A stretch of DNA of 33,759 nt. Origin: an uncultured Clostridia bacterium. GTDB lineage: Bacteria > Bacillota > Clostridia > Christensenellales > Borkfalkiaceae. The notes beneath the pieces were generated by a model. That model did not search any database. It saw only the letters and a list, made by a program, of their open reading frames with translations, and was not told the DNA's origin. Made by a program: the position numbers and the translations under genes. Shown piece after piece: positions 1 through 33,759 of this stretch. Each line of letters starts with the position of its first letter. The stretch's first letter is position 1. The DNA lies in the NCBI GenBank assembly GCA_947629345.1, contig CANRDK010000005.1, forward strand, positions 1 through 33,759. Direction: 5' to 3'.

Positions 1-489
1 CCTATCCCTCACGCATATAACTCTGTCATTTGAACCATCCACTTTTGTTTCAAAAAATTGCCCCAGTTTCGGGGAGTTGTACGAAGTCAATGCCCCCTCC
101 CGAGGAGGGGGGTAGGGGGGTGGGCAACGACCGCAGTCTGTGTCCGCCCCGCGAGATTCTTCGAGTTAGTCTCCGTCCTTTCGTCCTTCTTGCGTTCTCA
201 GAATGACGCGGGGCTGCTCCGTAAGTTTACGAGATCCCCTCGCTACGCTCGGGATGAGGGAAGGGCGGGGAGCTTGCTTCCCCTTGTAGGGGAAGTACCC
301 GCGCAGCGGGGGATAGGGTTCCAAAACCCCTCAGCCACGGCAAGGGCAGCCGTGCCAGCTCCCCTAAGAGGGGAGCCGAGGAGAGCCCGAACGGAGTCCA
401 TGCCCCCTCCTTGGGGAGGGGGTAGGGGGCGGGGACGTTCTGAATCCCCCCACCTCAATTTTTAATTTTTAATTTTAAATTTTGAATTC
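1..489. repeat. Intergenic repeat mosaic upstream of the first terminator
   Basis: No gene is supported here. The stretch holds a family B hairpin element near 90-130 (CCCCTCC/GGAGGGG followed by G runs), a family D-like stretch around 150-250 ending in GCTACGCTCGGGATGAG, an inverted family A element at about 273-381 and a second family B copy at 399-436. An A/T tract of TTTTTAATTTTT type at about 459-486 then leads into the terminator of the minus-strand aminopeptidase gene. The two ORFs listed here (58..465 and 243..458) only translate these repeats, which recur in most other spacers of the window, so they are not called. Bases 1-60 show nothing recognisable. Confidence 0.8.
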
Positions 490-520
490 AAAAAAAGACG
501 CCGTGAGGCGTCTTTTTTTG
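490..520. terminator. Bidirectional intrinsic terminator
   Basis: A perfect 7-bp stem AGACGCC-GTGA-GGCGTCT has an A run on its left and a T run on its right, so it can work on either strand. It lies 14 bases past the stop codon of the minus-strand aminopeptidase gene and most likely ends that transcript. Confidence 0.85.
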
Positions 521-533
521 CACATATGTTGCA

Positions 534-1934
534 TTATTTCATAAAGGCCAAGAAGGCTTTGTAGTTGCTGTAGAGGTCTGCCTTGGAGATGACTTCCCAC
601 GGCGCGTGCATCGAGACGACGGGCACACCCAAATCGACGGTGTCGATATTCAGATTGGCCACAAACTTTGCCACCGTGCCGCCGCCGCCGATGTCCACCT
701 TGCCGAGTTCTGCCGTCTGCCAGACGACGCCCTCCTCAGCAAACATCTTTCTGACTTCGCCGATGAATTCCGCATTTGCGTCGTTGCTGCCGCTCTTGCC
801 GCGTGCACCTGTGAACTTGCACATGGCCGTCCCGCAGGAGAGCATGGCCGCGTTCATCTTCTCGTACACGCCCGCAAAGTTGGGGTCGAATGCCGCCGTA
901 ACGTCAGAGGAGAGGCACTTCGATGCCGCTCTCACCCTTCTGAAATTGGCCCCGAGGGCAAGGGAGATCTCCTCCATGAGGTCCTCATAGACCTTGGACT
1001 GAATGCCCGTGTTGCCCTCGCTGCCGATCTCTTCCTTGTCCACAAGCATGGCAAGGACGGTGTGGGGAGTTTCGTTGTTGAGAACGGCCGTCAGCGCGGG
1101 ATAGGCACACACCCTGTCGTCATGGCCGTAGGCGCCGATGAGGGCCCTGTCGAACCCGACGTCGCGGGCGGGGAAAGCGGGCACGGCGGAGAGCTCCGCA
1201 GAGAGGAAATCTTCCTCCGTAATGCCGTATTTCTCGTGAAGAATGTTCAAGACGTTGAGCTTGATCTTGCCATCGACGTCCTCATCGGGATAGGGCATGC
1301 CGCCGACGAGCACGTTGAGCTGTTCCCCCTCGATGAGCTTATTGGCGCTGCCGCTCATCTGTTCGCCGCCGAGGTGGGGGAGAAGGTCGTTGATATAGAA
1401 CACGGGGTCCTTGGGATCCTCGCCGACCCTGACCGTGACCTTGGTGCCGTCCTTCAGAATGACGACGCCGTGAAGGGCAAGGGGAATTGCCGTCCACTGG
1501 TACTTTTTGATGCCGCCGTAGTAATGGGTCTTGAGAAAGGCCATGCCGCTGTCCTCATAGAGAGGATTTTGCTTGATATCCACGCGGGGGGCGTCGATAT
1601 GCGAGGCGATGATGCGCATGCCGTCCTCTTCGAGGGGAAGGGTCCCGACGCGGAACACGACAACGGATTTGCCGCGGTTGATAAAATATTTCTTGTCGCC
1701 TGCCTTGAGGGGATCGCCGAAATGATATTCGGAGAAGCCCGCCTTTTCGGCCGCCTGAACGGCGTAATCGGTGGCCTCGCGCTCCGTCTTTGCGGCGTCG
1801 AGGAAGGATTTGTAGCCCTCGGCATAGATGAAGATGGCCTTTTTCTCGGCCTTGTCGGCCTGTTCATAGTAATTTTGCTTCTTGTAGGAAAGCTCCTTTT
1901 GGAGAGCCTTGCCCTTGCTCTTTTTGTCTGACAT
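534..1934 (-). CDS. M18 family zinc aminopeptidase
   Basis: A 466-residue cytosolic metallo-aminopeptidase of peptidase family M18 (aspartyl aminopeptidase / aminopeptidase I type), which removes N-terminal residues from peptides using two metal ions. Family metal-site motifs are visible in order: SHIDAPR (His112), the HDDR block near residue 271 with the bridging Asp, DKEEIGSEGNTG at 299-310 with the catalytic Glu and a metal Glu, and SMHAPWE near the C-terminus (His443). Length is normal for the family. The start is fixed by a good GGAGG site 7 bases upstream, and a TTGCCT-17-TATAAT promoter lies about 40 bases further up. The gene is monocistronic and ends at a strong terminator. The family is secure; substrate preference cannot be read from the sequence. 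The long plus-strand ORF 606..1931 is its antisense shadow. Confidence 0.93.
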   Translation of the reverse strand: MSDKKSKGKALQKELSYKKQNYYEQADKAEKKAIFIYAEGYKSFLDAAKTEREATDYAVQAAEKAGFSEYHFGDPLKAGDKKYFINRGKSVVVFRVGTLPLEEDGMRIIASHIDAPRVDIKQNPLYEDSGMAFLKTHYYGGIKKYQWTAIPLALHGVVILKDGTKVTVRVGEDPKDPVFYINDLLPHLGGEQMSGSANKLIEGEQLNVLVGGMPYPDEDVDGKIKLNVLNILHEKYGITEEDFLSAELSAVPAFPARDVGFDRALIGAYGHDDRVCAYPALTAVLNNETPHTVLAMLVDKEEIGSEGNTGIQSKVYEDLMEEISLALGANFRRVRAASKCLSSDVTAAFDPNFAGVYEKMNAAMLSCGTAMCKFTGARGKSGSNDANAEFIGEVRKMFAEEGVVWQTAELGKVDIGGGGTVAKFVANLNIDTVDLGVPVVSMHAPWEVISKADLYSNYKAFLAFMK

Positions 1935-1969
1935 ACTGAACCTCCGCGTTTTCTTTTTTTATACCACAG

Positions 1970-1998
1970 ATTATAGCACACAAAACGCTTGGAGGCAA
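1970..1998 (-). promoter_or_regulatory. Vegetative promoter of the M18 aminopeptidase gene
   Basis: On the minus strand, TTGCCT and a perfect TATAAT are separated by 17 bases. The predicted start leaves an untranslated leader of roughly 30 bases carrying a GGAGG ribosome site before the ATG at 1934. Confidence 0.75.
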
Positions 1999-1999
1999 C

Positions 2000-2281
2000 A
2001 AAAAACCGCCGATTTTTGTCGGCAGGGGGTGGAATTGAAAATTGAGCTGGCGGCGCTCATCCTGAGCGTAGCGAAGGATCCCATTAGACCAACGGAGCAG
2101 GGTTTAACGGGATTCATCGCTTCGCTCTGAATGAACGGTCGGTGCGTTATCCTGCCCCGCAGTTCTGATCACGTCACCCTGAGCTCCGTCGAAGGGTCAC
2201 CGCATAATAAGGTGATGGTTCGACTGCGCTCACCATGACGTAATCAAAACGGCTGGGTCACTCAGTATCAGCCAAGGGGCC
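2000..2281. repeat. Family D repeats in the aminopeptidase-mazF spacer
   Basis: This spacer contains a copy of the CATCCTGAGCGTAGCGAAGG-type element at about 2057-2112 and a diverged inverted pair at about 2172-2240 (GTCACCCTGAG ... CTCACCATGAC). No gene is seen. The element type recurs at about 9706-9791, 10131-10240, 21049-21088, 26593-26700, 29472-29530 and 29693-29740. ORF 1909..2130 only translates it. Confidence 0.7.
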
Positions 2282-2638
2282 TCACACATTGGTGCCGTCG
2301 CCGAAGCCAAGACTGATGAGGATTGCGCGGTTGACGCGCGACATGGTGGAGGGGGGAAGTTCCCCGATCCGCGCCATCAACCTCTTTTTGTCGATGGTAC
2401 GGATCTGCTCCAAAAGAATAACGCTGTCCCGCGCGAGGCCGAATGCGGACGGCAGTTCGATATGGGTGGGGAGCCGCGCCTTGTGGATCTTGCTCGTCAC
2501 TGCGGCCGCGATCACGGTGGGGGAGTATTTGTTGCCCGTATCGTTCTGCACGACGAGCACGGGACGCACGCCGCCCTGTTCGCTGCCCACAACGGGACTC
2601 AGGTCCGCATAATAAAGTTCTCCGCGTTTGACGATCAT
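2282..2638 (-). CDS. MazF/PemK family endoribonuclease toxin (NdoA-like)
   Basis: A 118-residue protein of the MazF/PemK/NdoA family, sequence-specific endoribonucleases that cut single-stranded mRNA and are normally held inactive by a small antitoxin. The hallmark N-terminus [19 protein letters not shown], then RPVLVVQND and the [11 protein letters not shown] strand, match the family over its full usual length. The start has a GAGGTAAG ribosome site directly upstream. In Bacillus the antitoxin gene ndoAI sits immediately upstream; here that position is a repeat-filled divergent spacer with no antitoxin-like frame, so the toxin appears solitary. A TATAAT on the minus strand at 2734-2739 could serve as its -10, but no convincing -35 accompanies it. 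Family is secure; cleavage specificity is unknown. Confidence 0.9.
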
Positions 2639-2763
2639 ATCTTACCTCTTTTGTGAGCGTCCTCCGCTATCATTGTATGTAACGGAAGGGCCTTGTGCTC
2701 ACCGTACCCCAATTTTTGACCTTTTCGGAGGAGATTATACGGGGGCGTGGTGTGAACGGAATC

Positions 2764-2848
2764 GTTGCCCACCCCCCTACCCCCTCCTCGGGAGGGGGCA
2801 TGACTAAGGGCTCCTCGGGAGGGGGGTAGGGGGTGGGCTCCTCGGAAG
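2764..2848. repeat. Family B elements in the mazF-plsX divergent spacer
   Basis: Two partly overlapping family B copies lie between the divergently transcribed mazF-like gene and plsX: one with the CCCACCCCCCTACCCC arm first (about 2766-2806), and one reversed, partial copy (about 2811-2848) ending in GGGTGGGC. The ORFs 2670..2894 and the first part of 2635..3549 are translations of these repeats. Confidence 0.75.
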
Positions 2849-2920
2849 GGGGAGCCGAGGGGGCACCGCAGCATTCGGGAAGAAATGCGGGCATATATGG
2901 AAAGAAATGCCTGAAAAGAA

Positions 2921-2949
2921 TTGTGTTTTTTAAAAGAAAATGGTATAAT
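2921..2949 (+). promoter_or_regulatory. Promoter of the plsX-rnc-smc operon
   Basis: TTGTGT and a perfect TATAAT are 17 bases apart, and the -10 is extended by an upstream TGG. The ATG of plsX lies about 30 bases past the predicted start, behind an AGGGAGA ribosome site. Confidence 0.82.
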
Positions 2950-2986
2950 AATTTCGTATCGATTTTTAAACAGGGAGATACAGATC

Positions 2987-4009
2987 ATGGCAAAAGTTAT
3001 CGTAGACGCGATGGGCGGCGACAACGCCCCCGCGGAGATCATAGAGGGTGCGCTCCTTGCGCTCCAAAGGAGAAAGGATTTCTCACTCATCTTTACGGGC
3101 GACGAGGCGCTTGTGGAGCGTGAACTCGAAAAACACAACTTCGATGCTTCCCGCGTCGAAGTCATCCCCTGCAAGGAGGTCATCACGGGGGACGATATTC
3201 CCACTTCCGCCGTCAGGACCAAGCGGGACAGTTCCCTCGTCGTGGGGCTAAGAATGCTCAAGGAGGAGCCCGACATTGCGGGGTTCCTCTCGGCGGGGAG
3301 CACGGGGGCCGTGCTCACGGGCGGCGTCATGCACATCGGCAGGATCAAGGGGATCATGCGTCCCGCCCTCTGCCCCGGGATCCCCAACGTGCACGGCGGG
3401 CAGACGCTTCTGTGCGACTGCGGGGCGAATGCCGAATGCAAGCCCCAATATCTTGTCCAATTCGCCCTCATGGCCACGGCGTACGCGCGGACACACGGCA
3501 TCGAAAATCCCAAGGTCGGGCTCCTCAACAACGGCACCGAGGAGCACAAGGGAGATCCTCTGCATCAGGAGGCATTCGTGCTCTTAAAGGAATTTGAGGG
3601 CATCGATTTCGTCGGCAACGTCGAGGGACGGGATATCATGTACGGCGATGTCGATATCGTCGTTGCGGACGGCTTTTCGGGCAATATCGCCCTGAAGTCT
3701 GCGGAGGGCTGCGGAAAGACGGTCTCCGCCGTCCTCAAGAGCGAATTCAAGAAAAATCTCGGCAGCAAGATCGCCTATCTCTTTGCGAGGAAGCAGATCA
3801 ACCGCCTCAGAGGCATGCTCGACTATGCCAAGCTCGGCGGAAGTCCCTTTTTGGGGCTCAAAAAGCTCGTCGTCAAGTGCCACGGTTCCTCCAAGGCAAA
3901 CAGCATTACGCCGGCAGTGTTCCAGATCCTCGACGCCTACGAGGGAGACCTCATCGGCAAGATCACGGAGATGCTGAAGGCCTCGGGCGTGGCGGCGGAG
4001 GAAGCATGA
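2987..4009 (+). CDS. plsX: Phosphate acyltransferase PlsX
   Basis: A 340-residue PlsX, which turns acyl-ACP into acyl-phosphate for the first step of phospholipid synthesis at the inner face of the membrane. The N-terminal VIVDAMGGDNAP, the central SAGSTGAVL, GLLNNGTEEHKGD and DGFSGNIALK blocks are all typical, and length is normal. The listed ORF opens at 2921, but the ATG at 2987 has the ribosome site and starts at the conserved MAKVIVDAMGG, while 2921 lies inside the promoter -35. It heads a tight operon: its stop overlaps the rnc start as ATGA. The acpP gene often found between plsX and rnc is absent. Confidence 0.96.
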   Translation: MAKVIVDAMGGDNAPAEIIEGALLALQRRKDFSLIFTGDEALVERELEKHNFDASRVEVIPCKEVITGDDIPTSAVRTKRDSSLVVGLRMLKEEPDIAGFLSAGSTGAVLTGGVMHIGRIKGIMRPALCPGIPNVHGGQTLLCDCGANAECKPQYLVQFALMATAYARTHGIENPKVGLLNNGTEEHKGDPLHQEAFVLLKEFEGIDFVGNVEGRDIMYGDVDIVVADGFSGNIALKSAEGCGKTVSAVLKSEFKKNLGSKIAYLFARKQINRLRGMLDYAKLGGSPFLGLKKLVVKCHGSSKANSITPAVFQILDAYEGDLIGKITEMLKASGVAAEEA

Positions 4010-4680
4010 GAAACGGCGAGGACTGGACGGAGGAGACCTTTGAAGAGGTGCAATCCGCCCTCGGCTACACCTTCCGCGACAGGGAACTCTTAAAGACCTG
4101 CTTCACCCACTCCACCTACCGCAACAATGTCGCCCACGGCGGCGAGGACAACGAGCGGCTGGAATTTTTGGGGGACGCGGTGCTGCAGCTCATCGTCTCG
4201 GACTATCTCTTCCGCACTTCCAAGAAGGATGAGGGAAAACTGACCGAAAAGCGCAAGGGATATGTCTCCAAGGAGGCCCTTACGCCAGTTGCGGAAAAGC
4301 TCGGCCTCATGAAGTTTCTCCGCCATTCCAACCGCGAGGAGGACATGGGCGGCAAGGACGGGAAGATCAAGTCGAGCCTCTTCGAGGCCGTGACGGCGGG
4401 GATCTACCTCGACGGCGGCATGGGGGCGGCGGCCGAATTTTTGAAACGGAATCTGGAATATATGGACATGGAGAGCCCCATCTCCGCCCTGCAGATCTAT
4501 GTACAGGAGCGGGCAAAGATGACGCCCGACTATTTCGAACGGGCCGAAAACGGAGAATTCTCCGCCGAGGTCAGGGCGCTCGGAGAACGGGGAACGGGCA
4601 GGGGCAAGAGCAAGCAGGCGGCCAAGGAAGCGGCGGCCAAGGCGCTCCTTGAAAAACTCAAAGAGAGGGAAAAACATTGA
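4006..4680 (+). CDS. rnc: Ribonuclease III
   Basis: A 224-residue RNase III, a double-stranded RNA endonuclease that matures rRNA and the SRP RNA and trims structured mRNAs. The signature NERLEFLGDAVL is at residues 49-60, the second acidic helix is KSSLFEAVTAGIYLDGG, and a C-terminal double-stranded RNA-binding domain spans roughly 155-222, ending in SKQAAKEAAAKALLEKL. The start at 4006 overlaps the plsX stop (ATGA), suggesting translational coupling; the track's longer form from 3877 runs inside plsX in another frame and lacks homologous sequence. Its product could act on the many hairpin-forming spacer transcripts in this region, which is inference only. Confidence 0.96.
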   Translation: MRNGEDWTEETFEEVQSALGYTFRDRELLKTCFTHSTYRNNVAHGGEDNERLEFLGDAVLQLIVSDYLFRTSKKDEGKLTEKRKGYVSKEALTPVAEKLGLMKFLRHSNREEDMGGKDGKIKSSLFEAVTAGIYLDGGMGAAAEFLKRNLEYMDMESPISALQIYVQERAKMTPDYFERAENGEFSAEVRALGERGTGRGKSKQAAKEAAAKALLEKLKEREKH

Positions 4681-7600
4681 ATCTGAAGGAAATCAAAGTT
4701 GCGGGGTTCAAATCCTTTGCGGACAAGACCTCCATTAAGTTCGAGGACGGCGTCACCTGTATCGTCGGCCCCAACGGCTGCGGCAAGTCCAACGTCGCGG
4801 ACGCCGTGAGATGGGTGCTCGGCGAGCAATCGGCAAAGGTTTTGCGCGGCACTTCCATGCAGGACGTCATCTTCAACGGCACCGAGACGAGACGGCAGCT
4901 CAGCTACTGCGAGGTCACCCTCGTCTTTGACAATACCAACCGCCTCTTCGACGTGGACTACAGCGAGGTCGCCATGACCCGCCGTCTGTACCGCTCGGGC
5001 GAGAGCGAATACCTTCTCAACATGCAGCCGTGCAGGCTCAAAGAGATCGTCGCCCTCCTCCATGACGTCGGCATCGGCAAGGAGGGGTACTCCATCATCG
5101 GCCAGAACAGGGTAGACATCATCATGAACGCCAAGCCTGAGGAAAGGCGTGCCGTCTTTGAAGAGGCAACGGGCGTCATGAAGTTCAAGATCCAGCGCCG
5201 CGAGATCGAGAGCAAGCTCCAGAACGCACGGGACAACCTCACCGTCTTTGTCCAGAGAATGGACGAGGCAGAAAAACAGCTCCGTCCCCTCGAACAGCAG
5301 GCAGAGACGGCCAAGAAATATCGCGGCTACTACGAGGACCTCCGCCACGAGGAAGTGAATACATACCTTCTCCGCTATGAGAATTTCACAGAGGAGACGG
5401 GCAAGCACAGGAGAAAGATCGAGGAGGCGGAACAGGAGCTCGTCGGCGTGGAGGCAAGGCTCTCTCAAGTGGACGATGAGGAGACCTCCGCCCGTGAACA
5501 GATCGAGGGCGCAGACGCCGTCCTCCGCGACCTCAACGACAATCTCCGCCTCTATGAGGTGGGCATGGCGAACAAGACGGGGGAGGCCAAGGTGCTCTCC
5601 GCCCGTATTGAGAGCTACAAGCGCGAACTCGCCGCCGCATCCGAGACGGTGGACTATTCCATCCGCCGCACCAAGACCATCGACGGGCTCGTTGCGGAGG
5701 GGGAGAAAAAGACGGAGAAGATGCGCAGTCGTGCCGCCGAGATCGGCAAGGAGAGCGCAGAGCTCACGATGAAGCTGCGCGAGGCAGAGGCGAGGATCAT
5801 GGCGTATGAAAAGCTCTCCCTCGAACAGCGCGCCAGCGAGCTCTCCTCCGTGGAAAACCTCGCCGACCTCAGGGCGAACGCGGGGAGCCTTGCGGCCAAG
5901 CGCGATGCCGCGCAGGACCGTGCCGCAGAGGTGAGAGAGGCGATCGGAAAGGCGCAGACCCGCCGCACCGAATATCTCCGCCAGAAATCGGAATGCCTCG
6001 CGGAAAAGGCGGAGTGCGAGAACTTCCTCAACAAAAAGGAGAGAGAGGAGAGCGCGCTCGCGTCTGAAATTTCCGACCTCGCCAACAGCGAACGGCGCAT
6101 TTCACAGGAGATCGTCGAGGCGAATTCCTCCATTGCAAGCTATCAGAACAATCTCGAACTCTACAAGAGTTTAAAGAACCAATACGAGGGCTACCGCGAT
6201 TCCGTCCGCCGTCTCCAGCTCGAGGGACAGCGCAATCCCGACGTCGGCCGCCGTATCAAGGGGGCGATCGCAGATATCGTCCATACCGATAAAAAGTACG
6301 AAGTCGCCATCGAGACCTCCTTCGGCGCGGCCATGCAGAACCTTGTCACCGCCACGCAGGACGACGCGAGATGGCTCGTCGAATACCTCAAGCGCACAGG
6401 CTGGGGCATCGTCACCTTCCTCCCCGTGGACGGCATGCGCGCCCGTGTCAACTCGGCAGAAGTCCGCATGGCCCTCCGTGAGAGCGGGGCGGTGGGGCTC
6501 GCCGACGAACTCGTAAAGTACGACCCCTACTACAACAGCGTCGTCACCAACCTTCTCGGCAACACCCTCATCGTCGATACGATCGCGAGCGCGACAAGTA
6601 TCGCAAAACGCTATCCCCATGCCTTCCGCATCGTCACCTTGGACGGCGACACGATCGCAACTTCGGGCGCCATCACGGGCGGCTCGAGGAAGAAGGAGAG
6701 CGGACATCTCCTCGCGGGAGAACGCCGTATCAAGGAGTGCGAAGAGGAGATCGCCAAAAAGACTGCCACTGTCGGCAAGCTCAAGGGTGCGCTCGAATCG
6801 TGCGGCAGGGACCTCGACGAGGCAAGGGCAAAGTACGAGGCGTTCCGCGTCAAAGTACAGGAGCAGACGGCAAATCTCGCCGCCCTCGCGCAGAAGGAGC
6901 TTGCCATCGTCTCCCTCATTGCCGACGCCGATAAGGACATTGCAGACTTCACCGCCCTCCTCGCCCAGTTGACGAGAAAGGCAGACGAACTCGAGAGCGA
7001 AGTGCTCTCCTCTGCCGAAAATGAGGAACTTTTGAGCCGCATCCGCAGTGAGGCAGCCAAGGAAGCGGGGGAACGGGAGGCCGAGAGCGGCAAGCTCAAG
7101 GAGAACCGCGACGCCCTTTCCGAACAGCTCCATGCGCTCGAAGTCGAGGGGGCGACCCTCTCCACCACCCTTGCCTCGGAGGAGGACAATCTCCTTCGCC
7201 TCAAGGACGAAAAACGAGACTTATTGGAGAAAGTAGAGGAGACGAGGGCGTCCATCGCGGGCACCGAGCGGCAGATCGAGGCATTGAAGCGGGACGAAGA
7301 AAAGGCCTCTCTCACCGAGGAGGAACAGGAGGCCGTCGGCATTCTCAGAAAGAAACTTTCGGAGGCGGAGGAGCAGAAAAAGACGGTGTACCAGCGTCAG
7401 ACCCTGCTCGCCGAGGAGAAGCGGAAACTTCTCGCGCGGCAGATGACCCTCTCCGAAAAGAAGCACCAGTGCGAGCTCGAGATCTCCAAGGCGGAGACCC
7501 TTCTTGAGAACATGCAGCAGCGCATGGAGGAGGAATACCAGCTCACCTACGAGACTGCGCTCGAATTCCGCGATCCCGATTACGATATTTCGCAGGCGGC

Positions 7601-8273
7601 GGTCAATATTGCAAATCTCAAGCGGAAGATCACCGCGCTCGGGCCCGTCAACCCGCGTGCGGAGGAGGACTATGCCGCCCTCTTTGAACGGTACAGCGAC
7701 ATGCAGACGCAGAAGGACGACCTCGACAAGGGCATCGTTGACCTCACCACCGTGCTCGAGGACCTCAAGGCGGAGATGCAGAAGAAGTTCGACGATGGCT
7801 TCAACGAGATCAACACGAATTTCACCCAGATCTTCAAGGAGCTCTTCGGCGGCGGCAGGGCGGAAATGCAGCTCGACTACACCGACTGTATCGACCCCTT
7901 GGACGCAGGCGTCGAGATCATTGCCTGCCCTCCGGGGAAGAAGCTCGCCAAAATTTCCCTTCTCTCGGGCGGCGAGCGTGCGCTTACGGCTATCGCTATT
8001 CTGTTTGCCATTCTCAAGGCCAACCCCATGCCCTTCTGTATTCTCGACGAGATCGAGGCTGCGCTCGACGAGGCCAATGTCGATCGTTTTGCGAAATATC
8101 TCAAGAAATTTTCGCAGGATACGCAGTTCATCGTCATCACGCACAGAAAGCCGACGATGAATCAGGCAGACAGTTTGTTCGGCGTCACGATGGAGGAAAA
8201 GGGCGTTTCGAAGATCGTCTCCGTCAAGCTCTCCGAAGTCGAGGCGAAACTTGGCGGCGACACGGTCATGTAA
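4677..8273 (+). CDS. smc: Chromosome segregation ATPase SMC
   Basis: A 1198-residue bacterial SMC, the condensin subunit that dimerises through its hinge and, with ScpA/ScpB, organises replicated chromosomes. Walker A GPNGCGKSN is at 31-39, long coiled coils flank a hinge at about 500-660 (around GAIADIVHTDKKYEVAIE), the ABC signature LSGGERA starts at about 1096 and Walker B FCILDEIEAALD at about 1120. Length is standard. The start codon is TTG, overlapping the rnc stop as TTGA, with AGAGAGGGA just upstream; no ATG fits the conserved N-terminus better. A rare start codon inside an overlap suggests lowered, coupled translation. The scpA and scpB genes are not in the window. Confidence 0.97.
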   Translation: MNLKEIKVAGFKSFADKTSIKFEDGVTCIVGPNGCGKSNVADAVRWVLGEQSAKVLRGTSMQDVIFNGTETRRQLSYCEVTLVFDNTNRLFDVDYSEVAMTRRLYRSGESEYLLNMQPCRLKEIVALLHDVGIGKEGYSIIGQNRVDIIMNAKPEERRAVFEEATGVMKFKIQRREIESKLQNARDNLTVFVQRMDEAEKQLRPLEQQAETAKKYRGYYEDLRHEEVNTYLLRYENFTEETGKHRRKIEEAEQELVGVEARLSQVDDEETSAREQIEGADAVLRDLNDNLRLYEVGMANKTGEAKVLSARIESYKRELAAASETVDYSIRRTKTIDGLVAEGEKKTEKMRSRAAEIGKESAELTMKLREAEARIMAYEKLSLEQRASELSSVENLADLRANAGSLAAKRDAAQDRAAEVREAIGKAQTRRTEYLRQKSECLAEKAECENFLNKKEREESALASEISDLANSERRISQEIVEANSSIASYQNNLELYKSLKNQYEGYRDSVRRLQLEGQRNPDVGRRIKGAIADIVHTDKKYEVAIETSFGAAMQNLVTATQDDARWLVEYLKRTGWGIVTFLPVDGMRARVNSAEVRMALRESGAVGLADELVKYDPYYNSVVTNLLGNTLIVDTIASATSIAKRYPHAFRIVTLDGDTIATSGAITGGSRKKESGHLLAGERRIKECEEEIAKKTATVGKLKGALESCGRDLDEARAKYEAFRVKVQEQTANLAALAQKELAIVSLIADADKDIADFTALLAQLTRKADELESEVLSSAENEELLSRIRSEAAKEAGEREAESGKLKENRDALSEQLHALEVEGATLSTTLASEEDNLLRLKDEKRDLLEKVEETRASIAGTERQIEALKRDEEKASLTEEEQEAVGILRKKLSEAEEQKKTVYQRQTLLAEEKRKLLARQMTLSEKKHQCELEISKAETLLENMQQRMEEEYQLTYETALEFRDPDYDISQAAVNIANLKRKITALGPVNPRAEEDYAALFERYSDMQTQKDDLDKGIVDLTTVLEDLKAEMQKKFDDGFNEINTNFTQIFKELFGGGRAEMQLDYTDCIDPLDAGVEIIACPPGKKLAKISLLSGGERALTAIAILFAILKANPMPFCILDEIEAALDEANVDRFAKYLKKFSQDTQFIVITHRKPTMNQADSLFGVTMEEKGVSKIVSVKLSEVEAKLGGDTVM

Positions 8274-8316
8274 TTTTCGCCCCCGCGCTCATTCCTCTTG
8301 CCCGCCCCCTGCGTAA

Positions 8317-8338
8317 GGGGGCGGGGTAGGGGTGGGGG
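8317..8338 (+). other. G-quadruplex motif in a family C element
   Basis: The pattern is five G, one base, four G, TA, four G, one base, five G, which meets the usual criterion for an intramolecular four-tetrad quadruplex with loops of 1, 2 and 1 bases. The upstream half of the same element forms a GCCCCCT/AGGGGGC hairpin sharing the first G run, so the two structures would compete. Confidence 0.7.
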
Positions 8339-8534
8339 TACGCCCTCGAACGCAGTCTGCACGGGAGCCTGTTCCCTCATTCCGAGCCCCGAAGGGGCGA
8401 GAGAATCTCGCTCTAAGAACGGAAGTCCGTAAGTTTACGAGATCCGCTCGCTTCGCTACTTCGCGCCAAGGACGGCGCTCGTGCCGCGCTTAGACACAAA
8501 TAGAACGCGCGCGGGGCGGGATGAGGGTGGGCGG

Positions 8535-8657
8535 CCCGAACGGAGTCCCCTTGCTTCCCCTTGTAGGGGAAGTACCCCGAACGGAGTCCCCTTGCTTCCC
8601 CTTGTAGGGGAAGTACCCCGAACGGAGTCCCCTTGCTTCCCCTTGTAGGGGAAGTAC
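8535..8657. repeat. Three tandem 41-bp hairpin-core units
   Basis: The unit starting CCCGAACGGAGTCCCC and containing CTTCCCCTTGTAGGGGAAG occurs three times with a strict 41-bp period (starts 8535, 8576, 8617) and then runs into one complete family A element. There are no variable spacers, so this is not a CRISPR array. Confidence 0.85.
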
Positions 8658-8784
8658 CCCGAAGGGGGGATAGGGTTCAAAAACCCCTCAGTCACTGTGT
8701 GACAGCTCCCCTAAGAGGGGAGCCAAGGGACCCCCGCCACAATTTTTAATTTTATTCTAAATCGCAACATAAGTGTGAAATTTT

Positions 8785-9681
8785 ATGGGTTTTTTCAGTA
8801 AGATCAGGGACGCGCTCAAGAAAACGCGCGACACCGTTGCAACAAAACTGAGGCAGCTCTTCCTCAAAAATAAGCTCGGCGACGCCTTCTATGACGAGCT
8901 CGAGGAGATCCTCATCTCCTCCGACGTCGGCGTCAGAACGGCCGAGGACGTCGTGGAACAGGTCAAGGAGGAGGCCATCGGAAACAAGCTCAAGGATGAG
9001 CAGTTCGTCACAGACCTTCTCAAGGATATCCTCGAGGACACCCTCAACGAGGCACCCGTGCCCGCATTCAACTACCCCTGTGTCATCATGTTCGTGGGGG
9101 TGAACGGCGTCGGCAAGACGACCACCATCGGCAAAGTGGCCAACTATTTTGTGAAACAGCACAAGTCTGTCACCGTGGCGGCGGCGGATACCTTCAGGGC
9201 GGCGGCCACAGAACAGCTTGAGATCTGGGCGGAGCGGGCCAAGGTCCGCATTGTCAAGCACGAGGAGGGGAGCGACCCCTCTGCCGTCGTCTATGATGCC
9301 GTTTCCTCCATGAAAGCGAGAAAGACGGATGTGCTTCTCATCGACACGGCGGGGCGGCTCCACGTCAAGGAGAACCTCATGAAGGAGCTCTCCAAGATGA
9401 ACAGGGTCGTTGAGCGGGAGTTCCCCGAGGCGACATTCTATAAATTTTTGGTGCTCGACGCCACGACGGGGCAGAACGCCTTTTCGCAGGCGAGCGTGTT
9501 CAATGAAGCCGTGGACCTCGACGGCATCGTCCTCACCAAGCTCGACGGCACGGCCAAGGGCGGGTTTGTGTTCTCTCTCTGCGGCGAGCTGAAGGTCCCC
9601 GTCGTCTTTGCGGGCGTCGGCGAAAAAATCGACGACCTCGAACTCTTCGACGCGGAACAGTTCGTTGAGGGATTCTTCTAA
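8785..9681 (+). CDS. ftsY: Signal recognition particle receptor FtsY
   Basis: A 298-residue SRP-GTPase that docks SRP-ribosome complexes at the membrane for co-translational insertion. The N domain occupies about 1-90, followed by the G domain: GVNGVGKTTT at 105-114, ADTFRAAA near 135, LLIDTAGRLH near 185, and TKLDGTAKGG. It has almost no acidic A domain, as in many Gram-positives. The ATG at 8785 begins the family-typical MGFFSKIRDALKKTR, yet the bases before it (TGTGAAATTTT) contain no Shine-Dalgarno sequence. The gene stands alone, flanked on both sides by very similar repeat blocks. Its partner gene ffh lies 1 kb downstream. Confidence 0.96.
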   Translation: MGFFSKIRDALKKTRDTVATKLRQLFLKNKLGDAFYDELEEILISSDVGVRTAEDVVEQVKEEAIGNKLKDEQFVTDLLKDILEDTLNEAPVPAFNYPCVIMFVGVNGVGKTTTIGKVANYFVKQHKSVTVAAADTFRAAATEQLEIWAERAKVRIVKHEEGSDPSAVVYDAVSSMKARKTDVLLIDTAGRLHVKENLMKELSKMNRVVEREFPEATFYKFLVLDATTGQNAFSQASVFNEAVDLDGIVLTKLDGTAKGGFVFSLCGELKVPVVFAGVGEKIDDLELFDAEQFVEGFF

Positions 9682-10275
9682 CTCCCCACCCGCTCTGCAT
9701 GACCCGCGCGCTCATCCTGAGCGGTCGATGGCGTCATCCTACCCCGCGCGCTCATCCTGAGGCGTAGCCGAAGGATCCCGTTAAACGCACGGGGGCTTAT
9801 TCCCTCATTCCGAGCCCCGAAGGGGCGAGAGAATCTCGCTTTAAGAACGGAAGTCCGTAGGTTTACGAGATCCCCTCGCTTCGCAACTTCGCGCTACGCG
9901 CTCGTGCCGCGCTTAGTGCAACAAGAATGCGCGCGGGGCGGGATGAGGGGCTGGCCCGAACGGAGTCCCCCTCGCTTCCCCTTGTAGGGGAAGTACCCCG
10001 AAGGGGGGATAGGGTTCAAACCCCTCAGTCACTGCGTGACAGCTCCCCTAAGAGGGGAGCCAAGTCATTCCAATTACGCCCCCACCACAATTTTTAATTT
10101 TTAATTTTTAATTTTTAATTTTAAATTAAAGTCCGTTGGTCTAATGGGATCCTTCGCTACGCTCAGGATGAGCGCAGCGCGCTCAATTTTTAATTACTTC
10201 CGTTGGTTCAACGGGATGCTTCGCTGACGCTCAGCATGAGCGGGCTGCAAAAATTTCTCTCCCCGTCAAGGAAAA
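9682..10275. repeat. Repeat mosaic between ftsY and ylxM
   Basis: Contents in order: two family D copies (about 9706-9791), a family E stretch (9800-9951) closely matching 8371-8528, one inverted family A element (about 9967-10064), an A/T tract of repeated TTTTTAA units (10088-10128), and further family D copies (about 10131-10240). No gene is supported. The block ends just upstream of the ylxM promoter. Confidence 0.85.
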
Positions 10276-10279
10276 ATGC

Positions 10280-10308
10280 TTGACAGGGGGATTTTTCTTT
10301 GCTATAAT
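10280..10308 (+). promoter_or_regulatory. Consensus promoter of ylxM-ffh
   Basis: Perfect TTGACA and TATAAT hexamers are exactly 17 bases apart. If the last base of the -10 is taken as -7, transcription starts near 10315, only about three bases before the ylxM ATG, so the mRNA would be nearly leaderless. Confidence 0.88.
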
Positions 10309-10317
10309 GTCCATACG

Positions 10318-10695
10318 ATGAAAGATCTGAGATATTTGCAGCTGTGGGACGCCTATGGGCCGCTGCTCACCGACAGCCAGCGGGAGATCTGCGAAAAGTA
10401 CTATCTGTACGATCTCTCCCTCTCCGAGATCGCCGAGGAGAAGGGCATCACGAAGCAGGCCGTCTCCGACGCACTCAAGACGAGCCGCGAACTTCTCGAT
10501 TCTTACGAAGAAAAGCTGCACTTCAACGAACAGACGCAAAATTACTCGCTCGCCGTTTCCTTCATGATGACGGACGTGACGCGTGCGCTCGAGGCCTTTA
10601 AGCAAAAATATCCCACTTATGTGCGGGAAATCGACGAAATCATCGAAAAAGTCACGGTCGGCGAAACGGTCGATCTCGACAAAGAGGAGAATTGA
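10318..10695 (+). CDS. ylxM: YlxM-family putative helix-turn-helix protein
   Basis: A 125-residue member of the YlxM/p13 family, small proteins with a sigma-70 region-4-like helix-turn-helix that are encoded next to ffh and have been linked to the SRP pathway. The helix-turn-helix SLSEIAEEKGITKQAVSDAL is clear near residues 38-57. The track's start at 10276 lies before the -35 element and would have to be read through the promoter; the ATG at 10318 begins at the conserved MKDLRYLQLWDAYGPLLT. No ribosome site precedes it, matching a near-leaderless transcript. Its stop directly abuts the ffh start. Function beyond SRP association is unproven. Confidence 0.9.
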   Translation: MKDLRYLQLWDAYGPLLTDSQREICEKYYLYDLSLSEIAEEKGITKQAVSDALKTSRELLDSYEEKLHFNEQTQNYSLAVSFMMTDVTRALEAFKQKYPTYVREIDEIIEKVTVGETVDLDKEEN

Positions 10696-12006
10696 ATGGC
10701 GCTCTTTGCATCGCTCTCGGAGCGGCTCAACCATATCTTTTCAAAGCTCACCAAGCGCGGGAAACTCACCGAGCTCGAAATAAAGCAGGCCATGCGCGAG
10801 GTCCGCGTCGCCCTTTTGGAGGCGGATGTCAACCTCAAGGTCGCCAAGGACTTCATCGCAGAGGTCAGCGAAAAGGCGGTGGGCCAGCAGGTTCTGCAGT
10901 CCCTCAACCCCGCCCAGCAGGTCATCAAGATCGTCAACGAGGAGCTCATTGCCCTCATGGGTGCGGGGAATGCCAAGCTCGAAGTGAGCCCCAAGCCCCC
11001 GACCGTCATCATGATGTGCGGTCTGCAGGGCGCAGGTAAGACGACGATGTGTGCAAAACTCGCCGTCCAGCTCAAAAAACAAGGCAAAAAGCCCCTCCTC
11101 GTCGCCTGCGATATCTACCGTCCCGCCGCCATCGACCAGCTCAAAGTCGTTGCAAGCAAGGCGGGTGCGGAGGTGTTCGAAAAGGGCACGCAGGCTCCCC
11201 CCAAAACGGCCAAACAGGCCGTGGAATACGCTCTCAAGATGGGGTTTGACACCGTCGTCATCGACACGGCCGGGCGGCTCCATATCGACGAAAAGCTCAT
11301 GCAGGAGCTTGAGGATATCAAGAAGGAAGTTTCCGTCACCGAGATCCTTCTCACCGTCGACGCCATGACGGGGCAGGACGCTGTGAACGTTGCCGAAACT
11401 TTCAACTCCCGTCTCGACGTCACGGGCGTCATTCTGACCAAACTCGACGGCGATACCCGCGGCGGCGCATGCCTTTCGATCAAGGCCGTCACGGGGAAAC
11501 CCATCAAGTTCATCGGCGTGGGGGAGAAGATCACCGACCTCGAGCCCTTCTATCCCGACCGCATGGCCTCAAGAATTTTGGGCATGGGGGACGTTCTCTC
11601 CCTCATCGAAAAGGCGCAGGAGGCCGTCACCGAACAGCAGGCCAAGGAAATGGAGCGCAAGATGCGCGAAAATTCCTTCACCCTTGCCGATTATCTCACG
11701 CAGTTTGAAACGCTCAAGAAGATGGGCGGCGCGGGGGCCCTCCTCAACATGCTCCCCGGGGCGAACAAGATGAAGCTCAAGGACGGGGACATTGACGAGA
11801 GCAAGATCGAGCGGATCCGCGCCATCATTCTCTCAATGACCCCCAAGGAGAGGGATAACCCCAATATCATCAACTCCTCGCGCAAACGCCGCATTGCCTT
11901 GGGCTCGGGAACGACCGTGCAGGACGTCAACCAGCTTTTAAAGCAATTCGAGCAGACCAAGGAAATGATGAAACGCTTCCGCGGGAAGAAGAGACTGCCG
12001 TTTTAA
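10696..12006 (+). CDS. ffh: Signal recognition particle protein Ffh (SRP54)
   Basis: A 436-residue SRP GTPase that binds signal peptides and the SRP RNA and hands ribosomes to FtsY. N domain about 1-90; G domain with GLQGAGKTTM near 109, ACDIYRPAAIDQLK, IDTAGRLHIDE and TKLDGDTRGG; methionine-rich M domain from about 300, with the RNA-binding block SRKRRIALGSGT near 395. The C-terminus stops at MMKRFRGKKRLPF without the glycine/methionine-rich tail seen in some homologues. The ATG follows the ylxM stop with no gap, and GACAAAGAGGAGA just upstream supplies the ribosome site. The SRP RNA gene was not found in this window. Confidence 0.97.
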   Translation: MALFASLSERLNHIFSKLTKRGKLTELEIKQAMREVRVALLEADVNLKVAKDFIAEVSEKAVGQQVLQSLNPAQQVIKIVNEELIALMGAGNAKLEVSPKPPTVIMMCGLQGAGKTTMCAKLAVQLKKQGKKPLLVACDIYRPAAIDQLKVVASKAGAEVFEKGTQAPPKTAKQAVEYALKMGFDTVVIDTAGRLHIDEKLMQELEDIKKEVSVTEILLTVDAMTGQDAVNVAETFNSRLDVTGVILTKLDGDTRGGACLSIKAVTGKPIKFIGVGEKITDLEPFYPDRMASRILGMGDVLSLIEKAQEAVTEQQAKEMERKMRENSFTLADYLTQFETLKKMGGAGALLNMLPGANKMKLKDGDIDESKIERIRAIILSMTPKERDNPNIINSSRKRRIALGSGTTVQDVNQLLKQFEQTKEMMKRFRGKKRLPF

Positions 12007-12230
12007 TGACACCCCCTCAGTCGTCTGTGACGACAGCTCCCCCTCGAGGGGGAGCCGAGGCGCGGCCTGGACGAAGTCACCTTGCCCACCCCTCGAGGGG
12101 TGGGTGCCCCGTAGGGGCGGGAGGGGTGTCGTTCCAATTATGCCCCACCACAATTTTTAATTTTTAATTTTAAATTTTCAATTAGAATGAGCGTCCGTAG
12201 GTTCAATGAGATGCTTACGCTCCCCCCCAA
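12007..12230. repeat. Family A1 and G elements plus A/T tract before rpsP
   Basis: An inverted first half of family A (12011-12060) shows the stem variants CTCCCCCTCGAGGGGGAG and GTCGTC-ACA-GACGAC. A family G element follows (about 12081-12131: CCACCCCTCGAGGGGTGG then GCCCCGTAGGGGC), then the shared border CCACCACAATTTTTAA and an A/T tract up to about 12185. The remaining bases before rpsP hold no gene. Confidence 0.8.
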
Positions 12231-12234
12231 AATC

Positions 12235-12248
12235 GCAACATATGTTGC
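12235..12248. promoter_or_regulatory. Palindromic GCAACATATGTTGC motif upstream of rpsP
   Basis: A perfect 14-base palindrome lies 46 bases before the rpsP ATG. Related words occur near other gene edges in this window (about 520-533, 8764, 19185, 21193), some of them beside a terminator rather than a promoter. It could be a protein-binding site, but nothing in the sequence says for which protein. Confidence 0.4.
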
Positions 12249-12294
12249 AAAAAATCAGTCAAAAATAAAAAATTATCATAGAGAGGTAACAACA

Positions 12295-12588
12295 ATGGTC
12301 AAAATGAGATTGGTCAGAATGGGCGACAAGAAGTCTCCCGTCTACAGGATCGTCGTCGTCGACGCGCGCAAGGCCGCAACAGGTGAGTACATCGAGAAAG
12401 TCGGTTTCTACGATCCCAAGTCCAACCCCGTGACGCTCACGGTGGACGTCGAAAAGGCGAAGGATTGGCTCAGCAAGGGCGTGCAGCCCACCGAAACGGT
12501 GAAGAGCCTCCTCGTGCAGGCGGGCGCCATGGAGAAGCCCACAAAGCTCTCCGCTCCCAAGACCAAGGGAAAGAAAAAGAAGAAGTAA
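12295..12588 (+). CDS. rpsP: 30S ribosomal protein S16
   Basis: A 97-residue S16, a primary-binding protein of the small ribosomal subunit needed for assembly. The N-terminus [20 protein letters not shown], the [18 protein letters not shown] block and the lysine-rich tail are typical. The ORF track starts at 12187 inside the spacer repeats; the ATG at 12295 has the strong ribosome site AGAGAGGTAAC and the conserved start. It lies between ffh and khpA as in many Bacillota, although here each neighbour is separated by a repeat-filled spacer instead of being closely packed. Confidence 0.96.
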
Positions 12589-12596
12589 AATGAATT

Positions 12597-12632
12597 CGAT
12601 GAATTCTTTTCAAGGGCGAAAAGAATTCATCG
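12597..12632. other. Perfect 15-bp inverted repeat after rpsP
   Basis: CGATGAATTCTTTTC and its exact complement flank the 6-base loop AAGGGC, starting 9 bases after the rpsP stop. The arms are A/T-rich and no T run follows, so this is not a standard terminator. It may stabilise the mRNA 3' end or act as a processing site. Confidence 0.7.
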
Positions 12633-13000
12633 AGGGGTTAAGTGCCGTATTCCACAATTGCTTTAACGGCCGACAGCTCCGTTTTTCACAGGGGCAGGAA
12701 GCCGCAGGTATGCGGCAAATTGAGTGCGCTGCCGCAAAAGCGTGGTTTTGCTTCGCGCAGTGATTTGGAACGGTCCGTTGAAGCACGGGGTCCCCTCGGC
12801 TCCCCTTGTAGGGGAGCTGGCGAGCGAAGCGAGACTGAGGGGTTGGAACCCTATCCCCCGCTGCGCGGGTACTTCCCCTACAAGGGGAAGCAAGGGGGGC
12901 TGCGCGGGTACTTCCCCTACAAGGGGAAGCAAGGGGGCTTCGTTTATGGGATCCTTCGTTGCGCTCTGAATGACGCGGCGGGGACACAGACTTCATAAGG
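12633..13000. repeat. Spacer rpsP-khpA with family A element and tandem half-unit
   Basis: A direct-orientation family A element starts at about 12792, and its second half is duplicated with a 39-bp period (12861 and 12900), ending near 12935. A family D-like tail (GGGATCCTTCGTTGCGCTCTGAATGA) follows. Positions 12633-12790 show no gene or known motif. The listed ORFs here (12610..12996, 12642..12998, 12663..12932, 12724..12969) translate the repeat. Confidence 0.8.
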
Positions 13001-13007
13001 AGAAATT

Positions 13008-13247
13008 ATGTTAGATTTAATCAAGTACATCGTCGATCAGTTCGCCGAGGACAAGGAACATGTCGATTATGTCGTGGAGGAGACGGACGACCGTATCAAC
13101 GTCACCATTCTTCTCTCCGATTCCGACATGGGGAAGGTCATCGGCAGGCAGGGGAAGATCGCCAAGGCGCTCAGGACGCTCGTCCGCGCCGCGACCCCCA
13201 AAAATTCCAAGAAATACAGCATTGAGATCAAGGAACGTGAGGAATGA
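13008..13247 (+). CDS. khpA: KH-domain RNA-binding protein KhpA
   Basis: A 79-residue single KH-domain protein (YlqC/KhpA family), which in Gram-positives pairs with KhpB/Jag and binds RNAs that affect cell division and envelope synthesis. The KH motif with its GXXG loop is visible in DMGKVIGRQGKIAKALRTLV. The ATG at 13008 has AAGGAGA at good distance. It follows rpsP as expected, but the rimM-trmD-rplS genes that usually come next are not here; instead a terminator and the pyrH promoter follow. Confidence 0.93.
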   Translation: MLDLIKYIVDQFAEDKEHVDYVVEETDDRINVTILLSDSDMGKVIGRQGKIAKALRTLVRAATPKNSKKYSIEIKEREE

Positions 13248-13255
13248 CAAGATCG

Positions 13256-13284
13256 CCCTGCGGCAGCGGCCGCAGGGTATTTTA
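13256..13284 (+). terminator. Intrinsic terminator after khpA
   Basis: A perfect 9-bp stem CCCTGCGGC-AGCG-GCCGCAGGG is followed by TATTTTATA, starting 8 bases past the khpA stop. The T run is short but interrupted only by A, so this is a probable terminator separating khpA from pyrH. Confidence 0.75.
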
Positions 13285-13314
13285 TAGACCTCCCTTTTCC
13301 GTTCTCTAAAAGTA

Positions 13315-13343
13315 TTGCTTTTTTGTAAGAAATGTGGTATACT
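13315..13343 (+). promoter_or_regulatory. Promoter of pyrH
   Basis: TTGCTT and TATACT are separated by 17 bases, and the -10 carries the extended TGG upstream. The predicted start lies about 20 bases before the pyrH ATG at 13370. Confidence 0.78.
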
Positions 13344-13369
13344 GGAAAAAATTACATGCGGGGATACTT

Positions 13370-14077
13370 ATGGTTCCGAAATACAAACGCGTTCTTTTAA
13401 AACTTTCGGGCGAGGCGCTTGCGGGGGAACAGAGATTCGGCCTCAACGCAGACGTCATCGCAAAGGTCGTCGATCAGCTCGTCAAAGTCCACGAAATGGG
13501 GGTGGAAATTGCCCTCGTCATCGGCGGCGGCAACTTCTGGCGGGGCAGGCAGGGCACCAATATGGACCGCACCACGGCCGACCAGATGGGCATGCTCGCA
13601 ACCGTGATGAATTCCCTTGCCATGATGGACGCCATCGAGAAGCGGGGGATCCCCACGCGCGTACAGACGGCCCTCAACATGGTCTCCGTCGCAGAACCGT
13701 ATGTGCTGAGAAGGACGCTCCGCCACTTTGAAAAGGGACGGATCGTCATCATCGCCTGCGGTACGGGGAATCCGTATTGCTCCACCGATACGGCGGCAGC
13801 CCAACGCTCCTGCGAGATCGGCGCGGACGTCCTGCTCATGGCGAAGAATGTGGACGGCATTTACGATTCCGACCCCGCCAAGAATCCCAACGCGAAGAAG
13901 TACGACACGCTGACCTTTGAGGAGATCATCGAGAAGCGGCTCAAAGCGATGGACGTCACCGCCGCCACCATGTGCATGGAGAACAACATTCCCGTGCTTG
14001 CCTTTGCGCTCGGCGAGGAGGACGCCATTCTCCGCGCCGTCTGCGGGGAACATTTGGGAACGATGATAACGAACTGA
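13370..14077 (+). CDS. pyrH: UMP kinase
   Basis: A 235-residue bacterial UMP kinase that phosphorylates UMP to UDP for pyrimidine nucleotide supply. It shows KYKRVLLKLSGEALAG at the N-terminus, IGGGNFWRGRQG, the TADQMGMLATVMN segment, and the ATP-side block ADVLLMAKNVDGIYDSDP. The track's start at 13334 falls in the -10 region; ATG 13370 begins at MVPKYKRVLLKL and has GCGGGGA upstream. In most Bacillota rpsB and tsf precede pyrH; here they are absent and pyrH has its own promoter. Confidence 0.96.
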   Translation: MVPKYKRVLLKLSGEALAGEQRFGLNADVIAKVVDQLVKVHEMGVEIALVIGGGNFWRGRQGTNMDRTTADQMGMLATVMNSLAMMDAIEKRGIPTRVQTALNMVSVAEPYVLRRTLRHFEKGRIVIIACGTGNPYCSTDTAAAQRSCEIGADVLLMAKNVDGIYDSDPAKNPNAKKYDTLTFEEIIEKRLKAMDVTAATMCMENNIPVLAFALGEEDAILRAVCGEHLGTMITN

Positions 14078-14330
14078 GCGCGATGGCCCTTGGCTCCCCT
14101 TGTAGGGGAGCTGGCGAGCAAAGCGAGACTGAGGGGTTCTGAAACCCTATCCCCCGCTGCGCGGGTACTTCCCCTAAGAGGGGAAGCAAGGGGGGACTGC
14201 GTAACGCTCCCGTTCTCAGCATGACGCCGCATCGGCCCCTTGCCCACCCCTTGAGGGGTGGGTGCCCCGTAGGGGCGGGAGGGGTGTCATACGAACACGC
14301 CACAACTTTTAATTTTCAATTTCAAAAAAA
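14078..14330. repeat. Family A and G elements between pyrH and frr
   Basis: A direct family A element (about 14087-14191, with GGGTT-CTGA-AACCC linking its halves) is followed by a family G element (about 14238-14289) and a short A/T tract reaching the frr ribosome site. No terminator with a T run is seen, so read-through from pyrH into frr across the repeats is likely. Confidence 0.82.
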
Positions 14331-14340
14331 GGAGAATGAT

Positions 14341-14913
14341 ATGATCGACAACGAAAAAGTGGAAGAGATCTTTTTGAATCTCGAAGACAAGCTCGACAAG
14401 ACGGTGCAGGTCCTGCAGGACGACTATGCGGCGATCCGCGCCGGCCGCGCCAATCCCCACATTCTCGACAAGTTACAGGTGGAGGCCTACGGCGCCATGA
14501 GCCCGCTCCAGCAGCTCGGCAATGTCTCCGTCGCCGACGCAAGATGCCTTGTCATCTCCCCGTGGGATAAGTCCCTCTTAAAGGCCATCGAAAAGGCCAT
14601 TCTTGCCTCCAATATCGGCATTACGCCCACCAACGACGGCACCGTCATCCGCCTCGTGTTCCCCATGCTCACCGAGGAGCGCAGGAAGGAGCTCGTGAAG
14701 CAGGTCCGCAAGATGGGTGAAGACGCCAAGATCGCGGCCCGCAACGTCCGCCGCGAGGCCATGGAGGCCCTCAAGAAGATGAAGACGAACAAGGAACTCT
14801 CCGAGGACGAGAGCAAAAACTGCGAGCAGGACGTGGAAGATGCGGTCGGCAAGTGCATGACCAAGATCGACGGCGTCGTTGCAGGCAAGGAAAAGGAGCT
14901 CATGACCGTCTGA
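14341..14913 (+). CDS. frr: Ribosome recycling factor
   Basis: A 190-residue RRF, which with EF-G splits post-termination ribosomes. The long helical domain and the conserved IRAGRANPHILDKLQVEAYG segment are intact, as are the ISPWDKSLLKAIEKAI and RNVRREAMEALKKMK blocks; length is standard. The ATG at 14341 has GGAGAATGAT upstream. The track's longer ORF from 14221 includes spacer repeats and is rejected. The gene follows pyrH across a 263-base repeat-filled gap and overlaps uppS by one base (TGATG). Confidence 0.96.
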   Translation: MIDNEKVEEIFLNLEDKLDKTVQVLQDDYAAIRAGRANPHILDKLQVEAYGAMSPLQQLGNVSVADARCLVISPWDKSLLKAIEKAILASNIGITPTNDGTVIRLVFPMLTEERRKELVKQVRKMGEDAKIAARNVRREAMEALKKMKTNKELSEDESKNCEQDVEDAVGKCMTKIDGVVAGKEKELMTV

Positions 14914-15587
14914 TGACAGCAAGCCATGTTGCGATCATCATGGACGGAAACGGCCGCTGGGCAAAGAAGCGGCTGCTTCCGCGCGCCGCGGGACATCGGG
15001 CGGGCTTCAAGCGCATGCTCGCCCTGATCGACCATGCCTTTTCGTGCGGGGTCACATGCCTCACCCTCTTTGCGCTCTCAATGGAGAACCTGAGCCGCCC
15101 CAAGGAGGAGCTCGACGGGCTCTTCGGCATCTTCCGCGACTATTTCCCCGCCCAGTCGAGACGGCTGAAGGAGAAGGGGATCGTGCTCCGCGTCATCGGC
15201 AACACCTCCCTCCTCCCCGCCGACATTCAGGAGATGATCTCGGATGCCGAACGTCTGACAGCGGGAGGGGAGAACGGCGCGCTCGTCCTCGCCATTGCCT
15301 ATGGGTCCATGCAGGAGATCGTGGGCGCCGCAAACAGGGCGGTGAGAGAGGGAAAGGAGGTCACCGAGGAGGAATTTTCCGCCCTTCTCGGCACGGCGGG
15401 ACTGCCGCCCCTCGACCTTCTCATCCGCACGGGCGGCGAGGTGCGCCTCTCCAACTTTTTGCTCTATCAGGCGGCGTATGCCGAACTGTATTTCTCAAAA
15501 AAACTCTTCCCCGACTTCTCGAACGGGGATTTTGACAGGGTGATGGAGGCATATTCCCTGCGGGACAGGCGGTTCGGCAGGATCTGA
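14913..15587 (+). CDS. uppS: Isoprenyl transferase (undecaprenyl diphosphate synthase)
   Basis: A 224-residue cis-prenyltransferase that builds undecaprenyl diphosphate, the lipid carrier for peptidoglycan, from FPP and IPP. The catalytic motif HVAIIMDGNGRWAKKR (Asp11) opens the protein, LFALSMENLSRP follows, and LIRTGGEVRLSNFLLYQAAYAEL matches the C-terminal signature. The start overlaps the frr stop by one base, with AAGGAGC about 15 bases upstream inside frr, indicating coupled translation. The position before cdsA is the usual one. Confidence 0.95.
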   Translation: MTASHVAIIMDGNGRWAKKRLLPRAAGHRAGFKRMLALIDHAFSCGVTCLTLFALSMENLSRPKEELDGLFGIFRDYFPAQSRRLKEKGIVLRVIGNTSLLPADIQEMISDAERLTAGGENGALVLAIAYGSMQEIVGAANRAVREGKEVTEEEFSALLGTAGLPPLDLLIRTGGEVRLSNFLLYQAAYAELYFSKKLFPDFSNGDFDRVMEAYSLRDRRFGRI

Positions 15588-15599
15588 AAGGTAGGTTGT

Positions 15600-16613
15600 A
15601 TGGAGAACGAACAGATCGGCGCACCCGCGCCGAAAAAACTTGACGAATTTTGGGTAAGGCTCATCACGGGCATCGTCTACTGCGCCGTTCTTCTTGCCTT
15701 TTTTGCCCTGAAACTCTTTGTCAGCTACCTCTTTTTCGATGCGCTCCTTTTGGCGTTCACCGTCATCGGGACGTATGAGATGTTGCGTGCGTTTCACGAC
15801 AAGACGACAAAGTCGCAGAAAGTCATCGTCATGCTCTTTGCGACGCTGCTCGTCTTGACCTATGCCATCAGCGATTTCATCTTTGCGGACATTCTCGAGA
15901 TCGCCTTTCCGCTCCCCGGTGCAGACCCCTCCACGACGCCCGGCAGAAACTACTCCGTGTTTATCACGAGCGGCGTGTTCATTGCGGGACTCTCCATTCT
16001 CCTCGCCCTTCTCGTGTTCCGCCACGAGGAGACGACGCTCGAATCGACGGGTTATGCGCTGCTTTCCCTCGTGTATCCCTCCAATCTCATCGTCGTGCTT
16101 GCCGTCTGCAACCACTTCGAAAGTTACTCCGCCCTCGCGCTTCTCTTTGTGTTTGTGCTCTGTCCCTTTGCCGATTCCTTTGCGCTCGTGTTCGGGAGAT
16201 GGCTCGGCAAGAGGTTCCCGAAGAAAATGGCCCCGCACGTCTCCCCCAAAAAGACGGTGGTCGGGGGGCTCGGCGGGCTGTTCGGCGGAGCGCTCGGCGG
16301 CGCAGTCATCTTCTTCTGTTACTACGGCTTAACGCTCATCCCCGCCGACATCCTTGCCCTCTCCCTCGCGCGGGAGGAATTCACCTTCAACCTGCCCGAA
16401 GCCCTCTTCTTCATCGGCCTCGGCGTTCTCACGGCGGTGTTTTCTACCTTTGGCGACCTCGTCGAGAGCGCGATCAAGCGCAAGGCGGGCATCAAGGACA
16501 TGGGCAAACTCCTGCCGGGGCACGGCGGGATCCTCGACAGGATCGATTCCTCCCTCTATGCGGGGCTCATCGTCTGCCTCGTCATGGTCATCAGGATCAT
16601 GATCTTCGGCTGA
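15600..16613 (+). CDS. cdsA: Phosphatidate cytidylyltransferase
   Basis: A 337-residue integral membrane enzyme making CDP-diacylglycerol from phosphatidate and CTP, the branch point to all phospholipids. The CdsA signature is clear: SAIKRKAGIKDMGKLLPGHGG followed by ILDRIDS near the C-terminus, and about eight hydrophobic spans precede and follow it. It is somewhat longer than typical (about 270), mainly in its N-terminal hydrophobic part and in a polar loop near residue 105-120 (ADPSTTPGRNYS). The start has AAAGGTAGG upstream and lies 12 bases after uppS. Together with plsX in the same window it covers early phospholipid synthesis. Confidence 0.94.
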   Translation: MENEQIGAPAPKKLDEFWVRLITGIVYCAVLLAFFALKLFVSYLFFDALLLAFTVIGTYEMLRAFHDKTTKSQKVIVMLFATLLVLTYAISDFIFADILEIAFPLPGADPSTTPGRNYSVFITSGVFIAGLSILLALLVFRHEETTLESTGYALLSLVYPSNLIVVLAVCNHFESYSALALLFVFVLCPFADSFALVFGRWLGKRFPKKMAPHVSPKKTVVGGLGGLFGGALGGAVIFFCYYGLTLIPADILALSLAREEFTFNLPEALFFIGLGVLTAVFSTFGDLVESAIKRKAGIKDMGKLLPGHGGILDRIDSSLYAGLIVCLVMVIRIMIFG

Positions 16614-16638
16614 GAAGCATATCATATCTTGTATACGG

Positions 16639-16660
16639 CGTCCGCGAAGGCGGGCGTTTT
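16639..16660 (+). terminator. Weak hairpin before dxr
   Basis: CGTCCGC-GAAG-GCGGGCG forms a 7-bp stem with one G-T pair and is followed by TTTT. It sits in the 55-base gap between cdsA and dxr, 8 bases before the dxr ATG. It may be a weak attenuator, or it may simply be chance in GC-rich DNA. Confidence 0.35.
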
Positions 16661-16668
16661 CAATCCCT

Positions 16669-17751
16669 ATGAAAAAAATCGCACTCATCGGCTGCACGGG
16701 CAGCATCGGGCGGCAGACGGTGGAAGTCGTCCGCTCTCACAGGTCAGAATTTTGTTTTACGACGCTCGTCGCGGGAAGCGACAGGGCGGCGCTTTCCGCG
16801 CTTGCGGCTGAATTCAAGCCCAAGATTGCCTGCCTCGCCGCGGAAATTCCCTCGCACTCCGCCCTCTTTGCGGATGCCGACGTCGCCCTCATCGCCGCGG
16901 GCGGCTTTGCGGGACTTCGCTACACCCTCGCCGCCATCGAGGAGGGAAAGACGGTCGCCCTCGCCAACAAGGAGAGCTTGGTGTGCGGCGGCGAACTCGT
17001 CATGAGCGCGGCAAAGCGCAAGGGCGTGGATATCATTCCCGTGGACAGCGAGCATTCCGCCCTCTTCCAGTGCCTCGGCATGCGAAGGGATACCCCCTTC
17101 AAAAAGCTCATTCTCACGGCGAGCGGGGGCCCGTTTTTGCGCTATAACCCTGAAATTTTGGGGAATGTGACCGCCGCCGACGCCCTCCGCCATCCCACAT
17201 GGAAGATGGGGGCAAAGATCACGATCGACTGTGCGACCCTCCTCAACAAGGGGTACGAAGTCATCGAGGCGAAATGGCTGTACGGGGCGGACTTTTCGCA
17301 GATTCAAGCCGTTGTGCACCCCGAGAGCATTGTCCATTCCCTCGTTCTCTTCGAGGACGGCGCCATGCTCGCCCAACTTGGCTATCCCGATATGAAGCTC
17401 CCCATTCAGCTTGCCCTCACCTACCCCAAGCGGCTCCCCTGCTGCGAAGAGGTGGACCTTGCCAAAGTGGGAACGCTGCACTTTGAGCGGCTGCCCGAGG
17501 AAAAATTCCCCTGCTTCGGCCTCGCAGTTCAGGCGGGAAGGGAAGGGGGGACGGCTCCCACCCTCCTCAACGGGGCGGCGGAGGTCGCCGTGCAGGCCTT
17601 TCTGCAGGGGAGAATAGGATTTTTGAACATTGCGAAGACTATTGAAGATGTTCTCAGCCGCATTCCAACCGAAAAGGCAGAGAGCTACGGAACGCTTTCC
17701 CGTGCGGATGCGCGGGCGCGGGAGGAGGCGCGGCGCTTGATCGATGGATAA
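16669..17751 (+). CDS. dxr: 1-deoxy-D-xylulose 5-phosphate reductoisomerase
   Basis: A 360-residue DXR, the NADPH-dependent second enzyme of the MEP isoprenoid pathway, which feeds IPP to UppS encoded just upstream. The NADPH site is IGCTGSIGRQT, ALANKESLV and PVDSEHSA give the metal and substrate residues, and TASGGPF, HPTWKMGAKI and LLNKGYEVIEAKWLY complete the family set. Length is slightly below the usual 380-400, with all catalytic blocks present. No Shine-Dalgarno lies before the ATG (CGTTTTCAATCCCT); no better start exists because the N-terminal motif begins at residue 1. It overlaps rseP by 8 bases. Confidence 0.95.
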   Translation: MKKIALIGCTGSIGRQTVEVVRSHRSEFCFTTLVAGSDRAALSALAAEFKPKIACLAAEIPSHSALFADADVALIAAGGFAGLRYTLAAIEEGKTVALANKESLVCGGELVMSAAKRKGVDIIPVDSEHSALFQCLGMRRDTPFKKLILTASGGPFLRYNPEILGNVTAADALRHPTWKMGAKITIDCATLLNKGYEVIEAKWLYGADFSQIQAVVHPESIVHSLVLFEDGAMLAQLGYPDMKLPIQLALTYPKRLPCCEEVDLAKVGTLHFERLPEEKFPCFGLAVQAGREGGTAPTLLNGAAEVAVQAFLQGRIGFLNIAKTIEDVLSRIPTEKAESYGTLSRADARAREEARRLIDG

Positions 17752-19171
17752 TCTCATGAGCGTGTGGAGCACGATCGGCTCGGTCGCGCTCGCCATTCTG
17801 ATCCTCCTCGTCATGATCACCATTCATGAACTCGGACACTTTATCGCGGGGAAGATCTTAAAATTCAAGATCGATGAGTTCTCGATCGGCTTCGGCCCCC
17901 CGCTCGTCAAGCTCGAGTGGAAGGAAACGGGGCAGATCTTTGCCGTGCGGCTCATTCCGCTCGGCGGCTACTGCGCTTTCCACGGCGAGGACGGCTTGGA
18001 AGAGGAGCCCACCCCCCTACCCCCCTCCACAGGAGGGGGCGAAGAAGGGGACCTCAACGGAGGGGGCGAAGAAGGGGACCTCGATGTTTCTTGCCCTCCC
18101 CCTGCGTCAGGGGAGCCCGATGTTTCTTGCCCTCCCCCTGCGTCAGGGGAGACGCCGTCTTCTTGCCCTCCCCCTGCGTCAGGGGAGACGCCGTCTTCTT
18201 GCCCTCCCCCTGCGTCAGGGGGAGGGGTAGGGGAGGGGGTCCGCCCCGAGCCTCAACCTGAGCCCAAGCGTCACTGGACGGACGACGGCGACTTCACCAA
18301 CATGAAGCCGTGGAAGCGCATCATCGTGCTCGTCGCAGGCGCAACGATGAACTATCTTTTGGCCCTCCTTCTCATTCTCATCGAATTTTTTTCATACGGG
18401 CAGACCATGCTCGCCGTGTATGAGACCGAGGAGGCGACGGGCGAATACGCCGCCTACAGTTTACAGGATTTCGACATTTTCCTGCAGGCGGAGGGAAAGG
18501 ATCTCTACCTCACGACGGACATTGCACAGGCCCTCAACGGCAAAAAGAGGGGGGATCTCGTTGAAATGCGCGTCTCACGCGCCATCGGCCTCACATGGGT
18601 CGAGGACAAGGAGGGAAACCTCGTCCGCGACTACGACCATCGTGAGGACATGGACATTCAGGTCATGCTGCGCGAGGACGTGACCGTCAAAAACAGCGCC
18701 GATTTGGACTGCGTATGGCGTGCGCTCGGCATCAAATACAGCGAGACGGACGAGACTTACATGCTTGCGAACGGCCTGCATCACCTCTCCTTCTTTGAGA
18801 CGATCGGAAAGTCCTTTGTCTATTCCTTCAAGCAGGCGGGGTCCATTTTCAGAGTCCTCGGGGAGCTCCTTACGGGGCGGCTGGGGATCAATGCCATCGG
18901 CGGGCCCGTGACGACGATCACGATGACGTCGCAGATCGCATCGCAGGGATTCCGACAGTTTTTGGAAATTTCCTCCCTCATCGGCGTGAATTTGGCCGTG
19001 TTCAATCTATTGCCCATTCCCGCCCTCGACGGCAGCAAGGTGGTTTTCACCGCCATCGAGTGGATACGCGGAAAGCCCATTTCCCGCAAGATCGAGGCGA
19101 TCATCCACGCCGTGGGATTTGTCCTTCTCATCGGTTTTGCGATCTTGGTGGACATTTTGCAATTCGTATAA
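17744..19171 (+). CDS. rseP: RIP-type site-2 zinc protease with in-frame repeat insertion
   Basis: A 475-residue intramembrane metalloprotease of the RseP/RasP family, which cuts membrane-anchored anti-sigma factors and leftover signal peptides. HELGH (residues 28-32) lies in the first membrane span, and the distal NLLPIPALDG motif is at 421-430 with the third zinc ligand. Between the conserved RLIPLGGYCAFHGEDG and the KPWKRIIVLVAGATMNYLLAL span lies an alien segment of about 83 residues (88-170), with repeats of SCPPPASGE and GGGEEGDL type. Its DNA is a composite of the family B and C elements that fill the spacers of this window. By family topology this loop is cytosolic. The gene remains open and all motifs are kept, so the protein is probably active. 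The start overlaps dxr by 8 bases. Confidence 0.93.
   Translation: MDNLMSVWSTIGSVALAILILLVMITIHELGHFIAGKILKFKIDEFSIGFGPPLVKLEWKETGQIFAVRLIPLGGYCAFHGEDGLEEEPTPLPPSTGGGEEGDLNGGGEEGDLDVSCPPPASGEPDVSCPPPASGETPSSCPPPASGETPSSCPPPASGGGVGEGVRPEPQPEPKRHWTDDGDFTNMKPWKRIIVLVAGATMNYLLALLLILIEFFSYGQTMLAVYETEEATGEYAAYSLQDFDIFLQAEGKDLYLTTDIAQALNGKKRGDLVEMRVSRAIGLTWVEDKEGNLVRDYDHREDMDIQVMLREDVTVKNSADLDCVWRALGIKYSETDETYMLANGLHHLSFFETIGKSFVYSFKQAGSIFRVLGELLTGRLGINAIGGPVTTITMTSQIASQGFRQFLEISSLIGVNLAVFNLLPIPALDGSKVVFTAIEWIRGKPISRKIEAIIHAVGFVLLIGFAILVDILQFV
18005..18256 (+). repeat. Family B+C composite inserted inside rseP
   Basis: The first part matches family B (CCCACCCCCCTACCCC, then GGAGGGGGCGAAGAAGGGGA twice with a 27-bp period). 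The second part is a series of four CTTGCCCTCCCCCTGCGTCA cores with a strict 36-bp period (starts 18090, 18126, 18162, 18198). Only the last core keeps the G-rich tail ending in GTCCGCCCC, as in the intergenic copy at 8296-8346. Both periods are multiples of three, so copy number can change without breaking the frame. Confidence 0.9.
18218..18239 (+). other. G-quadruplex motif inside the rseP coding sequence
   Basis: Five G, A, four G, TA, four G, A, five G lie on the coding strand, so the mRNA carries the motif too. It is the tail of the last family C copy in the insertion and directly follows a CCCCCTGCGTCAGGGGG hairpin. Confidence 0.72.
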
Positions 19172-19199
19172 ATTTGAAAAATTTGCAACTTATGTAACG

Positions 19200-19224
19200 A
19201 AAAAGCGCCTCTCGGCGCTTTTTT
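19200..19224 (+). terminator. Intrinsic terminator after rseP
   Basis: AAAAAGCGCC-TCTC-GGCGCTTTTT forms a perfect 10-bp stem ending in a T run, 28 bases after the rseP stop. It closes the dxr-rseP transcription unit; the A run on the left makes it usable on the other strand as well. Confidence 0.87.
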
Positions 19225-19599
19225 GAAATTAAAAATTGAAAATTAAAAATGAAAAATTGCGGTGAAGCGTCATGCTGAGAACGGGAGAATAACGCAGTCC
19301 ATGCCCCCTCCCGAGGAGGGGGGTAGGGGGGTGGGCAACGACCGCAATAGTATACGCCCCGCGAGATTCTTCGGGTCAAGTCATCGGACTTCGTTCAACG
19401 TCCGTTTCTCAGAATGACGCGGGGCTACTTCCGTCGGTCTACGAGATCCGCTCGCTACGCTCGGGATGAGGAGAGCCCGAACGGAGTCTCCCTCGGCTCC
19501 CCTCTTAGGGGAGCTGTCACGCAGTGACTGAGGGGTTTTTGAACCCTATCCCCCCTTCGGGGTACTTCCCCTACAAGGGGAAGCAAGGTGGGGTAGCCC
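19225..19599. repeat. Repeat mosaic between convergent rseP and thiT
   Basis: From left to right: an A/T tract (AATTAAAAATTGAAAATT), a family B element (about 19301-19342), a stretch like that at 150-250 (GATTCTTCGGGTCAAG ... CGCTCGGGATGAG), and a full direct family A element (about 19489-19588) that ends 12 bases before the thiT stop. No gene is seen. No separate T-run terminator for thiT was found; the family A fold may serve as its 3' end. Confidence 0.82.
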
Positions 19600-20691
19600 T
19601 CACTCCTCTTCCTTCTTTTCGGCGGGGCGGAACTTTCTCGCCTGTTTCACAAAGGCCTTGGAGCTGAACACGACGATCCCGACCGCGATCGCAATGGCGA
19701 TGTCAACGAACACGAAGGAGTTATAGGTCAAACTGTACACCCACGCTCCCACGGGGTCTGCGCCGAGGTCGGCAAAGGCAAATACGCCCGAGAGAATGTG
19801 CGCAAGGTAGCGGAAAGCGCTTCCGACGACGGCGCCGAGCGCAAATTGCACCTGCGGGAGCTTTTCAAGCGGTTTGAAGTCCGCAAACATGCCCGCAACG
19901 CCGATGCCCGCAAAGGCGATGGGATAGTCCAAGAGGAACTGTGCGGGATGGATAATGTAGGGGTCCTGCACCGCCTGCAAAACGCCGTAGATGAGCCCCG
20001 CAAACACGCCCTTTCTCGTGCCGAACATGTAGGAATAGATCATGAGGGGGAGAAGGGACGCGAGGGTCACCGAACCGCCCTCGGGGAGCTTGAAAAATCT
20101 CACATAGGAGAGTGCAAAGCTCATGGCAATGCAGACGCCCGCGTAGGAAATGGACTTGCTGTCGAATCCCTTTTTGTCCTTTTTTCCGAAGAAGAGAGCA
20201 AAGAGGGCGATCACAACGATGAGCACGGCGGCGCAGACGTACAAAAGAGCGTTGTCCGTAGCCGTAATGCCGCTGTCCTGCCCCGCGCCATAGACGCCGA
20301 AGCAGACGAGAGTGGCAACTGCCGCGGCCCCGACGATACATGCAAGCACGGTGACGACCGTTTTGGAGCGGTTGAAGAAGAGGGTGACTGCGCTTCCCGC
20401 GATCGCAATGATGAGAATGAGGATGGGCACGAAGAGCATGGTCACGATCCCGTCGTCAACAAAGGTCCAGATGAGGAAAAGCATGGCGACCGCACAGGCG
20501 TATGCAACTGCGGAAATCGAAGCATATCTGAGGAATTTTTGCCGCTGTTCACCCTTCAGCAGCAGTGCGCCGAGCACAAAACCGATGGCGAGCAGGACGG
20601 TCAGCCAAAACGCAACGCCCCGCGCAATGTTGAGGGGGGAGTCGAACAGGACGGGATACCAAACGGTATCCAAGATGGAATTGAGAAACAT
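19600..20691 (-). CDS. thiT: Thiamine ECF transporter S component ThiT, N-terminally extended
   Basis: A 363-residue membrane protein whose C-terminal half (about 178-350) is ThiT, the thiamine-binding subunit of an energy-coupling-factor transporter: ISYAGVCIAMSFALSYVRFF, PEGGSVTLASLLPLMIYS, GVLQAVQDPYIIHPAQFLLDYP and a six-helix pattern. Ordinary ThiT has about 190 residues; here an extra N-terminal region carries about five further hydrophobic spans of unknown role (roughly 25-168). The start at 20691 has ACGGAGG six to eight bases upstream. The track's longer form (505 residues from 21117) reads through the riboswitch and is rejected. The shared ECF ATPase and EcfT genes are not in the window. 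The riboswitch context strongly supports thiamine. Confidence 0.92.
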   Translation of the reverse strand: MFLNSILDTVWYPVLFDSPLNIARGVAFWLTVLLAIGFVLGALLLKGEQRQKFLRYASISAVAYACAVAMLFLIWTFVDDGIVTMLFVPILILIIAIAGSAVTLFFNRSKTVVTVLACIVGAAAVATLVCFGVYGAGQDSGITATDNALLYVCAAVLIVVIALFALFFGKKDKKGFDSKSISYAGVCIAMSFALSYVRFFKLPEGGSVTLASLLPLMIYSYMFGTRKGVFAGLIYGVLQAVQDPYIIHPAQFLLDYPIAFAGIGVAGMFADFKPLEKLPQVQFALGAVVGSAFRYLAHILSGVFAFADLGADPVGAWVYSLTYNSFVFVDIAIAIAVGIVVFSSKAFVKQARKFRPAEKKEEE

Positions 20692-20734
20692 AAAAAACCT
20701 CCGTAAAATGTGTGTTTGAATTTCCGCGACGGAG

Positions 20735-20860
20735 AAAAATCCGCCCGCAAAAAAAGCGGGCGGAATAAATTTCCTGATGTCCTTCCGTTTCTTTCGTGCA
20801 AGCATTACCTTGTCCGATTCCAATGGTATCATCTCAGCCCCGCGGGGCACCCACGACGGA
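20735..20860 (-). promoter_or_regulatory. TPP riboswitch with transcription terminator
   Basis: Read on the minus strand, the thi-box hallmarks appear in order: a P1 strand TCCGT, GGGTGCCCCGCGGGGCTGAGATGATACC, then GGACAAGGTAATGCTTGCACG, and the closing ACGGA at about 20788-20784. Downstream a perfect terminator, CCGCCCGC-TTTTTTT-GCGGGCGG followed by ATTTTT (20763-20735), precedes the thiT ribosome site. Bound thiamine pyrophosphate should favour the terminator and shut off thiT. Confidence 0.93.
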
Positions 20861-20878
20861 TATTCAAATTGTGACCCT

Positions 20879-20907
20879 ATTATATCACGTCGCCGCGGCA
20901 TTGTAAA
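20879..20907 (-). promoter_or_regulatory. Promoter of the thiT riboswitch transcript
   Basis: On the minus strand TTTACA and a perfect TATAAT are separated by 17 bases and the -10 is extended by TGA. It lies about 20 bases before the first TPP aptamer strand. Confidence 0.82.
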
Positions 20908-20940
20908 TTGTTTTTTCGCCGATTTTGTGATATCATGAAA

Positions 20941-21192
20941 AAAAGGTGTTGTATCCCCGCCCCCCCTACCCCCCTCCCCAAGGAGGGGGCAAAGGCTCCC
21001 CCCTCGGGGGGAGCTGTCACGCAGTGACTGAGGAGGGGCATGTGCTCCCGTTGGTTTAATGGGATCCTTCGCTACGCTCAGGATGAGCGCGCGGGGCGGG
21101 ATGAGAGGACGGGGCAAAGGCTCCCCCCTCGGGGGGAGCTGTCACGCAGTGACTGAGGAGGGGAATCGCGTTCGATCCCACAGTAGTAAAAC
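20941..21192. repeat. Repeat block between thiT and yqfC with a 52-bp direct duplication
   Basis: A family B copy (about 20956-20990) is followed by two essentially identical 52-base segments (20986-21038 and 21112-21164), each holding CTCCCCCCTCGGGGGGAG and GTCACGCAGTGAC hairpins (family A first half). A family D element (about 21049-21088) lies between them. No gene is present. Confidence 0.82.
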
Positions 21193-21220
21193 GCACATAA
21201 GTCGCATAAAATAAGCACAT

Positions 21221-21466
21221 ATGAGTGTTTTTCGGGCGGCGGAAGGGAACGAACTCAGAGCAGACAGAATTCAATACACGGTGCAGGACGGCAGGGGCGG
21301 ATACTTTCAGAATGTCAAACGGATCCTCGAATTCTCAGAGGAAAAGATCGTCCTCGCGGGGAAGAAGGGCTCCGTCACGGTGGAGGGAAAGGGGCTCTCC
21401 CTCGGCAAATGCTACTTGGGCGACGTCAGCGTCATGGGGGACATTTTCAAGGTGGAACGCGCATGA
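21221..21466 (+). CDS. yqfC: YabP/YqfC family sporulation protein
   Basis: An 81-residue protein of the YabP/YqfC family, small beta-rich proteins; yqfC in Bacillus is expressed in the mother cell under SigE during endospore formation. The pattern FQNVKRILEFSEEKIVLAGKKGSVTVEG and the ending LGDVSVMGDIFKVE fit the family; it is slightly shorter than Bacillus YqfC (about 93). No Shine-Dalgarno is visible before the ATG. A CATAAAAT word at 21205-21212 resembles a SigE -10 but lacks a good -35. The stop overlaps the yqfD start (ATGA). Identification rests on sequence pattern and the conserved yqfC-yqfD-phoH order. Confidence 0.83.
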   Translation: MSVFRAAEGNELRADRIQYTVQDGRGGYFQNVKRILEFSEEKIVLAGKKGSVTVEGKGLSLGKCYLGDVSVMGDIFKVERA

Positions 21467-22323
21467 CTGGGCTATATTATGCCTTTGAAGTGGAGGGCAT
21501 CTCCTCATTTCGTGCCGTCAACTGCCTCCTCAGAGAGGGGATCCCGATCGTATCCGCCAAAAAAACCGCTAAAAATAGTTTAAAAATCGTTGTTTCCGCA
21601 AACGAACGAAAAAAAACCTTTGCAATTCTGCAAGGGTCGTGTTATAATATAAAAAAGTCTCACCCATTGGGGCTCATGCGCGCTGCCGAAAGCGCCCGCC
21701 GTGCGGTGGGGCTCCTCATCGGCGCCGTGCTCGCCCTTGCGTGCGTCCTGTTCGTGCAGAGCAGGGTACTCAAGATCGAAGTCACGGGCAGCGGAGCCTA
21801 TCTCGAGCCGCAGATCCGCGCCGTCCTCAGCGGGCAGGGCGTGGGGTACTTTTCCGCCATGCCGCAGCCCAACGAGGTCATCCCCGAGATCTTGTCCCTT
21901 CCCCGTGTGCACTTTTGCTCTGTGAAGGGGAAAGGGGGGATCCTGACCGTCAACGTGGAGGTCGGCGACGAGAGGGAAACGCTTCGGGCGGAGCCCCTTC
22001 TTTCCCCCGCGGCAGGGCAGGTGGAGGAGCTCGTCGTGCTCCGCGGCACACCCCTCGTCTCCGTGGGGGACAGCGTGGAATTTGGACAGGAACTTGTGGG
22101 GGCCTATGCGCTGCATGGGGAGAAAAAAGAGGACTGTATCGTCGTCGCCCTTGTGAAGGTTGCATTCCCCGTCTCGAGGGAGTACATGCTCGACGAGGAG
22201 GGGGCGAGATTGCAGGCCCTCTTGGACTTTGGAGAAATTTCCGAGATACATACGACAAAGACGGCGCAGGGCTGGCTGGTCGAAGGTACGGGCCATGCCG
22301 AAGCATCCAAAAACTTCGGCTGA
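21463..22323 (+). CDS. yqfD: YqfD-family sporulation membrane protein (short form)
   Basis: A 286-residue protein recognised as YqfD by its order between yqfC and phoH and by a membrane span (about 80-98, AVGLLIGAVLALACVLFV) followed by an extracellular region with KIEVTGSGAYLEPQIRAVL and VEELVVLRGTPLVSVGDSVEFGQEL. Bacillus YqfD is about 400 residues, so this is a short version. In spore formers the protein is needed for sporulation, but its biochemical role is unknown. It starts at 21463 overlapping yqfC; the track's start at 21409 is inside yqfC. A strong promoter-like sequence lies within its coding region at 21620-21648. Confidence 0.82.
   Translation: MTGLYYAFEVEGISSFRAVNCLLREGIPIVSAKKTAKNSLKIVVSANERKKTFAILQGSCYNIKKSHPLGLMRAAESARRAVGLLIGAVLALACVLFVQSRVLKIEVTGSGAYLEPQIRAVLSGQGVGYFSAMPQPNEVIPEILSLPRVHFCSVKGKGGILTVNVEVGDERETLRAEPLLSPAAGQVEELVVLRGTPLVSVGDSVEFGQELVGAYALHGEKKEDCIVVALVKVAFPVSREYMLDEEGARLQALLDFGEISEIHTTKTAQGWLVEGTGHAEASKNFG
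21620..21648 (+). promoter_or_regulatory. Internal promoter within yqfD
   Basis: TTGCAA and a perfect TATAAT are 17 bases apart with an extended TGT before the -10. It could drive phoH-pgpH-ybeY-era independently of yqfC-yqfD. An in-frame ATG at 21676, just before the membrane span, could also give a shortened YqfD. Confidence 0.65.
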
Positions 22324-22331
22324 GGAGGAAC

Positions 22332-23303
22332 ATGGAAAAAGTTACAGCGGTCGATACGGGGAACCTTCCCTCCCTGAGTGCAGTTCTCGGCGTGTTTGAT
22401 GAAAATTTGACACTTATCGCACGGGAACTGGGTCTCATGACGCACGTCGAGGGGACGGTCATCAAGCTCGAGGGCGAGGCGGCCGATATCGGCGCGGAGG
22501 TCATCAAGAGCCTTCTTGCCACCGTTGAAGCGGGCGGGAATATCGACAAGAGCAGTCTCTTGTACTGCATTTCCCTCGCGCAGGAGGGACATGCCTCCGA
22601 CATTCTCGGCGTGATGCAGGGCGTTGTGGCCGTCTCCGCAAAGGGAAAACCCGTCAAGTGCAAGACGGTGGGGCAGAAGGAGTATGTGGAGGCGATCAAG
22701 AAGAACACCATCACCTTCGGCGTCGGCCCCGCCGGCACGGGAAAGACCTACCTTGCCGTCTGTTTGGCCGTCTCCGCCTACAAGGGGAAGCAGGTCGAAA
22801 AGATCATTCTCACCCGTCCCGCCGTGGAAGCGGGCGAAAAGCTCGGCTTTCTTCCCGGGGACCTGCAGACAAAGGTCGATCCGTACCTCCGTCCCCTCTA
22901 TGACGCACTGCAGGAGATGTTCGGGCTCGAAACTTACCAAAAACTCATGGAAAAGGGGGCCATCGAGGTCGCACCCCTTGCCTATATGCGCGGGAGAACG
23001 CTCTCCAATGCCTTTGTCATTTTGGACGAGGCGCAGAACGCCACCCGTGAACAGATGAAGATGTTTTTGACCCGTCTCGGCGACGGGAGCAAGATGGTCG
23101 TCACGGGGGATCTGACGCAGACGGATCTCCCCGATGGAAAGACGAGCGGGCTCAAGCAGGCCGTCACCATTCTCAAGAGGGTGGAGGACATTGCCGTCTG
23201 CCGCCTGACGGAGAAGGACGTCGTGCGCCATCCGCTCGTTGCAAAGATCGTCCGCGCCTATGAGGCCACGGAGACGAAACGGAAGAAGGAGGAAAGGAAA
23301 TGA
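22332..23303 (+). CDS. phoH: PhoH family ATPase
   Basis: A 323-residue PhoH/YbeZ-type P-loop ATPase, a cytosolic protein linked to RNA metabolism and found next to ybeY in most bacteria. Walker A GPAGTGKTY is at 132-140, TRPAVEAGEKLGFLPGD follows, and Walker B FVILDEAQN is at 228-236; an N-terminal KH-like region precedes. The track's 520-residue form from 21741 runs through yqfD in another frame; the ATG at 22332 has the site TGAGGAGGAAC. Its stop overlaps the pgpH start, and the phoH-pgpH-ybeY-era arrangement is the classic one. Confidence 0.94.
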   Translation: MEKVTAVDTGNLPSLSAVLGVFDENLTLIARELGLMTHVEGTVIKLEGEAADIGAEVIKSLLATVEAGGNIDKSSLLYCISLAQEGHASDILGVMQGVVAVSAKGKPVKCKTVGQKEYVEAIKKNTITFGVGPAGTGKTYLAVCLAVSAYKGKQVEKIILTRPAVEAGEKLGFLPGDLQTKVDPYLRPLYDALQEMFGLETYQKLMEKGAIEVAPLAYMRGRTLSNAFVILDEAQNATREQMKMFLTRLGDGSKMVVTGDLTQTDLPDGKTSGLKQAVTILKRVEDIAVCRLTEKDVVRHPLVAKIVRAYEATETKRKKEERK

Positions 23304-24895
23304 GTAAACGGAAACGGGACGACAGTCCCGATCTCGGTCAGATGACGACGCAGCAAAAAATGCAATATATGCACGATAATACGGACGTCAGAAAGCCTCC
23401 GAGAGCCAAAAAGGATCCGCGGAAAAAACACAGGATGATCGCGAGCATCGGCATCTATGTCCTCAGCTATCTGCTTCTCCTCGCGGAAATTTTCATCATG
23501 GTCGTTTTGAATCAGCCCGTCGGCTGGGACATTTGGTTCAAAGAGAATGTTCCCTCCGTGCTCTTTCTCATCGTCAGCGTTTTCCTGCTCTTCGTCATCA
23601 TCTTTTTCTATTTCTTCTTCGAGGACAGGGAGACCCTGCTGAGCATTTCAAACACCTTCCTCATCTTTGCCCTGACGCTCCTCTGCTCGGCGGTGTGCTA
23701 TCTCTTCGGCAGATATGTCTCCCCCTATATCCGTCCGTTTGCGCTCTTTTCGCTGCTCATCCTGTTCCTTTTCAACAGGCGGAAGGCAATCTTTTTGAAC
23801 TTTATTTTCACTTTCTTGACGTTCGTCATCGATATGTACACGAACAACAACGTGGGTGCGGCGAACGAGGTCTACTCCACGCTCATGCTCAGTTTTGCGA
23901 GCGGGACGCTCGCCGTATTCTTTGCGGGGAACGTCAAAACGAGGTCGGGCCTTGTGTTTACGGGGGTCATTCTTGCCCTTCCCACGAGCATCGTCGTCGC
24001 CCTCCTCAACGTCGCCTCCATGGGAGACCCGTGGCTGTACCTCACGAATATCGGCTACGGCATGCTCGGGAGTATCATTTCGGCCGTGCTTGCCCTTGCC
24101 CTTCTCCCCGTATTTGAGGCCATCTTCAACAAATTGACGGTGTTCCGCCTCAGGGAACTCACGAGCACCAATGCTCCCCTTCTCAACAGGCTCAAGAAGG
24201 AGGCCCCGGGCACCTTCAACCATTCGCTCATCGTTGCCCAGCTCTCCGAGGCATGCGCCGTTGCCATCGGCGAAAATGCGGAACTCGCCCGTGCCGCGGC
24301 CTACTATCACGACGTCGGCAAACTCAAGGACCCGCAGTGCTTCACCGAGAACCAGTCCGATTACAACGTTCACAACGAACTCACCCCCGAGCTCTCGGCA
24401 GACATCATCCGCTCCCATGCGCAGGACGGGTATCAACTTCTCATCTATAATCATCTGCCCAAGGCCATTGCGGACGTCGCCCTCGAGCACCACGGCACCC
24501 TTCCCATCAAGTACTTCTTCAACAAGGCCTTCCGCATCACGGGCGGCGAGGCGAAGATCGCGAACTATTCCTACTTCGGGCCCACGCCGCAGACAAAGAT
24601 CTCCGCGATCGTCATGATCGCAGACGGCGCAGAGGCCGCCACCCGTGCCCTGAAAGACCATTCCCCCGAAAACGTTGAAAAGACCGTCCGCACCATCATC
24701 GAGGAGAGAATGGACCTCGGGCAGTTTGCGGCGTGCGATATCACGATGCGGGACCTCACCACCATCAAGCAGACCTTGGTCGAAACGCTCTCGGGCGTTC
24801 ACCATCACCGCGTGGAATACCCTTCCATCCGCATCAAGCGGGACATGTCCGTCGATGAAAAGGCAGAAAAACAGGACAAGCAGGACAAGAAATGA
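23300..24895 (+). CDS. pgpH: HD-domain membrane phosphodiesterase PgpH/YqfF lacking the extracellular domain
   Basis: A 531-residue 7TM-HD protein of the YqfF/PgpH family, whose cytosolic HD domain hydrolyses cyclic di-AMP. Hydrophobic spans run from about 46 to 275; the HD domain follows with FNHSLIVAQLSEACA (His308), YYHDVGKLKDP (His337-Asp338), IIRSHAQDG (His373), ALEHHGT (397-398) and MIADGAEA (Asp442), so the metal site looks complete. Typical members have about 700 residues with a large extracellular HDED domain after the first span; here span 1 is followed by only about 16 polar residues. The start overlaps phoH (ATGA) with GAAGGAGGAAAGG upstream. Family assignment is firm; cyclic di-AMP as substrate is inferred. 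Confidence 0.92.
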   Translation: MSKRKRDDSPDLGQMTTQQKMQYMHDNTDVRKPPRAKKDPRKKHRMIASIGIYVLSYLLLLAEIFIMVVLNQPVGWDIWFKENVPSVLFLIVSVFLLFVIIFFYFFFEDRETLLSISNTFLIFALTLLCSAVCYLFGRYVSPYIRPFALFSLLILFLFNRRKAIFLNFIFTFLTFVIDMYTNNNVGAANEVYSTLMLSFASGTLAVFFAGNVKTRSGLVFTGVILALPTSIVVALLNVASMGDPWLYLTNIGYGMLGSIISAVLALALLPVFEAIFNKLTVFRLRELTSTNAPLLNRLKKEAPGTFNHSLIVAQLSEACAVAIGENAELARAAAYYHDVGKLKDPQCFTENQSDYNVHNELTPELSADIIRSHAQDGYQLLIYNHLPKAIADVALEHHGTLPIKYFFNKAFRITGGEAKIANYSYFGPTPQTKISAIVMIADGAEAATRALKDHSPENVEKTVRTIIEERMDLGQFAACDITMRDLTTIKQTLVETLSGVHHHRVEYPSIRIKRDMSVDEKAEKQDKQDKK

Positions 24896-25401
24896 AACTT
24901 GTGATCGAGGGCGGGCTTCCCGCCGCTGACAGAAAAAAGATCGCCGCCGCGATCTCGGAGGAATTTGAGACGGACACCCTCCTCGTCTTGGAACTCAGCA
25001 TCGTCTCCGAAGAGGAGATCCGTGCGCTCAACAGCCGAGAGAGGGGGGTGGACGCCGTCACGGACGTGCTCTCCTTCCCCGCCTCGGACTATGTGTGCGG
25101 AAAGCCCATTCTCGCAGAAGAACATGCCGACTGCATCGAGCCCGTCATGGGCATGCGGAAGGGGGAATGGGTCCAAAAGGGGGAACGGCTCTATCTCGGC
25201 TCCGTTGCCGTCTGCAAAAAGAGGGCGGAGGAGCAGGCCGAGGAGTACGGCCATTCCTTAGAAAGGGAGATGTGCTATCTCATCGTGCACGGGGCGCTTC
25301 ACTGCCTCGGCTACGACCACGAGAGGGAAGAGGACAAGCGCATCATGCGCGGGAAGGAAGAACAGATCATGGCAAGGCTGAATTTGAGGAGAGAGGCATG
25401 A
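24892..25401 (+). CDS. ybeY: Endoribonuclease YbeY
   Basis: A 169-residue YbeY, a zinc-dependent protein for 16S rRNA 3' maturation and ribosome quality control. The metal motif HGALHCLGYDH is at 133-143 and the TDVLSFP segment at about 57-63. Between TDVLSFP and YLGSVAVC sits a loop of about 37 residues, longer than in Bacillus YbeY, with no repeat-family origin that I can see. The start overlaps pgpH as ATGA and the stop overlaps era as ATGA. The dgkA and cdd genes that lie between ybeY and era in Bacillus are absent. Confidence 0.95.
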   Translation: MKLVIEGGLPAADRKKIAAAISEEFETDTLLVLELSIVSEEEIRALNSRERGVDAVTDVLSFPASDYVCGKPILAEEHADCIEPVMGMRKGEWVQKGERLYLGSVAVCKKRAEEQAEEYGHSLEREMCYLIVHGALHCLGYDHEREEDKRIMRGKEEQIMARLNLRREA

Positions 25402-26285
25402 GAAGCGGAACAGTCGCCGTCATCGGCAGGGCAAATGCGGGGAAATCGACGCTCGTCAACGTGTTGGTGGGGGAAAAGGTCGCCATCGTCTCCCCCAAAC
25501 CGCAGACGACGCGGGACCGTATCATGGGCATTCTCACGCGGGAGGAGTATCAGATCGTATTTGCGGATACGCCGGGGCTCTATCGCCAGCGCAACGAACT
25601 CACCGACCGCATGATGCACACCACCGAGAATACATCCAAGGAAGTGGACGCCATTCTGTTCGTTCACGACGGCCATGCGGGGATCAAGGAGGAGGATATT
25701 TCGCTCATGAAGAAATATTCCGCCCTCGGCGTCCCCATGCTCATCGCCTATACCAAGACGGACATCATGCCCAAAGAGAACATTCCGCGGGACGCAAAAA
25801 TTTTGTATGAGGCGGGGATCGAAACTGACGTCGTGCCCGTTTCGGCGCGGAAGGGGAGGAATATTCATCTCCTCGAACAGGAGCTCGTAAAACTTCTGCC
25901 CGAACAGGAAAAGCTCTTCCCCGACGACGTCGTCTCGGACAGGAGCGAAAGGTTCATGATCTCGGAGCTCATGCGGGAGAAGATCCTCTTGAAGTACGAC
26001 AAGGAGATCCCGCACGGCGTTGCGATCGTCATCAACAAGTTTGAACGGCAGGAAAACGGCACATATGTGATAGATTTGGACATCGTCTGCGAGAAGAAGA
26101 ACCACAAGGCCATTCTCATCGGCAAGCAGGGGAAAGCGCTCAAGGAGACGGCGTCCTTTGCGCGGCAGGACATGGAAAAGTTCCTCGGCGCAAAGGTATT
26201 TTTGACGGTATTCGTCAAGGTCCGCGAGGACTGGCGGGACAGAGCCGGGCTCCTCAAAGAGTTCGGATATGATGAGAATAATTAA
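25398..26285 (+). CDS. era: GTPase Era
   Basis: A 295-residue Era, a GTPase that binds the 3' end of 16S rRNA and monitors 30S assembly. G1 is GRANAGKS (10-17), G3 DTPG (57-60), G4 TKTD (119-122) and G5 VSA, followed by a KH domain near HKAILIGKQGKALKETASFAR. G1 and G4 differ mildly from the more common GRPNVGKS and NKxD, without loss of key residues. The real start at 25398 overlaps the ybeY stop; the track's version from 25095 is an out-of-frame extension. The stop codon is the first TAA of a long A/T tract that begins the next spacer. Confidence 0.95.
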   Translation: MRSGTVAVIGRANAGKSTLVNVLVGEKVAIVSPKPQTTRDRIMGILTREEYQIVFADTPGLYRQRNELTDRMMHTTENTSKEVDAILFVHDGHAGIKEEDISLMKKYSALGVPMLIAYTKTDIMPKENIPRDAKILYEAGIETDVVPVSARKGRNIHLLEQELVKLLPEQEKLFPDDVVSDRSERFMISELMREKILLKYDKEIPHGVAIVINKFERQENGTYVIDLDIVCEKKNHKAILIGKQGKALKETASFARQDMEKFLGAKVFLTVFVKVREDWRDRAGLLKEFGYDENN

Positions 26286-26735
26286 AAATTTAAAATTAAA
26301 AATTAAAAATTAAAAATCGAGGTAGGATTTAGAACGGCCCTACCCGTTCCTCTTGTCTGCCCCTCCCGAGGAGGTTCTGTTCATGCCCCCTCCCGAGGAG
26401 GTTCTGTCCATGCCCCCTCCCGAGGAGGTTCTGTCCATGCCCCCTCCCGAGGAGGGGGGTAGGGGGGTGTGCAACGATTCCAATCATACAACACCCCTTC
26501 CGTCTCGCCGCTACGCGCCGAGCCACCCACCCCTCGAGGGGTGGGCAAGGGGACTTCGTACAGCCGTTCCTCGACTCCCCCCAACCGCTCATCCTGTCCC
26601 CGCGCTCATCCTGAGCGTAGCGAAGGATCCCATTAAACGCACGGGAGTCCGTTGGTTCAAAGGGATTCTTCGGTCGCTGACGCTCCCTCTGAATGAGCGG
26701 CGCATAACTCTCATGTTTTTCCGCATACTGCAAGC
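26286..26735. repeat. Spacer era-yqzL: A/T tract, family B tandem, G and D elements
   Basis: After the A/T tract (to about 26318) there are three 27-bp tandem family B cores (starts 26360, 26387, 26414; CCCCTCCCGAGGAGG then TTCTGTCCATG) running into a fourth core at 26441 with the full G-rich tail to about 26478. An inverted family G half-element (about 26523-26552) and family D copies (about 26593-26700) follow. No gene is seen; ORFs 26329..26733 and 26353..26751 are translations of the repeats. Confidence 0.84.
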
Positions 26736-26747
26736 GGGAGGAATGGC

Positions 26748-26843
26748 ATGAAAGAGAACAAAAAGGCGGCGGATATCGCGTGGGAACTCTTTGAAAAGAC
26801 GGGCAATTTAAGCTACTATATGCTCTATAAAAGGCTCAAATAG
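26748..26843 (+). CDS. yqzL: YqzL-like mini-protein
   Basis: A 31-residue ORF too short for the supplied track. It encodes IAWELFEKTGNLSYYMLYKRLK, matching the YqzL pattern (W-x-x-F-x-x-T-G-x-x-x-x-Y-x-L-Y-K), a tiny protein of unknown function encoded just before recO in Bacillus. GGGAGGA lies six bases upstream, and the recO ATG follows its TAG stop directly. An ATG five bases earlier gives only a two-codon frame. The combination of motif, ribosome site and position makes this a real gene. Confidence 0.85.
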   Translation: MKENKKAADIAWELFEKTGNLSYYMLYKRLK

Positions 26844-27557
26844 ATGGAATTCAAGACGGACGCGCTCGTCCTTCGTAGCGCGGATTATAAGGAAAACGAC
26901 AGGATCGTCACCCTTCTGACGGCGGAGCGGGGCAAACTCACCGCCGCGCTGCGGGGCGTAAAAAAGGCGGGCGCCAAGCTGAATTTTGCGTCCCAGCCTT
27001 TTTGTTTTGCCGAATACGTCATCGCCGAAAAGGGCGGGCGGAACACCGTGACGGGAGCGAGCCTGCACGACGGATTCTTTGCCCTCCGCGAGGACATTTC
27101 CTCCCTCTATGCGGCCGTCTGCGTCACGCAGGTCTGCGATCTGCTTCTCTACGAGGGCATGACGGGCGGGGCGCTCCTCGTTGCCGCCGTGCGCGCATTG
27201 GAGCGGCTCTCCTCGGGGGAAGGGGCGGGGGCGCTCGTGGAATTTCTCCTGAGAGCGTTGGAGCTTGCAGGCTATCCCGTGGAGGCAAAATGCTGCCCTA
27301 TGTGCGGAAAAACGCCCGTCGGCCGCATGCGGTTCGACATGGACCGCGGCGTCTTCACCTGCTACGACCACTCCGACGGCGTTCCCGCGAGTGAGGCGAC
27401 CTTCCGCGCCGTCCGCGCTGCACGGGGGGAGGGGGAGGCGACCGACGACGGGAACCTGCGCGCCCTCCGTCTCCTCGGGGCATATCTCCGCGAAAAGACG
27501 GATGCGGAACCCGCAGCCCTCGGCGATTATCTCGCTCTTTTGCACCCTCTGCACTGA
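26844..27557 (+). CDS. recO: DNA repair protein RecO
   Basis: A 237-residue RecO, which with RecR and RecF loads RecA on SSB-coated single-stranded DNA. The N-terminal OB fold (FKTDALVLRSADYKENDRIVTLLT, RGVKKAGAKLNF) and the cysteine-containing segment AKCCPMCGKTPVGRMRF with a later CYDH, which could bind zinc, are family-typical. It follows yqzL without a gap, so its translation is probably coupled; no separate ribosome site lies directly before its ATG. The gene order era-yqzL-recO is conserved with Bacillus. Confidence 0.93.
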   Translation: MEFKTDALVLRSADYKENDRIVTLLTAERGKLTAALRGVKKAGAKLNFASQPFCFAEYVIAEKGGRNTVTGASLHDGFFALREDISSLYAAVCVTQVCDLLLYEGMTGGALLVAAVRALERLSSGEGAGALVEFLLRALELAGYPVEAKCCPMCGKTPVGRMRFDMDRGVFTCYDHSDGVPASEATFRAVRAARGEGEATDDGNLRALRLLGAYLREKTDAEPAALGDYLALLHPLH

Positions 27558-27562
27558 AACCC

Positions 27563-27591
27563 TTGACGGGAAGAGGGAAAAAAGTTATAAT
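27563..27591 (+). promoter_or_regulatory. Promoter of the unrecognised gene after recO
   Basis: TTGACG and a perfect TATAAT are 17 bases apart, starting 5 bases after the recO stop. The predicted leader is about 53 bases and ends with AAAAGGAGC before the ATG at 27651. Confidence 0.85.
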
Positions 27592-27650
27592 ATAGCACGA
27601 AAAAGGACCGTGCACTTCAGCCACGGCGAAAAGCACAAAAGGAGCATACA

Positions 27651-28181
27651 ATGGACCTTTTTGCCGCACTGCGGTTTACAGAGGATGAGAATCTTACGGG
27701 GCGCGTGTATTGGTATCTCGCGCCCTTTTCCGTAAAGGAGGGGGAGAGGGTGCTCGCGCCCGTCGGCCCGCACGACAAGCTCCAATGTGCCCGCGTGGAG
27801 CGGGTGGAGAACTTTTCGGAGGCGGAGGCGCCCTATCCGCCCGTCCTCTGCAAGAGCGTGCTCTTAAGGTACGGCGACAGAGAGGTGAAAGAGGGCGTTT
27901 TCGACCTCGGCGGCGTGCGCTACGACGACAGACATTACACGCGGCCGCGGCGCATTCTCATCGCAAAGAGCGAGGCGGCGGCAGAGGGCCTTTCCATCAA
28001 AAAATGCAACATATGTGACGAAAACTGGCTCTATGAAGCGGCGGAGAAGGGAACTTGCATCCTGCTTTTCGGCGAAGATGTGAGGGAGGCGGGCGAGCTG
28101 ATTTTGCGCATCGTGCGCGGGGAGGACCCCGACGACGTCCCGCCCTCCGTTCTCCTCGCCCTGCGTGAAAAACTGCGGTAG
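27651..28181 (+). CDS. Unrecognised soluble protein, PriA-N-terminus-like first half
   Basis: A 176-residue protein I cannot assign. No signal peptide or membrane span is seen. The first 55 residues (GRVYWYLAPFSVKEGERVLAPVG ... ARVERVE) resemble the small beta-barrel at the start of the PriA helicase, which binds DNA 3' ends, but the helicase is absent; this similarity is weak and by eye only. The second half has KKCNICDENW, a CxxC pair, and GTCILLFGEDVREAGELILRIVRGEDP. It has its own strong promoter and a good ribosome site, so it is surely expressed. A repeat-filled spacer follows. Function is unknown. Confidence 0.75.
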   Translation: MDLFAALRFTEDENLTGRVYWYLAPFSVKEGERVLAPVGPHDKLQCARVERVENFSEAEAPYPPVLCKSVLLRYGDREVKEGVFDLGGVRYDDRHYTRPRRILIAKSEAAAEGLSIKKCNICDENWLYEAAEKGTCILLFGEDVREAGELILRIVRGEDPDDVPPSVLLALREKLR

Positions 28182-28440
28182 GGGGACAGTCAGAACTCGT
28201 TGCCCACCCCCCTACCCCCTCCTCGGGAGGGGGCATGACTGCGTTCGGGCGAGGACGGACTCTTGGCTCCCCCTTTGGAGGGGGAGCTGTCACGCCGCCC
28301 TTGGCGTGACTGAGGGGGTGTCGTATCATTCAGGGCGTACCCCCACCCCTACCCCGCCCCCTTACGCAGGGGGCGGGCAAGAGGAGCGCACGAGGCGGAA
28401 TGACGCGGCGCAGGGGGCGGGCAAGAGGAACACTCAAAAC
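28182..28440. repeat. Repeat mosaic before the asparaginase gene (families B, A, C)
   Basis: A family B copy (about 28199-28237), a family A first half with the long stem GTCACGCC-GCCCTT-GGCGTGAC (28262-28320), and an inverted family C element (about 28334-28384) with a partial second copy (about 28411-28430) fill the gap. No gene is seen; the ORF 28165..28461 is a translation of the repeats. Confidence 0.84.
28340..28361 (-). other. G-quadruplex motif, minus strand
   Basis: On the minus strand this is five G, one base, four G, TA, four G, one base, five G, identical in pattern to the motif at 8317-8338. It belongs to the inverted family C copy before the asparaginase gene. Confidence 0.7.
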
Positions 28441-28475
28441 CAACAACATAAAATCCGATGACGGAGGCATACAGC

Positions 28476-29465
28476 ATGAAAAAACACATCCTATTGATCG
28501 CAACGGGCGGGACGATCGCCTCAAAGAACGAGGGGAACGGCCTCGCGCCCGCCATTTCCTCCGAGGGCATTCTCTCCGAGGTGCCCGAAGTCAGGGAGAT
28601 CTGCAACGTTGACGCCGTCCAGCTCTTCAATCTCGACAGCACCAACGTCTACGCCCGCCACTGGCTCGAGATCGCCGCTCTCATCCAAAAAAATTACAAC
28701 TTATATGACGGTTTCGTCATTACACACGGCACAGACACCCTTGCCTACACGGCCGCCGCGCTCTCCTATCTCATACAGGATTCCCCCAAGCCCATCGTGC
28801 TGACGGGGTCGCAGAAGTCGGTGTATCTGCGCGATACGGACGCGAGGCAGAACCTGCTCGACGCCTTTTGCTACTGTGCCGACGGCGGGTCGTTCGGCGT
28901 GGAGGTCGTGTTCGACGGCAAGGTCATCTTGGGCACCCGCGCCAAAAAGACGCGGACGCGCAGCTACAATGCCTTTGCGAGCATCGACTATCCCGAGATC
29001 GCCATCATCCGCGAGGGCATTCCATATTATTATATAAGGGAGGAAAAGCCCGCCGCGCCGAAGTTCTATATAAAGCTCGAGGAACGGGTATTTGTGCTGA
29101 AGATGACCCCCGGGCTCTCCGCCGATATCTTCGACTACTGCGATACGCACACCGAGGGGCTCATCATCGAATCCTTCGGCTCGGGCGGCCTGCCGAGATA
29201 TGAGGACGACATGTTTTTCACGCGGCTCAAGCGGTATTTGGACGCGGGGAAGGTGGCCGTGCTCACCACGCAGGTGGAACGGGAGGGCAGCGCGCTCGAC
29301 AAGTACGAGGTGGGAAGGCGGCTGCTCGCGTGCGGCAATGTGCTCGAGGCGCGGAGCATGACCCTCGAGGCGACGCTCACCAAGCTCATGTGGCTGCTCG
29401 GGAATTTCCCGCGGGAGGAGATCCCCACGCTCTTCTCCCGCCCCATCCGCAAGGATATTTTTTGA
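28476..29465 (+). CDS. Type I (cytoplasmic) L-asparaginase
   Basis: A 329-residue asparaginase of the AnsA type, hydrolysing asparagine to aspartate and ammonia. The two catalytic threonine motifs ATGGTIAS and THGTDTLAYTAAAL are present, plus VLTGSQKSVYLRDTDARQNL with a candidate catalytic Lys, and a C-terminal domain consistent with the AnsA family. No signal peptide is visible, which fits the cytosolic form. The track starts at 28458, but ATG 28476 has GACGGAGG eight bases upstream and begins at MKKHILLIATGGTIAS; the six extra residues are not needed. It is monocistronic in a repeat-rich setting. The symbol ansA is plausible but not assigned without a search. Confidence 0.92.
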   Translation: MKKHILLIATGGTIASKNEGNGLAPAISSEGILSEVPEVREICNVDAVQLFNLDSTNVYARHWLEIAALIQKNYNLYDGFVITHGTDTLAYTAAALSYLIQDSPKPIVLTGSQKSVYLRDTDARQNLLDAFCYCADGGSFGVEVVFDGKVILGTRAKKTRTRSYNAFASIDYPEIAIIREGIPYYYIREEKPAAPKFYIKLEERVFVLKMTPGLSADIFDYCDTHTEGLIIESFGSGGLPRYEDDMFFTRLKRYLDAGKVAVLTTQVEREGSALDKYEVGRRLLACGNVLEARSMTLEATLTKLMWLLGNFPREEIPTLFSRPIRKDIF

Positions 29466-29850
29466 GGGGGCGCTCATCCTGCCCGTGCTCATCCTGAGCG
29501 TAGCGAAGGATCCCGTTAAACGCACGGGGGCAATTAAAAATTGTGGTGGGGCATATTTAGAACAACACCCCCTCAGTCAGCCGCCCTTGGCGTGACTGAG
29601 GGGGTGTCGTATCATTCAGGGCGTACCCCACCCCTACCTCCCTTACGCAGGGGGCAGGCAAGAGGAAGGGCAGAATGACGCGGCGGCACTTGCTTCCGTT
29701 GGTTCAATGGGATTCTTCGCTGCGCTCAGAATGAGCGGTTGAGCGCGTGGGGCAGAACGACGCGGCGGGCGGGGTGGATACGGACTGCCTCGTGGGTGGC
29801 TAAAATGGCATAAATTTACAAAAAGTGCTCAAATCTAATAGAAAGAGGGG
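29466..29850. repeat. Spacer asparaginase-lipoprotein: D, A, C elements
   Basis: Family D copies (29472-29530 and about 29693-29740) surround a short A/T tract with the border TTGTGGTGGGG, a long palindromic family A variant (29566-29606) and a degenerate family C copy whose G runs are broken (about 29619-29664). From 29740 to 29850 no repeat or gene is recognised. Confidence 0.75.
29566..29606. repeat. Long perfect hairpin, family A derivative
   Basis: CACCCCCTCAGTCA and its exact complement TGACTGAGGGGGTG flank an inner GCC-GCCCTT-GGC, giving a 14-bp plus 3-bp stem with a single bulged base. It looks like a family A first half whose first hairpin has been lost so that the outer arms pair directly. 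Confidence 0.8.
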
Positions 29851-29854
29851 CGGG

Positions 29855-29892
29855 ATACGGAAAGTTATAAAAATTCCGTATAAAATTTTTTT
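29855..29892 (+). terminator. Candidate terminator upstream of the lipoprotein promoter
   Basis: ATACGGAA and TTCCGTAT form a perfect 8-bp stem around an 11-base A/T-rich loop, followed by AAAA and a run of seven T. It would stop read-through from the asparaginase side just before the next promoter. The large loop and the four A before the T run lower confidence. Confidence 0.5.
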
Positions 29893-29903
29893 CAGCAAAG
29901 CTG

Positions 29904-29932
29904 TTGACATGATAAAAAATTTGTTGTAGAAT
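29904..29932 (+). promoter_or_regulatory. Promoter of the lipoprotein gene
   Basis: A perfect TTGACA and TAGAAT are separated by 17 bases. The leader of about 50 bases ends in AAGGGGGAAAG just before the ATG at 29991. Confidence 0.85.
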
Positions 29933-29990
29933 AAGTACGCCATTCATAAGGTGGCAAAGAATAAATATCAATTTCATAAGGGGGAAAGAC

Positions 29991-32900
29991 ATGAAAAAGC
30001 TCAAAACAGCTTTGATCCTGCTGTTTGCTCTCGTGATGTCGCTCTGCTTGTTTGCATGCGGCGGCGAGGGCGACAATCCCGGGCCCGATCCCGGTCCCGG
30101 TCCTGATCCCGGCCCCGGTCCCGATCCGGGTCCCGGCGGTCCCGAGGACAGCGAATATGCCGGGCTCTCGCTCAGCCAGAACTTGATCCAACTGACCGAT
30201 TCCGACGGGGAAGAACAGCTTCTTGCGGAATTCGAGAAGATCACCGTGACGGCAACAGAGTACGACGGGTTCACGACGAAAGATTTCAAACTTACGGAAT
30301 GTGAGTATGATACTTCCGTCGTGCAGTTCCACACTGTCGGCGAATATTCCATCACGGTCGACCTCGATCCGTCGGTCGAGGAGCCCGAAGTCCTCACTGT
30401 TTCCATCGAACACGATTGGAAAGAAGAGGGCGGCGTCAAGGTCTGCCAGTACGACAATGCGCGCATGGAGGAGACCACGGAGGACGTCACCGTCCACTTC
30501 GGTACCTTCCATGAGGGCATCTATCCGAGCAACTATGCAACAGCCAAGGCGGCGGCAGGTTGGGCGGAGACCGATGCCTACACCAACAAGAACGTTGCCA
30601 CTTCCAAGATCCAGCCCTTCGGCGAGGTCAACGGCTTGGAAGTTCCGTCTCTGACCGCGGGCCAGCTCGAACCCGGTATGACCATTACCATTTATGGTAC
30701 TGCAAAGACGCAGGTCGCATCCGATCCCACCAACAGCCCTTGGGGCGCAGAGCAACAGTATTGGAACTCTCCTTCCCTCGGCATTGCCGACAGGAACAAC
30801 ACCACGATGAGGAACCCCGCTCACCCCACCTATGAGGGCGCGAACGGCGTCTCTGTCATCGTCAGACAGGAAGGTTGGGTGCTCTACAACGGCGTCGGCA
30901 CGACCGCAACGAACCGTCTCGGCGGTATCATGGGCGGCTTCTTCGAAACGACGAACGAATGGCGCAACTACGGTTCCCACTCCTCCGAAAACGACACGCC
31001 TTCTCCCAGCCGCGGCGCAGAGGACAAGGGCTATTCCAACAAGTCTCTTCCCACCGATTGGTCGGCGGTCGAGGATTGGTGGGTCTGGTCCACGGGCGAC
31101 GGCATGGATTCCGGTACATGCTACGGCGACAGCACCGAATATGTCTATTCGTGGTACTACCGCATGGACGGCGTCATCGAGATCACCTATCTCTACAAGG
31201 GCACGACCGAAAAGACCCTCAAGGCCTATATCAAGGTGCCCGACGGCGCTCTCGGTTACTACGACACCCTCATTCAGGGCGACTACAACGACATGACGAT
31301 CACCAAGACGGAGATCATCACGACGAGCACCCCGAAGGAGAACGGCTTCAAGTACAACGGCGTGAAGAGCGGCGCACAGACCGTTTACGCCGAGAACATG
31401 AACTACGACGCTTCTGCACTCAACATCACCGTTGAATATGTGCAGGATCCCGGCAAGCAGAACACCGTCAACGTGACGAGGAATCAGGTCTATCGCTATA
31501 TCGGCGAATTGGACCGTGCAGCTCTTGCTGCGAACAGCGATGAACTCTACGACAACAGCAAGTGGGAGTCCCTCGGCACTCGGAAACTTCAGCTCAAACC
31601 CGACGGCACCGACTATATCTATAAGGTACAGGTCGCCAAGGGCGGCGTGAGCTTCGCAACTCTCCTCGGCGAAAACGACCTCAAGGTCAAACCCAACAGC
31701 GTGGATTCCGCTCTCGGGTCCGACGTCACTATCGGGGAAGAGACCTTTAAGAACAACGGCAAGGCGGGCGATCTCGCATTCTCCTTCGACGGGACCAACG
31801 TTGTGCTCACTCTCAACGGCGGCTACGCGCAGAAGATGACCGCAGCCCAGAAGACAGCCATGGGCATCACCGACAATGGTGATTATGCCTACGTTGCACT
31901 CCGCCTGAACAAGGCAGACGGCATCGGCGAAGCGTTCTCGGCCGAAGTTTCGGCAGATAACGCCACCGTCAAGGCGAATGTGTCCGACGCAGGCGACCTC
32001 TATCTCGTCGTCGCGTTCAAGGCGGCCGCAAAGGTCACCCTCACGGGCGCACAGGATACGCCCATCCTTCTCGACCTCAGCGGGTTGAAGGGCTTCAGCC
32101 TGACCTCTTCCGTCACGTCCCAGCTCACGCTCAACGGCGGCGGCGAAGTCACCCTGACCTACACCGTCCCCGCAGGCACCGAAGCGAAGGACATCAAGTG
32201 GACGCGCTCAGGCAACAGCATTGAAGAGCTTCAGGGAGAACTCGAATACGGCTCCTTCGAAGACGGCGACTACACCATCACGGCGATCACATTCAGCAAC
32301 AACACCCTCACCATTAAATTGACGGTGAAGGGCCTTGCAGACCTCTCCAACTATGTGCCTTACACCTTCGGTATCTCCATCGAAGAGAACGGCGCAGAGG
32401 TCGATTCCGTGTCCGATACGGTGGAATTCAACATGGCCCTCGAAGCCAACGAGAAATTCATCCAATCCGCACAGAACAACTACTTTGCCTTTGTCACCGA
32501 AGAGGGCGAGCTCAATATCGTCAAGGCATTCCCGTCCGAGGACCTTCAGAACGGCACGGTAGAGGGTCTCTTGACGCTCAACCTCAACAACGGCGACTAT
32601 GACGCATTTGCGGCGAACGGACTTCTCACCATCGACTATGCTCTGACCGACGGCGAGCTCGTCCTCAAGAACGTGCCCGACTATGTCACAGGGTATGTTG
32701 TGATCCGCGGCACCTTCGGCGACGACCGCGACACCGATATCGGCGCATACGTCGTCATCACCATCGACGTTGCGGATGAAGACGGCCTCGCCATCACCGG
32801 CGATTACTACTTTGAAGTCACTGATGGCGGCGCATTCGACGAAACCGCAAAGCCCACCTCTCTCAACAAGGTTTCCGGCACGCAGATCTCCTCCGTCACG

Positions 32901-33759
32901 GTCGGAGAGAATGACTCTACCGTTGTGATCATTATCGAGGGTACCTGCCAGCAGCAAGGCCTCTATGCTTGGGAAGTCAAGCAGAACGGCAACGTTATCT
33001 ATTACGCGAAAGCGGCTGTAGCCGGCGGCGTCCATGTGAACGAGGACGGAGACGGCAACTGCGACCTCTGCGGCGCGGCAATGAGCACCGTTCATCTTAC
33101 CGACAATGAAGAGAATCAGGAAAATATCCTGAATGACGGTGAATTTGTCGAAATCAGCGGCACATACAGCGATGTCGCGCACAAGGGCGTATTCAACGGC
33201 ATTGAGACCAATGTCCGCAACAACGGCGGCTCCGCATTCTACGTCCGCGTCCGTAACGACGGCTATTACGCCAGAGAGACCGGTGGAGATGATCTCATCA
33301 CGCTCGATTACAACTCCACCTCCGAAACGCACGGCGTTGAACTCGGCACCTGCAACGGCGTTCCCAACGGGATCGACGGCACGCCGATCGACGAAGCTTC
33401 CTACCTTGCGGCGAAGAGGAACGGCACATTCAAGGTCTATGCTTCCTATGTCAACGGTGTTGTGACGGTCGTCACAAAACTCTGGACGGCAGAACAGAGC
33501 ACCTCCAATACGCCTTACTTCGAGTACACCGTCAGAATGACAGTCGTCTCGAAAGCTCCTTCGATCAAGGTCAGATTCCGTATCGACAGTTATCAGAACG
33601 GCAGCACGATCACGACGGTCGAGGATTGCCAGTACGCCAAGGGCGAAGCCAGCCACAGCACGGTCAGCGGTGTGGAATTTGCGGCAGTGGGCAGCCATGC
33701 GGCTCCTACGGAAATGCAGATCTCCAACAAGGGCAACTATATCACCCTCAGCGGCAATG
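29991..33759 (+). CDS. Large surface lipoprotein, truncated by the window end
   Basis: An open frame of at least 1256 codons with no stop before the window ends, hence missing from the ORF track. It starts with a lipoprotein signal peptide MKKLKTALILLFALVMSLCL and FAC, with Cys23 as the likely lipidated residue, then a linker of GPDPGPGP repeats (about 28-50). The rest looks like a chain of beta-sandwich domains rich in Thr, Asp, Gly and Asn. Around residue 1015 comes HVNEDGDGNCDLCGA, an acidic loop with a CxxC pair of a type seen between domains of Clostridia surface proteins. No catalytic motif is recognised. It is probably anchored outside the membrane, perhaps binding glycans or other cells, which is inference. 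A strong promoter and ribosome site support high expression. Minus-strand ORFs 29892..30980 and 32208..33698 are shadows. Confidence 0.88.
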   Translation, partial: MKKLKTALILLFALVMSLCLFACGGEGDNPGPDPGPGPDPGPGPDPGPGGPEDSEYAGLSLSQNLIQLTDSDGEEQLLAEFEKITVTATEYDGFTTKDFKLTECEYDTSVVQFHTVGEYSITVDLDPSVEEPEVLTVSIEHDWKEEGGVKVCQYDNARMEETTEDVTVHFGTFHEGIYPSNYATAKAAAGWAETDAYTNKNVATSKIQPFGEVNGLEVPSLTAGQLEPGMTITIYGTAKTQVASDPTNSPWGAEQQYWNSPSLGIADRNNTTMRNPAHPTYEGANGVSVIVRQEGWVLYNGVGTTATNRLGGIMGGFFETTNEWRNYGSHSSENDTPSPSRGAEDKGYSNKSLPTDWSAVEDWWVWSTGDGMDSGTCYGDSTEYVYSWYYRMDGVIEITYLYKGTTEKTLKAYIKVPDGALGYYDTLIQGDYNDMTITKTEIITTSTPKENGFKYNGVKSGAQTVYAENMNYDASALNITVEYVQDPGKQNTVNVTRNQVYRYIGELDRAALAANSDELYDNSKWESLGTRKLQLKPDGTDYIYKVQVAKGGVSFATLLGENDLKVKPNSVDSALGSDVTIGEETFKNNGKAGDLAFSFDGTNVVLTLNGGYAQKMTAAQKTAMGITDNGDYAYVALRLNKADGIGEAFSAEVSADNATVKANVSDAGDLYLVVAFKAAAKVTLTGAQDTPILLDLSGLKGFSLTSSVTSQLTLNGGGEVTLTYTVPAGTEAKDIKWTRSGNSIEELQGELEYGSFEDGDYTITAITFSNNTLTIKLTVKGLADLSNYVPYTFGISIEENGAEVDSVSDTVEFNMALEANEKFIQSAQNNYFAFVTEEGELNIVKAFPSEDLQNGTVEGLLTLNLNNGDYDAFAANGLLTIDYALTDGELVLKNVPDYVTGYVVIRGTFGDDRDTDIGAYVVITIDVADEDGLAITGDYYFEVTDGGAFDETAKPTSLNKVSGTQISSVTVGENDSTVVIIIEGTCQQQGLYAWEVKQNGNVIYYAKAAVAGGVHVNEDGDGNCDLCGAAMSTVHLTDNEENQENILNDGEFVEISGTYSDVAHKGVFNGIETNVRNNGGSAFYVRVRNDGYYARETGGDDLITLDYNSTSETHGVELGTCNGVPNGIDGTPIDEASYLAAKRNGTFKVYASYVNGVVTVVTKLWTAEQSTSNTPYFEYTVRMTVVSKAPSIKVRFRIDSYQNGSTITTVEDCQYAKGEASHSTVSGVEFAAVGSHAAPTEMQISNKGNYITLSGN

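Follow-up and report, generated by a model that had tools for sequence, protein, structure and literature searches.

A high-copy repeat with the layout of a class II intrastrand triplex, carried in frame by protein genes of an uncultured Clostridia bacterium

Triplex-type repeats of bacteria have been known since about 2000. The class II intrastrand triplex is built from a pyrimidine arm, a purine arm and a reverse-Hoogsteen arm (Holder et al. 2015, PMC4666352), and the TM_ECO elements of E. coli are always intergenic (PMC4666352). Holder et al. studied by NMR a triplex of a 3-tetrad-type sequence, used a CD buffer with only millimolar K+, and did not detect a stable triplex in vivo with DMS (PMC4666352). 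Competition among hairpin, triplex and quadruplex has already been described in elements of this kind from E. coli and archaea (PMC4666352, PMC8044849): a switch between G-quadruplex (G4), hairpin and duplex was proposed for E. coli (Kaplan et al. 2016, as cited in PMC8044849), and archaeal C-tract elements become G4 once annealed in K+ (Chashchina et al. 2021, PMC8044849). In these archaeal elements, G4 and triplex pass into each other depending on K+ and annealing (PMC8044849).

The element described here, TM-1 (family C of the initial annotation), occurs in the window, i.e. the whole stretch of 33,759 nucleotides that was analysed. Its parts follow one another as a C arm of nine nucleotides, the loop TGCGT[A/C]A, a purine arm, TA and a second, mirror-image G arm; C arm, first G arm and second G arm make up a Y-R-R mirror repeat (Table 1). 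CCC[G/T]CCCCC pairs with the first G run and the next GGG over 9 bp, or 10 bp counting the T:A pair of the loop, confirming the hairpin that the initial annotation had described as sharing the first G run. The three copies of G5-N-G4-TA-G4-N-G5 that it reported, at 8317-8338(+), 18218-18239(+) and 28340-28361(-), are all exact; the first reads GGGGGCGGGGTAGGGGTGGGGG, and the second, inside the ORF at 17744-19171, reads GGGGGAGGGGTAGGGGAGGGGG. A fourth copy, noted as broken near 29619-29664, lies at 29620-29664(-) and does have interrupted G runs (GGGAGGTAGGGGTGGGG). The unit is about 65 bp long, with conserved flanks reaching far past the G runs, and its consensus from 62 copies in the first 1.08 Mb is TCCTCTTGCC[C/T]GCCCCCTGCGT[A/C]AGGGGGCGGGGTAGGGGTGGGGGT[A/C]CGCCCTCAAACGAAGTC. 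An Rfam search of the window gave no match. A loop-tail pseudoknot (GCGTA:TACGC) is disfavoured, the C subtype breaking two of its five pairs.

We consider it likely that TM-1 is a high-copy repeat of the class II intrastrand triplex type, unstable through its structure and tolerated in frame within proteins. When the strand becomes single during replication, transcription or repair, the C arm would pair with the purine arm, and the second G arm could lie antiparallel in the major groove, forming the third strand; in potassium, a four-tetrad quadruplex could compete.

Table 1. Positions of TM-1, TM-2 and their host ORF in the window.
Feature	Position	Strand	Context
C arm of copy 1, 5' hairpin strand, CCCGCCCCC	8301..8309	+	smc-ftsY intergenic
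Loop 1, TGCGTAA; 5 nt if its T and final A pair	8310..8316	+	
Purine arm, partner of the C arm, GGGGGCGGGG	8317..8326	+	
TA turn from purine arm to third strand	8327..8328	+	
Third strand, mirror image of the purine arm, GGGGTGGGGG; T faces a C:G pair	8329..8338	+	
Conserved 3' tail of the repeat unit, TACGCCCTCGAACGCAGTC	8339..8357	+	consensus of copies
Complete TM-1 copy, C/T subtype, upstream of asparaginase-like ORF	28340..28377	-	intergenic
Degenerate TM-1 copy, GGGAGG deletion subtype, third strand shortened	29620..29664	-	
rseP ORF (M50 / RIP metalloprotease), holds the coding copy	17744..19171	+	TIGR00054
Three tandem 36-bp half-units, head and hairpin, third strand deleted; 12 aa each (SCPPPASGE...)	18090..18197	+	
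Complete coding TM-1 copy, A/A subtype, CCCTCCCCC-TGCGTCA-GGGGGAGGGG-TA-GGGGAGGGGG	18202..18239	+	
TM-2 element in the same rseP linker, antisense, PTPLPPSTGGG	18009..18040	-	
TM-2 copy, CCCCCTCC-TTGG-GGAGGGGG-TA-GGGGGCGG, same Y-R-R layout as TM-1	392..434	+	
TM-2 copy	20957..20990	-	

Abundance and mirror symmetry

The sequence GGGGGNGGGGTAGGGGNGGGGG has 114 exact matches in the genome (62 forward and 52 reverse), and a reversed-pattern control with 0 mismatches allowed gave 0 matches across 41 genomes. When units were sought in 1.08 Mb by their 5' half alone, all four G runs were kept in 52 of 66 full-length units, contrary to the prospect, raised initially as a possible refutation, that most copies would be interrupted; 12 further units were short, with the third strand lost. 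The genome count against shuffled sequence, also proposed there, was run on class II triplex motifs with an ITxF-like finder (stem 9, at most 1 mismatch) and gave 82 motifs in 1.08 Mb versus 0 in two full dinucleotide shuffles. The triplex-type motifs of the genome sort into two large families, TM-1 and TM-2. Leaving the interrupting bases N1 and N2 free in the search, 709 exact-run copies were found in 36 of 103 congeneric genomes, and the element was found in 0 of 16 other families sampled. The sister species G059, which is about 93-95% identical to this genome in aligned gene blocks, has 2 exact copies versus 114 here. Units with flanks identical to those of another congener, G042, were seen in contigs of uncultured Clostridia.

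Among the 709 copies, the N1/N2 pair is A/A in 456, C/T in at most 223 (by subtraction), A/C in 16, A/T in 11, C/A in 2 and T/T in 1, a table that two subfamilies explain in part, as the copies share descent. In both C/A copies the C arm is mispaired or displaced. The TM-1 core has six variable columns in this genome, where the column pairs (-2,23) and (5,16) both fit the mirror relation i+j=21, and (-13,5) is a stem pair; stem changes are compensated, G:C to T:A (61/6), with no mispair. Columns -2 and 23 covary with a Fisher p of 1.8e-10 (5e-8 in the C/T copies alone), from counts that are not phylogenetically independent; they form an identity pair in the loop and are not themselves a canonical triad. 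In the window these columns are 8315 and 8340, a loop base and a tail base in mirror placement, and they carry A/A or C/C together. The nearly invariant T at column 22 faces an invariant A:T pair of the loop, giving a canonical T.A:T triad. C opposite the A:T pair, a non-canonical triad that counts against a triplex, occurs in 16 copies of the genus and 33 TM-2 copies; some subfamilies show it often. In triplex chemistry, T is the purine-motif choice that is best tolerated opposite a C:G inversion. The position of the G-arm interruption varies by family (5/4, 4/5, 6/3, 3/6) and is nearly always mirrored in the third strand.

Four-tetrad quadruplexes with loops of 1-2 nt are very stable. The element might be a switch between hairpin and G-quadruplex, in which function rests with the four-tetrad G4 and the C arm acts as competitor strand (cf. 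Kaplan et al. 2016), a reading that we regard as unlikely. It would agree with the four runs of 4-5 G kept by 52 of the 66 full-length copies, with RNA energy rules that include quadruplexes, which prefer the G4 (-54 vs -34 kcal/mol), and with the archaeal C-tract relatives that turn into G4 after annealing in K+ (PMC8044849). However, neither the mirror symmetry nor the mirror covariation is needed for a G4, and only 2 of 102 four-tetrad motifs lack a C arm. The triplex appears to be favoured, because two loop bases that a G4 would leave free covary at mirror positions, and because the 5' C arm is present at 100 of 102 four-tetrad motifs, whatever the loop.

TM-2 follows the pattern CCCCCTCC...GGAGGGGG-TA-GGGGG[T/C]GG. 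When it was sought by its hairpin alone, a mirrored third strand followed 78 of about 85 hairpins, and a G4 motif is absent from 37 of these 78; TM-2 elements with a CGA loop retain the third strand without any G4 motif, which also speaks against the quadruplex switch. Of the hairpin/quadruplex switch suggested by the initial annotation, the hairpin joined to G4-capable runs is real and a competition of folds is reasonable, but the feature constant in all related families is a hairpin bearing a mirror-symmetric third strand, not four G runs. Since sister families keep the mirrored third strand without the G4 motif, we read the Y-R-R constraint as that of a triplex: as judged from sequence, the conserved architecture is a triplex architecture, and the fold itself may form in the cell.

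In other phyla (Caulobacter, Ruminococcus and Thermomicrobiales), only A/T, A/A and C/T were seen as N1/N2 among the matches listed, with a complementary stem base although the pattern was free at N1 and N2. This set comprises only matches with non-G at N1, N2 and loop 2; most of the genome-collection matches listed were G/C homopolymer runs at contig ends and were left out. Among the same matches, a 10-nt mirror triplex layout is found with a CA turn at three loci in Caulobacter and with a TT turn at two in Ruminococcus, and it is also found at one in Thermomicrobiales.

Turnover of the element

TM-1 also occurs as tandem arrays of 88-89 and 138 bp, as units with a deleted third strand, as GGGAGG deletion variants and as inverted dimers. 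At L025, near 5279(-), and L031, near 1640(+), the third strand is replaced by an inverted dimer of the head (CTCTTGCCCGCCCCC...GGGGGCGGGCAAGAG), as expected from snap-back copying. The fold would stall polymerases and promote slippage, template switching and repair, and such stalling would explain the tandem half-units, the third-strand deletions, the inverted dimers and the fast turnover of copies. The tandem, deletion and dimer forms would fit polymerases that slip or switch template at a stable fold, as has likewise been argued for TM_ECO (Holder et al. 2015, PMC4666352). We infer both a triplex in the cell and an instability driven by that structure.

Compared with the sister species, the intergenic DNA of this genome seems to have turned over almost completely; because of this, no clean target-site duplication was obtained from the intergenic comparison of the two. 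At window positions 8274-8784, 28182-28457 and 29466-29989, the two species carry differing palindromic repeat families in the same places, and at L247:10607-12197 the sister species has a serpin-like ORF (assigned by eye) where this genome has only repeats.

A second alternative, also improbable in our judgement, is a mobile element of REP or RPE type defined by its hairpin only, in which a transposase reads the stem and the G-rich tail is a passenger. Conserved flanks on the repeat unit, a volatile copy number, clean in-frame insertions with empty sites and a GTAG tetranucleotide adjoining the stem would all suit such an element, but GTAG lies 3' of the hairpin and not at its 5' foot, and the G-rich tail of TM-1 is conserved as strongly as the stem. 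No RAYT/Y1_Tnp transposase (PF01797) was found in this genome, which is 97% complete, and in the genus its presence does not track element copy number; a RAYT/IS200 link was rejected on these two grounds. Taking the triplex reading further, the element might multiply in this genus without a transposase, its own structure provoking copy-and-switch errors, and might be steered into one coding frame to become a recurrent peptide cassette in core enzymes, a proposal that we hold to be distinctly doubtful.

Copies inside protein genes

Of the 77 TM-1 copies here, a simple gene call (83% coding) assigns 10 to called genes and 50 to the spaces between them; the other 17 are at contig edges. The six well-supported internal copies are all in sense orientation and in one frame, encoding (S/T)CPPPASGGGVG[E/V]GVR, and their hosts are RseP, MetG (between the anticodon and tRNA-binding domains), TatD, RsmF, DusB and a protein of 445 aa that has no Pfam match; Lgt, at a contig edge, ends in the same peptide. 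Relatives carry in-frame copies in TatD, MetG, RsmF, DusB and a copper-type P-ATPase (CopA-type), as found by a one-frame protein search, the frame bias being judged on this genome only. In the P-ATPase of one congener (L307:1584-4214(-)) the in-frame element comes just after the phosphorylation motif DKTATLT. Coding copies must have the loop GCGTCA, because GCGTAA is an in-frame stop. The A/A copies are few in this genome and mostly coding, and the C/T copies are nearly all intergenic. Among in-ORF copies found at the protein level, the DNA core is intact in 25 of 27 although GGG makes up only 23% of glycine codons, so these copies would be young, homogenised or constrained.

Occupied and empty sites are found among close relatives. 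In DusB, the distance between anchors is 18 nt in G042 (empty) versus 144 nt here, where a second triplex family accompanies TM-1; the same spot holds a different palindrome (SAHPERSEGS) in two further congeners, G068 and G047. The contents of this DusB spot are in frame at all four loci compared, which would make it a hot spot or else a highly permissive loop. At the TatD site most species have 48-57 nt; in G010, where a single TM-1 is present, the length is 99 nt, and in this genome it is 210 nt. Insertions are tolerated between genes, or in protein linkers and loops if in frame and free of stops, as SCPPPASGGGVGEGVRP.

The rseP copy at 18202..18239, which translates as CPPPASGGGVGEG, sits in the linker joining spans 1 and 2. 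The initial annotation had suggested that it could pause translation there; as a regulatory element steering the membrane insertion of RseP, it is very improbable. In its favour, the mRNA sense strand is the G-rich strand, the copy lies between the two spans, and rseP carries the element in six species, but the linker is hypervariable in congeners (acidic/proline), and that of G059 (90% aa identity) has no element and another insert instead. The same cassette is moreover found in MetG, TatD, RsmF, DusB, Lgt and CopA, mostly soluble and unrelated enzymes. The pausing idea thus gains no specific support, and the rseP copy is one of several in-frame insertions, not a special one. That the repeat is an assembly or low-complexity artefact is a negligible prospect: the assembly is fragmented and of metagenome type (171 contigs), but the 114 copies have different flanks, the frames of the host genes are open and the element is present in 36 congeneric genomes.

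With hundreds of natural copies that covary at two mirror positions, and a sister family that has lost the G4 and kept the third strand, it becomes testable which fold is constrained, be it triplex, quadruplex or hairpin. The in-frame copies in MetG, RseP, TatD, RsmF and DusB mean that such elements also reshape proteins, for which the empty and occupied alleles of close relatives are ready controls.

Comparison with known systems

The GGGNATC repeats of Xanthomonas and Nostoc (PMC4692102) are abundant and G4-capable like TM-1, but are heptameric tandem repeats without a C arm. With the GTAG/CGTC REPs (Di Nocera et al. 2013, PMC3733652), TM-1 shares short palindromic interspersed units, tandem and inverted arrangements, and some intragenic copies; assignment to the GTAG REPs was rejected, as its GTAG is on the 3' side of the stem, at the turn leading to the third strand, rather than at the 5' foot, and the genome has no RAYT. 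TM-1 resembles the Rickettsia palindromic elements (Ogata et al. 2000; PMC2229807) in being palindromic and inserted in frame in conserved protein genes of several species, with empty sites in relatives; it is set apart by size, the coding insert being about 50 bp (unit about 50-65 bp) against Rickettsia palindromes of 105-146 bp (PMC2229807), and by its triplex/G4 layout.

As in the E. coli switch (Kaplan et al. 2016, as cited in PMC8044849) and the Methanomicrobiaceae PQS (PMC8044849), so far as these are described there, a G4-capable repeat is joined to a complementary C tract, and hairpin, triplex and G4 would likewise be in equilibrium. TM-1 has the four G runs and the loops of 1-7 nt of a potential G-quadruplex. 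In the Methanomicrobiaceae PQS, which are intergenic, the C tract is on the 3' side, whereas the C arm of TM-1 is 5' (PMC8044849).

The closest likeness is to the class II, TM_ECO and PIT elements (Hoyne & Maher 2002; PMC4666352), with which TM-1 shares the 5' C arm, purine arm and 3' G-rich third strand, 9-nt stems, interspersed and over-represented copies (82 vs 0 against scrambled sequence), hairpin-preserving deletions and a copy number strongly variable between close relatives. The order of its arms is that of the class (pyrimidine, purine, reverse-Hoogsteen), and its 9 triads lie within the stem range of 6-15 with at most one mismatched triad, the A/A subtype having none and the C/T subtype one (T.C:G). 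Against the ITxF rule of 1-6 nt, loop 2 measures 2-4 nt and loop 1 measures 7 nt with a 9-bp stem or 5 nt with a 10-bp stem. TM-1 differs from these elements in its sequence, in a first loop that is longer, at 7 nt (5 when the T:A pair is counted in the stem), and in its TA turn with runs of 4-5 G, T opposite a C:G inversion, its clostridial host and its coding copies. It is not a TM_ECO element, since its arms and loops differ from the consensus CCCTCNCCC-N3-6-GGGNGAGGG-N3-GGGNGAGGG, and since TM_ECO is always intergenic, whereas TM-1 has coding copies in RseP, MetG, TatD, RsmF and DusB. TM-1 would work like the class II intrastrand triplex repeats and appears to belong with them, its loop length being borderline; the clostridial host, the 9-10 bp version, the protein-coding copies and the mirror covariation as evolutionary evidence are new here.
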